DNA of 64,000 nt, taken from contig NZ_CANMFI010000003.1 of NCBI RefSeq assembly GCF_947497125.1, forward strand, positions 62,001-126,000, read 5' to 3'. Numbering within the stretch: position 1 is the first letter of the stretch; each line of letters starts with the position of its first letter. The notes beneath the pieces were generated by a model. The model did not search any database, was not told the origin of the DNA, and saw nothing but the letters and a program-made list of their open reading frames with translations. This DNA comes from an uncultured Polaribacter sp. (GTDB lineage: Bacteria; Bacteroidota; Bacteroidia; Flavobacteriales; Flavobacteriaceae). Made by a program: the position numbers and the translations under genes. Shown in pieces: positions 1-64,000 of the stretch.

Positions 1-534
1 ATGGAAGGTGCAAGAGATTATGCCTTAAAACTAAAATATAAAAAAGGGTATTACCGTTTAAATCAGTTTGATAATACAGACAATTCTAAAGCACATTACA
101 AAGGTACTGGTCCAGAAATTTGGAGAGACACAGAAGGGCAAGTAACACATTTTGTGTGTACTATGGGAACCACAGGAACTATTATGGGAGTTTCAGACTA
201 TTTAAAAGAGCAAAACCCAGACATTGTAATTACAGGTGTTCAGCCAAAAGAAGGTGCCAAAATTCCTGGAATTAGAAATTGGCCAGAAGAATATTTGCCA
301 GCAATTTTTAATAGAAGAAAAATAGATGCAGTTATAGATGTAGATGAGGCAGAAGCAAAAGCAATGACGCAAAAGTTAGCCGAAGAAGAAGGCATTTTTG
401 CTGGCATGAGTAGTGGTGGTTCTGTGGCGAGTGCAATTAAAGTTGCGCAGCAATTAGACAAAGGAGTTGTAGTTGCTATTGTGTGTGATAGAGGAGATCG
501 ATATTTGTCTTCATCACTTTATGAAAAAGAGTAG
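1..534 (+). CDS. cysM: cysteine synthase (CysM/CysK-type), C-terminal part, truncated by window start
   Basis: PLP-dependent O-acetylserine sulfhydrylase, which makes cysteine from O-acetylserine and sulfide (or thiosulfate). The visible 177 residues carry the phosphate-binding loop GTTGT (about residues 56-60) and the C-terminal SSGGS loop. The family is usually about 290-300 residues, so roughly 115 N-terminal residues, including the PLP lysine, lie outside the window, and the ATG at base 1 is an internal methionine. The sequence EGARDYAL and the region around NWPEEYLP suggest the CysM subtype over CysK. It sits just upstream of the SAM-riboswitch methionine operon, consistent with a sulfur amino acid cluster. 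The family is certain; the CysM versus CysK choice is likely but not proven. Confidence 0.88.
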   Translation: MEGARDYALKLKYKKGYYRLNQFDNTDNSKAHYKGTGPEIWRDTEGQVTHFVCTMGTTGTIMGVSDYLKEQNPDIVITGVQPKEGAKIPGIRNWPEEYLPAIFNRRKIDAVIDVDEAEAKAMTQKLAEEEGIFAGMSSGGSVASAIKVAQQLDKGVVVAIVCDRGDRYLSSSLYEKE

Positions 535-609
535 ATTTTATCACATAAAACTACCACAAATAAAAAATAATCCGTTACTTTGTAACGCAGTTCATAAACT
601 TATTAATTC

Positions 610-769
610 GTTATCACGAAAGGCAGAGGGATTAGACCCAGTGAAGCCTTGGCAACCTCTCAAGTTATGAGAAAGGTGCTACATTCTACGAATAGATATT
701 AGATTTTTCTAGTATCTTTTTAGTTCTTTCAATCTTTATTGAAAAGAGCTATATCATTCGACAGATAAC
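610..769 (+). promoter_or_regulatory. SAM-I (S-box) riboswitch upstream of metH
   Basis: The S-box core is readable: TTATCACGAAAGGC, then GAGGGATTAGACCC, GTGAAGCC, GGCAACC and AAGGTGCTACATTC, ending in GACAGATAAC. Helix P1 closes perfectly between GTTATC (610-615) and GATAAC (764-769). This class binds S-adenosylmethionine and normally represses methionine genes when SAM is high. The aptamer is somewhat long, about 160 nt, because the arm between AAGGTGCT and P1 is extended. No intrinsic terminator follows; instead a start-codon hairpin follows at 794-828, so control is probably translational (inference). Confidence 0.93.
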
Positions 770-793
770 AGAGAAAACTTCCCTTTTCCTGAT

Positions 794-828
794 GACATAT
801 TGATAAAAATTATCAAAAAAAATATGTC
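794..828 (+). promoter_or_regulatory. hairpin sequestering the metH start codon (putative riboswitch expression platform)
   Basis: GACATAT (794-800) pairs with ATATGTC (822-828), and TGATAA (801-806) pairs with TTATCA (810-815) around an AAA loop, with six unpaired A between the two right arms. The ATG of metH (824-826) lies inside the outer stem. The inner arm TGATAA could instead pair with TTATCA at 611-616, the 5' strand of riboswitch P1. With SAM, P1 would hold that strand and the start codon would stay buried; without SAM it could open the hairpin. The pairing is seen in the sequence; the mechanism is inferred. Confidence 0.6.
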
Positions 829-1819
829 TAATATTTACAAAGCTTTACAAGAAAGAATTTTGGTTTTAGATGGTGCTATGGGTACCATGCTACAAGCCTA
901 TAAATTTACAGAAGAAGATTTTAGAGGAGCACGCTTTAAAGACTATCCAACTCCACTTCAAGGTAATAACGATTTACTTTCTATTACCCAGCCAGCGGCT
1001 ATAAAAACCATTCATGGTAAATATTTTGAAGCGGGTGCAGACATAGTAGAAACCAATACATTTTCAGGGACAACTATTGCTATGGCAGATTATCAAATGG
1101 AAGATTTGGTGTATGAGCTTAACTATCAATCTGCAAAATTGGCCAAAGAAGTTGCCGATGAATATACTGCAAAAGAACCTCATAAACCTCGTTTTGTAGC
1201 GGGTTCTGTAGGGCCAACAAATAGAACGGCAAGCATGTCTCCGGATGTAAATGACCCTGGTTATAGAGCTGTAACTTTTGATGAATTAAGAATTGCATAC
1301 AAACAACAAGTAGAAGCTTTAGTAGATGGCGGTGTAGATGTATTTTTGGTAGAAACGGTGTTTGATACTTTAAATGCAAAAGCAGCATTATTTGCGATAG
1401 AAGAGGTTAAAGAAGAAAGAAATATGGATATACCTGTAATGTTAAGCGGTACAATTACAGATGCTTCTGGTAGAACATTATCTGGACAAACAGCAGAAGC
1501 TTTTTTAATTTCGGTTTCTCACATTCCATTATTGTCTGTAGGTTTTAATTGCGCACTTGGTGCCAACTTATTGCAGCCGCATTTAGAGGCAATAGCCAAT
1601 AAAACAGATTTTGCAATTTCTGCACATCCAAATGCAGGATTGCCAAATGCTTTTGGTGAGTATGATGAAACGCCAGAGGAAATGGGCGAGCAAATAGAAG
1701 AGTATCTAAAGAAAAATTTAATAAATATTATTGGTGGTTGTTGTGGTACAAGTCCAGAGCATATTCGAGTTATTGCAAATATTGCCGCCAAATACAAACC
1801 TAGAGTAGTTGCTGGGTAA
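824..1819 (+). CDS. metH: methionine synthase, homocysteine-binding module (split MetH, part 1)
   Basis: This 331-residue protein corresponds only to the N-terminal homocysteine S-methyltransferase domain of cobalamin-dependent MetH. It binds zinc and homocysteine; the zinc ligands appear as C243 (GFNCALG) and C306/C307 ([10 protein letters not shown]). DGAMGTMLQ near the N terminus is the usual barrel start. The other MetH domains are encoded separately at 2315-4966, an arrangement common in Flavobacteriia. I chose ATG 824 over an upstream TTG at 800 because [12 protein letters not shown] fits the family start and because the ATG is embedded in the regulatory hairpin. It is the first gene under the SAM riboswitch. 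Confidence 0.95.
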
Positions 1820-1906
1820 TGGTTTTTGGTTGATGGTTTACATCTAAAGGTAAATAAATTTAGAAATAAGATCAACAACTATCAACTAAAACAAAGAACT
1901 AAAAAA
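1820..1906 (+). repeat. TTGG/CCAA-rich imperfect inverted spacer
   Basis: The spacer begins with GGTTTTTGGTTGATGG and ends with ATCAACAACTATCAAC, an imperfect inverted pair around an AT-rich centre. A related AAC-rich stretch occurs at 2272-2308, just after the inserted gene, and another inverted version lies between clpP and clpX. This looks like a dispersed spacer element rather than coding DNA. Confidence 0.5.
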
Positions 1907-2260
1907 ATGAATTATACAGAGTTAGATGTTTGGAAATATTCGAGAGAATTGGTTAAGTTGGTATATATACTAACAAAATCTTTTCCTAATGAAGAACTTT
2001 ATGCCCTAACGAATGAAATTAGAAGAAGTTCAATATCAGTTCCTTCAAATATTGCAGAAGGTATAGGTAGACAATCCAATAAAGAAACAATTCATTTATT
2101 ATACATAGCTAAAGGGTCTTTACAAGAAGTAGAAACACAGTTGTATTTATCATTCGATTTAGGTTATATATCAGAAATAGCATTAAAAAATATTTTAGAA
2201 AAAGTGATTTCAAATAAAAAATTGTTAAATGGTTTTATTAATTATTACAAGAAGTTATAA
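1907..2260 (+). CDS. four helix bundle protein (S23/IVP family)
   Basis: A 117-residue, almost wholly helical protein. The motif order LDVWKYSRELV, LYALTNEIRRSSISVPSNIAEG, then the LLYIAKGSLQEVETQL helix, is the signature of the S23 / intervening-sequence-protein four helix bundle family, related to the accessory protein Avd of diversity-generating retroelements. Members occur in 23S rRNA insertions and as scattered single genes; their function is mostly unknown. ATG 1907 was chosen because the in-frame upstream sequence is AAC-rich spacer. The gene splits the two metH genes and ends just before metH part 2. I see no reverse transcriptase or variable repeat, so a DGR link is not supported. 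Confidence 0.85.
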   Translation: MNYTELDVWKYSRELVKLVYILTKSFPNEELYALTNEIRRSSISVPSNIAEGIGRQSNKETIHLLYIAKGSLQEVETQLYLSFDLGYISEIALKNILEKVISNKKLLNGFINYYKKL

Positions 2261-2314
2261 AGTATGAGTAAGACCAACAACCAAGAACCAACAACTATAA
2301 ACCAAACAAAGTTT

Positions 2315-4966
2315 ATGAAACTTTCTGGGTTAGAACCTCTGATTCTAAATGAAAACAGCAATTTTATAAATGTTGGCGAGCGAACAAATGTTGCAGGTTC
2401 TCGTAAGTTTTTACGCCTTATAAAAGAAGAAAAATTTGATGAGGCACTTGCGATTGCAAGACATCAAGTAGATGGTGGCGCACAAATTATAGATATTAAT
2501 TTTGATGACGGTTTAATAGATGGCAAGCAAGCCATGGTTCGTTTTCTAAATTTAATTGCAGCAGAGCCAGATATTTGTAGAGTTCCTATTATGATCGATA
2601 GTTCTAAATGGGAAATTATTGAAGCTGGTTTACAGGTGGTGCAAGGCAAATGTGTTGTAAACTCTATCTCTTTAAAAGAAGGAGAAGAAAAATTTATTTG
2701 GGAAGCAAAACAAATAAAAAGATACGGAGCGGCAGTAATTGTGATGGCTTTTGATGAAGTTGGACAAGCAGATAATTACGAGAGACGTATTGAGATTGCT
2801 AAACGCTCTTATGATGTTTTGGTAAACAAAGTTGGTTTTCCAAGTGAAGACATTATTTTCGATTTAAACATTTTTCCTGTAGCCACAGGAATGGATGAAC
2901 ATAGAAAAAATGCTGTAGATTTTATTGAAGCTACAAGATGGGTAAGGCAAAATTTAGAAAACGTTTCTGTTAGTGGAGGTGTAAGTAACGTGTCTTTTTC
3001 TTTTAGAGGAAATGATGGTGTTCGAGAGGCAATGCATTCGGTTTTTTTATACCACGCCATTCAGGCCGGAATGAATATTGGTATTGTAAACCCTGCTTTG
3101 TTAGAGGTCTATGATGACATTCCGAAAGATTTATTAGAACATGTAGAAGACGTAATTTTAGATAGAAGAGAAGATGCAACAGAGCGTTTGTTAGATTTTG
3201 CAGAAACGGTAAAAGGGTCTAAAAAAGAAGCAGGTGTAGATTTATCTTGGAGAGAAAACACCTTGCAAGAAAGAATTACACATGCTTTGGTTAAAGGAAT
3301 AGATGCGTTTATTATAGATGATGTAGAAGAAGCAAGAGTACTAGCAGCTGCGCCAATAGAAGTTATTGAAGGGAATTTAATGGCGGGTATGAATGTGGTT
3401 GGAGACTTGTTTGGAGCCGGAAAAATGTTTTTACCACAGGTTGTAAAATCTGCTCGAGTAATGAAAAAAGCGGTAGGATATTTAAATCCGTTTATTGAAG
3501 CTGAAAAAGGAGACGAGCAAAGAACTTTGGGTAAAATTTTAATGGCAACAGTGAAAGGCGATGTACACGATATTGGTAAAAATATTGTTTCTGTGGTTTT
3601 AGGGTGTAATAACTATGAAATTGTAGATTTAGGAGTGATGGTTCCGCCAGAAAAAATTATTGAAACTGCTAAAAAAGAAAATGTAGATGTTATTGGTCTA
3701 AGCGGATTGATAACGCCTTCGTTAGATGAAATGGTGTATTTGGCTAAAGAGATGGAACGTCAAAATTTTACTGTTCCGTTACTAATTGGTGGTGCAACAA
3801 CCTCTAAGGCGCACACAGCAGTTAAGATAGATACACAATATAAAAATGCGGTGGTGCATGTAAATGATGCTTCTAGAGCAGTAACGGTTGTGGGCGATTT
3901 GTTAAACAAGAAATCATCTAACGAATATGTTGCAAAGTTGAAGAAAGATTATGATGAGTTTAGAACCAAGTTTTTAAAACGAGGAAAAGAAAAAGCATAT
4001 ATTTCTATTGCTGAAGCTCGTAAGCGCAAGTATAAAATTGATTGGGAAGCATCAGAAATTGTAAAACCAAAAGAATTAGGCATACAAACTTTAGAGCAAT
4101 TGAGTTTAAAAGAATTAGTGCCTTTTATAGATTGGAGTCCGTTTTTTAGAAGTTGGGATTTGCATGGTAAATTTCCGGATATTTTAACAGATGCTGTGGT
4201 TGGTGAACAAGCAACCATTATGTATAAAGAGGCACAAGTAATGATTGAAGAAATTATTGCGAATCAATCGTTAAAACCCAAGGCAATTTTTGGTCTTTTT
4301 GAAGCAAATTCAATCAATGAAGATGATATTTCTGTTCAGAAAAAAGGCGAAGAAATTGCTATTTTTAGAACATTACGTCAGCAATTAAGTAAACGAGAAG
4401 GAATACCAAACCATGCATTAGCAGATTTTATAGCACCAAAAGAAACTGGAAAAACAGATTATATGGGTGCTTTTTGTGTGGCTATTTTTGGGGCCCAAGA
4501 GTTAGCAGATAATTACAAGGCAAAAGAAGACGATTACAATGCAATTATGGCACAAGCCATTGCAGATCGATTTGCGGAAGCTTTTGCAGAGTATTTGCAC
4601 AAACAAATTAGAACCAAACATTGGGGATATGCTGCAGATGAAATTTTAACAAACGACGATTTAATTAAAGAAAGTTACAAAGGCATAAGACCGGCACCAG
4701 GTTATCCTGCGTGTCCAGATCATCTAGAAAAAGAAACCATTTGGTCTCTTTTAGAGGTTGAAAAACAGATAGGAGTTACCTTAACAGAAAGTTTAGCCAT
4801 GTGGCCAGCAGCAGCTGTTTCTGGTTATTATTTTGCCAACAAAGAAGCCAAGTATTTTGGTTTGGGTAAAATTACCGATGACCAAGTATCAGATTTTGCA
4901 ACAAGAAAAGGAATTACAAAAGAAAAGGCAAGAAAGTGGTTGCATCCTACACTTGCTGAAAATTAA
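2315..4966 (+). CDS. metH: methionine synthase, folate, cobalamin and reactivation modules (split MetH, part 2)
   Basis: An 883-residue protein carrying the rest of MetH. It begins with a methyltetrahydrofolate-binding barrel ([16 protein letters not shown] at its start), then the cobalamin cap and B12 domain with DVHDIG (about 416-421, H418 the expected cobalt ligand), GLSGLITPS and [11 protein letters not shown], and ends with the SAM-binding reactivation domain ([12 protein letters not shown], about 792-803). It transfers methyl from 5-methyl-THF via cobalamin to homocysteine held by part 1. An in-frame ATG lies at 2264, but the codons from there to 2315 are the AAC-rich spacer repeat, and MKLSGLEPL at 2315 looks like the native start. 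Confidence 0.95.
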
Positions 4967-4971
4967 AGAAG

Positions 4972-5003
4972 AGACCTCACAGGTTTTAAAACCTGTGAGG
5001 TCT
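4972..5003. repeat. perfect 32-bp palindrome, also a likely terminator of the metH operon
   Basis: AGACCTCACAGGTTTT is followed directly by its exact reverse complement. It begins 5 bases after the metH stop. A near-identical copy (one arm slightly altered) sits at 37238-37270 before dnaG. The strong stem could stop transcription, but no T-run follows. The two copies suggest a dispersed repeat. Confidence 0.7.
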
Positions 5004-5130
5004 AATTAACAGAGTAAGTTTACGGTTGGCATTGAAATAGGTAATAATTTGTGATTACAAGCGTAAAAAGTGGTTGTTTTGTTAAACATGAAACAAGGTT
5101 TGATATTATAAATAAGTTGCTTACTAGGAT

Positions 5131-5215
5131 GCGTTAGCGATTGAAGTGGCATCCTTTTTAGAGGAACGAAAAAAAGATACAACGTAAAGCGCGACCTTTT
5201 TAGGAAACGCCCAAA
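5131..5215 (-). repeat. dispersed repeat family A, copy A1 (inverted)
   Basis: It reads GCGTTAGCGATTGAAGTGGC to AAACGCCC. Its reverse complement aligns end to end with copies at 6213-6337 and 32998-33084: a GGGCGTT start, GGGCTTT-like and CTTTTTT-like blocks, GGATG, TTCAATC and CTAACGC at the end. It lies about 45 bases upstream of metF, in opposite orientation to copy A2 downstream of metF. The rest of the 4967-5257 gap shows no gene and no clear promoter. Confidence 0.65.
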
Positions 5216-5257
5216 ATAAAATACATATTAATAGTTACTGAAATAAATTCAGCATAC

Positions 5258-6211
5258 ATGAAAATTACAGATCACATAAAAAAAGCAAACGGAAAAACAT
5301 TATTTTCTTTCGAAATTATTCCGCCAAAAAAAGGGAATAACATTCAGGAATTGTACAATAATATAGATCCTTTAATGGAGTTTAAGCCTCCGTTTATAGA
5401 TGTAACCACTTCTAGAGAAGAGTTTGTGTATGTAGAAAAATCGGGTTTGTTAGATAGAAAACTAACAAGAATGCGTCCTGGTACTCTAGGAATTTGCGCT
5501 GCCATAAAGCACAAATACAATGTAGATACGGTGCCGCATGTGTTGTGTGGAGGTTTTACAAAAGAGGAAACAGAATACCTTTTAGTAGATTGCCATTATT
5601 TGGGTATCGATAATGTAATGGCGTTAAGAGGAGATGCTATGAGTCATCAAAAGTATTTTGAACCAAATAAAAACGGGCATCAATATGCCGGCGATTTGGT
5701 TGCTCAAATTCAGGGTTTAAACTCTGGTAAATATTTGCATGATGTTATAGAAACCGATCATAAAACCGATTTTTGTATTGGTGTAGCTGGGTATCCAGAG
5801 AAACATTTAGAGGCGCCTTCTTTGCAAACCGATTTAAAAAGGTTAAAAGAAAAAGTAGCAGCTGGTGCCGATTATGTGGTTACACAAATGTTTTTTGATA
5901 ATAATAAGTATTTCGAGTTTGTAAAAGCAGCCAGAGAAATAGGAATTACGGTGCCTATTATACCCGGAATTAAGCCTTTGGCAGTTAAGCGTCATTTGCA
6001 ATTATTACCACAGGTTTTTAGAATAGATATTCCAGAAAATTTAATAAACGAGGTAGAAAAATGCTCAACTAACGCAGCTGTTAGGCAAGTTGGTGTAGAG
6101 TTTGCCATACAGCAATCTAAAGAGTTGTTGGCAGCTGGTGTGCCGTTTTTACATTATTATTCTATGGGTAAAAGCGATAATATACAGGCAATTGCAAAAG
6201 AATTGTTTTAA
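5258..6211 (+). CDS. metF: methylenetetrahydrofolate reductase
   Basis: A 317-residue flavoprotein of the MetF family that reduces 5,10-methylene-THF to 5-methyl-THF, the methyl donor used by the MetH proteins upstream. Family features include FSFEIIPPKKG at the N terminus with the catalytic Glu, the strand IDVTTS, NVMALRGD, VAGYPEKH and YVVTQMFFDN. The length is normal for bacterial MetF. It is separated from metH by a 290-base gap with a palindrome and repeat A1, so it may have its own promoter, although no good TAnnTTTG box was found. Inverted copies of repeat family A flank the gene. Confidence 0.97.
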   Translation: MKITDHIKKANGKTLFSFEIIPPKKGNNIQELYNNIDPLMEFKPPFIDVTTSREEFVYVEKSGLLDRKLTRMRPGTLGICAAIKHKYNVDTVPHVLCGGFTKEETEYLLVDCHYLGIDNVMALRGDAMSHQKYFEPNKNGHQYAGDLVAQIQGLNSGKYLHDVIETDHKTDFCIGVAGYPEKHLEAPSLQTDLKRLKEKVAAGADYVVTQMFFDNNKYFEFVKAAREIGITVPIIPGIKPLAVKRHLQLLPQVFRIDIPENLINEVEKCSTNAAVRQVGVEFAIQQSKELLAAGVPFLHYYSMGKSDNIQAIAKELF

Positions 6212-6212
6212 T

Positions 6213-6337
6213 TTTTTGGGCGTTCGAGCGGGCTTTCCACTATATCTTTTTAGGTGACAATAAAACTAATTGCGCTATTAATTAGCAAATATCATCTTAT
6301 TGTCACCTAAAAAGGATGTCGTTTCAATCCCTAACGC
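6213..6337 (+). repeat. dispersed repeat family A, copy A2, with nested 18-bp inverted repeat
   Basis: It starts TTTTTTGGGCGTTC right after metF and ends TTTCAATCCCTAACGC. Its centre is a perfect inverted repeat, CTTTTTAGGTGACAATAA (6246-6263) against its complement (6297-6314), with a 33-base loop that itself holds CTAATT/AATTAG. The whole can fold as a large hairpin or cruciform and may serve as a metF terminator. Confidence 0.7.
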
Positions 6338-6459
6338 ACCTCTGTAGCCAACAGAAGTATATTTAATCAGCTAGTCTCTTATATGCTAACAATAAATACA
6401 ATTGATAGATAAATAGTAAAAAGTAATTTTTTAAAAATATCGAACTTAAATAATTTGTT

Positions 6460-6467
6460 TACTTTTG
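6460..6467 (+). promoter_or_regulatory. putative -7 box for trxA
   Basis: TACTTTTG matches the Bacteroidota TAnnTTTG element, 38 bases before the trxA ATG. No convincing TTTG -33 box lies at the expected distance, so the call is tentative. Confidence 0.45.
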
Positions 6468-6505
6468 AAGTCTTAAAAAGACATCAATAATTTAAAACAT
6501 ATAAA

Positions 6506-6823
6506 ATGGCATTAGAAATCACAGACGCAAATTTCGAAGAAGTAGTATTAAAATCAGACAAGCCAGTATTGGTAGATTTCTGGGCAGCATGGTGCGGACC
6601 TTGTAGAATGGTTGGACCAATTGTAGATGAAATTCATACAGAATACGACGGTAAAGCTGTTGTAGGTAAAATAGATGTAGATGCAAACCAAGAATTTGCT
6701 GCAAAGTATGGTGTAAGAAACATACCAACTGTTTTAGTATTTAAAAACGGAGAAGTGGTAGATAAGCAAGTGGGTGTAGCACCTAAAAAAACATATACAG
6801 ATAAAATAGATGCTGCTATATAG
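6506..6823 (+). CDS. trxA: thioredoxin
   Basis: A 105-residue cytosolic thioredoxin, the full family length. The redox site is WCGPC (C30 and C33); DFWAAWCGPC, the cis-proline loop RNIPTVLVF and the terminal helix are all present. It reduces protein disulfides using electrons from thioredoxin reductase, which is not in this window. It is monocistronic: a promoter-like element precedes it and a strong intrinsic terminator follows within 25 bases. Confidence 0.97.
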   Translation: MALEITDANFEEVVLKSDKPVLVDFWAAWCGPCRMVGPIVDEIHTEYDGKAVVGKIDVDANQEFAAKYGVRNIPTVLVFKNGEVVDKQVGVAPKKTYTDKIDAAI

Positions 6824-6843
6824 TAGTATTTAACTTTTAGTAT

Positions 6844-6878
6844 AAAAAAAGGTTTAGCGATTGCTAAACCTTTTTTTT
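6844..6878 (+). terminator. intrinsic terminator of trxA
   Basis: GGTTTAGC (6851-6858) pairs with GCTAAACC (6863-6870), flanked by an A-run and followed by eight T. A classic rho-independent form. Confidence 0.93.
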
Positions 6879-7033
6879 ATTTATTAAAATTAGCAAAAAA
6901 TAATAATTTTATGACGTAATTTTTAATAATCTGGTAAGTAAGTGTTTAGCGTAAATGTGCTTTCTTTTTTATTGAGTTTTTCTAAGAATTGGTTGTTAAT
7001 TAGATAAAATTCTGATTTTTTTTTCAATATAAG

Positions 7034-7064
7034 TTTGCAGATATCAAAATCTATACTATATTTG
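7034..7064 (+). promoter_or_regulatory. promoter of tRNA-Asp
   Basis: TTTG (7034-7037) and TATATTTG (7057-7064) are separated by 19 bases, an exact match to the Bacteroidota sigma consensus. The -7 box ends 17 bases before the tRNA. Confidence 0.85.
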
Positions 7065-7081
7065 CATCCGCTAAGAGCAAC

Positions 7082-7155
7082 GGTCTGGTAGTTCAGCTGG
7101 TTAGAATACCTGCCTGTCACGCAGGGGGTCGCGGGTTCGAGTCCCGTCCAGACCG
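7082..7155 (+). tRNA. tRNA-Asp (GTC)
   Basis: A 74-nt cloverleaf: acceptor GGTCTGG (7082-7088) pairs with CCAGACC (7148-7154), discriminator G. The D-loop has AGCTGGTTAGA, the anticodon stem is CCTGC/GCAGG with anticodon GTC at 7116-7118, and the T-arm has GGTTCGAGTCC. CCA is not encoded. A promoter precedes it and a terminator follows. Confidence 0.97.
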
Positions 7156-7156
7156 C

Positions 7157-7188
7157 AAAAAGCATCTCATTTATGAGGTGCTTTTTTT
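7157..7188 (+). terminator. intrinsic terminator of tRNA-Asp
   Basis: AGCATCTCAT (7161-7170) pairs with ATGAGGTGCT (7173-7182) with one G-U pair, followed by a T-run. Confidence 0.88.
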
Positions 7189-7256
7189 GTTTTACAAGCT
7201 ATTTTCTTAGAATTTGAATTTAATTAAAAGCCTTTTATTTTATCTTCTTTATTAAG

Positions 7257-7264
7257 TATCTTTG
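7257..7264 (+). promoter_or_regulatory. putative -7 box for dsbD
   Basis: TATCTTTG matches TAnnTTTG and lies 52 bases before the dsbD start. A good -33 element is not evident. Confidence 0.5.
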
Positions 7265-7316
7265 AGACAAAATAACTGTTTAATTTAAAAGAGTTGTTAT
7301 TATTTAAGAAATTAGT

Positions 7317-9281
7317 ATGAAGTATTTATTATCACTTTTTATTTTTATTAGTAGTCTAAATGTGTTTTCTCAGATAGAAGACCCAATTAAATGGTCTACT
7401 TCAGTAGAAAAGCTATCAGATAGTACCTTTGTTTTAGTTTCAGAAGCAATTATAGAAGAAGGTTGGCATTTGTATGCACAAGAGGTTCCACAAGATGGAC
7501 CGATACCTACTTCTTTTTCTTTTGATACAAGTCAAGGAGGTTTTTTACTAGAAGGTAAAACACAAGAAGAAAATGGCGTTGTGGTAGATGATGCTGTTTT
7601 TCAAATGAAAATTAAATTCTTTGAAAAAAAGACTGTTTTTAAGCAGAAAGTAAAGGTCTTAAAAGGTATTGAAACGATAAATGCATTTGTAGAATTTATG
7701 GTTTGTGATGATACCAAGTGTTTGTCACCAACAGAGGTAGATTTAGTTTTCGACCTTAAAATAAAGGCAAATAAAGAAAATAGTAAGTCTTTAGAAAAAA
7801 GTAATTTGTCTGTAGCATTAGATCATACTGCTCAGGAGAATGAAAATTCAGATTTGTTGTCATTATTTCTATTAAGCTTCTTTGCAGGGTTAGCGGCTTT
7901 GCTAACACCTTGTGTTTTTCCAATGATACCAATGACGGTTAGTTTTTTTACAAAACAGAGTAAAACAAAAGCAATCGGTATTAGAAATGCCATTTTTTTT
8001 GGGTTTTCTATTATAATAATCTATGTTGTAATTGGTTTAGCTGTTAGTGCTATTTTTGGTCCATCTGCCTTAAATGCCTTGTCTACCAATATTTGGTTCA
8101 ACCTCCTTTTCTTTCTATTACTAGTATTTTTTGCAGCATCTTTTTTAGGTGCTTTCGAACTTGTTTTACCAAGTTCTTGGGGGACAAAAATAGATGCAAA
8201 AGCAGATAAAGGAGGCTATGTAGGTATTTTCTTTATGGCGTTAGCGTTGGCAATTGTTTCTTTTTCTTGTACAGGTCCGTTAGTTGGTTCTGCATTAGTA
8301 GCTGCGGCAACCACTGGCGAGAGAGTAGCGCCAATAGTTAGCATGTTAGGTTTTTCTACAGCAATAGCATTGCCGTTTGCCTTATTTGCTGCTTTTCCGG
8401 GGTGGTTAAATTCATTACCAAAATCTGGTGGTTGGTTAAATACGGTAAAAGTTGTTTTAGGGTTTTTAGAGTTAGCCTTGGCTTTTAAATTTTTATCAAA
8501 TGTAGATTTGGTTTTACAACTTCACCTTTTAGAAAGAGAAGTGTTCATTGCCATTTGGATTGCTATTTTTGGTGTTTTATCAGTTTATCTTTTTGGTAAA
8601 ATACAACTACCACATGATACACCCTTAAAACATATTTCTGTTGGTAGGTTGTTTTTAGGCTTAGTTTCTTTAACATTTACCATTTATATGATTCCTGGTT
8701 TGTGGGGTGCACCGCTAAATATTATTAGTGCTTTTCCACCACCACAGCATTATAGCGAGTCGCCGTATGGGGTAGGATTTACAAATTCATCAAACGGAAA
8801 AACAACTTTAAATACTGCAATTCCCGAAGGAGCTCATTTAATGGCGCCACATAATATTTTGGCATTTAATGATTATGATAAAGGCATGGCATATGCAAAA
8901 AAAGTTGGAAAACCTGTTCTGTTAGATTTTACAGGTCACGCTTGTGTAAATTGTAGAAAAATGGAGCAAAATGTTTGGGTTAAGCCAACTGTTTTGCAGG
9001 TAATTAAAAATGATGTAGTTTTAATTTCTTTATATGTTGATGATAAACGACCGTTAAAAGAAGCAGAAATTACTGAATCTAAATTAAAACCAGGTAAAAA
9101 ATTAAAGTATATAGGTCAGAAGTGGAGTGAATTACAAACCATAAAGTATCAGACAAATACACAACCTTTTTATGTGTTGTTAAATCATAATGAAGAGCCT
9201 TTGAATAGGCCAGTAGCTTATACACCAGATGTAAATGTTTATTACAATTGGCTTAAAACAGGGATTTCTAATTTTAAATAA
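7317..9281 (+). CDS. dsbD: thiol:disulfide interchange protein DsbD
   Basis: A 654-residue inner-membrane electron carrier that takes electrons from cytoplasmic thioredoxin to periplasmic thiol proteins. A signal peptide (residues 1-18, ending NVFS) precedes the periplasmic alpha domain with a cysteine pair C130/C135. The membrane domain (about 180-460) has the redox cysteines C199 in [11 protein letters not shown] and C318 in SFSCTGPL. The C-terminal thioredoxin fold carries HACVNC (C543/C546). All three modules are intact. The nearby trxA is its likely electron source. It lies 30 bases upstream of the class V aminotransferase, so the two may be cotranscribed. Confidence 0.95.
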
Positions 9282-9311
9282 TTACTCAACATTGATTAAC
9301 GTTTTATAGAT

Positions 9312-10808
9312 ATGGCTTCATCAAAAGAAAATATAGAAAAGTTAGATTTGGAAAGTTATTTTCATCAATTTAGAAAACAGATTATTGGAATTGATCAAAC
9401 TTTTGAATCTCCTTACGGTACTCAAAATCTAATTTACACAGATTGGACAGCTAGTGGACGATTGCATAGTTTTGTAGAAGATAAAATGTTGTATCAGTTT
9501 GGCCCTTTTGTAGCCAATACACATACAGAAACTGCTACTTCTGGAGCCGCAATGACATTGGCTTATCATAAAGCTAGGCAAATTATTAAAGCGCATGTAA
9601 ATGCAAATGCAAATGATGTTTTAATTACTTCTGGTTCTGGTATGACAGGCGTTGTTAATAAATTTCAAAGAATTTTAGGTTTAAAAGTTTCCGAGAATTT
9701 AAAAGATCATACAACAATACCAGACGATTTAAGACCAATTGTTTTTGTAAGTCATATGGAGCATCACTCGAACCAAACATCTTGGTTAGAGACCATTGCA
9801 GATGTAGAGGTAGTGCCTTGTAATAATGAAGGGTTGGTGTGTTTAAAAACATTTGAAAAGTGTATTGTAAAGCATCAAGATAGAAAAATAAAAATAGCAG
9901 CAATTACTTCTTGCTCTAATGTTACCGGTATAAAAACACCTTATCATCAGGTAGCAAAATTAATACATAAGTACAATGGTTTGTGTTTTGTAGATTTTGC
10001 TTGTTGTGCGCCTTATGTTTCAATAGATATGCATCCAGCAAATGAAGATGAGTACTTAGATGCTATTTTCTTCTCTCCGCATAAGTTTTTAGGAGGGCCA
10101 GGTAGTGCAGGTGTTTTGGTTTTTAACAAGAAATTATATAAAAATACCATACCAGATAACCCAGGTGGAGGAACGGTAAGTTATACAAATCCTTGGGGGC
10201 AGCATGATTATTTTGATGATGTAGAAACTAGAGAAGATGGTGGTACGCCAGCCTTTTTACAGACAATTAGAGTAGCACTTTCTATTCAGTTAAAAGAAAA
10301 GATGGGTGTTGATAACATTGAACAAAGAGAAGAAGAAATTAATAAAGTTGTTTTTAAGACATTAGAAAACTTGCCCGGTGTAGTCATTTTGGCACCAAAT
10401 CATAAAAAGCGATTGAGTATTTTTTCTTTTTATTTTGAAGAGTACCACTTTAATTTAGTGGTAAAGTTATTAAACGATCGTTTTGGAATACAAACCAGAG
10501 GTGGTTGTTCTTGTGCAGGTACTTACGGACATTTTTTATTAAACGTAGACCAAGAGACCTCTAATAAAATTAAAGATGAAATTTTGCACGGATGCAATAC
10601 CAAAAAGCCAGGATGGGTTCGTTTGTCCTTGCATCCAACGGTTACAAATAAAGAACTTTCTTTTATCTGTAATTCTTTAAAAGAACTTTCTATCCATATA
10701 AAAGATTGGGCTATTGATTATGAATACGATCCTATTAAAAACGATTTTATTCACAAAACAGTTGCGCCAATTGAAAAAGAGTTGGTAGAAAGATGGTTTG
10801 AAATTTAG
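9312..10808 (+). CDS. class V aminotransferase, cysteine desulfurase-like
   Basis: A 498-residue PLP enzyme of fold type I. The PLP lysine is K258 in FFSPHKFLGG; HMEHHSNQTSW and the DFACCAP strand (cofactor-binding Asp) fit the SufS/NifS branch. Instead of the usual SufS RxGxHCA loop it has RGGCSCAGTYGH with C399 and C401. It is about 90 residues longer than typical SufS and has no suf or isc genes beside it, so it is probably not the main Fe-S desulfurase. The substrate is unknown: a cysteine or selenocysteine lyase activity is possible. It follows dsbD by 30 bases. Confidence 0.8.
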   Translation: MASSKENIEKLDLESYFHQFRKQIIGIDQTFESPYGTQNLIYTDWTASGRLHSFVEDKMLYQFGPFVANTHTETATSGAAMTLAYHKARQIIKAHVNANANDVLITSGSGMTGVVNKFQRILGLKVSENLKDHTTIPDDLRPIVFVSHMEHHSNQTSWLETIADVEVVPCNNEGLVCLKTFEKCIVKHQDRKIKIAAITSCSNVTGIKTPYHQVAKLIHKYNGLCFVDFACCAPYVSIDMHPANEDEYLDAIFFSPHKFLGGPGSAGVLVFNKKLYKNTIPDNPGGGTVSYTNPWGQHDYFDDVETREDGGTPAFLQTIRVALSIQLKEKMGVDNIEQREEEINKVVFKTLENLPGVVILAPNHKKRLSIFSFYFEEYHFNLVVKLLNDRFGIQTRGGCSCAGTYGHFLLNVDQETSNKIKDEILHGCNTKKPGWVRLSLHPTVTNKELSFICNSLKELSIHIKDWAIDYEYDPIKNDFIHKTVAPIEKELVERWFEI

Positions 10809-10916
10809 AATATGATTTTAAATGTTATAGCGATTAGATAATTACATAATTATATGTGTGTTATTTTAGGATGTTTTTAATAATCTGTTATTTTATTTAT
10901 AAATAATGTTCTATAA

Positions 10917-10947
10917 TTTGTTTATTTCAATTTATTCTTTAGATTTG
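10917..10947 (+). promoter_or_regulatory. promoter of the pheA operon leader
   Basis: TTTG (10917-10920) and TAGATTTG (10940-10947) are spaced by 19 bases, a full match to the Bacteroidota consensus. Transcription would start near 10954, just ahead of the leader peptide ATG at 10971. Confidence 0.85.
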
Positions 10948-10970
10948 CTTCTTACAATTAATATAAACAA

Positions 10971-11045
10971 ATGTTACAGAACTATTTTACACGTTTCTAT
11001 TTTTACTTCTTTAGTAAGAGAAGAGGCTTTGTATTGTGTTCCTAA
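10971..11045 (+). CDS. Phe/Tyr-rich leader peptide of the aromatic operon attenuator
   Basis: A 24-codon ORF starting MLQNYFTRFYFYFFS and ending at TAA 11043. Eight of ten residues at positions 5-14 are Phe or Tyr (Y, F, F, Y, F, Y, F, F), a composition unlike ordinary protein. It sits 23 bases after the promoter -7 box and before a terminator that abuts pheA. As in known phe and trp leaders, ribosome stalling at these codons when charged Phe- or Tyr-tRNA is scarce would leave the downstream strand 11023-11034 free. The function is inferred from architecture. It is not related to any enzyme and is probably degraded after synthesis. Confidence 0.85.
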   Translation: MLQNYFTRFYFYFFSKRRGFVLCS

Positions 11046-11095
11046 AAACATATTAAGTATATAAAGTCTCGAATATAATTCGGGACTTTTTTTTT
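11001..11095 (+). promoter_or_regulatory. transcription attenuator with alternative hairpins, upstream of pheA
   Basis: Three structures compete. A 7-bp hairpin within the Phe/Tyr codons pairs 11001-11007 with 11013-11019. The antiterminator GAGGCTTTGTAT (11023-11034) pairs with ATATAAAGTCTC (11059-11070), 12 bp with two G-U. The terminator AAAGTCTCGAAT (11063-11074) pairs with ATTCGGGACTTT (11078-11089), 12 bp, loop ATA, followed by a run of nine T. Antiterminator and terminator share 11063-11070, so only one can form. The antiterminator 5' arm lies inside the leader ORF, where a ribosome reaching the stop codon would cover it. Confidence 0.85.
11063..11095 (+). terminator. intrinsic terminator immediately before pheA (attenuator terminator)
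   Basis: A 12-bp stem with one G-U pair and a 3-base loop, then T-run 11087-11095; the pheA ATG follows only 8 bases later. Its position, between a good promoter and the first gene, is what identifies it as an attenuator and not an operon end. Confidence 0.92.
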
Positions 11096-11103
11096 GAATA
11101 TAC

Positions 11104-11934
11104 ATGAACAAAATTATCGCTATACAGGGAGCAGAAGGCTCTAATCATCATAAAGTTGCACTCAACTTTTACGGCAGTAACATTCAGTTGATTGAGTGCA
11201 TGTCTTTTGATGCCTTGGTGCAAAAGTTATTAGAAGGTTCTGCAAAATTCGGAGTAATGGCCTTAGAAAATACCATTGCAGGTTCTATTATACCTAATTA
11301 TGCCTTAATCGATAGTAATAATTTACATATTATAGATGAAGAGTATTTAAATATTCATCATCATTTAATGGCATTAAAGGGCCAACAAATTAAGGATATT
11401 AAAGAGGTTTGGTCGCATCCGATGGCGTTGTTACAATGCAAAGCGTTTTTTAAAAAACATCCGCATATTAAATTGGTAGAAGATGTAGATACTGCAGAAG
11501 TTGCCAAAAGAATTGCTAAAGAAAATTTAACAGGTATTGCTGCAATAGCGCCAAAAATAGCGGCAGAGATATTTGGTTTGCATGTAATTGAAGATGACAT
11601 ACAAACGATAAAAGACAATGCAACGCGCTTTGTAATTGTACAAACAAACAAGCCAGAAACAGACACAAGTGTTAACAAGGCTTCTTTAAAATTTCAATTA
11701 AATCATAAAAGAGGTAGTTTGGCGGCAATTTTAAATGTGTTAAGCGATTGTAAAATGAATTTAACCAAAATACAATCGTTGCCAGTTATAGAAACACCTT
11801 GGAAATACTCGTTTTTTGTAGATGTTACTTTTGATGACTTTAAAGAGTATCAAAAAGCCATTGCAATCTTAGAGATCATGGCAGAAGAATTTAAAATATT
11901 AGGAACCTATAAAAACGGAAGAAATAATGATTAA
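11104..11934 (+). CDS. pheA: prephenate dehydratase
   Basis: A 276-residue monofunctional enzyme converting prephenate to phenylpyruvate. The N-terminal PDT domain has IAIQGAEGSNHH, MALENTIAGSI and, near its end, DNATRFVIV (the catalytic Thr region). The C-terminal ACT domain (about 195-270, starting FQLNHKRGSLAAIL) is the usual phenylalanine sensor, with the IQSLPVIETPWKY segment in place of the canonical ESRP motif. It is the first gene of the operon, directly behind the attenuator, and overlaps the next gene by 8 bases, indicating translational coupling. Confidence 0.95.
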   Translation: MNKIIAIQGAEGSNHHKVALNFYGSNIQLIECMSFDALVQKLLEGSAKFGVMALENTIAGSIIPNYALIDSNNLHIIDEEYLNIHHHLMALKGQQIKDIKEVWSHPMALLQCKAFFKKHPHIKLVEDVDTAEVAKRIAKENLTGIAAIAPKIAAEIFGLHVIEDDIQTIKDNATRFVIVQTNKPETDTSVNKASLKFQLNHKRGSLAAILNVLSDCKMNLTKIQSLPVIETPWKYSFFVDVTFDDFKEYQKAIAILEIMAEEFKILGTYKNGRNND

Positions 11935-13069
11935 ACCCGCGAAAAGGTTAGAGACCGTAAAAGAATACTATTTCTCTAAAAAATTAAGAGAAGTACGTGG
12001 TTTAGTTGCTGCAGGAAAACCAATAATTAATATGGGAATCGGTTCGCCAGATTTGCGACCGCCAGCAACAGTAATTGAAGCAATTTCTACTAGTTTAGGA
12101 GATGCATCTGCTCATAAATATCAATCTTATCAAGGGTTACCCGAGTTAAGGACTGCCATTGCAACTTTTTACAAAAACAAGTTTTCTGTAGTTGCAAATT
12201 CAGAAACAGAGATTTTACCTCTTATGGGAAGCAAAGAGGGAATAATGCATATTTCTATGGCTTTTTTAAACGAAGGCGATCAAGTATTAATTCCCAATCC
12301 AGGCTATCCAACCTATACTTCTGTAACAAAGTTAGTAGGCGCTGAACCGCTTTTTTATAATTTAGATGCAGTAAATAATTGGCAACCAAATTTTAAGGAA
12401 TTAGAAGCGCAAGATTTAAGTGCTGTAAAAATAATGTGGGTTAATTATCCGCATATGCCAACAGGAACAAATGCTACTTTAGAAACCTTTAAAAAGTTGA
12501 TTGCTTTCGGAAAAAAACACAACATTTTAATTATCAATGACAATCCGTATAGCTTTATTTTAAACAACAATCCTATTAGTATTTTACAAGTTAATGGTGC
12601 AAAAGACATTGCTTTAGAATTAAATTCTTTAAGTAAAACTTTTAACATGGCAGGTTGGCGTGTAGGAATGGTTTTAGGAAACGAAGATTATATTACAGAA
12701 ATTTTAAAAGTAAAATCTAATATGGATTCTGGTATGTTTTACGGCATTCAAAAAGGAGCCATACAAGCATTGCATTTATCTGATGCTTGGTTTGTAGAAC
12801 AGAATAAAATTTATGAAGCCAGAAGAGCATTGGTTTGGCAATTGGCAGATAAGTTAGATGCAGTGTATGATAAAAATGCAACGGGTTTATTTGTTTGGGC
12901 TAAAATACCAGAAGGCAAAAAATCGGAAGCAGTTACAGATGCAATTTTGTATGACAACGATATATTTATAACACCAGGAACCATTTTTGGCTCTCAAGGA
13001 GAAGGATATATAAGGTTTTCGTTATGTGTAACAGAAGCTGTAATTAAAGAAGCAATTTCAAGGCTATAA
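11927..13069 (+). CDS. class I/II aminotransferase, probably aromatic amino acid or aspartate type
   Basis: A 380-residue fold type I PLP enzyme. The PLP lysine is K237 in LSKTFNMAGWRVG; NPGYPTY and the phosphate-binding tail RFSLCV are present. Its position between pheA and tyrA suggests that it converts phenylpyruvate and 4-hydroxyphenylpyruvate to Phe and Tyr; this is inference from context, since the sequence also resembles LL-diaminopimelate and alanine-type aminotransferases. It starts inside the end of pheA. The 60-base spacer to tyrA holds the odd short sequence TAAGCTTTAAGCTA. Confidence 0.88.
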   Translation: MIKPAKRLETVKEYYFSKKLREVRGLVAAGKPIINMGIGSPDLRPPATVIEAISTSLGDASAHKYQSYQGLPELRTAIATFYKNKFSVVANSETEILPLMGSKEGIMHISMAFLNEGDQVLIPNPGYPTYTSVTKLVGAEPLFYNLDAVNNWQPNFKELEAQDLSAVKIMWVNYPHMPTGTNATLETFKKLIAFGKKHNILIINDNPYSFILNNNPISILQVNGAKDIALELNSLSKTFNMAGWRVGMVLGNEDYITEILKVKSNMDSGMFYGIQKGAIQALHLSDAWFVEQNKIYEARRALVWQLADKLDAVYDKNATGLFVWAKIPEGKKSEAVTDAILYDNDIFITPGTIFGSQGEGYIRFSLCVTEAVIKEAISRL

Positions 13070-13129
13070 GCAATAAGCTTTAAGCTACAGGAATATCTCC
13101 TAAAGCATAAAGTACAAAGCAAACAGAAA

Positions 13130-13981
13130 ATGAAAAATATATACATGATTGGGGTCGGTTTAATTGGCGGTAGTTTTGCTATCGACATAAAAAACTACAA
13201 TCCAGAAGTTATAATTCACGGAATTAGTAGAAAAGACGAAACCTTAAACAAGGCTTTAGAATTGAATCTAATTGATAAAAAAGCCACTTTAGATGATTTA
13301 GAAAATGCAGATTTGGTTATTGTGTCTATTCCTGTAGATGCAACCGTAAAATTATTACCAACTATTTTAGATAAAATATCAGATAATGGCTTGGTGGTAG
13401 ATGCGGGTTCAACAAAAGAAGCAATTTGTAAGGCCGTTGAACATCATCCAAAAAGAAGAAATTTTTTAGCATGTCATCCTATTGCAGGTACAGAAAAATC
13501 TGGGCCAACAGCTGCAATTTCTGGCTTATACAAAGGGAAAACGAATATTATTTGCGAAGTAGAAAAAACAACTTTTAAGTTGCAAGAAAAAGCGTTGGCA
13601 CTTTTTAATGCTATTGGAATGCGTATTAGATATATGGATGCCGTATCGCATGACAAACATATTGCGTATGTTTCGCACCTCTCTCACATAAGTGCATTTA
13701 TGTTAGGTAAAACTGTCATAAATAAAGAGAAAAACGAACGTGATATTTTTGACATGGCAGGTTCTGGTTTCGAATCTACCGTTCGTTTGGCAAAAAGTAG
13801 TCCTGCAATGTGGACACCCATTTTTAAGCAAAACAAAGACAATGTTATAGAAACATTAGAAGAATACATTAACAATTTACAACATTTTAAAGAGTTGATG
13901 CAACAAGATAATTTCTCTGAAATTTTTAACGAAATGGAGAACACAAATTATATTAAACAAATTTTAAACGGCATAAAATAA
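13130..13981 (+). CDS. tyrA: prephenate dehydrogenase
   Basis: A 283-residue NAD-dependent enzyme that oxidatively decarboxylates prephenate to 4-hydroxyphenylpyruvate. The Rossmann motif is GVGLIGGSFA (about residues 7-16). DAGSTKE, ACHPIAGTEKSGP and SHLSHISAF carry the catalytic and substrate-binding histidines of the TyrA family. There is no fused chorismate mutase or ACT domain; the mutase is on the next gene product. Twenty bases separate it from the DAHP synthase gene. Confidence 0.95.
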   Translation: MKNIYMIGVGLIGGSFAIDIKNYNPEVIIHGISRKDETLNKALELNLIDKKATLDDLENADLVIVSIPVDATVKLLPTILDKISDNGLVVDAGSTKEAICKAVEHHPKRRNFLACHPIAGTEKSGPTAAISGLYKGKTNIICEVEKTTFKLQEKALALFNAIGMRIRYMDAVSHDKHIAYVSHLSHISAFMLGKTVINKEKNERDIFDMAGSGFESTVRLAKSSPAMWTPIFKQNKDNVIETLEEYINNLQHFKELMQQDNFSEIFNEMENTNYIKQILNGIK

Positions 13982-14001
13982 ACGCCAAAACAAGTAGAAA
14001 A

Positions 14002-15084
14002 ATGAAGAATACAAAAGAATTAAGAACATGGTTGGATGATATGAAATTAGAACATCCACTAGTAATAGCAGGGCCTTGTAGTGCAGAAACCGAAGAACAG
14101 GTTTTAAAAATTGCACACGAATTAAAAGATTCTGATGTAAACTATTTTAGAGCAGGAATTTGGAAACCAAGAACAAGACCAGGTATGTTTGAAGGTGTTG
14201 GAGAAATTGGTTTAAGATGGCTGAAAAAAGTAAAAGAGGAAACAGGTATGAAAACCTGTACAGAGGTAGCAAATGCTGCGCATGTAAAATTAGCCTTAGA
14301 AAATGATGTAGATTTATTATGGATTGGTGCACGTTCTACAGTGTCGCCATTTATAATGCAAGAAATTGCAGATGCATTGCAAGGAACCGATAAAATTGTA
14401 TTGGTTAAAAATCCTGTAAATCCAGATTTAGCCTTATGGTTAGGTGGTATTGAAAGATTATATACTGCCGGAATTAAAAATTTAGGAGCCATTCATAGAG
14501 GTTTTTCTACATATGAAAAATCGAAATACAGAAACATACCAGAATGGCAATTGGCAATTGAGTTTCAAAATAAATTTCCAGATTTGCCTTTAATCTGCGA
14601 TCCTTCTCATATTACAGGAAACAGAGAAATGATTCAAGAAGTTTCTCAGACTGCTTTAGACTTAAACTTTGATGGGTTGATGATCGAAACACATTTCGAT
14701 CCAGAAAATGCTTGGTCTGATGCTGCACAACAAGTAACGCCAGCAAAGTTGAAGCAGATTATGGTAGATTTAAAAATTAAAAAAGAAACCAATTCTGAGG
14801 CAGAATACACAAGTTCTTTAGAAAATTTACGTGCTCAAATTAACGTTGCCGATAATCAATTGTTAGAAACGTTAGGAAAACGAATGAAAATTGCAGACCA
14901 AATTGGGGCACTTAAAAAAGATAAAAATGTAGCCGTTTTACAATCTAAAAGATGGAATGAAATTTTAGGAAACATGATTTTAGAAGGTGAAAGTAAAGGA
15001 CTAAGTGAAGAGTTTGTACTAAAAATGTTCAAGGCAATTCACCAAGAATCTATCAATCATCAAGAAAAAATTATCAACGGATAA
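14002..15084 (+). CDS. bifunctional 3-deoxy-7-phosphoheptulonate synthase / chorismate mutase
   Basis: A 360-residue fusion. The N-terminal part (about 1-260) is a type I-beta DAHP synthase with VIAGPCSAET, the substrate loop TRPGMFEG, KNPVNPD and CDPSHITGNR; it condenses PEP and erythrose-4-phosphate, the first shikimate step. The C-terminal part (about 270-355, starting LENLRAQI) is an AroQ-type all-helical chorismate mutase with LGKRMKIADQIGALKK. In related enzymes the mutase domain also transmits prephenate feedback. Thus one operon covers pathway entry, the mutase and both branch ends, under a single Phe/Tyr-sensing leader. Confidence 0.95.
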   Translation: MKNTKELRTWLDDMKLEHPLVIAGPCSAETEEQVLKIAHELKDSDVNYFRAGIWKPRTRPGMFEGVGEIGLRWLKKVKEETGMKTCTEVANAAHVKLALENDVDLLWIGARSTVSPFIMQEIADALQGTDKIVLVKNPVNPDLALWLGGIERLYTAGIKNLGAIHRGFSTYEKSKYRNIPEWQLAIEFQNKFPDLPLICDPSHITGNREMIQEVSQTALDLNFDGLMIETHFDPENAWSDAAQQVTPAKLKQIMVDLKIKKETNSEAEYTSSLENLRAQINVADNQLLETLGKRMKIADQIGALKKDKNVAVLQSKRWNEILGNMILEGESKGLSEEFVLKMFKAIHQESINHQEKIING

Positions 15085-15142
15085 AAATCATATAAGATTG
15101 TATTACTAAATTTATTTCGGTTTTATAAATTGATATTCTTAC

Positions 15143-15182
15143 AAATACCTTCAAGTTTTTAAAATTTGAAGGTATTTTTTTT
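15143..15182 (+). terminator. intrinsic terminator of the aromatic operon
   Basis: AATACCTTCAA pairs with TTGAAGGTATT across an AT-rich loop, followed by a long T-run. It lies about 60 bases after the last stop codon. Confidence 0.9.
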
Positions 15183-15234
15183 GGGATTTACCAAGCAAAA
15201 AAGCTTGGTCAGGCTTTCGCTGTATTTTTTTTCT

Positions 15235-15267
15235 AAAAAAAAGGCAGTGATAAAAATCACTACCTTG
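15235..15267 (-). terminator. intrinsic terminator for the minus-strand gene ending at 15317
   Basis: Read on the minus strand, GGTAGTGA and ATCACTGCC (one G-U) pair, followed by an eight-T run. The preceding bases, around 15208-15230, resemble a fragment of repeat family A (GGCTTTCGCTGTATTTTTTT). Confidence 0.8.
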
Positions 15268-15316
15268 TATTTTATTAATTTCTAATTCTATTTTAGGACA
15301 TTACACAAAATAAATA

Positions 15317-15958
15317 TTATTTTGTATAAGGAATTCTTCTAGACACTTTTCTCATTAAAACATTAATTAGATCTTGTGCATCAGAACCAAGAGTTCCTTT
15401 TATTTTCTTAAGATAATTCACCACCAATTCATCATCTGAAGTGTTTGTGATATCCATATTGATTGTTGCGCTGTTTGTTGCAAACAGTCCACCTGTTAAA
15501 ACAGCAAGTCCAATTGCAGCTCCATTTGACATTGGTTTAGAGGTTTCATAAGATCCTGTAATTATAGCATCTGCGCCTAAAATTTCACCTAATTCACTTG
15601 GTAAATATTCATCATAAGAATGAATATCTATTCCTTTCTTTTTTAATAAAGCATTTGTTCTTTTTGGGCTTTGAACATCCACTAATAATGTTCCTCTTTT
15701 TTTTCTAGTTAAAAACCATGTATACATTGCATTTTGTATATCTATAGCTTCGTTTTTTCCCATATCAATTATTTGTTCTGGGGTAAAATCTTTTAACTGT
15801 TTAGGTCTTAATTTAACTTGTACATTTAATGGTAAAATAGCAATTGTTTTAGTGTTTGCAACATAAGTTTTAGCATCTGAATGAACATAAAGTTTTGTTT
15901 GTGCTTTAATAGTAGATATACAAACAATAAGGGTTAAAAAAGTAATTAATTTTTTCAT
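15317..15958 (-). CDS. secreted protein of unknown function
   Basis: I do not recognise this 213-residue protein. A clear signal peptide (MKKLITFLTLIVCISTIKAQ) marks it for export. The mature part has TIAILPLNVQVKLRP, a conserved-looking ELGEILGADAIITGSYE segment and a short glycine-rich hydrophobic stretch, AAIGLAVLTGGLFAT (about 148-162). The ILPL and LGADAIITGSYE pattern recalls CsgG/TolB-N-like periplasmic folds, but that is only a resemblance. It stands alone between two opposite-strand operons, with its own terminator. The 204-base gap to rsgA holds no gene. Confidence 0.75.
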   Translation of the reverse strand: MKKLITFLTLIVCISTIKAQTKLYVHSDAKTYVANTKTIAILPLNVQVKLRPKQLKDFTPEQIIDMGKNEAIDIQNAMYTWFLTRKKRGTLLVDVQSPKRTNALLKKKGIDIHSYDEYLPSELGEILGADAIITGSYETSKPMSNGAAIGLAVLTGGLFATNSATINMDITNTSDDELVVNYLKKIKGTLGSDAQDLINVLMRKVSRRIPYTK

Positions 15959-16162
15959 TATGATATTTTAAAATTTATGAGCTAATATAGTTTTTTTTCA
16001 TCAAAACATTAAAATTCTAAGTTTTAAAACTTGATTTTATTAGTTGTTTATATAGAATTTCAGGGAATTTAAAAGTATTATTTAATTACAAAATTATTAA
16101 AAATAGAAAATCACTTAAACTGACATTCTTATATTTATATAAAATTCAGCATCTTTGTACTA

Positions 16163-17128
16163 ATGACAGGAATCGTTTACAAATCTACAGGAAGTTCGTA
16201 TTTGGTAAAATCTACTGATGGTAATTTTCATACTTGTAGAATTAAAGGGAAATTTAGAATTAAAGGAATTAAAAGTACCAACCCAATTGCTGTTGGCGAT
16301 GCTGTTGTTTTTGACTTAGAAAAAAAGGGAGACGAAGAAATTGGGGTGATCAAGACCATTGTAGAACGAGATAATTTTATAGTTCGTAAATCTGTAAATC
16401 TGTCTAAACAAACTCATGTAATTGCAGCAAACATAGATCAGGTTTTTTTGTTAATTACGATAAATAATCCACCAACATTTACCGCTTTTATAGATCGTTT
16501 TTTAGTGTCTACAAGAGCCTATAGAATAGAGACTATTTTAGTTTTTAATAAAATAGATGCCTATGAAATTGAAGAGCGTGCAGAAATTCTATATTTAAAA
16601 GAGATATACGAAGCTATTGGGTACAGATGTGTAGAAGTTTCTGCAACTCAAAATAAAAATGTAGCTGAAATAAAAGAAATCATGACAGACAAAACATCTA
16701 TGTTTGTCGGTCATTCTGGTGTTGGAAAATCTACTTTGGTAAATGCAATAGCGCCCAATTTAAACCTAAAAACAAAAGAGATTTCTGACCAGCACAACCA
16801 AGGAAAACACACCACTACTTTTGCAGAAATGTTCGATTTGCCTTTTAATGCTAGAATTATAGACACGCCAGGTATTAAAGGTTTTGGTGTTGTAGATATT
16901 GATAAATATGAGTTGGGAGATTATTTTCCAGAGTTTTTTGCCCTTAAACAAGATTGTAAGTTTAACAATTGCATACACACCAAAGAACCCAATTGTGCCG
17001 TTAAAGAAGCTTTAGAAGAAGAACGCGTTTCTTGGTCTCGTTACAAAAGTTACCTTCAAATCTTAGAAGGAGAAGATGAAACTTCGCATTTTAGAACGGA
17101 TGTTTGGAACGAAGATGATACCGAATAA
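16163..17128 (+). CDS. rsgA: ribosome small subunit-dependent GTPase A
   Basis: A 321-residue circularly permuted GTPase acting in late 30S assembly. An N-terminal OB domain (about 1-75) is followed by G motifs in permuted order: G4 FNKID (128-132), P-loop GHSGVGKST (183-191), G3 DTPG (234-237). The C-terminal zinc site has C265, C270, H272 and C278. A near-consensus box CATCTTTG at 16150-16157 lies only 5 bases before the ATG, so the mRNA may have a very short or no leader. It heads a tight operon with dtd, tatD-like and tcdA genes. Confidence 0.96.
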   Translation: MTGIVYKSTGSSYLVKSTDGNFHTCRIKGKFRIKGIKSTNPIAVGDAVVFDLEKKGDEEIGVIKTIVERDNFIVRKSVNLSKQTHVIAANIDQVFLLITINNPPTFTAFIDRFLVSTRAYRIETILVFNKIDAYEIEERAEILYLKEIYEAIGYRCVEVSATQNKNVAEIKEIMTDKTSMFVGHSGVGKSTLVNAIAPNLNLKTKEISDQHNQGKHTTTFAEMFDLPFNARIIDTPGIKGFGVVDIDKYELGDYFPEFFALKQDCKFNNCIHTKEPNCAVKEALEEERVSWSRYKSYLQILEGEDETSHFRTDVWNEDDTE

Positions 17129-17131
17129 AAG

Positions 17132-17584
17132 ATGAAAATTGTTATTCAAAGAGTTTCTAAAGCAAGTGTAACGATTCAGCAAAATAAAGTTGCAGCAATT
17201 AAAACAGGTCTATTGGTTTTAGTAGGTATTGTTGCAGAAGATACACAAGAAGATATTGATTATTTGGTAAGAAAAGTTGCGAACCTTCGTATTTTTAATG
17301 ATGAAAATTTGGTAATGAATTTATCTTTAAAAGAGGTTTCTGGTGATGTTATAGTTGTCAGTCAGTTTACGTTACAAGCAGCTACCAAAAAGGGCAACAG
17401 GCCGAGTTATATAAAAGCAGCCAAACCCGAAATTGCAATCCCTTTGTATGAAACATTTGTAGCTTCGCTTGAAAAAGAAATTGGCAAAAAAGTGCAAACA
17501 GGTAAGTTTGGTGCTGATATGAAAGTAGAACTTTTAAATGATGGGCCAGTTACAATTTGTATCGATTCTAAAAATAAAGAGTAA
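17132..17584 (+). CDS. dtd: D-aminoacyl-tRNA deacylase
   Basis: A 150-residue protein of normal family length that hydrolyses D-Tyr-tRNA and other D-aminoacyl-tRNAs, as well as Gly-tRNA(Ala). MKIVIQRVSKASV opens it; the active-site motifs SQFTL (about 78-82) and the C-terminal DGPVTI (Gly-Pro motif) are both intact. It starts 3 bases after the rsgA stop, so it is almost certainly cotranscribed. Confidence 0.96.
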   Translation: MKIVIQRVSKASVTIQQNKVAAIKTGLLVLVGIVAEDTQEDIDYLVRKVANLRIFNDENLVMNLSLKEVSGDVIVVSQFTLQAATKKGNRPSYIKAAKPEIAIPLYETFVASLEKEIGKKVQTGKFGADMKVELLNDGPVTICIDSKNKE

Positions 17585-17589
17585 GTTGT

Positions 17590-18234
17590 ATGGACTTTTT
17601 TGATATTCATACGCATAATAACAAACCTGTTAAAAATGTTTTTTCTATTGTAAATAAGTATCCAACTGCTACTAATTTTACAAATCCATTTTCAATCGGA
17701 ATACATCCTTGGTTTATCAATAAAAATAAAATTGATGAAGAATTTTTAATTATTGAAGAAAAAATACAACACAAAAATTGTCTTGCTATTGGTGAATGTG
17801 GATTAGATAAACTTACGGAAACAGATTTTGAGCTTCAACAAAAAGTATTTAGACAACACATTCTACTTTCAGAAAAATATAAAAAACCATTACTAATTCA
17901 TTGTGTAAAAAGTCACCAGGAAGTTATCGAATTCAAAAAAGAGTTACAACCAACACAGCCTTGGGTTTTACATGGTTTTAATAAAAATATACACATCGCA
18001 GAAAGTTTACTTAAAAACAAACTGATTTTATCTTTCGGAGCAGCAATCATCAATACTATAAAACTAGAAGAGGTTGTTTCTAAAACACCAATTTCCTCAA
18101 TTTTTCTTGAAACAGATACTGCAGAAGTTAAAATTCAAGCGGTGTATCAAAAATTAGCGGGTATAAAAAACATTGAAGTTATAGCACTTCAAAAAGAAAT
18201 AAAAAACAATTTTACAAAGATTTTTAAAAGATGA
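17590..18234 (+). CDS. TatD-family metal-dependent hydrolase
   Basis: A 214-residue amidohydrolase-fold protein. Metal-binding signatures are DIHTH at the N terminus, GECGLD, LLIHCVKS, LHGF and ETDT near the end. It is shorter than typical TatD nucleases (about 260 residues), with the loss mainly between the N-terminal HxH and the Glu motif. TatD homologues are 3'-5' DNA/RNA exonucleases; whether this short form is a nuclease is unknown. It starts 5 bases after dtd and overlaps tcdA by 4 bases (ATGA). Confidence 0.88.
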   Translation: MDFFDIHTHNNKPVKNVFSIVNKYPTATNFTNPFSIGIHPWFINKNKIDEEFLIIEEKIQHKNCLAIGECGLDKLTETDFELQQKVFRQHILLSEKYKKPLLIHCVKSHQEVIEFKKELQPTQPWVLHGFNKNIHIAESLLKNKLILSFGAAIINTIKLEEVVSKTPISSIFLETDTAEVKIQAVYQKLAGIKNIEVIALQKEIKNNFTKIFKR

Positions 18235-18944
18235 GTTGGTTAGAACGTACCGAATTGTTAGTGCAAAAAGAAGGATTAGAAAAACTACAGAACGCCAATA
18301 TTTTAATTGTAGGTTTGGGTGGTGTTGGCAGTTATGCTGCAGAATTTATTGCTAGAGCAGGCGTGGGTAAATTAACAATAGTTGATGGTGATGTTTTTGA
18401 TGCAACCAACAAAAACAGACAATTACCAGCGTTAGATTCAACAGTAGGGCAATTAAAAACAGAAGTTTTGGCAACAAGAATTAAAGACATTAATCCAGCA
18501 ATAAAACTAACAGTTTTTACTGAGTTTTTATCGCCAGAAAGAGCTTACGAAATTGTAACCAAAGAGTTTGATTATGTTTTAGATTGTATTGATTCTATTA
18601 CTCCAAAAATAAATTTAATAGTTGCCGCAAGAAGAAAAAAAGTAAAAATTATATCTTCTATGGGAGCAGGAGGTAAGTTAGATGCTACTAAAATAAGAGT
18701 AAAAGACATAGCGAAAACTAAAAATTGCACCATGGCAAGAGTGTTAAGAAAACGCTTAAAAGAACGCAAAGTAGATAAAGGTGTAAAAGCTGTATATTCT
18801 GATGAGGTACAAATACCTTCGAGTGTTAAAATTACAGACGGTACCAATTTTAAAAAATCGTATTATGGCACTATTAGCTATATGCCAGCAGCTTTTGGCT
18901 TGCAAGCTGCAGCGCATGTTGTTAATTTTTTATTAAAAAAGTAA
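18231..18944 (+). CDS. tcdA: tRNA threonylcarbamoyladenosine dehydratase
   Basis: A 237-residue ThiF/MoeB/E1-like adenylating enzyme. The nucleotide-binding motif is GLGGVGSYAAEFIARAG, followed by the D-x-D-x-x-x-x-N-x-N-R-Q motif in VDGDVFDATNKNRQ. GAGGKLDAT, KDIAKTKNC and VVYS-like VKAVYSDE match TcdA (CsdL), which cyclises t6A37 of tRNA to ct6A. ThiF or MoeB are alternatives, but no thiamine or molybdopterin genes are near. It is the last gene of the rsgA operon, whose members fit a translation-quality theme. Confidence 0.88.
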   Translation: MSWLERTELLVQKEGLEKLQNANILIVGLGGVGSYAAEFIARAGVGKLTIVDGDVFDATNKNRQLPALDSTVGQLKTEVLATRIKDINPAIKLTVFTEFLSPERAYEIVTKEFDYVLDCIDSITPKINLIVAARRKKVKIISSMGAGGKLDATKIRVKDIAKTKNCTMARVLRKRLKERKVDKGVKAVYSDEVQIPSSVKITDGTNFKKSYYGTISYMPAAFGLQAAAHVVNFLLKK

Positions 18945-18975
18945 AAAATAGTTTCCAAGGAAAATAAAAAGCATG

Positions 18976-18983
18976 TATATTTG
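18976..18983 (+). promoter_or_regulatory. putative -7 box for the YceI lipoprotein gene
   Basis: TATATTTG is a full match to TAnnTTTG, 39 bases before the ATG at 19023. The -33 region is weak. Confidence 0.6.
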
Positions 18984-19022
18984 CCATGGAAAATAATTCT
19001 AAAAACAATTAATTTAAATAAA

Positions 19023-19661
19023 ATGAAGAAAATAATTTTATCATTAGTAGTAGTGGCAACAGTTTTAACTGCTTGTAAAGAAAACAAAAAAGACAAAGTA
19101 GAAGTAAAAGAAGCTGTACAAGTAGCAAAAGTAGCAAGCACTAACAATGTAGATGTTGCAAGTTCTACAATTACATGGTTAGGTTCTAAGCCAACAGGTA
19201 CTCATAATGGAGACATTATGTTAAAAGAAGGGTCTTTAGTTTTAGACAACGGATCTTTAACTGGTGGAGAGTTTGTAATAGACATGACTTCTATTAATGT
19301 TTTAGACATTCCTGCAGATAATGAAGGAAACGGAAAATTAAAAGGACATTTGTCTTCTCCAGACTTTTTTGATGTCGCTGCTTTTCCAACTTCTAAATTT
19401 GTAATTACAAGTGTAGAAAACAAAGAAGGTAAATTACATGTAACTGGTAATTTAACGCTAAAAGAAACTACAAAAAGTATTACAATAGCTGCAGCAATTG
19501 CAACAGTAGATAATGTAACAACTTTTACAAGTGAAAAATTTAGTGTAGACAGAACAGATTTTGGTATTACTTACAGTTCTAAAAAGTTTGATGCAGCTTT
19601 AAAAGACAAGTTTATCAACGATTTAATGGAAATATCTTTTGTTGTAAAAACAAAAGCATAG
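19023..19661 (+). CDS. YceI-family lipoprotein
   Basis: A 212-residue lipoprotein: MKKIILSLVVVATVLTAC has a lipobox with the acylated Cys at position 18. A charged linker (about 19-40) leads to a YceI domain, the lipocalin-like isoprenoid-binding fold: STITWLGSKPTGTHNG, then GSLTGGEFVIDMTSI, DFFDVAAFPTSKFVIT and NLTLKETTKSI. Family members bind polyprenyl chains, but the role here is unknown. An in-frame ATG at 18981 was rejected because it overlaps the TATATTTG promoter box and precedes the signal peptide. Monocistronic with its own terminator. Confidence 0.92.
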   Translation: MKKIILSLVVVATVLTACKENKKDKVEVKEAVQVAKVASTNNVDVASSTITWLGSKPTGTHNGDIMLKEGSLVLDNGSLTGGEFVIDMTSINVLDIPADNEGNGKLKGHLSSPDFFDVAAFPTSKFVITSVENKEGKLHVTGNLTLKETTKSITIAAAIATVDNVTTFTSEKFSVDRTDFGITYSSKKFDAALKDKFINDLMEISFVVKTKA

Positions 19662-19690
19662 GTAACTTTTTAAAAGTTAATACAATTATA

Positions 19691-19728
19691 AAAGGCTAAA
19701 ACATTTTGTTTTAGCCTTTTTTGTTTTT
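19691..19728 (+). terminator. intrinsic terminator after the YceI gene
   Basis: AAAGGCTAAAAC pairs with GTTTTAGCCTTT around a short loop, then a T-rich run. Confidence 0.9.
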
Positions 19729-19764
19729 AATAAATTAATAATGTTGTTCAAATTTAAAAAGGAG

Positions 19765-20787
19765 CTAAATACCCCAAAAACGTTCTGTAAACTTTGTAAA
19801 ATCTTTTTTATTTGGAGGATTTCCTTGAAAAGGTAACATATCCCACTCATTATTTTTATTGATAACGGTAAATTTAAAAAGAGCGGTATTTAGATCTTCT
19901 GGGTTCAAAATCGGGTAACGCAAATCAACATATTTATAAGTATCTTCTTTTTCGCTTTTAGAAATATTATAATAATTGTTACTAAACCAAGCTAAAGTTT
20001 GTAGGTTTTTATCAGTCATGTCAATTAAACCATGATTTTTATCAATAGAAATAATTGTGTTAGCGGTTTTACTTGTATCAAATAAAGAATAAAAAGTAAT
20101 ATGGTATCTGTCTTTAGTTTCTGCTACGGCATACCAAAGGATATTGTTTAATATGGTAGGCTGTGCAGAAAAACGATCAATTTTAAGGCCTGCCTTTTCA
20201 TACGATTTTCTAAAAATAGCATCTACATACAATTTATTTCCAATGGTAAAAAGCATGTAAAAAGAACTTATGTAAATTCCTGCTTTTGTCCATTTTGATC
20301 TTTTAGAATTTGTTCGTTTAAAAAACAGTACGACCATCAAACAAATTAAAAACGGAACAGTATAGAGAGGATCTACTACCGAAATGTTATTAAAAGCAAC
20401 CCTGTAATCAGAAATAGGTGCAAATAATTGCGTTCCGTAAGGTGTAAAACAGTCTAATAACGGATGTGTAAAAATGGACCAAAAGAATAGTAAGCGCCAA
20501 TCTTTTAGAGAACTTGTGTGTGTCCTTTTACCTGTATTGTATAACTTAAATGCAAGCCAACCAAATAGAAAGGTACCCAAAATAGCAAAGAAAATGGAGT
20601 GCATAAAACCCCGATGAAAGGCCATTGCCTGTATTTCATTTGCATAGAAAATTTTACCTATAAAAACATCTAAATCTGGTATGGTACCACCAATAGCGCC
20701 AAATAATAACGCTTTGTTGCCTATTTTCTTTCCAAGTATCAATTCGCCACAAGCAGCGCCTAAAACAATCTGAGTTAATGAATCCAT
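19765..20787 (-). CDS. membrane-bound metal-dependent hydrolase (YdjM/DUF457-type)
   Basis: A 340-residue inner-membrane protein. The N-terminal motif set MDSLTQIVLGAACGE, GGTIPDLDVF and HRGFMHS, followed by HPLLDCFTPYGT, is that of the YdjM/YfhO-like metal-dependent hydrolase family, whose conserved His and Asp probably bind a metal. Four or five hydrophobic segments lie in the first 190 residues; the C-terminal 150 residues are mostly soluble. Substrates are not known for this family. It is divergent from nhaC, with 98 bases between them. Confidence 0.85.
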   Translation of the reverse strand: MDSLTQIVLGAACGELILGKKIGNKALLFGAIGGTIPDLDVFIGKIFYANEIQAMAFHRGFMHSIFFAILGTFLFGWLAFKLYNTGKRTHTSSLKDWRLLFFWSIFTHPLLDCFTPYGTQLFAPISDYRVAFNNISVVDPLYTVPFLICLMVVLFFKRTNSKRSKWTKAGIYISSFYMLFTIGNKLYVDAIFRKSYEKAGLKIDRFSAQPTILNNILWYAVAETKDRYHITFYSLFDTSKTANTIISIDKNHGLIDMTDKNLQTLAWFSNNYYNISKSEKEDTYKYVDLRYPILNPEDLNTALFKFTVINKNNEWDMLPFQGNPPNKKDFTKFTERFWGI

Positions 20788-20885
20788 ACCTACAAATATA
20801 AAGATGTTTTCTGTAACTCAGCAAGTTATCAATTTGCGTAACTTCACTTAAAATCGTAACATTACAGTACCAAATTTTACAATCA

Positions 20886-22370
20886 ATGGAAAGTCAAAAT
20901 ATAAGCCCAACAAACCCACAAGACGAAAATATTATAGAGAATAAAGAACTTAGTATTTTAGAAGCACTAGTGCCAGTTTTTGTGTTAGTTGCTATTTTAT
21001 TTTTTAATGTATTTTTTGTCTATGGAGATGATGCGTTAAGTGGTAGTAATCAGTTTGTGTTGTTAATTGGAGCAGCAGTTGCAGCCATTGTTGGTTTTAG
21101 AAATAAAGTATCTTACAAACAAATGATGGAGGAAGTAGCAGAGAACGTAAAATCTACTACAGGGGCAATTTTAATTTTATTGATGGTTGGTGCTTTGGCA
21201 GGAACATGGTTGATTAGTGGCATTATACCTTCAATGATTTATTACGGATTACAAATTTTAAATCCGACAATATTTTTGGCAGCTTCAGTAGTTATTTGTG
21301 CTATTATTTCGATTGCCACAGGAAGCTCTTGGACAACTTCTGCGACAGTAGGAATTGCCTTAATAGGAATTGGAAATACTTTAGGTATTTCTGCAGGGAT
21401 GACTGCAGGAGCAGTTTTATCTGGGGCTTATTTTGGAGATAAAATGTCGCCACTATCAGATACTACAAACCTTGCGCCAACGATGGCTGGTGGAGAGTTG
21501 TTTGAGCATATTAAATACATGTCTATCACTACAATACCGACAATTATAGTTACTCTTTTGGTATTTTTAATTATCGGTTTCTCTATTGAAACAACTGGTT
21601 CGCCAGATGTTTCAGACAAACTATCAGCAATTGATGCGGCCTTTAATATTTCGCCTTGGTTGTTTGTTGTACCAGTTTTAGTGATTGTTTTAATTATTAA
21701 AAAAACAGAACCTCTAATTGCTTTACTTATAGGAACTTTGTTAGCAGGTGTTACAGCAATTATTGCGCAGCCAGAGATTGTGCAAAATGTTGCGGGTGCA
21801 GATGTTTTAAATTTTAAAACGGCTTATAAAGGGGTTATGAATGCAATTACGGTAGATTCTGCAGTAGAAACCTCAAGTAAAGAGTTAAATGACTTATTTT
21901 CTGCGGGTGGAATGAGTGGTATGTTAGGGACTATTTGGTTAATTATTTGTGCCATGGTTTTTGGTGGAGTAATGGATGCAATTGGTGCTTTAGCAACGAT
22001 TAGTAAAGCGTTGTTAAGTTTGGCTTCTTCTGTTTTTGGTTTATTTGCAAGTACAGTTGCAAGTTGTTTAGCATTAAACGTTACAGCATCAGACCAATAT
22101 TTAGCCATTGTTGTACCAGGTAAAATGTTTAAAAAAGCTTATGAAGACAAAGGGTTGGCTCCTGAAAATTTAAGTAGAACTCTAGAAGATTCAGGAACAG
22201 TAACGTCGGTTTTAATTCCTTGGAATACCTGTGGTGCTTATCAATCTGGAGTATTAGGTGTTGGTGTAGGAGAGTACTTTTTCTATGCAATATTTAACTG
22301 GTTGTCGCCTTTTACAACCTTACTTTTTGCAGCTTTTAATATTAAAATTAAGCAATTGGTAAAAAAATAA
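20886..22370 (+). CDS. nhaC: Na+/H+ antiporter, NhaC family
   Basis: A 494-residue polytopic membrane protein with about 11-12 hydrophobic segments. GSSWTTSATVGIALIGIG, GAYFGDKMSPLSDTTNLAP and, near the C terminus, TVTSVLIPWNTCGAYQSG are signatures of NhaC antiporters, which exchange external protons for internal sodium. The acidic residues within GDKMSPLSDTTN are the expected ion site. A marine habitat would make this exchange useful, but that is inference. It is monocistronic, convergent with the small gene that follows. Confidence 0.92.
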   Translation: MESQNISPTNPQDENIIENKELSILEALVPVFVLVAILFFNVFFVYGDDALSGSNQFVLLIGAAVAAIVGFRNKVSYKQMMEEVAENVKSTTGAILILLMVGALAGTWLISGIIPSMIYYGLQILNPTIFLAASVVICAIISIATGSSWTTSATVGIALIGIGNTLGISAGMTAGAVLSGAYFGDKMSPLSDTTNLAPTMAGGELFEHIKYMSITTIPTIIVTLLVFLIIGFSIETTGSPDVSDKLSAIDAAFNISPWLFVVPVLVIVLIIKKTEPLIALLIGTLLAGVTAIIAQPEIVQNVAGADVLNFKTAYKGVMNAITVDSAVETSSKELNDLFSAGGMSGMLGTIWLIICAMVFGGVMDAIGALATISKALLSLASSVFGLFASTVASCLALNVTASDQYLAIVVPGKMFKKAYEDKGLAPENLSRTLEDSGTVTSVLIPWNTCGAYQSGVLGVGVGEYFFYAIFNWLSPFTTLLFAAFNIKIKQLVKK

Positions 22371-22379
22371 AGAATTGTT

Positions 22380-22616
22380 TTATTTTTTTCTAGGGATGTT
22401 TAATATTCCTGAAATGAATAATAAAACCCATGGAGTTCCGTGCATCGCCACATCAAACCAATCTTGAAACTGCATACTATTTGCTCCGGTAAAAGCATTT
22501 CCGCCAACAATCCATTGAATTTTATCCCAAATATGTGGTGGGTTAAAAGGCGCTAATCCTAAAGTAAAACTTGCAATTAGAAAAAGTTTCCAATTATTTT
22601 TAAGTTGATTTTTCAT
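22380..22616 (-). CDS. small membrane protein of unknown function
   Basis: A 78-residue protein with two hydrophobic stretches (KLFLIASFTLGLAPF and TPWVLLFISGIL) separated by an amphipathic loop containing NPPHIWDKIQWIVGG and MQFQDWFDVAMHG. I know no function. It lies 36 bases downstream of the porin gene on the same strand and could be cotranscribed with it. The W- and P-rich centre looks conserved in style; the reading frame has a normal start. Confidence 0.65.
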   Translation of the reverse strand: MKNQLKNNWKLFLIASFTLGLAPFNPPHIWDKIQWIVGGNAFTGANSMQFQDWFDVAMHGTPWVLLFISGILNIPRKK

Positions 22617-22652
22617 TGTAACTTATTTTTAAATTGTGAAAAAAGTTATTAT

Positions 22653-24623
22653 TTAAATAAACCAGTTCCATACCAAACCAAAACGTATGGTAAAATCTCT
22701 GTACGGATAATTAGGTGCAGAAAAATAATTTTTTTCTGTAAAGCCAGAAGTAACGTTTTCAATTTTAAAATACAAACGAGTTCTTCTTACTTGAGCATTA
22801 AAAAAAACATCTAAAGATGCAAAGCCTATTTCTTGGTTGTCTTGTAATGTAAATTCTGCAAGTAATGGGTTGTAAGCATTCATTTTATACTTTGTAAAGT
22901 AATTAAAAGTAGCGCCAATATTAACCAGCATTGGTTTTCCTTTAAACCAATAATCTTGATAGTAAAGAGTGTTTCTGGTAACCATTTCGGGTACTCTAAA
23001 AACACTACCTCCGTTACTTACATTTTGATACATTACAGTATTATCTAAAGCTATTTTTTTATACTTAAACTCTTTATTGGCTTTTACTTTTAAATAAGTA
23101 ATTTGATCATTAAATTGTTGTGGCTGATAGTTAGCGTCAAAATAAGTGTAATTGTCTATATTGGTAAAATTAACTCCTGCATTTATCCATTTAGAAGCAA
23201 TATCAAACCCTAAATTTCTTGTGTTCACTTTGCTGAAATTATTTTCCCAATTGTAAATATCGTGGTTACTTTGATGAAGCTGCATGTTAAAATTAGGTGC
23301 TTTAGAGCTTAATAATAAACTAGCTTTAATGTTAAATACACTGTCTTTTTTATAACTGGCTTCTCCTTTTAAATAAGAGCCCCCTAAATTGCTATTGCCA
23401 GGTGTTACGTTTGCAACAGCATTTAAGTTAAAGTTTTTAATTTTAGCATTCCATTTTGCCCCTGCAGAAATTACATTGCCTTTTAATTTTGTATTACTTA
23501 TAAGGTTGTTGGTATTTAAGATAGTATCATAGCCATATGAGTAATTAATCAGGTTTATGTTGGCTTTAATCTTACCTAATACATATTTAGAGTTAAATTC
23601 TAGATTAAATTCGTTGTTTAAAAATTGATATTTTGCAGCATCTTCATTAGCATTAGTACTGTTCTCTTCACCAAAAAAACTAGTATTTGCATTGGTTTGG
23701 CTAAAATTATATTGCTTGGTTTCATAGGTAAAAACATGACCAAGTTTTAGATTGCTAAAATCTTTATTACCCAAGGTGTCTTTATTAGCAAAAAGTTTGT
23801 AGCTGTGGTCTAGATAAATTCTTTTGCCTTCAAAATTATTTTCAGCATCAGTTAAATTTACATCTAAACGTTCTCTGCTTGTATAATTAGAGTCATTACT
23901 TTTAAATTTTTCTATCTCGCTATCAGGAAGACCACCACTTTCTTCGTTAAAAAAATCTTGAGAGGTTACATGACCTCTAATTTCATATCTATTGTTTGTA
24001 GTTCTATATTGAAAAGTACCTCTAAAATTTCCATGACTTGCTAAAGACCTTCTATATGCTCCCAAAGACCTAATACCTTTGTAAGATAAAGAAACGTTTA
24101 ATCGTTTCGAGAAATTTAAAGTGAAAATTGCATCTAAAACTTGTCCTTGTTGTAAGCCTGTTCTATAGGTTATTTCTGTGGTAGGTGTTGGTACTTCGTA
24201 ATATTTAATATCTTCTATGTCTAAAAAGCTAAACTGTTTTGCTGTAAATCCAATATCAGGATAATTACTAATATCATTAAAACTATAGCCAAGATTGTTA
24301 AAAGTTTGCCCCTGATTATGAAAGGCAAGCAATTCAAAATTATCGGTTCTTAAATAGTTGAATTTATAATCTTTTTTAATGTTTAAAGTAGTATCGATAT
24401 ATGTTGTATCTCTTTGGTGAGAGAAAATTTTATAGTCTGTGTACTTGGTTGTACCAGATAGTGTTACATTAATACTGCCAGAATTTGTTATCGTATCATT
24501 TACACTATTATTTAAAGAATTAAATCCATTTCCTTTTTGAGTAGGCTTAATTACTTGTTGTGAAAACGTTTGGTTTGCAACAAGAAAAAAAAGGATAGAT
24601 AAAAAAAAGAATAATTTATTCAT
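22653..24623 (-). CDS. putative outer-membrane porin (Bacteroidota type)
   Basis: A 656-residue protein with a signal peptide (ending FSQQ). After about residue 60 it shows the alternating hydrophobic/polar strands of a large beta barrel and ends with an aromatic strand, FTIRFGLVWNWFI, as outer-membrane proteins do. It resembles the putative-porin family widespread in Bacteroidota. There is no TonB box or plug domain, so it is not a SusC/TonB receptor. Substrate unknown. The 156-base divergent gap to rnhB presumably holds both promoters. Confidence 0.85.
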   Translation of the reverse strand: MNKLFFFLSILFFLVANQTFSQQVIKPTQKGNGFNSLNNSVNDTITNSGSINVTLSGTTKYTDYKIFSHQRDTTYIDTTLNIKKDYKFNYLRTDNFELLAFHNQGQTFNNLGYSFNDISNYPDIGFTAKQFSFLDIEDIKYYEVPTPTTEITYRTGLQQGQVLDAIFTLNFSKRLNVSLSYKGIRSLGAYRRSLASHGNFRGTFQYRTTNNRYEIRGHVTSQDFFNEESGGLPDSEIEKFKSNDSNYTSRERLDVNLTDAENNFEGKRIYLDHSYKLFANKDTLGNKDFSNLKLGHVFTYETKQYNFSQTNANTSFFGEENSTNANEDAAKYQFLNNEFNLEFNSKYVLGKIKANINLINYSYGYDTILNTNNLISNTKLKGNVISAGAKWNAKIKNFNLNAVANVTPGNSNLGGSYLKGEASYKKDSVFNIKASLLLSSKAPNFNMQLHQSNHDIYNWENNFSKVNTRNLGFDIASKWINAGVNFTNIDNYTYFDANYQPQQFNDQITYLKVKANKEFKYKKIALDNTVMYQNVSNGGSVFRVPEMVTRNTLYYQDYWFKGKPMLVNIGATFNYFTKYKMNAYNPLLAEFTLQDNQEIGFASLDVFFNAQVRRTRLYFKIENVTSGFTEKNYFSAPNYPYRDFTIRFGLVWNWFI

Positions 24624-24779
24624 AGAAAGTATTTCTAGCTACAAATGTAAAATAATTTAACTAAAATATTGGTTAATAGTTTCTCTGAAAATTGTTAATT
24701 AACAATCTGCTTTCTAAATATTAAAAACAGTATTTATTTTAATAAAAAATATTAAGTAAACTTTTCTTTTCTTTGTAAA

Positions 24780-25379
24780 ATGTTAGAATTAAATTACAGT
24801 GGTTTTTTGTTAGAAGCAGGTACAGATGAGGCAGGTCGAGGTTGTTTGTCTGGGCCAGTTGTGGCAGCAGCAGTAATTTTGCCAGAAAATTTTTCACATC
24901 CACTTTTAAATGATTCTAAACAAATTTCAGAAAAAAAACGCGACTTGCTTAGGCCAATTATAGAAGAAAATGCCTTGGCTTTTGGTGTTTCTTTTGTTTG
25001 GCAAGACGAAGTAGACAAAATAAATGTTTTACAAGCCTCTATAACAGGCATGCATCGTGCCATTGAAGCCTTAAAATTAACGCCAGAATACATTATTGTA
25101 GACGGTAATAAATTTAAAAATTATAAAGATATTCCGCATCAAACCATTGTAAAAGGTGACGCAAAGTACCTAAGTATAGCCGCAGCATCTGTGTTGGCAA
25201 AAACCTACAGAGATGAGTACATGACTAAAATTCATCAAGAGTTTCCTGTGTATAATTGGCAAAAAAACAAAGGATATCCTACCAAAGAACACAGAAATGC
25301 CATTCGCGAATTTGGTGCAACAGCCTATCACAGAAAAACATTTAGGCTCTTACTAGAGCAAATAAAACTAAAAGTATAA
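24780..25379 (+). CDS. rnhB: ribonuclease HII
   Basis: A 199-residue nuclease that cuts RNA in RNA-DNA hybrids and at single ribonucleotides in [22 protein letters not shown] holds the first two acidic catalytic residues (Asp-Glu); IIVDGNKF has the third and [11 protein letters not shown] the fourth. The length is normal. It is single, followed by a repeat-bearing gap. Confidence 0.96.
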
Positions 25380-25386
25380 TTTTTTT

Positions 25387-25466
25387 AGAAGCTATTTCCT
25401 GCTTTCACTACTCGCTTCCCGATAAAAATCGGGAGAGCTCAAATAGACCGTTCAATCAGGGCTAAA
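25387..25466. repeat. dispersed intergenic repeat, family B
   Basis: It runs from GAAGCTATTTCCTGC to TTCAATCAGGGCTAAA, with the inner palindrome TCCCGAT/ATCGGGA (25417-25434). The ends AGCTATTTCCTGC and CAATCAGGGCTA recur in intergenic repeats of many Flavobacteriaceae (from memory, not checked). The inner hairpin may help terminate rnhB transcripts. Confidence 0.5.
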
Positions 25467-25532
25467 TATTTTGCTAACTTTTAGAATAATAGCCAACAAC
25501 TTTTTCTATTTTTACCATCTCAATTTTATAAA

Positions 25533-26585
25533 ATGATTAAAAAGACCAGAGCCGAGATTACCAAATGTATTTTACATAAAGTAGCTAACAAATTCAATAG
25601 CGGAAGCAATGTTTTTTCCGAAGATTTAATTCGTTTTGACCAAGAAAGTTACGATTTAATGAAAAATTTTCTACTAAAACCCTTTGGTTCTCTTACGCAG
25701 AGTTATCGTTTTTCGCACCATGCAGATGTGCGTTTAAATGAAATGAACAACTATGCATCAGAAATTTTTAAAGACGAAACTACTTTTGTAGAGTATTCTA
25801 AAAACATGGTCAATCATTTGTATGAGCAGTCTAATTCGGCACAAATAAAAACCGGAGATGTGTTGGTTGTTTTTATTGAAGGGATAGAATACAAAGATGT
25901 GTTAACCGAAGCTATAGGTTTTTTTAAAATAGAAAATAAGGTCGATTTTTTTCAAACGTATTTAGACGATAATGAAAGTTGGGATGTGGTAGTACAAAAA
26001 GGAATTTCTACAAAAAGAATAGACAAAGGTTGTTTGGTTTTAAATACATCAGATACAGAAGGTACTGTTGTTTTTTCTGTAGATAATAACAATTACGATG
26101 CACAATATTGGATTAAGAATTTTTTAAGCGTACAACTTGCAGACGATTATAATTCGCATACTCAGAGTTATTTAGAGATGTGTAAAGAATTTTCTGAAGA
26201 AGTAATTAAGCCAGAATTAGGCATGCAAGAGCAAGGTAATTTTTTAGCAAATACGGTAGATTATTTTAAAGAAAATGAAACGGTAGACTATGCCACTTTT
26301 AAAGATGAAGTTTTTGGTGAAGAAAAACACAAACAACAGTTTGACGAGTATAAAAAACACTTCGAGAATTTAAACGATGTATTGATTAGAAATAATTTTG
26401 ATGTTTCTGGTGTTGTTTTAAAGAAAGAGAAGAGCAAGTTAAAAACAGAAATAAAATTAGATACCAATATTAGCATAAAATTAGATGTAGATGCACCAGA
26501 GGCAGCTTCAGAATATTTAGAAAGAGGTTATGATGAAGAGAAAAAAATGAAATACTACAAAGTGTACTTTAACGAAGAAAAATAG
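25533..26585 (+). CDS. ndpA: nucleoid-associated protein, NdpA/YejK family
   Basis: A 350-residue soluble protein resembling the 37-kDa nucleoid-associated protein YejK. KCILHKVANKF at the N terminus, then a long alpha/beta region with TGDVLVVFIEGIEY and, in the middle, AQYWIKNFLSVQLADDYNSHTQSYLEMCKEF, written here in parts as AQYWIKNFL and YNSHTQSYLEM. YejK binds DNA in enterobacteria, but its role is unclear. It stands alone; the neighbours are unrelated. Confidence 0.8.
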   Translation: MIKKTRAEITKCILHKVANKFNSGSNVFSEDLIRFDQESYDLMKNFLLKPFGSLTQSYRFSHHADVRLNEMNNYASEIFKDETTFVEYSKNMVNHLYEQSNSAQIKTGDVLVVFIEGIEYKDVLTEAIGFFKIENKVDFFQTYLDDNESWDVVVQKGISTKRIDKGCLVLNTSDTEGTVVFSVDNNNYDAQYWIKNFLSVQLADDYNSHTQSYLEMCKEFSEEVIKPELGMQEQGNFLANTVDYFKENETVDYATFKDEVFGEEKHKQQFDEYKKHFENLNDVLIRNNFDVSGVVLKKEKSKLKTEIKLDTNISIKLDVDAPEAASEYLERGYDEEKKMKYYKVYFNEEK

Positions 26586-26631
26586 TGCTGTTAATTTAGT
26601 CTATCGTTTATAAAAGATCTAATTTTTTACT

Positions 26632-27333
26632 TTAGTTAATAAATTCATTAACCTCAAATAATGCTTTAAAGTGCTTTAATATTTTTGCCTTTACTTCTTC
26701 TAAATCTAGTTCATAGCCTAACTCTGCTTGCATAGAAGTAACCGCTTTTCCTTTAATTCCGCAAGGTATAATATGGTCAAAATAACCTAAGTTAACATTG
26801 GTGTTTAATGCAAAACCATGCATGGTTACCCAGCGAGAAGAACGAATGCCCATTGCACAAATTTTACGTGCAAAAGGGGTCTCTGGATCTAGCCAAACAC
26901 CTGTTTCGCCTTTGCTTCTTTCGCCTTTTAAACCATATTCTGCAATGGTTAAAATAATAGCCTCTTCTAAGAAACGGAGGTATTTGTGAATGTCTGTAAA
27001 AAAATTTTCTAAATCTAAAATTGGATAGCCAACAATTTGTCCAGGACCATGATAAGTAATATCGCCGCCTCTATTTATTTTATAAAAAGTAGCACCTTTT
27101 TCTTCAAGCTGTTTTTCATTTAATAGTAAATTGCTTACATCGCCACTTTTACCCAAAGTATACACATGCGGGTGTTCTACAAAAAGAAAGTGGTTGTCGG
27201 TTTTATGATCGGTATTATTTTTACGATTGCTAATTTTGGTATCAACAATACTTTGTAACAATTCCGTCTGAAATTCCCAGGTTTCTTTATAGTCTTTAAC
27301 CGATAAGTCTTTTAGTAAAATTTTCTTATTCAT
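26632..27333 (-). CDS. lipB: octanoyltransferase (lipoyl(octanoyl) transferase)
   Basis: A 233-residue enzyme that moves octanoyl from acyl carrier protein onto lipoyl domains, the first step of de novo lipoylation. [17 protein letters not shown] is the signature with the active-site His region; [11 protein letters not shown] and [14 protein letters not shown] hold the catalytic Lys/Cys dyad (Cys in PCGI, Lys in KGKAV). The length is normal. No lipA is nearby. Confidence 0.96.
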
Positions 27334-27403
27334 AATACGTAAACAAAGGTACTTATTTGAAAAATAATTTAGGGTTTAGAAAAGCCATTTATTGCTTTAA
27401 ATT

Positions 27404-27438
27404 AAAAAGAGAACATTCTAAATAGAATGTTCTCTTTT
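27404..27438. terminator. bidirectional intrinsic terminator between lipB and sod
   Basis: AAGAGAACATTCT pairs with AGAATGTTCTCTT around AAAT, with an A-run on the left and T-run on the right. For minus-strand transcripts it closes the superoxide dismutase gene. Confidence 0.88.
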
Positions 27439-27460
27439 GTAAATCAATTAAAATTGAATA

Positions 27461-28069
27461 TTATTTTGCAGCTGCATAACGCTTTTCAACTTCGTTCCAG
27501 TTTACTATGTTAAAAAACGCATCAATATAATCTGGTCTTCTGTTTTGGTAGTTAAGGTAATATGCATGTTCCCATACATCTAATCCTAAAATCGGAGTTC
27601 CTGTACAAGAAACACCTGGCATTAAAGGATTGTCTTGGTTTGGTGTTGCGCAAATTTCTACTTTACCACCTGGTAAAACACATAGCCAAGCCCAACCAGA
27701 TCCAAACTGAGTTGCAGCAGCGTTAGAAAAAGCTTCAATAAAAGCCTCTTTTGAGCCAAATGCAGCTTCTATAGCATCTTTTAAATCGCCAGATAAATAC
27801 CCACGATCATTCGGGTTCATCACTGTCCAGAATAAAGAATGATTGTAAAAACCACCACCATTATTTCTAACGGCACCATTACTCATGTCTAAATTTGTAA
27901 GAATATCTTCTATCGATTTATTTTCTAAGTCTGTACCTGCAATTGCAGCATTTAATTTTGAAGTGTATCCATTATGATGTTTTGTATGGTGAATTTCCAT
28001 AGTTCTTGCATCTATATTTGGTTCTAGAGCATCATAAGCATATCCTAATTCTGGTAATTTAAAAGCCAT
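27461..28069 (-). CDS. superoxide dismutase, Fe/Mn family (Mn-like specificity residues)
   Basis: A 202-residue cytosolic SOD. Metal ligands are in [17 protein letters not shown] and DVWEHAYY. The residues that usually separate Mn- from Fe-type enzymes are Gly in [10 protein letters not shown] and Gln in TPNQDNPLM, the Mn-type pattern seen in E. coli SodA, so manganese or cambialistic use is more likely than strict iron. That is inference; metal choice needs biochemistry. It is a single-gene unit with a downstream terminator. Confidence 0.95.
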
Positions 28070-28178
28070 TTTTTATGTTTTAAAATTAATATTATGTTTC
28101 GAGTTGTAAAATTAACAATTATACAGTTGTTTTACAAGTGGTTTTAGGTGTGAAAATTGATAATGGTATAAAGAAGAC

Positions 28179-29189
28179 TTATTCGCCGTACTTTTCCATA
28201 AATTTTTCTAATTGGTCTACCATGTTTTTACTTCCGCAGATAAACGGTACTCTTTGGTGTAGCTCGGTAGGAACAACATCTAAAGTTCTGGTATAACCAT
28301 CAGAAGATTTACCATTTGCTTGTTCAGCTAAAAAAGCCATCGGATTGCATTCGTATAATAAACGAAGTTTACCGTTAGGATTTCTAGATCCTTTTGGGTA
28401 CAAATAAATGCCTCCTTTTATCATGTTTCTATGAAAATCAGACACTAAAGAACCAATATATCTACTGGTATAAGGTCTGTCGCCTTCTTCTTCCTGACAG
28501 TATTTTATGTATTTTTTTACTCCCAAAGGAAAATCAAAATAATTGCCTTCGTTTACAGAGTATATATTTCCATCTTCGGGGAAACTCATATTAGGGTGCG
28601 ATAGGTAAAAAGAACCAATAGCAGGATTTAAAGTAAAACCATTTACACCATCTCCGGTAGTATAAACTAACATTGTAGAAGTACCGTAAACAACATATCC
28701 GGCAGCAACTTGCTCACTTCCTTTTTGTAAAAAATCTTCTAATTGCACAGGCGTTCCCACAGGAGTAACTCTTCTGTAGATAGAAAAAATGGTTCCTACA
28801 GAAACGTTTACATCAATATTAGATGAACCATCTAACGGATCTATTAAAACAACATATTTGTTTTGATGATTTTCATCGATGCTGTTTATCGAAATAAAAC
28901 TATCTTCTTCTTCACTTGCAATACCACAAACAATATTTCTTCGGGTTAAGGTTTGAATAAATTTATCATTTGCATAAACATCTAGTTTTTGCTGATCTTC
29001 TCCTTGAATATTTGTATCGCCATAAGCACCAATAATATCTACAAGACCTGCTTTATTTACTTCGTGATTTACCACTTTTGCAGCCAAACGAATTGAGTTA
29101 ATAAGGCTAGATAACTCGCCAGAGCTATATTTAAAAGAAGATTGATTTTCTATAATAAATTCGCCTAAAGTTTGTTTTTTGGGTAGCAT
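28179..29189 (-). CDS. fbp: fructose-1,6-bisphosphatase class I
   Basis: A 336-residue gluconeogenic enzyme. The metal-binding signature [12 protein letters not shown] and GTIFSIYR are intact, as is ASEEED upstream. [17 protein letters not shown] and [17 protein letters not shown] complete the class I features. It hydrolyses fructose-1,6-bisphosphate, opposing glycolysis; the aldolase fbaA is elsewhere in this window. Single gene, divergent from the GNAT-lysC operon. Confidence 0.96.
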
Positions 29190-29356
29190 TTTTTTGTATT
29201 TGTTTTACAAAGATGCTAAAAAATACAGTACTACACCGTTTTCGTAGCGCTTTTTTTTTCATAATAATTCATTCCTTTATTTATGAATTCTACAATATTT
29301 TTTAGTCAAAAAAATTAAACAAATAGAAAATACCTGTGTAAAATAGTTAAATATTT

Positions 29357-29384
29357 TTTGTCGATTTCAAAAAAACTATCTTTG
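29357..29384 (+). promoter_or_regulatory. putative promoter of the GNAT-aspartate kinase operon
   Basis: TTTG (29357-29360) and TATCTTTG (29377-29384) with a 16-base spacer, slightly shorter than the usual 19-21. The -7 box lies 15 bases before the chosen GNAT start and inside a longer in-frame ORF, which supports the downstream start. Confidence 0.6.
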
Positions 29385-29399
29385 AACAAAAAATATAAA

Positions 29400-29879
29400 A
29401 TGAGTTTTTCTATACGATTAGCAACCCCAGAAGACATGCAATCTGTGCATGCTTTAATTACCGAATTGGCAGTTTTTGAAAAAGAACCAGATGCGGTAGA
29501 AATTACGGTTGCAGATTTAGTTAGAGATGGTTTTTCTGAATCGCCAAAATTTAAAGTTTTTGTTGCAGAGCAAACGTCTAACATTATAGGAATTGCGTTG
29601 TTTTATGAACGATTTTCTACTTGGAAAGGCAGAACCATACACTTAGAAGATTTAATTGTAACCCAAAGCAAGCAAAAAATTGGTGCTGGTAAAGCGTTGT
29701 ATACAGCGGTTTTAAAATATGCATTAGACAATAATTATAACAGAGTTGCTTGGGAAGTGATTGATTGGAACACAAATGCAATTGATTTTTATAAAAGTAC
29801 AGGAGCAACCTACCTAAACGATTGGTCTGTTGTACAAATGAATAAAGAAAATTTAACAAAATTTATTGAAAATAATTAA
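29400..29879 (+). CDS. GNAT family N-acetyltransferase
   Basis: A 159-residue acetyltransferase. The GNAT fold is visible: N-terminal IRLATPEDMQSV, then LEDLIVTQSKQKIGAGKALYTAV (acetyl-CoA pyrophosphate loop Q/R-x-x-G-x-G/A) and the C-terminal strand-helix VIDWNTNAIDFYKSTGA. It resembles the diamine/thialysine acetyltransferase subgroup, but the substrate is unproven. The upstream ATG at 29358 was rejected because it lies in the promoter. Two bases separate it from the kinase gene. Confidence 0.88.
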   Translation: MSFSIRLATPEDMQSVHALITELAVFEKEPDAVEITVADLVRDGFSESPKFKVFVAEQTSNIIGIALFYERFSTWKGRTIHLEDLIVTQSKQKIGAGKALYTAVLKYALDNNYNRVAWEVIDWNTNAIDFYKSTGATYLNDWSVVQMNKENLTKFIENN

Positions 29880-29881
29880 AA

Positions 29882-31135
29882 ATGAAGATTTTTAAATTTG
29901 GTGGCGCATCTGTAAAAGATGCAAAAAGCATTAAAAATGTAGCAAACATATTACAATCAGAAGGTACAGAAAGCACCTTAGTTGTAATCTCTGCAATGGG
30001 TAAAATTACAAATGCTTTTGAAGATGTAATAGAGGCGTATTACAATAAAACATCAGAATTACCAGAAAAATTAGGTGCTATTGATGATTTTCATAAAAAC
30101 ATTATGCATGATTTGTTTGATAAAGAAGATGCTATTTACAAAGAAATAGACATTCTTTTGGGCGAGTTAAGTTGGTTTTTAGCAAGAAATACATCGCAAC
30201 GTTATAATTATGTGTATGATCAAATTATCTGTTTCGGAGAGCTTTTTTCAACCAAAATTGTAAGTGCTTATTTAACTAAAATAGGTTTAAATAATAATTG
30301 GTTTGATGTACGTAACTATATAAAAACAGATAGTAACTATAGAGATGCACAAGTAGATTGGCAATTAACGCAAGAGCTTATTACTAGTAAAGTAGAGGCT
30401 ACTAAATTAAATATTACCCAAGGTTTTATTGCAGCTAATGATACAGAAAATACTACAACTTTAGGTAGAGAAGGTTCAGATTATACCGCTGGTATTTTTG
30501 CTTATTGCTTAAACGCAGAAAGTGTAACAATCTGGAAAGACGTTTCGGGGGTTTTAAATGCAGACCCAAGAGTGTTTTCAGACACTACCTTATTAGAGCA
30601 AATTTCTTATGAAGAAGCTATTGAAATGGCATTTTATGGCGCTTCTGTAATTCATCCTAAAACATTACAACCGCTAGAGAGAAAAGAAATTCCGTTATTG
30701 GTGCGTTCATTTATCAATCCGAAAGAAACTGGTACAAAAGTTTCAAAAGGAACCAGATTAGTGCCTAGTATTCCATGTTTTATAGTTAAAAAGAACCAGA
30801 TTTTAATTTCTATTTCTGCTTTAGATTTTTCTTTTATGGTAGAAAATAACATCAGTTTTATCTTTAAAAAACTACATGATTATCAGTTAAAAGTAAACCT
30901 AATCCAAAACTCTGCAATTAGCTTTTCTGTTTGTATAGATGATAAGTTTAATAATTTTGAAGCATTTTATAAAGAGTTAAAAACAACCTTTAAAATAGAG
31001 GTTTTAAAAGAGGTAGATTTATTTACTGTTCGTCATTTTGATGAGCAGGCAGTTGCTAGTATAGAGGCAAAAGGAAATTCGCTTTTAACCCAAGTAAATA
31101 AAGAAACCATGCAAATAGTTTTGGCATCTAATTAA
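29882..31135 (+). CDS. lysC: aspartate kinase
   Basis: A 417-residue monofunctional kinase that phosphorylates aspartate, the entry to Lys, Thr and Met synthesis. KFGGASVKD is the phosphate-binding start (Ala replaces the usual Thr of KFGGTS). Other motifs are GREGSDYTAGIFA, VTIWKDVSGVLNADPR and FYGASVIHPKTLQPL. The C-terminal 120 residues form a regulatory ACT-like region (ISISALDFSF). There is no homoserine dehydrogenase fusion. It follows the GNAT gene by 2 bases. Confidence 0.93.
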   Translation: MKIFKFGGASVKDAKSIKNVANILQSEGTESTLVVISAMGKITNAFEDVIEAYYNKTSELPEKLGAIDDFHKNIMHDLFDKEDAIYKEIDILLGELSWFLARNTSQRYNYVYDQIICFGELFSTKIVSAYLTKIGLNNNWFDVRNYIKTDSNYRDAQVDWQLTQELITSKVEATKLNITQGFIAANDTENTTTLGREGSDYTAGIFAYCLNAESVTIWKDVSGVLNADPRVFSDTTLLEQISYEEAIEMAFYGASVIHPKTLQPLERKEIPLLVRSFINPKETGTKVSKGTRLVPSIPCFIVKKNQILISISALDFSFMVENNISFIFKKLHDYQLKVNLIQNSAISFSVCIDDKFNNFEAFYKELKTTFKIEVLKEVDLFTVRHFDEQAVASIEAKGNSLLTQVNKETMQIVLASN

Positions 31136-31157
31136 GAGTACAATATTTATTTTTTAG

Positions 31158-31165
31158 TATGTTTG
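31158..31165 (+). promoter_or_regulatory. putative -7 box for the fusion acyltransferase gene
   Basis: TATGTTTG matches TAnnTTTG, 22 bases before the ATG at 31188. No -33 TTTG at the right distance was found. Confidence 0.45.
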
Positions 31166-31187
31166 CATTTCGTATTAATTATAATGT

Positions 31188-32996
31188 ATGGCATTAGTTA
31201 CTTCTAAAGAGATATCGCAAGTTATTGGTTTACAGAGACTTGGTTTTTTAGGAACTTTTATGGGTTGGTTGTTAATCAAGGTGTTGCGCATCTCTGCCAT
31301 CAATAGAATTTATAACAATAATAAAGAAAAGTCTGATCTAGATTTTTTAAACGGAATTTTAGATGACTGTAATATAAAGTTCGAAATTCCAGAAGAAGAC
31401 TTAAAAAGAATTCCAAAAGAAGGTGCTTTTATAACCGTTTCTAATCATCCTTTAGGTGGTATAGATGGGGTTTTACTATTAAAATTATTAATAGAAAAAA
31501 GAGCCGATTATAAAATTATTGCCAACTTTTTACTACACAAAGTAGCTCCTTTAAAACCATATGTTATGCCCGTTAATCCTTTCGAAAACAGAAAGGATGC
31601 AAAGTCTAGTATAGCAGGTATAAAAAGTGCTTTATTACATTTAAAACAAGGCATGCCTTTAGGTATCTTTCCTGCAGGAGAAGTATCTACATATAAAGAC
31701 GGTAAGTTAAAAGTAGACAAACCTTGGGAAGATGGAGCGGTTAAGCTTATTAAAAAGGCAAATGTGCCTGTAATTCCGATTTACTTTCATGCAAAAAATA
31801 GTAGGCTATTTTACATACTATCAAAAATATCAGATACCTTAAGAACCGCCAAACTACCTTCGGAAGTAATGTCTCAAAAAGGCAGAGTTATTAAGGTAAG
31901 AATCGGAAAACCAATCTCTGTTGCCGATCAAGATAAATATGAAGAAATTGCTTCTTTTTACGAATTCATAAGAAAAAAGACATACATGTTAGCCAATCCC
32001 TTCGAAAAAGCAAACAAGTTAATATCAACCCAAACAATTAAAATAAAAAAGCCTGTTAAAAAAATTACAGCACAAAGAAATACCAATTTATTTGTTAAAG
32101 AAATTGCAGCTTTAAGAACCAGTGATGCAAGATTGCTAGAGAGTAAAAATTATGAAGTATTTTTTGCAAATGCGAAACAAATACCTAATTTATTACATGA
32201 AATTGGTCGCTTAAGAGAAATTACCTTTAGAGATGTTGGTGAGGGTACTAACAAAGAAATAGATGTAGATTCTTTTGACAGCTATTACCATCATTTGTTA
32301 CTTTGGGATAGAGAAGCAAATTGTTTGGCAGGCGCCTATAGAATGGGTCTAGGAAAAGAAATTTACAAACAATTTGGTGTCGATGGTTTTTACATTCATA
32401 CGTTGTTTCGTATCGAGCCAGAGTTGCATCAAATGATGAGCAATACCATAGAAATGGGTCGTGCATTTATTATCGGAGAGTATCAGCAAAAACCAATGCC
32501 TTTATTTCTGTTATGGAAAGGTATTGTACATGTTACTTTGCGTTATCCTGAGTATAAATACCTAATGGGTGGCGTGTCTATTAGCAATCAATTTTCAGAC
32601 TTTTCAAAATCATTAATGATCGAGTTTATGAAGTCTCATTATTACGATCCTTACATTGCGCAATACATTCATCCGAAGAAAGAATACAAGGTAAAGTTAA
32701 AAGATGGCGATAAAGATTTTGTTTTTGATGCCACCAAGGCAGACATGCAAAAGTTCGATAAAATTATCGACGAAATAGAACCAGGCGCTTTAAGAATACC
32801 TGTTTTAATAAAAAAATACGTTAAGCAAAACGCTCGTTTAGTGGCTTTTAATGTAGATCCAAAATTTAACAATGCAGTAGATGGTTTAATGTATATTAAA
32901 GTGTCAGACATACCAGATAGCACTGTAAAACCTGTTATGGAAGAGTTTCAGGCAGAGTTAGAAAAAAAGGCTACAGAACTGCAAAAGAGTAATTAA
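31188..32996 (+). CDS. two-domain acyltransferase (PlsC + GNAT), OlsF-like ornithine lipid synthase candidate
   Basis: A 602-residue fusion. The N-terminal half (about 15-270) is a PlsC-type acyltransferase with the H-x4-D motif SNHPLGGIDG (H87, D93) and FPAGEVS (161-167). The C-terminal half (about 310-570) is a GNAT/hemolysin-type N-acyltransferase with GRLREITFRDVGEG, CLAGAYRMGLG and EMGRAFI. This domain order matches OlsF, known from Serratia and Flavobacterium johnsoniae, which makes ornithine lipids by two acylations. The function is inferred from architecture; a different amino acid headgroup is possible. Confidence 0.82.
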   Translation: MALVTSKEISQVIGLQRLGFLGTFMGWLLIKVLRISAINRIYNNNKEKSDLDFLNGILDDCNIKFEIPEEDLKRIPKEGAFITVSNHPLGGIDGVLLLKLLIEKRADYKIIANFLLHKVAPLKPYVMPVNPFENRKDAKSSIAGIKSALLHLKQGMPLGIFPAGEVSTYKDGKLKVDKPWEDGAVKLIKKANVPVIPIYFHAKNSRLFYILSKISDTLRTAKLPSEVMSQKGRVIKVRIGKPISVADQDKYEEIASFYEFIRKKTYMLANPFEKANKLISTQTIKIKKPVKKITAQRNTNLFVKEIAALRTSDARLLESKNYEVFFANAKQIPNLLHEIGRLREITFRDVGEGTNKEIDVDSFDSYYHHLLLWDREANCLAGAYRMGLGKEIYKQFGVDGFYIHTLFRIEPELHQMMSNTIEMGRAFIIGEYQQKPMPLFLLWKGIVHVTLRYPEYKYLMGGVSISNQFSDFSKSLMIEFMKSHYYDPYIAQYIHPKKEYKVKLKDGDKDFVFDATKADMQKFDKIIDEIEPGALRIPVLIKKYVKQNARLVAFNVDPKFNNAVDGLMYIKVSDIPDSTVKPVMEEFQAELEKKATELQKSN

Positions 32997-32997
32997 T

Positions 32998-33084
32998 TTT
33001 TGGGCGTTCCCCAAAGGGTCGGGCTTTTCGTTACAAGTCCTCGGTCGTTTCTCCCTGTGGGCTTTTCACTGCAATCCCTAACGC
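32998..33084 (+). repeat. dispersed repeat family A, copy A3
   Basis: It starts TTTTGGGCGTTCCCCAAAGG immediately after the preceding stop codon and ends TTTTCACTGCAATCCCTAACGC (last 20 bases as seen: TTCACTGCAATCCCTAACGC). It shares its ends with A1 and A2 but has a different middle. Like A2 it directly follows a gene. Confidence 0.65.
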
Positions 33085-33185
33085 AAAGTAGTTGTAGTTA
33101 AATTCAGTTTAAATAGTAAAACTGACAAAATTGCCATTTTTAATCTTGGTACAGTTTTCGCTTTCTTTAGAGAAAAGAATTAAAA

Positions 33186-33533
33186 ATGAAAACACTATTA
33201 AAAATTTTATTAACCGCATTAGCAGTCATTGTCTTAGCAAATATATTGCCAGGTGTTTCTGTAAATGGGTATGCTGCCGCAGTTATTGTAGCCGCCGTTA
33301 TTGCTGTCTTAAACATGATTGTTAGGCCGTTGTTAATTTTCTTTACACTACCGGCCACCATTGTAACTTTTGGCTTATTCATTTTTGTAATTAATGCCTG
33401 TATTATTTTATTAGCAGACAGTTTGGTAGACGGCTTTGTAGTTGCTGGTTTCTGGACAGCGCTGTTTTTTAGTATTTTACTATCAATATTTAGATCGGCA
33501 TTATTTTCATTATTAAAAGAAGAAAAAAGGTAA
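33186..33533 (+). CDS. small four-helix membrane protein, phage holin 4 superfamily
   Basis: A 115-residue protein with four hydrophobic segments. LKILLTALAVIVLANILPGVSV, seen as LLKILLTALAVIV and ANILPGV, AVIAVLNMIVRPLLIFFTLPA, seen as NMIVRPLLIFFTLPA, and a C-terminal SILLSIFRSALFSLL are typical of the Mycobacterial 4-TMS holin superfamily. These are common chromosomal genes with no demonstrated lytic role and no phage genes are near. Function unknown. Confidence 0.85.
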   Translation: MKTLLKILLTALAVIVLANILPGVSVNGYAAAVIVAAVIAVLNMIVRPLLIFFTLPATIVTFGLFIFVINACIILLADSLVDGFVVAGFWTALFFSILLSIFRSALFSLLKEEKR

Positions 33534-33612
33534 AAAGAGTCAAGAAGTTTATAACCAGGTGTTAAGGCAAAAAAAGTACTTTTTAAAAGTCTATATTCTT
33601 GGTGCTAATTGT

Positions 33613-33644
33613 CTTGTTTCTAAACAAATAAAAGTGTATTTTTG
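33613..33644 (+). promoter_or_regulatory. promoter of tig
   Basis: CTTG (33613-33616) and TATTTTTG (33637-33644) with a 20-base spacer; the tig ATG follows 32 bases later. Confidence 0.7.
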
Positions 33645-33676
33645 CACTCGATTTTTTAAAGCATAATAGAACAAAA

Positions 33677-34999
33677 ATGAAGATTACAAAACAAAATGTA
33701 GATGCGTTAAACGCAGTTGTAAAAGTAGATATCGTTGCAGATGATTATCAAGAAAAAGTAGATAAATTGTTAACAGATTATCGTAAAAAGGCAGATGTTC
33801 CTGGTTTTAGAAAAGGGCATGTACCAATGGGTATGATTAAAAAGCAATATGGTAAATCTATTATGGTAGATGAGGTAAACAAGCTTTTACAAGAGTCTTT
33901 AAATAAATTTTTAGCAGAAGAAAAATTAGATATTTTAGGAAATCCTATTCCTAGAATGACAGAAGATTTCGATTGGGATGCAGCTGTATTTTCTTTCGAA
34001 TTCGAATTAGGTTTAGCACCTATTTTTGATGTAGATCTTAAGTCGAAAAAGAAAGTAACACAATATAGTATTGTTGCTACCAAAGAATTATTGGATGAAG
34101 AAGTAAAAAACATTCAAAACAGATACGGTAAAGTTAGCCCTTTAGAAGTAGTAACAGAAAAGGCAACTGTAACCGGTACTTTTATTAATGAAGAGAATGA
34201 AATTAATAAAAAATCTTCTTTTTTAGTAAACGATCTAAAAGGTAAAAAGAACGAAAAGAAAGTAATTGGAGCAAAAGTTGGTGATGTAATTGAGTTAGAT
34301 ACCAAAAAATTATTTGAAAACAATAACAAGTTACAACCTGTTTTAGGTATTTCTGCAGAAGTTGCTAAAGATTTAGAGATTACAGTTTCTTTTACAGTAG
34401 AAGAAATTACAGAAACTACCCCTGCAGAATTAGACAAAGAATTATTTGATAAATTGTTTGTAGATGGTTCTGTTAGTTCGGTAACAGAATTAAGAGAAAA
34501 AATAAAAGAAGATGCAGAAAAGCAGTTTAACCAGCAAGGAGATCAACAACTATTAAATGCAATTACAGAACATTTAGTAGAAAACACAAAGTTTGATTTA
34601 CCAGCTAGTTTCTTAAAAAAATGGCTAAGAACTGCAGGTGAAAAAGAGTTAACTGAAGAAGAGGCAAATGCAGAATTTGAAAAGTCTGAAAAAGGATTGC
34701 GTTATCAATTAATCGAAGGAAAGATTATGAAAGATAATGACATCAAATTAGACTATAAAGAGTTGGTAGACTATGCAAAAGGATTTATTCGCACGCAAAT
34801 GGCTCAGTTTGGTAATATGAATCCAGAAGAAAAAGAATTGGATGATATTGCTGGTAGAATTTTACAGAATCAAGAAGAAGCTCAAAAGTTACAATCTCAA
34901 TTAATTAGTCAGAAATTACTTACTTTTTATAAAGAAAACATGAGTTTTAAATCAAAAGAACTTTCTTACGAAGATTTTATCAAAGAGGTTTATAAATAA
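33677..34999 (+). CDS. tig: trigger factor
   Basis: A 440-residue ribosome-bound chaperone. The N-terminal ribosome-binding domain contains VPGFRKGHVPMGMIKKQYG (the GFRxGxxP signature, about 40-60). The central region (about 145-245) corresponds to the FKBP-like domain but is weakly conserved and seems to lack a canonical prolyl isomerase site. The C-terminal helical arms (about 255-430) cradle clients. Located just upstream of clpP and clpX, the order tig-clpP-clpX found in many bacteria, but with its own promoter and terminator. Confidence 0.95.
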   Translation: MKITKQNVDALNAVVKVDIVADDYQEKVDKLLTDYRKKADVPGFRKGHVPMGMIKKQYGKSIMVDEVNKLLQESLNKFLAEEKLDILGNPIPRMTEDFDWDAAVFSFEFELGLAPIFDVDLKSKKKVTQYSIVATKELLDEEVKNIQNRYGKVSPLEVVTEKATVTGTFINEENEINKKSSFLVNDLKGKKNEKKVIGAKVGDVIELDTKKLFENNNKLQPVLGISAEVAKDLEITVSFTVEEITETTPAELDKELFDKLFVDGSVSSVTELREKIKEDAEKQFNQQGDQQLLNAITEHLVENTKFDLPASFLKKWLRTAGEKELTEEEANAEFEKSEKGLRYQLIEGKIMKDNDIKLDYKELVDYAKGFIRTQMAQFGNMNPEEKELDDIAGRILQNQEEAQKLQSQLISQKLLTFYKENMSFKSKELSYEDFIKEVYK

Positions 35000-35046
35000 T
35001 AGTCTGCTAAGCTGATTTTTTTTTAAAATCAGAAGCTTATCATATC

Positions 35047-35077
35047 AAAACCTGAATTTAACAATTCAGGTTTTTTT
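35047..35077 (+). terminator. intrinsic terminator after tig
   Basis: AAAACCTGAATT pairs with AATTCAGGTTTT around TAAC, then more T. This separates tig from clpP. Confidence 0.92.
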
Positions 35078-35152
35078 AGCAACTATATCCATAAAATAGT
35101 AAGTAAATAGTTCTTATATTTACAGTAATAAACATAAAACAGCAACACGAAA

Positions 35153-35815
35153 ATGGATTACGGAAAAGAGTTCGAAAAATACGCAACAAAACATCAAGGA
35201 ATTAACAGTACATATTTAGGTAAAATTACTAGTAGTTTAACGCCTTATATTATGGAAGAACGCCAAATGAATATTACTCAAATGGATGTTTTTTCTCGTT
35301 TAATGATGGATAGAATTATCTTTTTAGGAACAGGGATAAACGATCAAGTAGCCAATGTTATTCAGGCACAACTATTGTTTTTAGAAAGTGTAGATGCAAA
35401 TAAAGACATCTCAATTTATATTAATTCGCCAGGTGGTGGCGTATATGCAGGTTTAGGTATTTATGATACCATGCAGTTTATAAAGCCAGATGTGGCAACA
35501 ATTTGTACAGGTATGGCAGCTTCTATGGGCGCTGTGCTTATGTGTGCAGGTGCCGAAGGTAAAAGATCTGCATTGCCACACTCTAGAATTATGATTCATC
35601 AACCTTTAGGAGGTGCACAAGGACAAGCATCTGATATAGAAATTACAACTAGAGAAATTTTAAAGTTAAAAGATGAGTTGTATGCTATTATTGCAAATCA
35701 TTCTGGGCAAACTGTAGAAAAAGTTCATAAAGATTCTGATAGAGATTATTGGATGAAAGCCGATGAAGCAAAAGCTTACGGTATGATTGATGAAGTTTTA
35801 GCAAGAAAGCAATAG
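35153..35815 (+). CDS. clpP: ATP-dependent Clp protease proteolytic subunit
   Basis: A 220-residue serine peptidase forming the tetradecameric ClpP chamber. The catalytic triad is visible: S124 in [10 protein letters not shown]149 in MIHQPLGG and D198 in DRDYWM. An N-terminal extension of about 25 residues precedes the conserved core and may be a processed propeptide. It lies upstream of clpX with a 71-base spacer, so both subunits are probably made together. Confidence 0.97.
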
Positions 35816-35886
35816 TTGATAGTTGTTGGTTTTTAGGTGTTGGTTTCTGCCAATAACCACAAACTAGCAACCAAAAACCAAATTTA
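35816..35886. repeat. TTGG/CCAA-rich imperfect inverted spacer between clpP and clpX
   Basis: The left half TTGATAGTTGTTGGTTTTTA is an imperfect inverted match to the right half, which ends AACCAAAAACCAAATTTA. It resembles the spacers around the four helix bundle gene at 1820-2314. It could form a hairpin in the clpP-clpX mRNA. Confidence 0.5.
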
Positions 35887-37125
35887 ATGTCAAAAGAAGA
35901 GAATTTAGAATGTTCGTTTTGCGGACGAAAAAAAGCAGAAACAGACTTGCTTATTGCTGGTATGGATGCCCATATTTGTGATAAATGTATAGAGCAAGCG
36001 CACGGTATTGTAGAAGAAGAGGTTTCTGAAGCAAAAACAACAGGTATTTCTAAAGATTTAATGTTAAAGAAGCCCAAAGAAATCAAGGGTTTTTTAGACG
36101 AATATATCATTGGTCAAGATGAAACTAAAAGAGCAATGGCCGTTGCTGTATACAATCATTACAAGCGTTTATTACAAGAAAAAGACGCTACTGATGATGT
36201 AGAAATAGAAAAGTCGAATATTGTCTTAGTAGGAGAAACAGGAACTGGTAAAACATTGGTAGCAAAAACAATTGCTAAAATGTTAAATGTGCCTTTTTCG
36301 ATTGTAGATGCAACTGTTTTAACACAAGCAGGGTATGTTGGTGAAGATGTAGAAAGTATTTTAAGTAGACTTTTACAAGCGGCAGATTACGATGTAGACA
36401 AAGCAGAAAGAGGGATTGTTTTTATTGATGAAATAGATAAAATTGCAAGAAAAGGAGACAACCCATCTATTACAAGAGATGTTTCTGGTGAGGGAGTGCA
36501 GCAAGCGCTTTTAAAATTGCTAGAAGGTTCTGTAGTTAATGTTGCCCCTAAAGGAGGTAGAAAACATCCGGAACAAAAATTTATAGAAGTAAACACCAAA
36601 GATATTTTATTTATTGCAGGCGGTGCTTTTTCTGGTATCGATAGAATGATAAGTAAGCGTTTAAATATGCAAGCTGTAGGTTATGGTGCTTCTTTAGATG
36701 ATGACAAAATAGACGAACAAAACTTACTGCAGTATATAACTCCGTTAGATTTAAAATCTTTTGGCTTAATACCTGAAATAATTGGTCGTTTACCAGTTTT
36801 AAGTTATATGAATCCTTTAGATGCTAAGACTTTGCGAGCTATTTTAACAGAGCCTAAAAACTCTATTATAAAACAGTATACAAAGTTGTTTAAAATGGAT
36901 GATGTAACTTTTACAATTAAAGAAGCTGCATTAAATTTTATAGTTGGTAAAGCGGTAGAATATAAATTAGGGGCAAGAGGATTACGCTCTTTATGTGAAG
37001 CTATATTTACAGATGCTATGTTTGAATTGCCAAGTTCTGATTTAAAAGAGCTAATAATAACCAAAAAATATGCTGAAGAAAAGTTAACTAAAACAGCTTT
37101 AAAGAAATTAAAAGCAGCGTCATAG
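35887..37125 (+). CDS. clpX: ATP-dependent Clp protease ATP-binding subunit ClpX
   Basis: A 412-residue AAA+ unfoldase that feeds substrates to ClpP. The N-terminal zinc-binding domain is intact (C9, C12, C31, C34). Walker A is GETGTGKT, Walker B is GIVFIDEIDKI, and the pore loop GYVGEDVES is present. The C-terminal small domain has the sensor-2 arginine in GARGLRSLCEAI. The retained zinc finger contrasts with the lost zinc ligands of DnaG and AccD in this window. Confidence 0.98.
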   Translation: MSKEENLECSFCGRKKAETDLLIAGMDAHICDKCIEQAHGIVEEEVSEAKTTGISKDLMLKKPKEIKGFLDEYIIGQDETKRAMAVAVYNHYKRLLQEKDATDDVEIEKSNIVLVGETGTGKTLVAKTIAKMLNVPFSIVDATVLTQAGYVGEDVESILSRLLQAADYDVDKAERGIVFIDEIDKIARKGDNPSITRDVSGEGVQQALLKLLEGSVVNVAPKGGRKHPEQKFIEVNTKDILFIAGGAFSGIDRMISKRLNMQAVGYGASLDDDKIDEQNLLQYITPLDLKSFGLIPEIIGRLPVLSYMNPLDAKTLRAILTEPKNSIIKQYTKLFKMDDVTFTIKEAALNFIVGKAVEYKLGARGLRSLCEAIFTDAMFELPSSDLKELIITKKYAEEKLTKTALKKLKAAS

Positions 37126-37197
37126 TTTTTTGCGTTCCTTTTAGTTCGGGCTTTAGACTTTTTTATGCAAAGTCTAATGACGTTAATCCTTAACGTG
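37126..37197 (+). repeat. diverged repeat family A copy (A4) after clpX
   Basis: TTTTTTGCGTTCC, TTCGGGCTTTA and AATCCTTAACG keep the family A order but are degenerate. It contains the hairpin TTAGACTTT/AAAGTCTAA and probably ends clpX transcripts. Confidence 0.45.
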
Positions 37198-37237
37198 TAT
37201 TGCTTGCTAAAAGTAAGTTTTTTTAAAAATACTTTCT

Positions 37238-37270
37238 AGACCTCACAGTTTTTTAAAACCTGTGAGGTCT
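37238..37270. repeat. second copy of the AGACCTCACAG palindrome
   Basis: AGACCTCACAG pairs with CTGTGAGGTCT around a T6-A4-C loop, followed by T-rich sequence. It matches 4972-5003 except in the loop-proximal arm. It may act as a terminator ahead of dnaG. Confidence 0.7.
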
Positions 37271-37296
37271 TTATTTTTATTGAAAGAACTTCTTAC

Positions 37297-37304
37297 TATA
37301 TTTG
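37297..37304 (+). promoter_or_regulatory. putative -7 box for dnaG
   Basis: TATATTTG is a full TAnnTTTG match, 20 bases before the dnaG ATG. The best upstream TTG is closer than usual (14 bases). Confidence 0.55.
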
Positions 37305-37324
37305 TAATTCCTATTTAAAAAAAA

Positions 37325-39346
37325 ATGATATCAAGAAGTTCCATAGACCGTATTTTCGAATCTGCAAGAGTAGAAGAGGTTATTGGTGAGTTTGTTCAGC
37401 TTAAAAAAGCAGGTAGTAACTTTAAGGGGTTAAGTCCGTTTACAGACGAAAAATCACCTTCATTTATGGTATCACCAGTAAAACAAATCTGGAAAGATTT
37501 CTCTACCGGAAAGGGTGGTAATTCGGTATCATTTTTAATGGAACATGAGCACTATTCATATCCGGAAGCGCTAAGATGGTTAGCAAAAAAGTACAATATA
37601 GAAATAGAAGAAACAGAGCAATCATCTGAAGAAAAAGCACAGATGAATGAGCGAGAAAGTATGTTTTTGGTATCAAATTTTGCCAAAGATTATTTTCACA
37701 ATCTTATGCTAAACACCAATAAAGGGAAAGCCATCGGGTTGTCTTATTTTAAAGAACGTGGTTTTACAGACGAAATTATTAAAAAGTTCGAGTTAGGTTA
37801 TTGTATTGATGAGTGGGATAATTTTACGAATGCCGCTTTAGCAAAAGGCTACGATTTAAAATATTTAGCCTCAACAGGGTTAACAATTGTAAAAGAAAAT
37901 AAACAATTCGATCGTTTTAAAGGCCGAGTTATGTTTCCTATACACTCGATGTCTGGCAGAATTTTAGGTTTTGGAGGAAGAATATTAACAGCAGATAAAA
38001 AAGCAGCGAAGTATTTAAATTCTCCTGAAAGTGATATTTACCATAAGAGTAAAATTTTATACGGTATTTATCAAGCCAAAAAAGAGATCGCAAAACAAGA
38101 TAATTGTTATCTTGTAGAAGGGTATACAGATGTAATTTCTTTCAATCAGTCTGGGGTAGAAAATGTAGTTGCCTCTTCTGGTACAGCATTAACTTCAGAT
38201 CAGATTCGATTGGTTAATAGGCTTACTAAAAATATCACGGTTCTTTTTGATGGAGATGCAGCAGGTGTTAGAGCTTCTATTCGTGGTATCGATTTAATTT
38301 TAGAACAAGGAATGAACGTTAAGGTAGTTCAATTTCCTGACGGAGAAGACCCGGATAGTTTTGCTAAATCACACTCAGAGGCAGAGTTAAAGGCCTATTT
38401 AGATGATGCTGCCCAAGATTTTATCAACTTTAAAGTTTCTCTTTTATTAAAGGATTCTAACAATGATCCTATTAAAAAAGCAGGAGTGATTAGAGATATT
38501 GTTACCAGTATTTCTAAAATACCAGATGGTATACAAAGAGAGGTTTATGTGCAAGAATGTTCTAGAATTATGGATATTTCTGAACGTGTTTTATTTAGCG
38601 AACTAGCCCAGTTGTTAAAGAAAGAATTGCAAGAAAAAAGTAAAACACCAGCTAAAAAAAATCAACCATCAACAGAAGACCCTAATCAACCGCCTCCCGA
38701 ATATTTTATGCAGCAAGAACAAGCGCAAATGGGCTTGGTAAAAGGTGGTCAAACAGCAATACAAAAAATAGATCAGCTTTCTATTTTAGAAAATGAGATC
38801 ATTAAAATTTTACTCTTATATGGCAATGAGCAGGTAGAATTTGTAGAAGAATTATTGCAAGTTGATGATGAAGGGCGAGAAGAGATTTCTCTTAGAAAGT
38901 ATGTAAATACTGTTTCTGCAGAAATTTATGTTCATCTGCATGAAGATGAAATTATTTTTTCTAATACAACTTTTCAAGAAATTTACACAGAAATTATACA
39001 TCAACTCAATCAACTTCAAAAATTAGATATAGATGGTTTAATCAACCATAAAAACAACAATATAGCTACTGTAGTTACTTCTATTTTAATGGAAAAAGAG
39101 AATCCAAATAGACAATTAAGTAATTGGGAAGGTCAAAATATTGAGGTTAAATCTGCATTAGAGGTTTTAGCTAAAGACGTAAATGATGTAGTTTATAATT
39201 TAAGACGGGTTTTAATTGGCGAAAAAATTGAAGAGCTTATGCAAGAGGCCCAAAAAAGCAAAGAATTATCTTTAGATTTAGAGGTTATAAAAAATTATAC
39301 AAGTCTTAAAATGAGGCTTTTTGAAAAGTTAAATAGGGTAGTATAG
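37325..39346 (+). CDS. dnaG: DNA primase with a zinc-less N-terminal domain
   Basis: A 673-residue primase making RNA primers at the replication fork. The N-terminal domain aligns to the usual zinc ribbon, but all four ligands are replaced: S37 and T40 in GLSPFTDEKSPSF, D58 and T61 in KDFSTGKGG. The catalytic TOPRIM core is normal (YLVEGYTDVISF, LFDGDAAG, FPDGEDPDSF). The linker (about 435-480) is Pro/Gln/Lys-rich and the C-terminal helicase-binding domain is present. From memory this zinc loss is shared across Flavobacteriia; it is not a frameshift, as the flanking motifs are intact. Confidence 0.96.
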   Translation: MISRSSIDRIFESARVEEVIGEFVQLKKAGSNFKGLSPFTDEKSPSFMVSPVKQIWKDFSTGKGGNSVSFLMEHEHYSYPEALRWLAKKYNIEIEETEQSSEEKAQMNERESMFLVSNFAKDYFHNLMLNTNKGKAIGLSYFKERGFTDEIIKKFELGYCIDEWDNFTNAALAKGYDLKYLASTGLTIVKENKQFDRFKGRVMFPIHSMSGRILGFGGRILTADKKAAKYLNSPESDIYHKSKILYGIYQAKKEIAKQDNCYLVEGYTDVISFNQSGVENVVASSGTALTSDQIRLVNRLTKNITVLFDGDAAGVRASIRGIDLILEQGMNVKVVQFPDGEDPDSFAKSHSEAELKAYLDDAAQDFINFKVSLLLKDSNNDPIKKAGVIRDIVTSISKIPDGIQREVYVQECSRIMDISERVLFSELAQLLKKELQEKSKTPAKKNQPSTEDPNQPPPEYFMQQEQAQMGLVKGGQTAIQKIDQLSILENEIIKILLLYGNEQVEFVEELLQVDDEGREEISLRKYVNTVSAEIYVHLHEDEIIFSNTTFQEIYTEIIHQLNQLQKLDIDGLINHKNNNIATVVTSILMEKENPNRQLSNWEGQNIEVKSALEVLAKDVNDVVYNLRRVLIGEKIEELMQEAQKSKELSLDLEVIKNYTSLKMRLFEKLNRVV

Positions 39347-39440
39347 TTTTTCCCCATAGTAATAGGGTGTTTTTCTTAGAACTATAAATTAGGTGTTTTA
39401 GTATTTTTTTGTAAATTGCAAATGCTAAAAAAGAAAAAAT

Positions 39441-39572
39441 ATGAAAAAGTCCCTCCAAATTTTAAAAATTATTCAACTGTTTATTTTATTGCCTTTCGAG
39501 ATTTCTAAAGGCTCTAAAAAGAAAGCTTATCTTAGAATTAAAAAGAAGATGATTGCAGTTAATATGCTGTAA
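39441..39572 (+). CDS. possible small protein, 43 residues
   Basis: A short ORF in the dnaG-nadE gap. It starts MKKSLQILKIIQLFILLP, with a hydrophobic segment (QLFILLPFEI), and ends with a strongly basic half (KGSKKKAYLRIKKKM). An intrinsic terminator begins 21 bases after its stop, which supports a real transcript. No related protein is known to me, and the upstream region lacks a clean TAnnTTTG box. It could be a small membrane peptide or chance. Confidence 0.45.
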   Translation: MKKSLQILKIIQLFILLPFEISKGSKKKAYLRIKKKMIAVNML

Positions 39573-39592
39573 TTAAATTATTGTAAAATACA

Positions 39593-39627
39593 AAATGCCT
39601 TTATATTTCTATAAAGGTATTTTTTTA
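39593..39627. terminator. intrinsic terminator between the small ORF and nadE
   Basis: AAATGCCTTTATA (39593-39605) pairs with TATAAAGGTATTT (39610-39622) around TTTC, followed by a T-run on the plus strand. It overlaps the nadE stop at 39625 and may serve both strands. Confidence 0.8.
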
Positions 39628-40413
39628 TTTTATTTTGTTTGGAATAATACAAATAGGGATTGGTACCATTTTGTGTTGGTTTATGGTGTTTAATCTACTA
39701 TATATCTTAAAAACCTCTAATTCTCTACCAATAAAATCTTCTTCATTTTTATTTGAATCTTGCATTTTCATAGCCCATTCTAATTCGTCATAAGAAGCAC
39801 CTAATTGATCTTCATCAGTTCTGCTATCACCAAACAACCCATCTGTTGGAACAGCTTTTTGGATGCTTTCTGGGACTTCTAAAAATGACGCTAGTTGGTA
39901 TACTTCAGATTTCATTAAGTCTGCAATCGGACTTAAATCTACACCGCCATCACCGTATTTTGTGTAAAACCCAACACCAAAATCTTCAACTTTATTACCT
40001 GTGCCAACAACTAAATACCCATGCAAACCTGCTAAATAATATAAGCTAGTCATTCTCAGTCTTGCTCTTGTGTTGGCTAAAGATAAATTTACTTTTGAAG
40101 TATTATCTGAAGTAGGAACAGTAGTTTTAAAACTCTCAAATGTAGCAGTTAAATCTACACTAGTAGCATTTACATTTTTGTATTTATTTTTAAGAGCATC
40201 AATTAATTCTCTCCCTCTTTTTACTTGATTTTCTGCTTGATGAATTGGCATTTCTACACATAAAGTAGATAAGCCTGTTTTTGCACAAAGTGATGCCGTT
40301 ACAGCAGAATCTATTCCGCCAGAAACTCCTACAACAAAACCCTTTATATGTGCATTGTTAGCATATTCTTTTAACCATTCAATAATATGTTCTGCTACTT
40401 TTTCTGTCTTCAT
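39625..40413 (-). CDS. nadE: ammonia-dependent NAD+ synthetase
   Basis: A 262-residue enzyme that amidates nicotinic acid adenine dinucleotide, the last step of NAD synthesis. The P-loop SGGIDSA (31-37) begins the ATP-pyrophosphatase core; GTGNKVEDFGVGFYTKYGDGGVD, read here as GTGNKVEDF and YTKYGDGGVD, is the substrate region. There is no N-terminal glutaminase domain, so ammonia is the nitrogen donor. It is divergent from gldB, a neighbourhood also known in Flavobacterium johnsoniae. Confidence 0.96.
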   Translation of the reverse strand: MKTEKVAEHIIEWLKEYANNAHIKGFVVGVSGGIDSAVTASLCAKTGLSTLCVEMPIHQAENQVKRGRELIDALKNKYKNVNATSVDLTATFESFKTTVPTSDNTSKVNLSLANTRARLRMTSLYYLAGLHGYLVVGTGNKVEDFGVGFYTKYGDGGVDLSPIADLMKSEVYQLASFLEVPESIQKAVPTDGLFGDSRTDEDQLGASYDELEWAMKMQDSNKNEEDFIGRELEVFKIYSRLNTINQHKMVPIPICIIPNKIK

Positions 40414-40466
40414 TGATAAACTATTTTAGTATTTTTATCGTTTCTTATTACAAATAGCAAGATACA

Positions 40467-41432
40467 ATGTTTATTAGATTTTTTATAGTAGTTTTTTGTG
40501 TTTTATTGGGGTTTTGTTCATGCCAATCTACCGAAGCAGAAAAAATTAATGTTTCAGATGTAGCGGTTTCATTTTCTTTATATCGGTTTGATGTTGATTT
40601 TTATACCGCAACAAAAGACAGTTTGCCTAAGTTGAAAAAGAATTACCCTTATCTATTTCCTTCGGAATTTACAGATAGTATTGCTTTACTTAAAATAAAT
40701 GATGTTGATGAGCAGGTTTTATATGATGAAACTCAAAAAATATATAAAGAAATAGATGATTTAGAAGCTTTATTTACAGATCTTTTTAAACACATAAAAT
40801 ATTATAATCCAAGATTTAAATCGCCAAATATTGTTACCATGCTTTCCAATATTGATTACAGCAGTCGGGTTATATATGCAGACAGTTTATTACTTGTTTC
40901 TCTAGATGTTTTTTTAGGAAAAGAGCATCCATTTTATAGTGATTATCCTGATTATATCAAACAAAATAATAAGAAAGAGAATGTTATAGTTGAAGCTGCA
41001 AACTCTATCATAGATAAGCAGGTTTTAAAAAAGTTAAACAGAACTTTTATAAGTAAAATGATTTATGAAGGTAAAAAAATGTATTTGTTAGATTCGTATT
41101 TACCGAAAGTTTCTAATGAATATAAAATGGGTTGTTCTAAAGATAAATATGATTGGTTATTAGAGAATGAAATTGATGTTTGGAAGTATTTTATTGAAAA
41201 AAACATCTTATTTAGTACTGATTCAAAATTGGATAAAAGGTTTTTAGACCAAGGGCCTTTTTCTAAATTTTATTTACAAAATGATATCAGTTCTCCGGGT
41301 AGAGTAGGTGCTTGGATTGGACTTCAAATAGTGACTTCGTTTATGCAAAATAATGATGTATCTTTGCAAAAGTTATTAACTTTAGAGTCAGAATACATAT
41401 ATAATCACTCTAAATATAAGCCAAAAAAATAA
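40467..41432 (+). CDS. gldB: gliding motility lipoprotein GldB
   Basis: A 321-residue lipoprotein needed for gliding in F. johnsoniae. The hydrophobic N terminus ends with FCSC (acylated Cys probably 19). Recognisable GldB features are the SLYRFDVDFY start of the mature part, LKKNYPYLFP, and a C-terminal SSPGRVGAWIGLQIVTSFM, seen as PGRVGAWIGLQIV. The exact molecular role is unknown; it is presumed periplasmic, membrane-anchored. It is followed by gldC with a one-base TAATG overlap, so translation is coupled. Confidence 0.92.
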   Translation: MFIRFFIVVFCVLLGFCSCQSTEAEKINVSDVAVSFSLYRFDVDFYTATKDSLPKLKKNYPYLFPSEFTDSIALLKINDVDEQVLYDETQKIYKEIDDLEALFTDLFKHIKYYNPRFKSPNIVTMLSNIDYSSRVIYADSLLLVSLDVFLGKEHPFYSDYPDYIKQNNKKENVIVEAANSIIDKQVLKKLNRTFISKMIYEGKKMYLLDSYLPKVSNEYKMGCSKDKYDWLLENEIDVWKYFIEKNILFSTDSKLDKRFLDQGPFSKFYLQNDISSPGRVGAWIGLQIVTSFMQNNDVSLQKLLTLESEYIYNHSKYKPKK

Positions 41433-41767
41433 TGTCGATAAAACATACATCAAAAATAAATTTCGAAATTAGTTTAGATGAAAATAAAGTGCCAGAAGAA
41501 ATTTCTTGGACTGCAGCAGATGGAGGTGTAAATGATGAAGCTTCTAAAGCTATCATGCTATCTGTTTGGGATCATAAGAAAAAAGACACTTTGCGTATGG
41601 ATTTATGGACAAAAGACATGCCTATAGATGAAATGAAACAGTTTTATCATCAAACACTAGTGTCTATGGCAGATTCTTTTGAACGTGCCACAGATGATTT
41701 AAAAATGAGTGCTACAATGAGAGATTTCTGTGACTACTTTGCAGAGAACCTTAAGTTAAAAAAGTAA
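41432..41767 (+). CDS. gldC: gliding motility protein GldC
   Basis: A 111-residue soluble protein. SKINFEISLDENKVPEEISW, DGGVNDEASKAIMLSVWD and a C-terminal RDFCDYFAENLKL fit GldC. In F. johnsoniae loss of GldC reduces but does not abolish gliding, and it is encoded after gldB as here. It has no signal peptide, so it is cytoplasmic. A terminator ends the two-gene unit. Confidence 0.92.
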   Translation: MSIKHTSKINFEISLDENKVPEEISWTAADGGVNDEASKAIMLSVWDHKKKDTLRMDLWTKDMPIDEMKQFYHQTLVSMADSFERATDDLKMSATMRDFCDYFAENLKLKK

Positions 41768-41806
41768 CTTTTATTTTTTCTAAAGAATTTTTAGTACTAT
41801 TAAAGC

Positions 41807-41841
41807 AAAAAAAAGACGATCATTTAGATCGTCTTTTTTTT
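41807..41841. terminator. bidirectional terminator between gldC and the OmpA gene
   Basis: AAAAGACGAT pairs with ATCGTCTTTT around CATTTAG-type loop bases, with A- and T-runs on both sides. It serves gldC and the convergent minus-strand gene. Confidence 0.9.
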
Positions 41842-41860
41842 GTTTTGAAGTGAATTGGTT

Positions 41861-43342
41861 TTAATTAAAAAACTCATCTGTAGCTATAATTTCTACCCTT
41901 CTATTTAATTGTCTACCTCCAGCATTTTCGTTAGAGAATTTTGGTCTAGATTCTCCATAACCTTTAGCTTGTAGTCGCTTAATATCTATACCAGATTTTA
42001 TCATGTATTTACGAACCTGTTCAGCTCTTTTTTGAGATAACAATAAGTTAAACCTATCACTATTTCTATTATCTGTGTGGCCTTCAATAATAAATTTAGC
42101 GTTTGGTATTTTCTTCATTAAGCGAATAATATTATCAATGTTTGTATATGATATATTCTTTAAACGATCGCTATTAGTATCAAAATAAATACTTGTTGCT
42201 AAAACTGCAATTTGTTGATTAATATTTTCTGGTTTAGCAGCTTCTTGCTCTGGGCATCCTTTATTTTCTATTGGGCCAACTGTAGAAGGGCATAAATCGC
42301 TATCATCTAAAACACCGTCTCCATCAGAATCTATTAATGTAGGGCATCCTTCATTTTCTAACGAACCATATTCTAACGGACATTTATCCTTATGATCTGG
42401 TATACCATCCTTATCAGCATCAACAGCTTTACCATTTCCATAGACCATTATTCCTGCAGGAGTGTTTGGTTCTATATCTAATTCGTCCATTACACCGTCT
42501 TTATCAGTGTCAATAATTTTAAAAGAATTAGCGTCACTATTTTGTTCGTTCCAGATGCTATATACTTTCTTTTTCCCTAATTTAAATGCTAATCCAACGC
42601 TTGAAACAAAAAATGTTTCCCATACTTGTTTGTTAGAAATAGTAGCATCTAGATGGTCTTCATAGTTAAAGTAAATACCTGTTCTAATTTCTAAATCTAA
42701 ACGTTTGCTTAGCCTTCTTTTAATACCTAACTGTGCAGATAAATAGATAGAGCTAGCTAAGTCGTTTCCGTCTCTAGCTGGGTTTTTACCAAAATCTACC
42801 AATAAATTATCTGGTAGGGTACCTGTTAAATCTCTTTCATATAGCCTAGAATCATATTGTTGGTAACCTACACCAAAATAACCAGCGGCATTCCACTTTG
42901 TATTTTTAGTTTTATATAGATTGGTAAAACTAAAAATTAAGTTTAGTTCTGCTCCATAAGCGGCACCTTCAAAATAAATTTCGTCTTTTAATAAAGCACT
43001 TCCAGCATATAATATTCTATAATCTTCAGTTGTAGAAAAATATTGTGCTCCACCAGACATTTTTGTATAAAAACCTTTAAGCTCTAATCCTAAGAGAGGG
43101 TTAAACATTTTATCTACATATACAAAACCACCAAGGTTAAAGTAATTTGTGTCGTCTCCAGACCCTATAGATCTTAAATCTCCGTGCATTATAAAATTAC
43201 TTACACCTGCTCCAATGGCCCAGCTATTACTGTTTTCTAAGTTAATTCTATTACCATAGGTAACCTCATCGGTAGTAAATTGACCGTAAGACATAGGTGT
43301 AATTATAATACCTATTAAAATTGTAAAAATAATTCTTTTCAT
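41861..43342 (-). CDS. OmpA-family outer-membrane protein with thrombospondin type 3 repeats
   Basis: A 493-residue protein. A signal peptide (ending MSYGQ) precedes an N-terminal beta barrel (about 25-255). Next come calcium-binding thrombospondin type 3 repeats (DTDKDGVMDELD, DADKDGIPDHKDKCP, DSDGDGVLDDSDLCP; about 275-365). The C-terminal OmpA domain has IYFDTNSDRL, FIIEGHTDNR, LSQKRAEQVRKYM and GRQLNRRVEI, which binds peptidoglycan. It anchors the outer membrane to the wall; PorF/SprF-type neighbours are absent. Single gene. Confidence 0.93.
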   Translation of the reverse strand: MKRIIFTILIGIIITPMSYGQFTTDEVTYGNRINLENSNSWAIGAGVSNFIMHGDLRSIGSGDDTNYFNLGGFVYVDKMFNPLLGLELKGFYTKMSGGAQYFSTTEDYRILYAGSALLKDEIYFEGAAYGAELNLIFSFTNLYKTKNTKWNAAGYFGVGYQQYDSRLYERDLTGTLPDNLLVDFGKNPARDGNDLASSIYLSAQLGIKRRLSKRLDLEIRTGIYFNYEDHLDATISNKQVWETFFVSSVGLAFKLGKKKVYSIWNEQNSDANSFKIIDTDKDGVMDELDIEPNTPAGIMVYGNGKAVDADKDGIPDHKDKCPLEYGSLENEGCPTLIDSDGDGVLDDSDLCPSTVGPIENKGCPEQEAAKPENINQQIAVLATSIYFDTNSDRLKNISYTNIDNIIRLMKKIPNAKFIIEGHTDNRNSDRFNLLLSQKRAEQVRKYMIKSGIDIKRLQAKGYGESRPKFSNENAGGRQLNRRVEIIATDEFFN

Positions 43343-43399
43343 TTTATTCTTTTTTTTTTCTTGACATCTGGGGTTTTTATTTGCAAATCTATTAATTTT

Positions 43400-44527
43400 T
43401 TACAAAAAATCTTTTATTTTACTGATTATTAGTTTGTAATCTCTTGAATTATCAACAAAATCCATTTCTGATACATCTATTATTAACGTATTCAAGTTTT
43501 TTTCTGAGCTAATAAAACTTTTATATCCTTTGTGTATCTTGTCTAAATATTCAGCTTCAATACTTTGCTCGTAATCTCTACCTCTTTTTTTTATGTTTTT
43601 TAAAAGTCGATTTGTATCTTGATGTAGGTAGATGTATAAATCTGGTTTTGTAATTTCTTTATACATCAAATCAAACATTTTTCGATACAAAGCAAACTCT
43701 TCACTTGATAGAGTTACTTGCGCAAAAATTAAAGATTTAAAAATATAATAATCTGATATTATAAAGTTTTTAAATAAGTCGAATTGCGCTAAATCATCGG
43801 TTAGTTGTTGATATCTATCTGCCAAAAAACTCATCTCTAAAGGAAAGGCATATCTTTCTTTATCGCTATAAAATTTTGGTAAAAAAGGGTTGTCTGCAAA
43901 ACGTTCTAAGACCAATTTAGCATTATATTCTTCTGAAATCATTTTTGCCAGTGTAGTTTTACCTGCACCTATATTGCCTTCTATTGCTATGTAGTTGTAT
44001 TTTTCTGAAATTGAGATAGGTCTTTCTAGTTTATTTTTTATTTTTTCTATTTTCGAGCTATCGTCACAGTTTTTTAAACAACTAATTAGTTCTTTTTTTT
44101 CTAAAGGATGTATTGTTTTAGATGCAATTTCACACAAGGGTACCATAACAAATTTTCTCTGCAACATTCTTGGGTGCGGTACTATTAATTCTTCAGAAAA
44201 AATTACTTCATTATCAAATAATAAAATATCAATATCTATAATTCTATTTTCATATTCTTTACTACTTGTTCTTTTTCTACCAAGATTATCCTCAATTTTT
44301 AATAATGAGTTTATGAGCTCTTTAGGTTTTTTAGAAGTAGCTATTTTTAAGCAAAGGTTAAAAAAATCTTCACCTTTAAATCCCCATGATGGTGTGGTAT
44401 AGATAGAAGATATTGTTGCTACTTTACCTATACTATCATCGATTAAGTTAATTGCCTGTTGTAAATTTTTTAATTTATCTCCTTGGTTTGTTCCTAGTGA
44501 TAAATATGCGATATGGTGTGTTTTCAT
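43400..44527 (-). CDS. folK: HPPK (FolK) fused to a deoxynucleoside kinase
   Basis: A 375-residue fusion. Residues 5-155 are 2-amino-4-hydroxy-6-hydroxymethyldihydropteridine pyrophosphokinase (YLSLGTNQGDKLKNL, DIDILLFDNE, VPHPRMLQRKFVMVPLCEI), a folate enzyme. Residues 176-375 are a deoxynucleoside kinase with P-loop GNIGAGKT (184-191), an ERF motif with the catalytic Glu, FLADRYQQL and the lid RGRDYEQSIE, which phosphorylates deoxynucleosides for salvage. Both halves look complete. The two activities are joined by a short charged linker. Other flavobacteria have the same fusion from memory. Confidence 0.93.
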   Translation of the reverse strand: MKTHHIAYLSLGTNQGDKLKNLQQAINLIDDSIGKVATISSIYTTPSWGFKGEDFFNLCLKIATSKKPKELINSLLKIEDNLGRKRTSSKEYENRIIDIDILLFDNEVIFSEELIVPHPRMLQRKFVMVPLCEIASKTIHPLEKKELISCLKNCDDSSKIEKIKNKLERPISISEKYNYIAIEGNIGAGKTTLAKMISEEYNAKLVLERFADNPFLPKFYSDKERYAFPLEMSFLADRYQQLTDDLAQFDLFKNFIISDYYIFKSLIFAQVTLSSEEFALYRKMFDLMYKEITKPDLYIYLHQDTNRLLKNIKKRGRDYEQSIEAEYLDKIHKGYKSFISSEKNLNTLIIDVSEMDFVDNSRDYKLIISKIKDFL

Positions 44528-44573
44528 ATAATTTTACAAAGAAAATAAAAGCTTTTTACAAATACCCCATAAA

Positions 44574-44607
44574 CAAAAAAAATCGTCAAAATTAATTGAC
44601 GATTTTT
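44574..44607 (-). terminator. intrinsic terminator of pnp
   Basis: On the minus strand AAATCGTCAA and TTGACGATTT pair around TTAATT-type loop bases, followed by T-rich sequence. Confidence 0.85.
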
Positions 44608-44630
44608 ATACTTTTTAAGAAAACATAAAA

Positions 44631-46877
44631 CTATTCTTCAGTTTTAGGCTCTCTTGGTTTTCTGTCATCGCGTCTGTTATCTCTTCCACGATTATCTCTA
44701 GATCTGTTATCACGTCCTCCAGAGCGTTTGTCATCTCTTGGTGGTCTTGCTACATACCCTTCTGGTTTTGGTAACAATGCTTTTCTAGAAACTTTTTCTT
44801 TACGAGTTCTTGGATCTAAACCGAAGTATTTTACATCAAAAACATCACCCATATTTACTACATCGGTAACATTTTCTGTACGTTCCCAAGCCAATTCAGA
44901 AACATGTAATAACACTTCGTTTCCTGGTGCTTCTACATACTCTACAACAGCACCAAAATCTAACATTTTAATTACTTTAACTTCGTATGCGCTACCAACA
45001 GTTGGTTTAAACAACATCGATTCTATTTTAGCAATTACTTGTTCTATTCCTGCAGGATCTGTTCCAAGAATTTCAATTATTCCTTCTTCAGTTACAGCAT
45101 CTTCAGTAATTACAATAGTAGTACCAGTCTCTTTTTGTAATTCTTGAATGTGTTTACCACCTGGTCCAATAAATGCACCAATCATATCATTAGGGATACG
45201 TCTGTTTACCATTTTAGGTGCATGCGCTTTTACTTCTACATTTGGTGTAGTAATTGTGTCTGTTAATTTCTCTAAAATATGTAAACGACCACTTCTTGCT
45301 TGTTTTAGTGCATTCACTAAAATTTCATAAGAAAGACCTTTTACTTTAATATCCATTTGACAAGCAGTAATTCCTTCTGAAGTACCTGTTACTTTAAAAT
45401 CCATATCTCCTAAATGATCTTCATCACCTAAAATATCAGATAAAACAGCGTAACGATCTCCGTCAGAAATTAATCCCATGGCAATACCAGAAACGGGTCT
45501 TGTCATTTGAACACCTGCATCCATTAATGCCATTGTACCTGCACACACAGTTGCCATAGAAGAAGAACCGTTAGATTCTAATACTTCAGAAACTACTCTT
45601 ACAGTATAAGGGCAATCTGCAGGAATCATTCCTTTTAAACCACGTTGTGCTAAGTTACCATGCCCAACTTCTCTACGTGAAGTACCTCTTAAAGGTCTTG
45701 CTTCACCTGTACAAAAAGGAGGGAAGTTGTAGTGTAAATAGAAGTTTTCTTCGCCTTCGTAAGATGGCATGTCTATTTTATTTGCATCTCTAGATGTACC
45801 TAGAGTTACGGTTGCTAATGCTTGTGTTTCTCCACGTGTAAATATAGAAGAACCATGTACAGATGGTAAATAATCTACTTCACACCATATAGGTCTAATC
45901 TCGTCTGTTTTTCTACCGTCTAAACGCAAACCTTCTGCTAAGGTTAACTCTCTAACAGCATTTTTTTGAGACTTGTTAAAGTATTTACCTACTAAATCTC
46001 CATAATCTTCTAATTCTTCTTCAGTAAATGTAGCTTTTAAAGCTTCTTTTACTTCATCAAAAGCAGCAGAACGTTCTGCTTTAGAAGTTCCTTTTTTAGC
46101 AATTGCGTAACATTTGTCGTAACAAAAGTCATTTATTTTTATTGCCAAAGCTTCATCTTCTCTTTCGCCTTCGTAAGTTCTTGTTTCTTTTTTACCAAAT
46201 GCTTCTGCCAAACGAACTTGTGCAGCACACTGTACTTTTATAGCTTCATGGGCAAATTTAATTGCATCTGCCATTTCTTCTTCAGAAATTTCATCCATTT
46301 CACCTTCTACCATCATAACAGAATCTGCAGAAGCACCAATCATCATATCGATGTCAGACTCTGCCAATTGTGTTCTTGTTGGGTTTATTACAAACTCGCC
46401 ATTTACTCTAGCAACACGTGCTTCAGAAATTGGGCATTCAAAAGGAAAATCTGATAATTGTATCGCTGCTGAAGCTGCTAAACCTGCCAATGCATCTGGC
46501 ATAACATCTTCATCATGAGACATTAATTGAATCATTACTTGTACTTCAGAATGATAATCTTTTGGAAATAATGGACGTAAAACACGGTCTACTAAACGCA
46601 TCGTTAATACTTCTCCATCACTTGGTCTTGCTTCTCTTTTAAAGAATCCTCCAGGATAACGACCTGCGGCAGCAAATTTTTCTCTATAATCTACAGTTAA
46701 TGGTAAAAAGTCTACAGTACCAGCTTTATAGCTAGATACTACAGTACATAATAACATTGCTTTACCCATTTGAACAACAACAGAACCGTGTGCTTGTTTT
46801 GCTAATTTACCGGTTTCTAATGAGATGGTTCTTCCATCTCCAAGGTCTATAACCTCTCTAAATACTTTTGGAATCAT
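44631..46877 (-). CDS. pnp: polyribonucleotide nucleotidyltransferase (PNPase)
   Basis: A 748-residue 3'-5' phosphorolytic exoribonuclease, a trimer in RNA decay. Two RNase PH domains are present ([21 protein letters not shown], seen as [10 protein letters not shown], and the second with [17 protein letters not shown], plus [15 protein letters not shown] holding the catalytic Asp residues). Then come KH ([17 protein letters not shown]) and S1 (about 625-695) domains. The last 45 residues are an Arg/Asp/Gly-rich disordered tail, probably RNA-binding. rpsO lies just upstream, the rpsO-pnp order found in many bacteria. Confidence 0.98.
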
Positions 46878-47019
46878 AAAATTTTAATTCTAATTTTTAA
46901 TTTGTTTGTTGTTGTGTTGTTGTCTGTTGTTGCAATGGAAATACAGAATTATTGTTGGTAACCCTGATTTTTTATATGTTTTCTGATGTTGTTAGTTTCA
47001 GAATTTAATTTGATTAAAA

Positions 47020-47051
47020 TAAAAAAGAGGCGCGTTTAAGCACCTCTTTTT
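47020..47051 (-). terminator. intrinsic terminator of rpsO
   Basis: On the minus strand GAGGTGC and GCGCCTC pair around TTAAAC, with A- and T-runs. It separates rpsO from pnp. Confidence 0.85.
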
Positions 47052-47058
47052 GTAAGAA

Positions 47059-47328
47059 TTATTTTCTAATTCCTAATTCTTTGATAATTGCACGATATCT
47101 ATTGATTTCTGTTTTCTTAAGATAATCTAATAAACTTTTACGTTTACCTACCAACATAACTAATGAACGCTCTGTGTTAAAATCTTTACGATTTTTCTTT
47201 AAGTGTAATGTTAAGTGGTTTATTCTGTGTGTGAATAACGCAATTTGCCCTTCTGAAGAACCGGTATCGTTTTTTCCCTTACCATGCTTTTCGAAAATGC
47301 TTTCTTTTACTTCTTTAGTTAAATACAT
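47059..47328 (-). CDS. rpsO: 30S ribosomal protein S15
   Basis: An 89-residue primary 16S rRNA-binding protein of exact family length. TGSSEGQIALFTHRINHLT, LKKNRKDFNTERSLVMLVGKR, read as HLKKNRKDF and LVGKRKSLLDYLKK, define it. It lies upstream of pnp but with its own terminator. Confidence 0.98.
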   Translation of the reverse strand: MYLTKEVKESIFEKHGKGKNDTGSSEGQIALFTHRINHLTLHLKKNRKDFNTERSLVMLVGKRKSLLDYLKKTEINRYRAIIKELGIRK

Positions 47329-47383
47329 TCCAATATTATTTAAATGATTATTATGTATGTCAATGATGTTTTCATTGAAGCTG

Positions 47384-47391
47384 CAAATATA
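47384..47391 (-). promoter_or_regulatory. putative -7 box for rpsO
   Basis: The minus strand reads TATATTTG, 55 bases before the rpsO ATG. A minus-strand TTTG lies 24 bases upstream, slightly far. Confidence 0.55.
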
Positions 47392-47511
47392 TAATTATTT
47401 TTCAAATAAAAAACGCAAACAATTAGATTATTAAAGACCTTTTTGTTGTGCTAGTTTTTTATTTGTAATAATTTAATTATCATTATATTGTCTTAAGTTA
47501 ATAAGTTAAAA

Positions 47512-48372
47512 TTATGATGCTCTAACTGGTATATTCTGAATTAAATCGATATACAAGTTAATTTGTTTTTTTAGATTTTTACGTTCGTAGATCGCATCTA
47601 AGAAACCGTGTTCTAAAACAAATTCAGATTTTTGAAATCCTTCAGGTAAATCTTTACCCGTAGTATCTTTTACAACTCTTGGTCCTGCAAAGGCAATTAA
47701 GGCATTTGGCTCTGCAATATTAATATCGCCTAGCATAGCATAAGAAGCTGTTGTACCGCCTGTTGTTGGATCTGTACACAAAGAAATATAAGGTATTTTA
47801 ACCTCGGCTAATTGTGCTAGTTTTGCAGATGTTTTTACCAATTGCATTAAAGAGAGTGATGCTTCCATCATTCGTGCACCTCCAGATTTTGAGATCATTA
47901 AAAATGGAATCTTATTTTTTATTGAATAATCAATAGCTCTGGCAATTTTTTCTCCTACTACAGATCCCATTGAACCTCCAATAAAAGCAAAATCCATCGC
48001 AGCAATTACGATATCTTTTCCTAAAGATTTACCAACAGCTGTTCTTACAGCATCGTTTAGTTTCGTCTTTTCTTGAGCAGCTTTTAAACGGTCTGGATAT
48101 TTTTTTGTGTCCTCAAAATTTAAAGGATCTTTAGAGGTTAAAGTCTTGTCTAGTTCTTTAAACTTATTATCATCAAAAAGTAATTCGAAATATTCTTTAC
48201 TTCCAATTCTTACGTGATAGCCATCTTCTGGACTTACATATAAGTTTCTTTTTAATTCTTCTGTATCTATAATTTTGCCACTAGGTGTTTTGTACCACAA
48301 GCCTTTCGGAGTGTCTTTTTTGTCTTCTGTAGAGGTTTGAATCCCTTTGTCTGTTCTTTTAAACCAAGCCAT
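47512..48372 (-). CDS. accD: acetyl-CoA carboxylase carboxyltransferase subunit beta, zinc-less form
   Basis: A 286-residue subunit that, with AccA, transfers carboxyl from biotin to acetyl-CoA in fatty acid synthesis. In most bacteria the N terminus has a four-cysteine zinc ribbon; here [20 protein letters not shown], then [10 protein letters not shown], aligns to that region with Thr/Ser/Gly in place of the first pair and S47/D50 in place of CPKC. The crotonase-fold core is intact ([38 protein letters not shown]). It lies near fbaA but with a separate transcript. Confidence 0.96.
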
Positions 48373-48552
48373 GTTAATAGGTGTTTGTTTTAATTTTTCA
48401 CTTTAAAATACATTATTTTAAAATAATAGTTGAGCTACAAATGTAAAAGAAATTTTATTAATTATCCTTTCTTCTTTTGTGATTATTGTAAAGTTTGATA
48501 AACACTTGTTTTTAAGATGTTATTTACAAACTAACTTTAGATTTTTAAACTT

Positions 48553-48586
48553 AAAAAGCACTTTGAGAGTGTCAAAGTGCTTTTTT
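48553..48586 (-). terminator. intrinsic terminator of fbaA
   Basis: AAAGCACTTTGA and TCAAAGTGCTTT pair around GAGTG/CACTC, with short T-runs on both strands. Confidence 0.88.
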
Positions 48587-48604
48587 GTATTTATAAATAA
48601 CTTT

Positions 48605-49672
48605 TTACAAAGTATCTACATTGTTTAAATCTGCGAAAGCTTGTTTTAAACGAGTTTTAAAGGTGCTTTCTCCTTCACGTAACCATTTTCTTGGGTCGTA
48701 GTATTTTTTATTTGGTTGTTCTGCACCATCAGGATTACCAATTTGAGTTGCTAAATAAGCAGCTTTACCTTGCATGTAATCTCTAATACCTTCTGTAAAA
48801 GCAAATTGCAAGTCGGTGTCAATATTCATTTTAATAACACCATAACCAATAGCTTCTCTAATTTCTTCTAGCGTAGAACCAGAACCACCATGAAAAACAA
48901 AATCGATGTGATTTTCTTCTACTCCGTATTTTTTAGTGATAAATTCTTGAGAATTTTTTAAGATTTTTGGTGTTAATTTAACGTTTCCAGGTTTGTAAAC
49001 GCCGTGTACATTACCAAATGCAGCTGCAATTGTAAATTGATGAGATACTTTTAATAACTCTTCATAAGCGTAGGCTACTTCTTCTGGCTGTGTGTATAGT
49101 TTAGAAACATCAACATCAGAGTTATCTACACCATCTTCTTCACCACCAGTTATTCCTAATTCTATTTCTAAAGTCATCCCTATTTTACTCATACGAGCTA
49201 AATAAGTTTTACAGATTTCTATATTTTCTTTTAATGGCTCTTCAGATAAATCTATCATGTGAGAACTGTACAAAGATTTTCCTGTTTCAGCAAAATGCTT
49301 CTCAGAGGCATCTAATAAACCGTCTATCCAAGGCAATAATTTTTTAGCAGCGTGGTCTGTATGTAAAATAACAGGTACGCCATAAGCAACTGCTAATTCA
49401 TGTATGTGTTTTGCACCGGCAACAGCACCTGCAATAGCAGCTTTTTCACCATCGTTAGATAAGCCTTTTCCTGCGTTAAATTGTGCGCCACCGTTAGAAA
49501 ACTGAATAATAACAGGAGCGTTTAACTCTTTTGCTGTCTCTAATACGGCATTGATTGTGTTAGATCCAACAACGTTTACTGCTGGTAAAGCAAATCCTTT
49601 TTCTTTTGCAAGTTTAAAAATAGCTTGTACTTCTTTTCCAGTAGCAACTCCTGGCTTTATTGTATGACTCAT
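48605..49672 (-). CDS. fbaA: class II fructose-bisphosphate aldolase
   Basis: A 355-residue zinc aldolase cleaving fructose-1,6-bisphosphate in glycolysis and reversing it in gluconeogenesis. Zinc and catalytic motifs are VILHTDHAAKKLL, ELGITGGEEDGVDNS, FGNVHGVY and VFHGGSGS. The start at 49672 (MSHTIKPGV) was preferred to an ATG six codons upstream because it fits family N termini. A TATTTTTG box lies on the minus strand at 49702-49709. Confidence 0.96.
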   Translation of the reverse strand: MSHTIKPGVATGKEVQAIFKLAKEKGFALPAVNVVGSNTINAVLETAKELNAPVIIQFSNGGAQFNAGKGLSNDGEKAAIAGAVAGAKHIHELAVAYGVPVILHTDHAAKKLLPWIDGLLDASEKHFAETGKSLYSSHMIDLSEEPLKENIEICKTYLARMSKIGMTLEIELGITGGEEDGVDNSDVDVSKLYTQPEEVAYAYEELLKVSHQFTIAAAFGNVHGVYKPGNVKLTPKILKNSQEFITKKYGVEENHIDFVFHGGSGSTLEEIREAIGYGVIKMNIDTDLQFAFTEGIRDYMQGKAAYLATQIGNPDGAEQPNKKYYDPRKWLREGESTFKTRLKQAFADLNNVDTL

Positions 49673-49701
49673 GGTTGTGTTTTTTAACATTAAATTCTCA
49701 T

Positions 49702-49709
49702 CAAAAATA
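49702..49709 (-). promoter_or_regulatory. putative -7 box for fbaA
   Basis: The minus strand reads TATTTTTG, matching TAnnTTTG, 29 bases before the chosen fbaA start. No clear -33 element; the palindrome ATAACG-AAAA-CGTTAT (49739-49754) lies just upstream. Confidence 0.45.
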
Positions 49710-49738
49710 CTAAAACTAGGGCTTATTAAATGAATAAA

Positions 49739-49754
49739 ATAACGAAAACGTTAT
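49739..49754. promoter_or_regulatory. short palindrome between tamL and fbaA
   Basis: ATAACG-AAAA-CGTTAT. Read on the minus strand it is followed by TTTATT and could be a weak terminator of tamL; it also sits where an operator for fbaA could be. I cannot decide between them. Confidence 0.35.
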
Positions 49755-49770
49755 CGGTTATTAGCATTTT

Positions 49771-52260
49771 TTAAAACGGATAATTAATTCCTACATTGTA
49801 AACAGCACTGTTAAAATTATAATTTTTAAACCATTTGTTACCTTCTAAATAAGGCTCATAGGTTTTAAAGCCAACATCTAATCTTAAGATTAAAAAATTA
49901 AAATCTAAACGTGCTCCAATACCGCTTCCTACAGCAATATTTTTTAAAGAGCTAATGCCTTTAAATGTTGCAGATTTTTCTACAAATTCAGAACCAGAAA
50001 TATCCCAAATGTTTCCCGCATCAATAAATAAGGCTCCTTTAAGTTTGCTAATTACATTAAAACGATATTCTGCACTTGTTAAAAACTTTAAGCTACCGAT
50101 ATTAAACTCTAAGCCCGTATTACTACTTCCTGGTCCTAGTTCATAGGTTTGCCAAGCTCTAATATCATTAGAGCCACCTGCAAAATAACTTTTAGTAAAA
50201 GGAATGTCTGAATTTCCGTAAGGTAAAATGGCACCTAAAAAAGATCTGAATCCAACTACAGCATTCGAGCCAACATTCCAGAACTGTTTGTATTCGAAAT
50301 CAGTTTTAAAATATTGAGCCAGCGGTATTTTTGCAAATGTTTTTTTATCGTTTGCATTTTTGGTGTTAGAGATTAATCCTAAAATATTACCAGAATTAGA
50401 AATTCTTGCCTTAAAAAATGAAAAATTATTATCATTAAAGTTTGATTGCCCATTGTAGGTAAATGAATAGGCTAGAACCGGAATTAAAAAATCTGAGGTT
50501 ATAATATTGTATCTGTTTAATATATTTAATGCTGTGTTATATTCTTCTGGATTTGAAGCTTGAAAACTACTGTTCTCTGCAACATCATTCATGAATTTAA
50601 TAGTTTCAGAAAATTTGGTTTGATTAACTGGAAGCGAAAAGTTAGCATCATTGTTTAAAACTTTCCCTACTGAGTTAAGTGATTTAAATTCAGAACTATA
50701 AATATCAAAATAGCTACCAATATTTAAATTCTGAATGTATTGTGTGTTAAAAATTTCTAGTTGAATTGTTTTCTTTGAATTATACTGCCATTTATAATCC
50801 GATAAAAAAGTAATGGCTTGTCTGTCTAATCCTATGTTTTTTTGAAAACTAGAACCAATAGAAAAAAGGGTTCTAGGAGACATTTCTTTAGGTACTAATT
50901 TGTTAAGTCCGAAAGGAGCAATAAATCTTGGTATTTCTAAAGAAGCATCTGCACCAATCTCCCAACCCGGTCCGCTATTTGAATTAAAATAAGAGCCTAA
51001 AAAAGAAAACTTAAGTAATTCGGCTCCTCTAAATGCGTTTCTGTTTGTGATAGAAAACTTAGCAGAGGTACCAATATTCCGAATGTTAGAATGGGTGATT
51101 TCTGTTTCTAAACCTGTCGTAAACTTTTCGATTGGGGTTAAAAATATACTCATTTTTAGTTGGTCATCGGTGCCAGCTATTGGGCTAAATTGTATGTTGG
51201 TAGATTTAAAGTTTTTTAAAGACTTTAAGTGGTTTCTTGTTAGGTTTCTTAGGGTATCTTTATAAACATCGCCTGGTTTTAAGAAAATTGATTGCGATAA
51301 ATACTTCGGATTATACTTAATTTTATCGTGAGCAAAATAATTTATCCCTTTGTAATTTACAGAGTCTAAAAAAGTTTCTCCTTTTTTTGTGAAAGTATAA
51401 TCTGTAACGATGCTTACTTCTTTAATTTTCTGAACCTTATAAGGTGTACTTATATAGTTGCCGTTTTTTTCTTCGATTCTTTTTCCTGAAATTAAAAAAT
51501 CGACATTGGTCTTGTAATCAGCTCTTGTAGAATCTACATAAAACCCTAAAGCTGCTTCTGTAAAATGATAAATACCACTGTTTCTATATAGTTTAAGTAC
51601 TCTGTTTGCTTCGTTTCTAAATGTTTTGTCATTGTATTGGTTGCCAGACAATAACAAAGATGAACTATTGCTATTTTTGTAGATACTATCTAAAACAGCA
51701 GTTTCAGTTTTTATCTTTATAGTGTCTAAAATAGTAGGTTTCCCTTTGGTAATATGGTATTCTACGATGGCTTTTTTATCTTTATTTCTTTTTATTACAG
51801 TATCTACTTTTGATGAAAAATAACCTTGTGTTTTATAATATGCCCATAGATTATCTGCAGTTCTTTTTATTTTTGATTCATTAATAACTTCTGGCTCTTC
51901 ATAATTTAAAAACCAATTATTTAAACCAATAAAAGTTTTTGCATACCCAATACTTTGTTTGTTAGAAAAAATACGATTGATAAAATTATAAGAGCGTTTA
52001 TTTTTTTTACGCCATTCTGTTACTGTTTTTGGTTTATTATGATTACCAAGGTTATGTATGTATAGGCCAAAAGGCATGTTTAAAAAACGAGCATTTGGTT
52101 TTTGTAGAATGTATTTTTCTAAATCACTGTTTTTATTTTTTATACTATCAACAATAATGTAGTTTTGCGTTAGCATATAATCTTCTTTGGCAACATGTTT
52201 TGTAGAGTTACATGACACCAATACAAGAAGTAATAAAAAGATTATAGATTTTTTTTTCAT
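49771..52260 (-). CDS. TamL-type lipoprotein of the BamA/TamA (Omp85) family
   Basis: An 829-residue outer-membrane assembly protein. The N terminus MKKKSIIFLLLLVLVSC is a lipoprotein signal (Cys17), unlike classical TamA, and matches TamL described for Bacteroidota. POTRA-like domains (about 130-420) precede a 16-strand barrel domain with the Omp85 signatures PFTKSYFAGGSNDIRAWQ, seen as YFAGGSNDIRAW, GSLKFLTSAEYRFNV and GALFIDAGNIW. It ends YNVGINYPF, with the aromatic last residue typical of barrels. The ATG at 52326 was rejected as it precedes the signal sequence. No tamB is nearby. Confidence 0.88.
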   Translation of the reverse strand: MKKKSIIFLLLLVLVSCNSTKHVAKEDYMLTQNYIIVDSIKNKNSDLEKYILQKPNARFLNMPFGLYIHNLGNHNKPKTVTEWRKKNKRSYNFINRIFSNKQSIGYAKTFIGLNNWFLNYEEPEVINESKIKRTADNLWAYYKTQGYFSSKVDTVIKRNKDKKAIVEYHITKGKPTILDTIKIKTETAVLDSIYKNSNSSSLLLSGNQYNDKTFRNEANRVLKLYRNSGIYHFTEAALGFYVDSTRADYKTNVDFLISGKRIEEKNGNYISTPYKVQKIKEVSIVTDYTFTKKGETFLDSVNYKGINYFAHDKIKYNPKYLSQSIFLKPGDVYKDTLRNLTRNHLKSLKNFKSTNIQFSPIAGTDDQLKMSIFLTPIEKFTTGLETEITHSNIRNIGTSAKFSITNRNAFRGAELLKFSFLGSYFNSNSGPGWEIGADASLEIPRFIAPFGLNKLVPKEMSPRTLFSIGSSFQKNIGLDRQAITFLSDYKWQYNSKKTIQLEIFNTQYIQNLNIGSYFDIYSSEFKSLNSVGKVLNNDANFSLPVNQTKFSETIKFMNDVAENSSFQASNPEEYNTALNILNRYNIITSDFLIPVLAYSFTYNGQSNFNDNNFSFFKARISNSGNILGLISNTKNANDKKTFAKIPLAQYFKTDFEYKQFWNVGSNAVVGFRSFLGAILPYGNSDIPFTKSYFAGGSNDIRAWQTYELGPGSSNTGLEFNIGSLKFLTSAEYRFNVISKLKGALFIDAGNIWDISGSEFVEKSATFKGISSLKNIAVGSGIGARLDFNFLILRLDVGFKTYEPYLEGNKWFKNYNFNSAVYNVGINYPF

Positions 52261-52329
52261 TATTTTAGTACTGCTATAAAGTTCAAAAGTAGTATTTTTC
52301 GCTGGTATATTTACAATTACAATCAACTA

Positions 52330-53058
52330 ATGAGTCTCTCAAAAAAACAACTTAAATTAATTACAAGTTTATCGCATAAAAAGTACCGACAAAAGCATCA
52401 GTTATTTATTGCAGAAGGTGTAAAAGTGGTTGCCGAATTATTAGATTCTAGTTTTGAGGTTGTTACTCTTTTTTGTACTGATGATTTTTCTACCTCTTTA
52501 GCAGAGGACAAAATTGTTCGTATATCTGAAGTAGATTTACAAAAGATAAGTAGTTTAAAATCTGCGAACAAAGTCTTAGGTGTTTTTAAAATACCAGTTT
52601 TAAAACCTTTACAAAACAATCAATTGGTTGTAGCTTTAGATGCTTTAAATGATCCTGGTAATTTAGGAACTATTATTCGTTTATGTGATTGGTATGGTGT
52701 AACAGAGTTGGTTTGTTCTTTAGACACGGTAGATTGTTATAACGCCAAGGTAGTACAAGCTAGTATGGGGTCTTTAACGCGGGTTTCTGTTCATTATGTA
52801 GATTTAATATCGTATTTAAAAGAGGTGAAATTACCAACCTTTATAGCAGATATGGATGGAGAAAATGTTTACAAATCTACGCTGCCAAATTCAGCAATTC
52901 TTATTATGGGTAATGAAGCCAATGGTGTATCAAAAGAAATAAAAGAGCTTATATCTAATAAAATATCAATTCCTAGGTTTGGTGTGCATCAACAAACAGA
53001 GAGTTTAAATGTAGCAACAGCAACAGCCATTTTGTTAAGCGAGTTTAAAAGAGGATAA
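52330..53058 (+). CDS. TrmH/SpoU-family RNA 2'-O-methyltransferase
   Basis: A 242-residue SPOUT methyltransferase. An N-terminal substrate-binding domain (about 1-95; KKYRQKHQLFIAEG) is followed by the knotted SAM domain with ALNDPGNLGTIIRLCDWYG, IMGNEANGVSKE and a C-terminal SLNVATATAILLSEF. It modifies ribose in rRNA or tRNA; the exact target (RlmB-like or other) is not determinable. It is the lone plus-strand gene in a minus-strand block, divergent from tamL and convergent with porT. Confidence 0.92.
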   Translation: MSLSKKQLKLITSLSHKKYRQKHQLFIAEGVKVVAELLDSSFEVVTLFCTDDFSTSLAEDKIVRISEVDLQKISSLKSANKVLGVFKIPVLKPLQNNQLVVALDALNDPGNLGTIIRLCDWYGVTELVCSLDTVDCYNAKVVQASMGSLTRVSVHYVDLISYLKEVKLPTFIADMDGENVYKSTLPNSAILIMGNEANGVSKEIKELISNKISIPRFGVHQQTESLNVATATAILLSEFKRG

Positions 53059-53063
53059 TGTTT

Positions 53064-53768
53064 TTATTCGAAAGAAAAGGTTAAAAACACACCTCGTGTA
53101 CCCATGTAGTTTATAGGAGCTGTCCATTTACTATTAGGGTCGTTGTCATATTTCACTTCATTATTAATGGCAAAAATACCACGAATGGATGGAGAGAATT
53201 TAAAATAATAGAGATAAATATCTATTCCGAAGCCAACTTCATACATAAAATTGCTAGTAGTTGTTCTAAATTGACCTGCAGCATTATCATCTTTATTGTT
53301 TTCGTTGCTAGAAAAATTGTAGTTGTAAGAAAAGCCTCCTAAAACATAGGGTCTCACATTTTGATATCTGTCTGTACTAAATTTAAGTAACAAAGGGATT
53401 CGTAAAAAGGTAGAGCTTACTTCTCTTAAACTGTCTCTAGGAGTTTCTAGATGATTAAATAAAATGTTTTTTGTGTTGGTCATTAAACCGGGTTCAAAAC
53501 GTAAATTTATGTTTTTGTGCAAACGTAAATCAGTGATCAAACCTACATTAAAACCAGTAGTTGTAGTTACAGTTATATTTGCAGCGGGTGTTAAGTTGGT
53601 GTCGTTTAATGCTATTTTAAAGTCGTTTTGATTAAGGCCTAAGTAAAATCCGTAATGAATTTTTCTTTCATCAAAAGTTGGTAAATATTCAACTCTTTCT
53701 CTTTGTCCAAAAAAGGCCATAGACATTAGGCAGAAAAGAGAAAATAAAACAACTTGTTTACGTTTCAT
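53064..53768 (-). CDS. porT: PorT-family outer-membrane protein (type IX secretion)
   Basis: A 234-residue protein with signal peptide (ending MAFFGQ). It shows the eight-strand-barrel pattern with FYLGLNQNDFKI, LRFEPGLM, LRIPLLLKFS and a C-terminal strand GTRGVFLTFSFE. Its position directly after ubiE with a TAATG overlap is the arrangement known for porT/sprT in gliding flavobacteria, where PorT is needed for type IX secretion. The call relies on family resemblance plus context. Together with gldB and gldC it indicates that gliding and T9SS are probably present in this organism. Confidence 0.85.
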   Translation of the reverse strand: MKRKQVVLFSLFCLMSMAFFGQRERVEYLPTFDERKIHYGFYLGLNQNDFKIALNDTNLTPAANITVTTTTGFNVGLITDLRLHKNINLRFEPGLMTNTKNILFNHLETPRDSLREVSSTFLRIPLLLKFSTDRYQNVRPYVLGGFSYNYNFSSNENNKDDNAAGQFRTTTSNFMYEVGFGIDIYLYYFKFSPSIRGIFAINNEVKYDNDPNSKWTAPINYMGTRGVFLTFSFE

Positions 53769-54496
53769 TATTTATGTGCAGTATAGATTGTTGCAACTCC
53801 AAAAGTTACAGGGTTGTGTTTTGTCTGTTTAAACCCATTTTTTTGTAAAATATTGTTGAAAGCTTCGCCAAAAGGAAAAGAATTTGCAGATTCAGATAAA
53901 TATGAATAGGCAACTTTGTCTTTAGAAAATAGTTTTCCTATTATTGGTAAGAAGATATTTGTATATAGTTTATACCCTTGTTTAAAAGGAAATTTAGTTG
54001 GGTTAGAGGTTTCTAAAATAACCAAAACCCCTGTAGGTTTAAGCACTCTTGCAATTTCTTTAATTCCTTTGTCTAGATTTGCAAAATTTCTTACTCCGAA
54101 AGAAACCGTAATGGCGTCAAAAGTTGCGTCTGCAAAAGGCATTTCTTCAGAGTCTCCGACAATCATTTCTATTTTGTCAGATAAGTTTGCTTTGCTGATT
54201 TTTTGTTTTCCAACAGAAAGCATTCCTTCAGAAATATCAAGCCCAACAATTTTTTCTGGATTTAAGTCAGACATCATCAGTGCTAAATCGCCAGTTCCGG
54301 TAGCAATATCTAATATTTTTTTAGGATTGTTTTTACCAACAATTTTTACTACTTTTTTTCGCCATTTTACATCTATTCCTAAAGAAATTACCCTGTTTAA
54401 ACCATCGTAATTATTTGATATAGCATCAAACATTTTAGCGACTTGCTCTTTTTTACCGAGTTCAGAATTTTTATAAGGTTTGATAATTTTTGACAT
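53768..54496 (-). CDS. ubiE: demethylmenaquinone methyltransferase
   Basis: A 242-residue SAM-dependent methyltransferase (UbiE/MenG) finishing menaquinone synthesis. [17 protein letters not shown], the SAM loop [29 protein letters not shown] and ILETSNP are the family signatures. Bacteroidota use menaquinone, so the MenG role is more likely than ubiquinone. The stop overlaps the porT start by one base. Confidence 0.95.
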
Positions 54497-54533
54497 TTAT
54501 TTTAATTTAAAAAGTAAGTAAATTTCCTTTTGA

Positions 54534-55439
54534 TTATCCGTTAATTGCTACTACTTCATTGATTTGATTTGGCAACATTTCTTTCAATAAGTTTTCTATT
54601 CCGTTTTTTAAAGTTGCTGTTGATGACGGGCATCCGCTACATGCACCTTGTAAAATAACACTTACTACTTTGTGTTCTGCATCATAAGATCTAAAAGCAA
54701 TATTACCACCATCACTTGCAACTGCGGGTTTAATATATTCATCTAAAATAGAAACAATTTGACCAGGAATTCCATCTAATTCTACTGTTGGTGTTGCAAT
54801 CTCGTTGCTAGCTTCTGTTTCTTTTTTTGATGGTAACTCTTTAATAATTGTTTTGCCAGCAACTAAATATTCACGAATAAAAGTTCTAACCTCTGTAAAA
54901 ACTTCTTTCCATTCTACCATATCGTATTTGGTAACAGAAACGTAATTATCTGAAATAAAAACTTCTTTTACAAACGGAAATGTAAAAATAGCTTGCGCTA
55001 AAGGTGATGAGCTGCTAGCTTCATCGATGTTTTTAAACTCTACATCTGTTTGTGTTAAAGATTTGTTAGTGCCAAACTTCATTACAGAAGGGTTTGGTGT
55101 TGCTTCTGCATAAACCTCAATAGCCTCTTTTTTAGAGGTAGGTTCTTCGTTTACAACCACAGCATCTGTATTTAAGTAAGCTTCAATTTGCTCTTTAACT
55201 TCTTCTTGAACATCAATCCATTCTAAAATATCAAAACGTTGAATTGCTATAAAGTTTGCCGTAATAAAAACTTTCTTTACAAAAGGCAGGTAGAATAATT
55301 CTTTTGCTAGAGGCGAGTTTTTTGCTTCGTCTATATTGTTATATTCATAACTACCACCATTGATTAAAATTTTGTTTGAATTAAATTTTATAATGGTGTT
55401 GTTTGTTGTTTCTTGAATGGTAATTTTTGTGTCTTTCAT
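54534..55439 (-). CDS. NifU-family Fe-S scaffold with duplicated N-terminal domain
   Basis: A 301-residue Nfu-type protein. It carries two copies of the Nfu N domain: residues about 5-90 (SPLAKELFYLPFVKKVFI) and about 110-195 (SPLAQAIFTFPFVKEVFI), each followed by a similar WIDV/WKEV helix segment. The C-terminal NifU domain has the cluster-binding GACSGCPSSTATLKNGIENL with C267 and C270. It carries 4Fe-4S clusters to target proteins. A single copy of the N domain is the usual form elsewhere; here a tandem duplication is seen. Confidence 0.93.
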   Translation of the reverse strand: MKDTKITIQETTNNTIIKFNSNKILINGGSYEYNNIDEAKNSPLAKELFYLPFVKKVFITANFIAIQRFDILEWIDVQEEVKEQIEAYLNTDAVVVNEEPTSKKEAIEVYAEATPNPSVMKFGTNKSLTQTDVEFKNIDEASSSSPLAQAIFTFPFVKEVFISDNYVSVTKYDMVEWKEVFTEVRTFIREYLVAGKTIIKELPSKKETEASNEIATPTVELDGIPGQIVSILDEYIKPAVASDGGNIAFRSYDAEHKVVSVILQGACSGCPSSTATLKNGIENLLKEMLPNQINEVVAING

Positions 55440-55505
55440 CGTCCTAAAAATTAAGTTGCAAAATTAAGGCAAAAAATGCAAATAGAATTGTTTTAGCCCT
55501 ATAAA

Positions 55506-55555
55506 TAAAAAAGCTACTTAAAGATGATTCTCATCGAATTAAGTAGCTTTTTTTA
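55506..55555 (-). terminator. long intrinsic terminator of the FadL-type barrel gene
   Basis: AAAAGCTACTTA and TAAGTAGCTTTT pair at the base, and an inner GATGA/TCATC stem extends the hairpin; T-runs flank it. It follows the gene ending at 55571 on the minus strand. Confidence 0.9.
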
Positions 55556-55570
55556 ATTGAAAATTTATGT

Positions 55571-56950
55571 TTATAAATTAAATGTTATCGAAGATGTTAT
55601 AACCCTATTGTTGGTTGTTAATTCTGCAGGATTTACGTTAAACCCAGAATAAAAATTATATTGATTGTTGCTATTGTTGTTTTGGTAAGAAAAATCAATT
55701 TTAAAATTCCCAAAATTATAACCCGCACCTAAAGAGTGTCCTTTTAAACTATTTTCTGATGTAGAACTGTAAGGGTCTTGTTCTAGTTGATAACCGCCTC
55801 GAACGCTAAATCGATCCATTCGCCATTCTGCACCAATGTGAACATTATGTGTGTTTCTTAGTTCGTTTTTAAAGAACTGGTTTTCGGTTATAAAATCATC
55901 ATTAGATAAGCTAATGTTTTTAAAACGTTTATTGCTATAATCGATGCTTAATAAACCTTGTTTGCCAAATATAAACGCCGCACTTGCTGTTATTTTACTT
56001 GGTGTTTTTAAACGATATAATAATTCTTGATTAAGGTAATAACCTCCAGCTGTATTACTGTAGCTTGTATTGTCTGTGTCTACAGAAATAGTGGTGTCAC
56101 CAAAATAACCGTCATTGTCTGTAATGTTTGTGCTTTCTATAACTTCCCTAAACCAGGTAGGTGTTTGGTATGCAAATCCGAATCTAAAATTAGAATGAGC
56201 TTTGTATATAAAACCAGCGTTTGCAGAAAAACCAGAACCAGTTGTAAGGTTTTCTTGATATATTTTAGCATCTAATTCGTTCCCGATACCATCATTATTG
56301 TATTCTCTTAACTGAGATTGTTGGCTAAAATTTAAATCGTAAAAATTAAGCGCCATACCTACGTGTAATTTTTGTTGGTGTACCGATGAAAAAGCAACGC
56401 TAAATTCTGTGATTTCTCCGTTATAATTGTTAGAAAAACGTTGTTCTTCGGCTACATTATAGTCAATCGGTTGCGTGTTGTTATCTAGAGGAAAATCTCT
56501 AAACGTTGCAATTCCACTATTTCCTTTTGCTAAAAAATTATTGCTAAAATCTTTGGTTATTGTGTAGTTAAATCCAATAGCAAACTTACTCCACTCAGTG
56601 TTATAGCTTGTATCAAAAACAAGAACTGCACCAGCATGAGAAAGGTTAAAAAATTGTGCCTCTGTATTTATTTCATCACCATAGTAATTGGTGTTTATAT
56701 CGGTATTTCTAGAGTTAAAAGAACCTGTAAATTCGCTGCTATTAAACACAGAAATACCTGCTGGGTTTATGCTAATACTAGAAATATCGCCTCCTAAAGC
56801 ACCAAAAGCACCACTCATAGCTGTAAAACGAGCAGAACCATTTCTGTCATTTTGAGAGAATAATACTCCCAAATCTTGATATCCTAATGCTTGGGAAAAG
56901 CTGTTTATTGTAACAGTGAATAGAAATGCTGTTATTAAAATATTTTTCAT
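55571..56950 (-). CDS. OmpP1/FadL-family outer-membrane transporter
   Basis: A 459-residue barrel. A signal peptide (ending NSFSQ) is followed by the conserved FadL-type N terminus GSARFTAMSGAFGALGGDIS and SINPAGISVFNSSEFT. The remainder is alternating barrel strands ending NRVITSSITFNL. FadL proteins import long-chain fatty acids or other hydrophobic compounds; in Bacteroidota such genes are often labelled hemin receptor without proof. It lies just downstream of the low-complexity lipoprotein gene (25-base gap). Confidence 0.9.
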   Translation of the reverse strand: MKNILITAFLFTVTINSFSQALGYQDLGVLFSQNDRNGSARFTAMSGAFGALGGDISSISINPAGISVFNSSEFTGSFNSRNTDINTNYYGDEINTEAQFFNLSHAGAVLVFDTSYNTEWSKFAIGFNYTITKDFSNNFLAKGNSGIATFRDFPLDNNTQPIDYNVAEEQRFSNNYNGEITEFSVAFSSVHQQKLHVGMALNFYDLNFSQQSQLREYNNDGIGNELDAKIYQENLTTGSGFSANAGFIYKAHSNFRFGFAYQTPTWFREVIESTNITDNDGYFGDTTISVDTDNTSYSNTAGGYYLNQELLYRLKTPSKITASAAFIFGKQGLLSIDYSNKRFKNISLSNDDFITENQFFKNELRNTHNVHIGAEWRMDRFSVRGGYQLEQDPYSSTSENSLKGHSLGAGYNFGNFKIDFSYQNNNSNNQYNFYSGFNVNPAELTTNNRVITSSITFNL

Positions 56951-56975
56951 GTTATTGGTTGTTTCAGTTTTATAA

Positions 56976-58166
56976 TTAGTTTCCTCTTCTTCTAGAGCTG
57001 CTAGAGCTACTTGAACTTCTGCTGCTTCTATTACTAGATGAGCTTCTAGAAGAAGTGGCTCTAGATGAAGAGTTATTTCTGCTACTAGAGCTGTAGCTTG
57101 GTGTAGAGCTACTGTTTCTTGAATTTGTATTGCTTGCTACAGAGTTTCTTGTATTACTTGTTGTTGTTCTATTGCTTCTTGTATTTGTATTGTTTGTGTT
57201 TCTATTGTTACGAACAACAACTACACGTCTATTGTTTGATGAGCTTGTATTGTTGTTAACACTTGCATTATTTCTTCTGCTACCAGAACTACTTCTTGTA
57301 GAGCTACCTCTAGAACTTCTAGACGGGCTTGTACTTCTTCTTATTGTACTATTGTTAGTTCTTCTTTGTATCGTATTGTTGCTTCTTGCATTTCTGTTGC
57401 TACTGTTATTGCTTCTTCTGTAGTTAGAATCTCTTCTAGAATTGTTATTATTTCTAGTAGTAGAATTTCTGTTTACTGTCGAGTTTCTTCTATAAGTTGC
57501 GTTGTTTGAAGATCTTCTACCATAGTTTGTGTTTCTATAGTTCCGATTGTTAAAACGATTCCAATTATAGTAGTTTGTATTAAAAAAAGGATTGTAAAAA
57601 CCATTCCATCCAATGTTATTATGGTATGGATGCCAATACGGATTTACTCCCCAAAAACGATTTCTAAATCTCCAATTATTATTCCATGCAAAACCATTAT
57701 TCCATCCCCAATTATTAAATCCCCAATTGTTAAAGCCTCCGTTCCAATTATTAAAACCCCATCCAAAATCATTCCATAGCGGTTGGTTGTTCCAATTATC
57801 TAGATGAACAACTACAGTGTTGTTGCCATTTGCACCCCAAGGAGCATTTTGATTGTAGTTTAAGTTGCTACTAGTTGGTTGTTCATCAACATAAATAGTG
57901 TCTACAGTGTCATAAGTATCAATATCTGTAAAAATATCACCATTGTCAATATCTTCTAAACTGTTTAATTTGTTTAAAAAATAATTATTTTCTTCATTAT
58001 CAATGTTATCGTCATCAATAACAATTGTATTTCTTTTTTCATTTTGAATTGGTTGATCGCCATAAATACCATCATTATTATAAACACTTTGGTATGTGCC
58101 ACAAGAAACCAATACAAGATTTGTAATTAGTAAAAATAGTGCTGTTTTTATGTTTTTTAGTTTCAT
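56976..58166 (-). CDS. low-complexity lipoprotein of unknown function
   Basis: I do not recognise a family. The 396-residue protein has a lipoprotein signal (VLVSCGTYQSV, Cys22), then an acidic region (about 45-95), a Trp/Asn/Gly/Phe-rich section of short repeats (about 108-195; NNWGFNNWGWNNG) and a long Ser/Arg/Asn-rich basic tail (about 210-396) ending SSSSSRRRGN. The tail has almost no hydrophobic residues and must be disordered. The minus-strand frame is real despite the bias, since the start, lipobox and neighbour spacing are regular. It may be cotranscribed with the FadL-type gene. Confidence 0.75.
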   Translation of the reverse strand: MKLKNIKTALFLLITNLVLVSCGTYQSVYNNDGIYGDQPIQNEKRNTIVIDDDNIDNEENNYFLNKLNSLEDIDNGDIFTDIDTYDTVDTIYVDEQPTSSNLNYNQNAPWGANGNNTVVVHLDNWNNQPLWNDFGWGFNNWNGGFNNWGFNNWGWNNGFAWNNNWRFRNRFWGVNPYWHPYHNNIGWNGFYNPFFNTNYYNWNRFNNRNYRNTNYGRRSSNNATYRRNSTVNRNSTTRNNNNSRRDSNYRRSNNSSNRNARSNNTIQRRTNNSTIRRSTSPSRSSRGSSTRSSSGSRRNNASVNNNTSSSNNRRVVVVRNNRNTNNTNTRSNRTTTSNTRNSVASNTNSRNSSSTPSYSSSSRNNSSSRATSSRSSSSNRSSRSSSSSSSSRRRGN

Positions 58167-58321
58167 GATGATTCTATTTAAAAGGTTCCGTGTTTTATTC
58201 TTTAAATTTTGCTAAAAACTCTCTAAAATATAGTAGTTTTGTATCGTTTTTGTAAACTAGATACTATTTTTAACAAAACTTTCACTTTAAAGGTAACAAT
58301 ATTTGTGCCAAACTTTTAATT

Positions 58322-59800
58322 ATGAGTAAACATTTAACAAAAAGAGCAGACGATTATTCTAAATGGTATAACGAATTAGTAGTAAAAGCCGATTTAGCAG
58401 AAAACTCTGCTGTAAGAGGTTGTATGGTTATTAAACCTTACGGATATGCTATTTGGGAAAAAATGCAAGCAGCGTTAGATAAAATGTTTAAAGAAACAGG
58501 GCATGAAAATGCATACTTTCCATTATTTGTGCCAAAAAGTCTTTTTGAAGCAGAAGAAAAAAATGCGGAAGGTTTTGCCAAAGAATGTGCTGTTGTTACG
58601 CATTATCGTTTGCAAAACGACCCTGATAATCCAGGAAAGTTAAGGGTAGATCCAGAGGCTAAATTAGAAGAAGAATTGGTGGTAAGACCAACGTCTGAAG
58701 CTATTATTTGGAATACTTATAAAGGTTGGATTCAGTCTTACAGAGATTTACCTTTATTAATAAATCAATGGGCAAATGTTGTACGATGGGAAATGAGAAC
58801 TCGTTTGTTTTTAAGAACGGCAGAGTTTTTATGGCAAGAAGGGCATACTGCACATGCTACCAAAGCAGAAGCTGTATCAGAATCTAAACAAATGCAAAAT
58901 GTATACGCCACTTTTGCAGAAGAGTTTATGGCCATGCCTGTTGTAAAAGGAGTAAAGTCTGATAGCGAACGATTTGCAGGTGCAGAAGATACCTACACAA
59001 TAGAAGCATTGATGCAAGATGGTAAAGCATTACAAGCCGGAACAAGTCATTTTTTAGGTCAAAATTTTGCCAAAGCTTTCGATGTGAAGTTTACATCAAA
59101 AGAAGGAAAACAAGAACATGTTTGGGCAACTTCTTGGGGTGTTTCTACCCGCTTAATAGGTGGTTTAATTATGACACATTCTGATGATTTAGGGTTGGTA
59201 TTGCCTCCTAAATTAGCACCTATACAAGTGGTTATTGTGCCTATTTATAAAAATGATGATCAGTTGGCTGCCATATCAGAAAAAATGAATCTAATTGTAA
59301 AAGATTTAAGAGCAAAAGATATTACTGTAAAGTTTGATACAAGAGATACTTATAGACCCGGTGCAAAGTTTGCCGAATATGAGTTAAAAGGAGTGCCTGT
59401 TAGAATTGCAATAGGGAATAGAGATTTAGAAAGTGGTACTTTAGAAGTTGCCAGAAGAGATACTTTAGAAAAGCAAACCATTAATCAAGTGGATGCAGTT
59501 TCTTATATAGAGAATCTTTTAGAAGAAATTCAAGAAAATTTATTTGCGAAAGCAATTAATTATAGAAAAGAGCATACCACAGCGGTAACTACCTTTGATG
59601 AGTTTAAGGACGCTATAAAAACCAAAGGAGGCTTTGTTTCTGCGCATTGGGATGGTACAGCAGAAACCGAAAACAAAATAAAAGAATTAACAAAGGCTAC
59701 AATAAGATGTATCCCAAATGATGCTAAAGAAGAGTTAGGTGTCTGTGTTTTAACAGGTAAGCCGTCTCATAAAAGAGTGCTTTTTGCAAAGGCATATTAA
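58322..59800 (+). CDS. proS: prolyl-tRNA synthetase (short, archaeal/eukaryote-type)
   Basis: A 492-residue class II synthetase charging tRNA-Pro. Class II motifs: motif 2 in [25 protein letters not shown], read as [20 protein letters not shown], and motif 3 [10 protein letters not shown] preceded by [16 protein letters not shown]. It lacks the editing insertion of the longer E. coli type and has the C-terminal zinc-like domain ending with aromatic AKAY, the archaeal/eukaryotic form. Common in Bacteroidota. Single gene upstream of tRNA-Glu. Confidence 0.96.
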
Positions 59801-59834
59801 TTTTAAAAAAAAATGCGATTTTTTTTTAAATTTT

Positions 59835-59865
59835 CTTGCAGAATTTAAAAAACGTTGTATATTTG
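59835..59865 (+). promoter_or_regulatory. promoter of tRNA-Glu and rpsT
   Basis: CTTG (59835-59838) and TATATTTG (59858-59865) with a 19-base spacer, matching the consensus. The tRNA starts 30 bases after the -7 box. Confidence 0.8.
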
Positions 59866-59895
59866 CACCCGCAATTAGCACATACTAGTTGTTAT

Positions 59896-59967
59896 GGTCC
59901 GTTCGTCTAGGGGTTAGGACGCATGGTTTTCATCCATGTAACACGGGTTCGATTCCCGTACGGACTA
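59896..59967 (+). tRNA. tRNA-Glu (TTC)
   Basis: A 72-nt cloverleaf: acceptor GGTCCGT (59896-59902) pairs with ACGGACT (59960-59966; the first pair is G-U), discriminator A. The anticodon stem is CATGG/CCATG with loop TTTTCAT, anticodon TTC at 59929-59931; the T-arm is ACGGGTTCGATTCCCGT. CCA is not encoded. It lies 36 bases before rpsT and probably shares its transcript. Confidence 0.96.
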
Positions 59968-60003
59968 CAAAGTTTTAATAAAAAAACTAATAAATTAAGA
60001 ATT

Positions 60004-60255
60004 ATGGCAAATCATAAGTCAGCTTTAAAAAGAATTAGAAGTAACGAAGCTAAAAGGTTACGTAACAAGTATCAGCATAAAACAACTCGTAATGCTGTTA
60101 GAGATTTGCGTTCTGCAGAAGATAAAAAAGATGCAGAAGGTAAATTAGGTAAGGTAATCTCTATGTTAGATAAATTAGCTAAGAATAACATTATTCACAA
60201 GAATAAAGCTGCAAACTTAAAATCTAAGTTAACAAAGCACGTTGCTGCAATGTAA
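60004..60255 (+). CDS. rpsT: 30S ribosomal protein S20
   Basis: An 83-residue basic, helical 16S rRNA-binding protein. [20 protein letters not shown] at the start and [20 protein letters not shown], read as [18 protein letters not shown], near the end are classic S20. A longer in-frame reading from 59923 begins inside the tRNA-Glu gene and is rejected. It is followed by an intrinsic terminator. Confidence 0.97.
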
Positions 60256-60276
60256 GATTTTAAAGTCACAAACTTT

Positions 60277-60308
60277 AAAAGCTCTGAATTATTTCAGAGC
60301 TTTTTTTT
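60277..60308. terminator. intrinsic terminator of rpsT
   Basis: AAAAGCTCTGAA pairs with TTCAGAGCTTTT around TTAT, then a T-run. It may also end the convergent DUF456 gene. Confidence 0.92.
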
Positions 60309-60318
60309 GTGCTATATT

Positions 60319-60819
60319 TTAAAAGAATTCTGATTTGTATTCCCAGAATTGAACAACAAAGAATACAAAGTAAATGGCTGCTATTGTAAATTTTATTGTA
60401 GCCGAGGTAATGAAGCCTAAAAACGCACCAAATGATGCTTTTAGCGCACGATTTGTGTCTTTACTGTCATAAATTAACTCTCCAATAAAAGCTCCTAAAA
60501 AGGCACCAATCAACATGCCAAAGGGTATTGGAGATAGCAATCCAACAACTAAACCAATTGTGGTGCCATAAACACCATACTTTGTGCCACCAAAGCTTTT
60601 TGTACCAATAGCAGGTATAAAATAATCTAACACCCAAATAAGGATAGCAACTGCTAATGTAATTCCTAAAAAAGTCCAGTTCATGGGTACAACTTTGGTT
60701 GCATGTAATGCAAGTAACCCAAACCAACTAGTTATTGGCCCTGGTAAAACCGGTAAAAAAGCGCCAATAATACCCAAGCAAACCAAAATTAAACCTAATC
60801 CTAATAATAATAAATCCAT
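60319..60819 (-). CDS. DUF456 family membrane protein
   Basis: A 166-residue protein with about four hydrophobic segments. GAFLPVLPGPITSWFGLL near the N terminus, and the glycine-rich GTTIGLVVGLLSPIPFGMLIGAFLGAFIGEL, seen as SPIPFGMLIGAFLGAFIGEL, typical of DUF456. Function is unknown. Divergent from blaI. Confidence 0.9.
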   Translation of the reverse strand: MDLLLLGLGLILVCLGIIGAFLPVLPGPITSWFGLLALHATKVVPMNWTFLGITLAVAILIWVLDYFIPAIGTKSFGGTKYGVYGTTIGLVVGLLSPIPFGMLIGAFLGAFIGELIYDSKDTNRALKASFGAFLGFITSATIKFTIAAIYFVFFVVQFWEYKSEFF

Positions 60820-60883
60820 TGTTTTTTTAATAATATGTTTATTGTTATGACGAATATACTAAACCTTTGTTACTTTATTTTTT

Positions 60884-60948
60884 AACTAAAAAATTAGTTT
60901 AAACTAAATATTTAGTTATATTTGTATTATCAAACTAAAAACTTAGTT
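60884..60948 (+). promoter_or_regulatory. three operator dyads around the blaI promoter
   Basis: AACTAA-N4-TTAGTT occurs exactly at 60884-60899, 60902-60917 and 60933-60948. The first covers the -33 region, the second abuts the -7 box (60917-60924) and the third covers the likely start of transcription. BlaI/MecI repressors are dimers that bind such dyads, so autorepression is likely. The repeats are seen; the binding is inferred. Confidence 0.8.
60917..60924 (+). promoter_or_regulatory. -7 box of the blaI-blaR1 operon
   Basis: TATATTTG is a full match to TAnnTTTG, 30 bases before the blaI ATG, and it sits between operator dyads 2 and 3. Confidence 0.7.
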
Positions 60949-60954
60949 GTAAAA

Positions 60955-61317
60955 ATGACAAAACAATTAACAAAAGCAGAAGAGCAGATAATGCAGGTTT
61001 TATGGGTTTTAAAAGAAGCTTCTGTAAAAGAGGTTATCGATCAATTACCCAAACCAAAACCAGCTTATAATACGGTTTCTACAATTATTAGAATTTTAGA
61101 GAACAAAGAGTTTGTTGCGCACAAGCCTTTGGGTAGAGGGTTTCTATATTATCCGTTAATAGATAAAGAAACTTATAGCAACCAAAGTTTACATAAATTA
61201 ATGAACGGCTATTTCGATGGTTCTTTTAAAAGTATGGTTTCTTTTTTTGTAAAAGAAAACAACATGGATGTTAAAGAATTAGAAGCTATTTTAAAGGAAG
61301 TGAATAAGAAAAATTAG
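60955..61317 (+). CDS. blaI: BlaI/MecI/CopY-family transcriptional repressor
   Basis: A 120-residue repressor. LTKAEEQIMQVLWVLKEASVKEVIDQLP starts the winged helix (seen as LTKAEEQIMQVLW and EASVKEVIDQL), with the recognition part PAYNTVSTIIRILENKEFVAHK and the wing GRGFLYYPL. The C-terminal third is the dimerisation region with the cleavage-prone linker. The start at 60955 was chosen over 60922 because the latter overlaps the promoter and operator. It precedes a BlaR1-like sensor protease, its likely partner. Target genes beyond its own operon are unknown; no beta-lactamase is in the window. Confidence 0.94.
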   Translation: MTKQLTKAEEQIMQVLWVLKEASVKEVIDQLPKPKPAYNTVSTIIRILENKEFVAHKPLGRGFLYYPLIDKETYSNQSLHKLMNGYFDGSFKSMVSFFVKENNMDVKELEAILKEVNKKN

Positions 61318-61350
61318 TAAGCAGTTTGCAGTTGTAATTTGCGCCAAACC

Positions 61351-61426
61351 TTGTCATTTTTAATGAAACGAAGTGAAATTGAGAAATTTTCTAAATTGAG
61401 ATTTCTCTACAAGGTCGAAATGACAA
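61351..61426. repeat. dispersed repeat, family C, between blaI and blaR1
   Basis: TTGTCATTTTTAATG at the left and GGTCGAAATGACAA at the right form an imperfect inverted repeat, with AATTGAGAAATTT and AATTGAGATTTCTC inside. It looks like a decayed copy of the TGTCATTTCGA-type repeat common in Bacteroidota. It lies within the presumed operon. Confidence 0.55.
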
Positions 61427-61449
61427 ATCTAAAATAAAAATAAAAAGTT

Positions 61450-63015
61450 ATGATTAATTATATTCTACAAATCGTTTTATTTCAAATTTTATTCTTGGCT
61501 ATCTATGATTTATTTTTAAGCAAAGAAACCTTTTTCTATAAAAATAGATGGTATTTAATGAGTACCTCTGTTTTGTCTTTTTTATTACCAGTTGTTAAAA
61601 TACCGACTTTTAAAAAAGCGGTACCACAAGAATTTGTTGTTTACTTACCAGAAATATTTTTATCACCACAAAAAGTAATTCAAAAGACAAGTATGTATAA
61701 AGTTATGGATGAGGTAAATTATTTACATCTATTATTTATTGTTGGAGTTGTTTTATTTACGTTTTTATTTCTGATAAAACTATTTAAAATTTTTCAATTA
61801 CTAAAAAAGTATCAACTTATAAAAAATGACAGTTATACATTGGTTTTATTGCCTAATAATGCGAAAGCATTTTCTTTTTTCAATTATATTTTTTTAGGAC
61901 AAGAAATTTTAGAGTCTCAAAAACAACAAATTATAGCACATGAATTGGTACACAGCCAACAAAAACACTCTTTAGATTTAGTGTTCTTCGAGCTTTTAAA
62001 AATTGTTATGTGGTTTAACCCAATGATTTATTTGTATCAGAAAAGAATTACACTAATACACGAATATATTTCTGATGAAGTTGCTATGAAGTCTAGTAGT
62101 AAAGACATCTATATAAATAATTTGCTCACCAATTTTTTTCAGGTAGAAAACATTGCTTTTATAAATCAGTTTTACAAACAAAGTTTAATTAAAAAAAGAA
62201 TTATTATGATGAAGAAAAAACAATCAAAAAAAATGAATCAATTAAAGTATTTATTATTAATCCCTGTGCTATTTGCGATGCTTTTCTATACAGCATGCTC
62301 AGACGATGTGTCTAGTGTTGATGTTGTTTCAAAAAAAGAAATTCAAACAATGTTTAGGGTTAAAGACGGTAATCTAGTCGGTAATAAAGGAACAAAGGAA
62401 ACTTATTTAGATTCTTATATTGGTATTACAACTCCGGTAAATGCAACTGAAATTGAATATAAAGATTTATCTAGTTTAGAAAGAAATGAATTTGAATTAT
62501 TTGATATTAAACGTAAAGAAATTTTAAATAATTCATCATATACTAACCTTATTAGTTTTAAATTCTATAAAATGCCTAATGGTAGAAATGCGTCTGCTAT
62601 GGTTTTTGATATTGAAAAAATGAAAAATGTTATTCCTAAAAATGATGATATCATAGAAACAGAAGTAGAAGAAGTTTCTTTTGTAGTAATCGATAAAGCT
62701 CCTACTTTTCCTGGCTGTGATTCTGGTGATAAAAAATGTTTCTCTAAAATGGTTCAAAAACATTTTTCTAGAAATTTTGATTCTAATTTACCCAATAAAC
62801 TAGGGTTAGAATCTGGGAAGAAAAGAATTTTTATACGTTTTAAAATTGATAAAAATGGAAGTGTGGTAGATGTTAAAGCAAGAGCACCCCATATAAAATT
62901 AAAAGAAGAAGTACTTAGAGTTATGAATACTTTACCTAAAATGACACCAGGCGAGCACAAAGGAGAAAAGATGATTGTTAAGTATTCGATCCCGTTTACT
63001 ATTATTATAGAATAA
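61450..63015 (+). CDS. M56 family (BlaR1-type) metallopeptidase fused to a TonB C-terminal domain
   Basis: A 521-residue membrane protein. Transmembrane helices lie at about 4-22, 36-50 and 92-115; the zinc protease has HELVH (164-168) and a downstream HEYISDE (204-210). A fourth helix (about 266-281) ends in YTACSDD. The C-terminal region has no penicillin-binding sensor; instead residues about 420-521 are TonB C-terminal-like (APTFPGCDSGDKKCF, then IRFKIDKNGSVVDVKARAPH, read in parts, and VKYSIPF). It should cleave BlaI on a signal, but the signal is unknown. Bacteroidota have many such fusions. Confidence 0.9.
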   Translation: MINYILQIVLFQILFLAIYDLFLSKETFFYKNRWYLMSTSVLSFLLPVVKIPTFKKAVPQEFVVYLPEIFLSPQKVIQKTSMYKVMDEVNYLHLLFIVGVVLFTFLFLIKLFKIFQLLKKYQLIKNDSYTLVLLPNNAKAFSFFNYIFLGQEILESQKQQIIAHELVHSQQKHSLDLVFFELLKIVMWFNPMIYLYQKRITLIHEYISDEVAMKSSSKDIYINNLLTNFFQVENIAFINQFYKQSLIKKRIIMMKKKQSKKMNQLKYLLLIPVLFAMLFYTACSDDVSSVDVVSKKEIQTMFRVKDGNLVGNKGTKETYLDSYIGITTPVNATEIEYKDLSSLERNEFELFDIKRKEILNNSSYTNLISFKFYKMPNGRNASAMVFDIEKMKNVIPKNDDIIETEVEEVSFVVIDKAPTFPGCDSGDKKCFSKMVQKHFSRNFDSNLPNKLGLESGKKRIFIRFKIDKNGSVVDVKARAPHIKLKEEVLRVMNTLPKMTPGEHKGEKMIVKYSIPFTIIIE

Positions 63016-63058
63016 AGATTTGTTATGAAAAAGAAAATTTTAGTGCTATGATTATTTG

Positions 63059-63101
63059 AAAGGATAAAAGTCGAGATTTGTATTTCGACTTTTATCTTTT
63101 A
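63059..63101 (+). terminator. intrinsic terminator after the BlaR1-TonB gene
   Basis: AAAGGATAAAAGTCGA pairs with TCGACTTTTATCTTTT around a 9-base loop. A short T-run lies in the right arm. Confidence 0.8.
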
Positions 63102-63164
63102 ATGTATTAAATGTAAGTGTGTAAAGTCGCTAAAGTTTTGTAATTTCACGTTTTAAATTAAAAT

Positions 63165-63644
63165 ATGTATTTACGGATTTACAGCTTTTTACTGCTGATT
63201 TTTTTATGCACTTCATGTAATAAATTTTCTTTAAATAAAAGTAAGTTATATAATCAGTCATTAGATACCATAGTGAATTTTACCTCTGTAGATACCTATC
63301 CGTCCTTTAAAGAATGCTATTCTATTATAGATAAAACAAACAAAACGGATTGTTTTAGAACTACCATTCATCAAAAAATAGGAGCAGAGTTAAGTCAGTT
63401 TTCATTTTTAGTTAAAGACACTATTTCAGAAACAATTACTGTAAATGTAATAATCAATTCTAAAGGAAAAATTATTTTAGACGACATCCAATCCTCAGAA
63501 AACATAACAACCACTTTTTCTACATTAGATAGTATTTTAAAAGTTAGTATACAGAACTTGCCAACTATATATCCGGCAATTAAAAGAGGAATTCCAGTAA
63601 CTACTAAATACAGTTTACCAATAAGAATACAGTTAAAAGAGTAA
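63165..63644 (+). CDS. small lipoprotein with TonB C-terminal-like domain
   Basis: A 159-residue protein. The signal LLLIFLCTSC ends in a lipobox Cys (about 18). The mature part resembles the C-terminal region of the preceding BlaR1-TonB: YPSFKECYSIID...DCF matches its APTFPGCDSGDKKCF, and VNVIINSKGKI matches its FKIDKNGSV strand, ending KYSLPIRIQL as that ends KYSIPFTIII. It lacks the protease and transmembrane parts. It could be a decoy or partner of the sensor, or simply a duplicated domain. Separate transcript. Confidence 0.72.
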   Translation: MYLRIYSFLLLIFLCTSCNKFSLNKSKLYNQSLDTIVNFTSVDTYPSFKECYSIIDKTNKTDCFRTTIHQKIGAELSQFSFLVKDTISETITVNVIINSKGKIILDDIQSSENITTTFSTLDSILKVSIQNLPTIYPAIKRGIPVTTKYSLPIRIQLKE

Positions 63645-63692
63645 TTTTTTAAGGTATCAAGTTTATTTTACAAGTTTCGCCTTTTAAATAAA

Positions 63693-63733
63693 GAATCTCA
63701 TAGAAAATCAAAATACTGATTTTTTATGAGATT
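63693..63733. terminator. bidirectional intrinsic terminator between the small lipoprotein and obgE
   Basis: AATCTCATAGAAAATCA and TGATTTTTTATGAGATT pair with one mismatch around AAATAC, with flanking A/T runs. Confidence 0.85.
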
Positions 63734-63763
63734 TTTAATTTCTTCAAAAAGACACTTTTGTAT

Positions 63764-64000
63764 TTAGTTTAACATTTCCCAAAGTTTGTCTTTCAATTCT
63801 TGTAAACCAATTTCTGCAACCGAAGAAATAAAGATTGTTTTAACCTCTTTTGGTAATTCTGCTTTAATTTCTTCCTGAAGTTCAGCGTCTAACATGTCTG
63901 TTTTAGAAATGGCCAATAAACGCTCTTTGTCTAACAACTCTGGATTGTGTTTTTTAAGCTCATTTAATAGAATTTCGTATTCTTTATTAATATCATCACT
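63764..64000 (-). CDS. obgE: GTPase ObgE, C-terminal part, truncated by window end
   Basis: The minus strand from 64000 reads without a stop to TAA at 63764-63766, giving 78 residues. [11 protein letters not shown] contains the G4 motif (SKTD in place of NKxD), and [22 protein letters not shown] contains the G5 serine-alanine-like region SSVAEIGL, the end of the Obg GTPase domain. Obg acts in 50S assembly and the stringent response. The protein ends about 8 residues after this domain, with no C-terminal OCT extension. The N-terminal part lies beyond the window. Confidence 0.88.

Follow-up and report, generated by a model that had tools for sequence, protein, structure and literature searches.

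A predicted Phe/Tyr leader-peptide attenuator upstream of pheA, conserved across Flavobacteriaceae

The best-known cases of leader-peptide attenuation come from Proteobacteria, and a short open reading frame (ORF) crowded with Phe and Tyr codons ahead of pheA in an uncultured Polaribacter sp. raises the question of whether a member of the Bacteroidota controls its aromatic amino-acid genes in the same way. In the present study, we analysed the 64,000-nt stretch of DNA that carries this locus (hereafter, the window) together with the DNA upstream of pheA in relatives. Sequence comparison and predicted RNA folds indicated that a classical ribosome-mediated transcription attenuator, sensing the supply of aromatic amino acids, very probably precedes pheA; the spacing of its parts fits a ribosome stalled on the aromatic codons. 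The features of the locus are collected in Table 1.

Table 1. Features of the pheA locus in the window and leader ORFs ahead of other operons in the same genome
Feature	Position (strand)	Description	Basis
Cysteine-desulfurase-like gene	9312-10808	Upstream of promoter and leader	Profile match
Bacteroidota-type promoter	10917-10947 (+)	TTTG 10917-10920, 19-nt spacer, TAGATTTG 10940-10947	Pattern scan
Leader peptide ORF	10971-11045 (+)	MLQNYFTRFYFYFFSKRRGFVLCS; ATG 10971, stop 11043-11045, 24 codons plus stop	Translation
Control codons	10983-11012 (+)	YFTRFYFYFF, Phe or Tyr at 8 of 10	Translation
Hairpin 1:2	10988-11033 (+)	Arm 1 within Phe/Tyr codons; competes with antiterminator	Predicted fold
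Antiterminator 5' arm (arm 2)	11023-11034 (+)	Within leader ORF	Duplex prediction, fold, pairing in relatives, spacing
Antiterminator 3' arm (arm 3)	11059-11070 (+)	Overlaps terminator 5' arm 11063-11074	Fold and duplex prediction
Intrinsic terminator	11063-11095 (+)	Stem 11063-11074/11078-11089 (12 pairs), loop 11075-11077 (3 nt), T6 11090-11095	Terminator scan
pheA, prephenate dehydratase	11104-11934 (+)	PRK11898.1, E 9.8e-58, 195.5 bits, below cut-off 219	NCBIfam
PLP aminotransferase	11927-13069 (+)	Overlaps pheA; aminotransferase families, below cut-offs	NCBIfam
tyrA, prephenate dehydrogenase	13130-13981 (+)	PRK08507.1, 381.7 bits, above cut-off	NCBIfam
DAHP synthase-chorismate mutase fusion	14002-15084 (+)	Matches to separate halves, below cut-offs	NCBIfam
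His-rich leader ORF (L288)		Upstream of hisG; MKFIQSHHHHFFNCNQAI, then hairpin and T run	
Ile/Val-rich leader ORF (L289)		Upstream of ilvD; MKKQILNIISIIIVNVIITT, then hairpin and T run	
Trp-rich leader ORF (L290)		Upstream of trpE; MKNTQNTFWWWNSLNK, then hairpin and T run	

A sequence-only reading of this DNA had proposed a Phe/Tyr leader peptide attenuator composed of a 24-codon leader with Phe or Tyr at eight of ten residues, an in-codon hairpin, a 12-bp antiterminator whose 5' arm lies inside the leader ORF before its stop, and a 12-bp terminator just ahead of pheA. All of these elements were recovered, the leader by translation, the hairpin as a predicted fold, the antiterminator by fold and duplex prediction, and the terminator by a scan. 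When the 500 nt ahead of pheA were dinucleotide-shuffled 2000 times, an ORF with eight F/Y residues in ten arose once. We infer that the leader ORF is translated. The terminator was the sole terminator-like site found by the scan in 10500-11400. The predicted antiterminator comprises 12 pairs, including G-U pairs, and it excludes the terminator since positions 11063-11070 are common to both structures. Arm 2 begins 13 nt past the first base (11010) of the block's final Phe codon, and in the predicted fold of the window most of it pairs back into the Phe/Tyr codons. The predicted fold of 10985-11046 had an energy of -13.3 kcal/mol; the same stems appeared in the fold of 10952-11098, for which z was -4.65.

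The sequence-only reading had also named a consensus promoter. A promoter was present, but it was of the Bacteroidota TTTG/TAnnTTTG type rather than sigma-70, for which a scan gave no match at this site, and it was the single site found by the pattern scan in 10601-11104. The TAnnTTTG element is reported to sit at -12 to -5 (PMC9723704); transcription would therefore start at about 10952, with a predicted 5' UTR of 19 nt. In the relatives, promoters were counted for 146 of 147 leaders, the remaining one having too little upstream DNA. The strict pattern (TTTG-N16-24-TAnnTTTG) preceded 8 of these 146 leaders, and a relaxed one (TTG, TAnnTT[TCA]G) preceded 98, against 1.9% in single-base shuffles. 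In these 98, the relaxed motif most often ended 10-19 nt 5' of the leader ATG, so 5' UTRs of about 6-15 nt are predicted for many leaders of the family. An SD-like motif was found ahead of 2 of the 147 leaders and an A at -3 in 80%, in agreement with what is described for Bacteroidetes mRNAs (PMC7366714).

According to the spacing of the genes, pheA, the aminotransferase gene, tyrA and the DAHP synthase/chorismate mutase gene probably form one operon. The expectation that the Phe branch, the Tyr branch and DAHP synthase lie downstream of the leader was borne out by NCBIfam matches, mostly below cut-offs; prephenate dehydrogenase alone passed its curated cut-off among the matches listed for the four genes. 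These genes correspond to the residues that would be sensed, Phe and Tyr.

Loss of the leader ORF or of its paired stems in relatives had been set beforehand as the observation that counts against the attenuator. Instead, we found the leader ORF almost throughout the family, a covarying terminator, and antiterminator pairing far above that of shuffled sequences. PheA was matched in 186 of 199 Flavobacteriaceae genomes (13 without a match), and the upstream DNA of the best-scoring 150 of the 186 was analysed, with a leader defined as an ATG ORF having at least six F/Y per ten residues. Such an ORF lay upstream of pheA in 147 of these best-scoring 150 loci; the chance level was 90 of 3000 dinucleotide shuffles (3.0%), and the opposite strand gave 3 of 150. 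The leader was not found in three of the best-scoring family loci (genomes G012, G020 and G032). By eye, the DNA upstream of pheA in G012 (L078), where an aromatic leader was not found, contained a pair of almost identical repeats that each include a GC-rich inverted repeat. Of the 80 named loci ranking highest in PheA similarity (39 titled Polaribacter, 73-88% identity; some genomes repeat those of the family set), 79 had the leader.

A terminator-like hairpin followed the leader in 147 of 147 cases, with an energy of -10 kcal/mol or lower in 144, compared with 4 of 1470 shuffled tails (0.3%). Since some such hairpin, however weak, was also present in 318 of the 1470 shuffled tails (22%), it is the strength of the hairpin that matters. 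In a MAFFT alignment (A1) of 70 of 139 leaders, the eight-pair terminator core was 99.1% paired, and six of the eight pairs were altered on both sides, in 27 cells. None of five covariation measures was matched by any of 500 shuffles, and slid versions of the core lowered the pairing to 18-51%.

In the same alignment, arm 2 lay one base apart between two subgroups and had no single register across the family; the antiterminator was therefore judged by complementarity and not by column covariation. Eight of the 147 leaders, with odd geometry or length, were excluded from the antiterminator analyses (leaving 139), as was one more with a core off the pattern where the core was scored (leaving 138). 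Arm 2 was fully complementary to the six-base core of arm 3 in 110 of 138 leaders, 61 of them by Watson-Crick pairs only, and the perfect six-pair core was missing in 28. Full pairing arose in 5.9% of single-base shuffles of the upstream DNA (Watson-Crick only, 0.2%). The core took variants such as CGGGAC/GTCCCG and CGAGAC/GTCTCG across the three arms, and CGGAAC/GTTCCG once. The duplex energy beat 98% of the leader's own shuffles in 87 of 139 cases and 90% in 122. Arm 2 lay wholly within the ORF in 99 of 139 leaders, and the best arm 2 extended past the leader stop in 40.

To relate the arms to the codons, we counted the nucleotides that separate the first base of the final aromatic codon in the block from the 5' end of arm 2, in the 122 of 139 family leaders with a duplex stronger than at least 90% of 50 shuffles. 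It was observed that the spacing was 12-14 nt in 103 of the 122 (13 nt in the window) and fell outside 9-15 nt in nine, five of them at 32 nt. With the last aromatic codon in its A site, a ribosome would cover roughly this length of RNA ahead, so arm 2 would be just free. Thus, the conserved leader ORF, terminator and antiterminator, and a geometry that fits stalling on aromatic codons, supported the attenuator that the sequence-only reading had proposed.

In the mechanism we propose, RNA polymerase would start near 10952 and a ribosome, unaided by a Shine-Dalgarno site, would begin the leader at 10971. Under a shortage of charged tRNA-Phe or tRNA-Tyr, the ribosome would stall in 10983-11012 with its front edge at about arm 2 (11023); arm 2 could then pair with arm 3, the terminator would be blocked and the genes would be read. 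If aromatic amino acids were ample, the ribosome would reach the stop at 11043 and cover arm 2, so that arm 3 would pair with arm 4 and transcription would end at about 11090-11095. Coupling of the ribosome to RNA polymerase is an assumption of this mechanism, and transcription start, stalling, termination and the response of each to amino acids are its predicted steps.

The conservation of the aromatic residues is strong, and Trp is included in many relatives, as would also be expected of a TnaC-like nascent-chain arrest, in which the aromatic peptide and a free aromatic amino acid stall the ribosome near the stop and thereby set the RNA fold. In TnaC-type leaders, the position of the RNA switch is tied to the stop codon and to invariant residues of the peptide. 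Here, however, F and Y interchange in frame at many positions, and leader lengths and C-termini vary. Within the family, the distance from arm 2 to the stop varied rather little too (middle half 11-16 nt), and the aromatic-codon spacing was only slightly tighter (sd 4.0 against 5.1 for the stop); thus the family alone cannot tell which codon matters. In 21 distant leaders, hand-picked from outside the family or from divergent members (L194 and L195 belong to the family; L178, L284 and L285 were excluded), the aromatic-codon spacing was 9-15 nt in 20, whereas the distance from arm 2 to the stop ranged from -6 to 27, so placement of the switch relative to the stop was not found in this set. The spacing kept to the aromatic codons and not to the stop favours stalling on those codons over arrest at the stop, and we regard arrest by the peptide as very unlikely.

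Stable alternative folds and a terminator could equally serve a direct RNA sensor, that is, a T-box, a riboswitch or a protein-bound leader that works the terminator while the ORF is incidental. Such a sensor appears even less probable, as no Rfam family reached its gathering score at the leader, a T-box was missing even from the permissive match list, and both the leader ORF (147 of the best-scoring 150 of 186 loci) and the arm-to-codon spacing are kept. It is also true that the region is AT-rich, which favours F and Y codons, and that 22% of shuffled tails hold some weak terminator-like hairpin, as would suit a constitutive partial terminator beside a chance F/Y-rich ORF, with regulation absent. 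The low rates at which shuffles yielded such an ORF or a terminator of -10 kcal/mol or lower argue against this explanation, under which neither the conservation of arm 2 nor its spacing would have a reason; we consider it extremely improbable. The attenuator thus keeps its place as the preferred reading, and its narrow codon-to-arm spacing offers a handle for a genetic test of ribosome-polymerase coupling in Bacteroidota.

Outside the Flavobacteriaceae, 26 loci of the class were collected, and one (L174), whose match begins within the gene, was left out. A leader was present in 15 of the remaining 25 and missing at the threshold in 10. Among ten loci of the order from other families, the leader was found in three (L196, L197 and L201) and was borderline, at 5 of 10, in two (L191 and L193); it was not found in the other five, four of which came from genomes of about 0.6 Mb. 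PheA is retained in these four small genomes (L198, L199, L200 and L202) where the aromatic leader was not found, and this absence could mean that regulation was lost in reduced genomes. Both loci analysed outside the class (L286 and L287) had the leader. Two further class loci differed, L284 having a leader and L283 none; together with L153 and L154, L283 belongs to a group (f16) with pheA and no leader. A different ORF of L283 terminates 5 nt ahead of the PheA match start, which suggests that pheA sits within another operon there, so a leader would not be expected. The distant leaders used other cores (e.g. GCCGGG or AGAGCGGG), and their arms still pair. Collectively, a single well-delimited leader is widely distributed: it persists across the family and occurs in a number of other Bacteroidota families. 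This phylum has a promoter type of its own and lacks classical Shine-Dalgarno initiation.

Although no Trp codon occurs in the window's own leader (MLQNYFTRFYFYFFSKRRGFVLCS), Trp was present in 98 of the 147 family leaders. It made up 2.9% of residues in 226 leaders, a set that counts at least two genomes twice (L261 = L004, L263 = L003), compared with 0.9% in 43 window ORFs with 200 or more codons. In Polaribacter and Tenacibaculum relatives, 60 of 83 leaders fitted a common pattern, and one leader column held W in 36, F in 17, Y in 6 and C in 1, that is, an aromatic residue in 59 of 60. On the PheA tree, this column required at least 13 changes, or at least 9 when F and Y were merged (W, F/Y, other). 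Eight leaders off the pattern could be aligned by eye; they had W in L234, L269, L272 and L273 and F in L225, and non-aromatic residues in L205 (Cys), L264 and L266 (both Asn). Because a change from W to F or Y requires two base changes, selection seems, as judged from these leaders, to keep the site aromatic.

These results raise the possibility, which we hold to be somewhat short of probable, that a single codon block reads the supply of Phe, Tyr and Trp together as a pan-aromatic integrator. A peptide needing aromatic side chains would fit the interchange of W, F and Y too. If the integrator were real, lack of any shikimate-pathway product would open the genes for DAHP synthase entry and for the Phe and Tyr branches, and it would imply that ribosome-polymerase coupling in Bacteroidota is tight enough for this even where Shine-Dalgarno sites are missing and 5' UTRs are very short. 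The mixed Phe/Tyr/Trp block provides a way to test whether a single leader can read several amino acids.

The Phe_leader family (RF01859) comprises the proteobacterial elements such as E. coli pheL-pheA, with a short Phe-rich ORF, alternative hairpins and a terminator before pheA. Its model aligned full-length to 10966-11095, with 25.4 bits and an E value of 0.021, below the cut-off of 55. The two elements resemble each other in the short ORF, the alternative hairpins and the terminator. They differ in that Tyr (and Trp in relatives) shares the control block here, in that a Shine-Dalgarno site is missing, and in that genes for the Tyr branch and DAHP synthase lie downstream. Judged by its sequence, the pheA element is one that would work like the Phe leader yet lies outside the RF01859 family model. 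T-box, riboswitch and other Rfam families were also tried at the pheA leader; none gave a match over its cut-off, and no T-box match was obtained.

A 2021 study of F. psychrophilum gives clues to leader-peptide attenuation at amino-acid operons and describes a structured 5' element of pheA, shared with other genera of Flavobacteriaceae and lacking hits in Rfam (PMC9723704), which concerns the same gene and bacterial family as the leader in the window. Section 19 of that study leaves the pheA leader peptide, the arms and the spacing undescribed and does not tie the clues to the pheA element; its supplementary tables may do so. Among the titles and abstract starts of open-licence literature, nothing else suggested that Bacteroidota carry a leader ahead of pheA; cases may be given by Lopatovskaya et al. 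2010. The sequence-only reading had named no described case for this operon in Flavobacteriaceae. This holds insofar as section 19 of PMC9723704 names no pheA leader peptide, but not for the conserved 5' element and the leader-peptide clues given there, nor in view of the Rfam family Bacteroid-trp (RF01692). To an element partly foreshadowed in print, the present analysis adds the leader anatomy, the spacing rule, the breadth, and Trp interchanging with Phe and Tyr.

Bacteroid-trp, listed for Bacteroidetes (PMC2864571), is likewise a leader-peptide element, found before an amino-acid operon of this phylum, but by name it is a Trp sensor and belongs to a different operon; it was not among the matches of the pheA leader, even at E values up to 5. 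The trpE leader in the genome of the window is a member of this family (58.2 bits against a cut-off of 49), and the hisG and ilvD leaders gave no Rfam family above cut-off. The antiterminators that a script found in the hisG, ilvD and trpE leaders were weaker (-9.2, -7.1 and -6.7 kcal/mol, respectively). Given these three leaders in the same genome (Table 1), several leader attenuators plausibly operate in this organism.

Other RNA elements were observed along the way. Flavo-1 RNA matches at 5122-5200 (+) and 6222-6353 (-) flank, in opposite orientations, an ORF at 5258-6211 that is metF-like by eye, and a further Flavo-1 match lies ahead of the ilvD leader (L289:911-1052, minus strand). The window also contains a SAM riboswitch above its cut-off at 608-702 (+) and an S15-Flavobacteria ribosomal protein leader at 47326-47391 (-).
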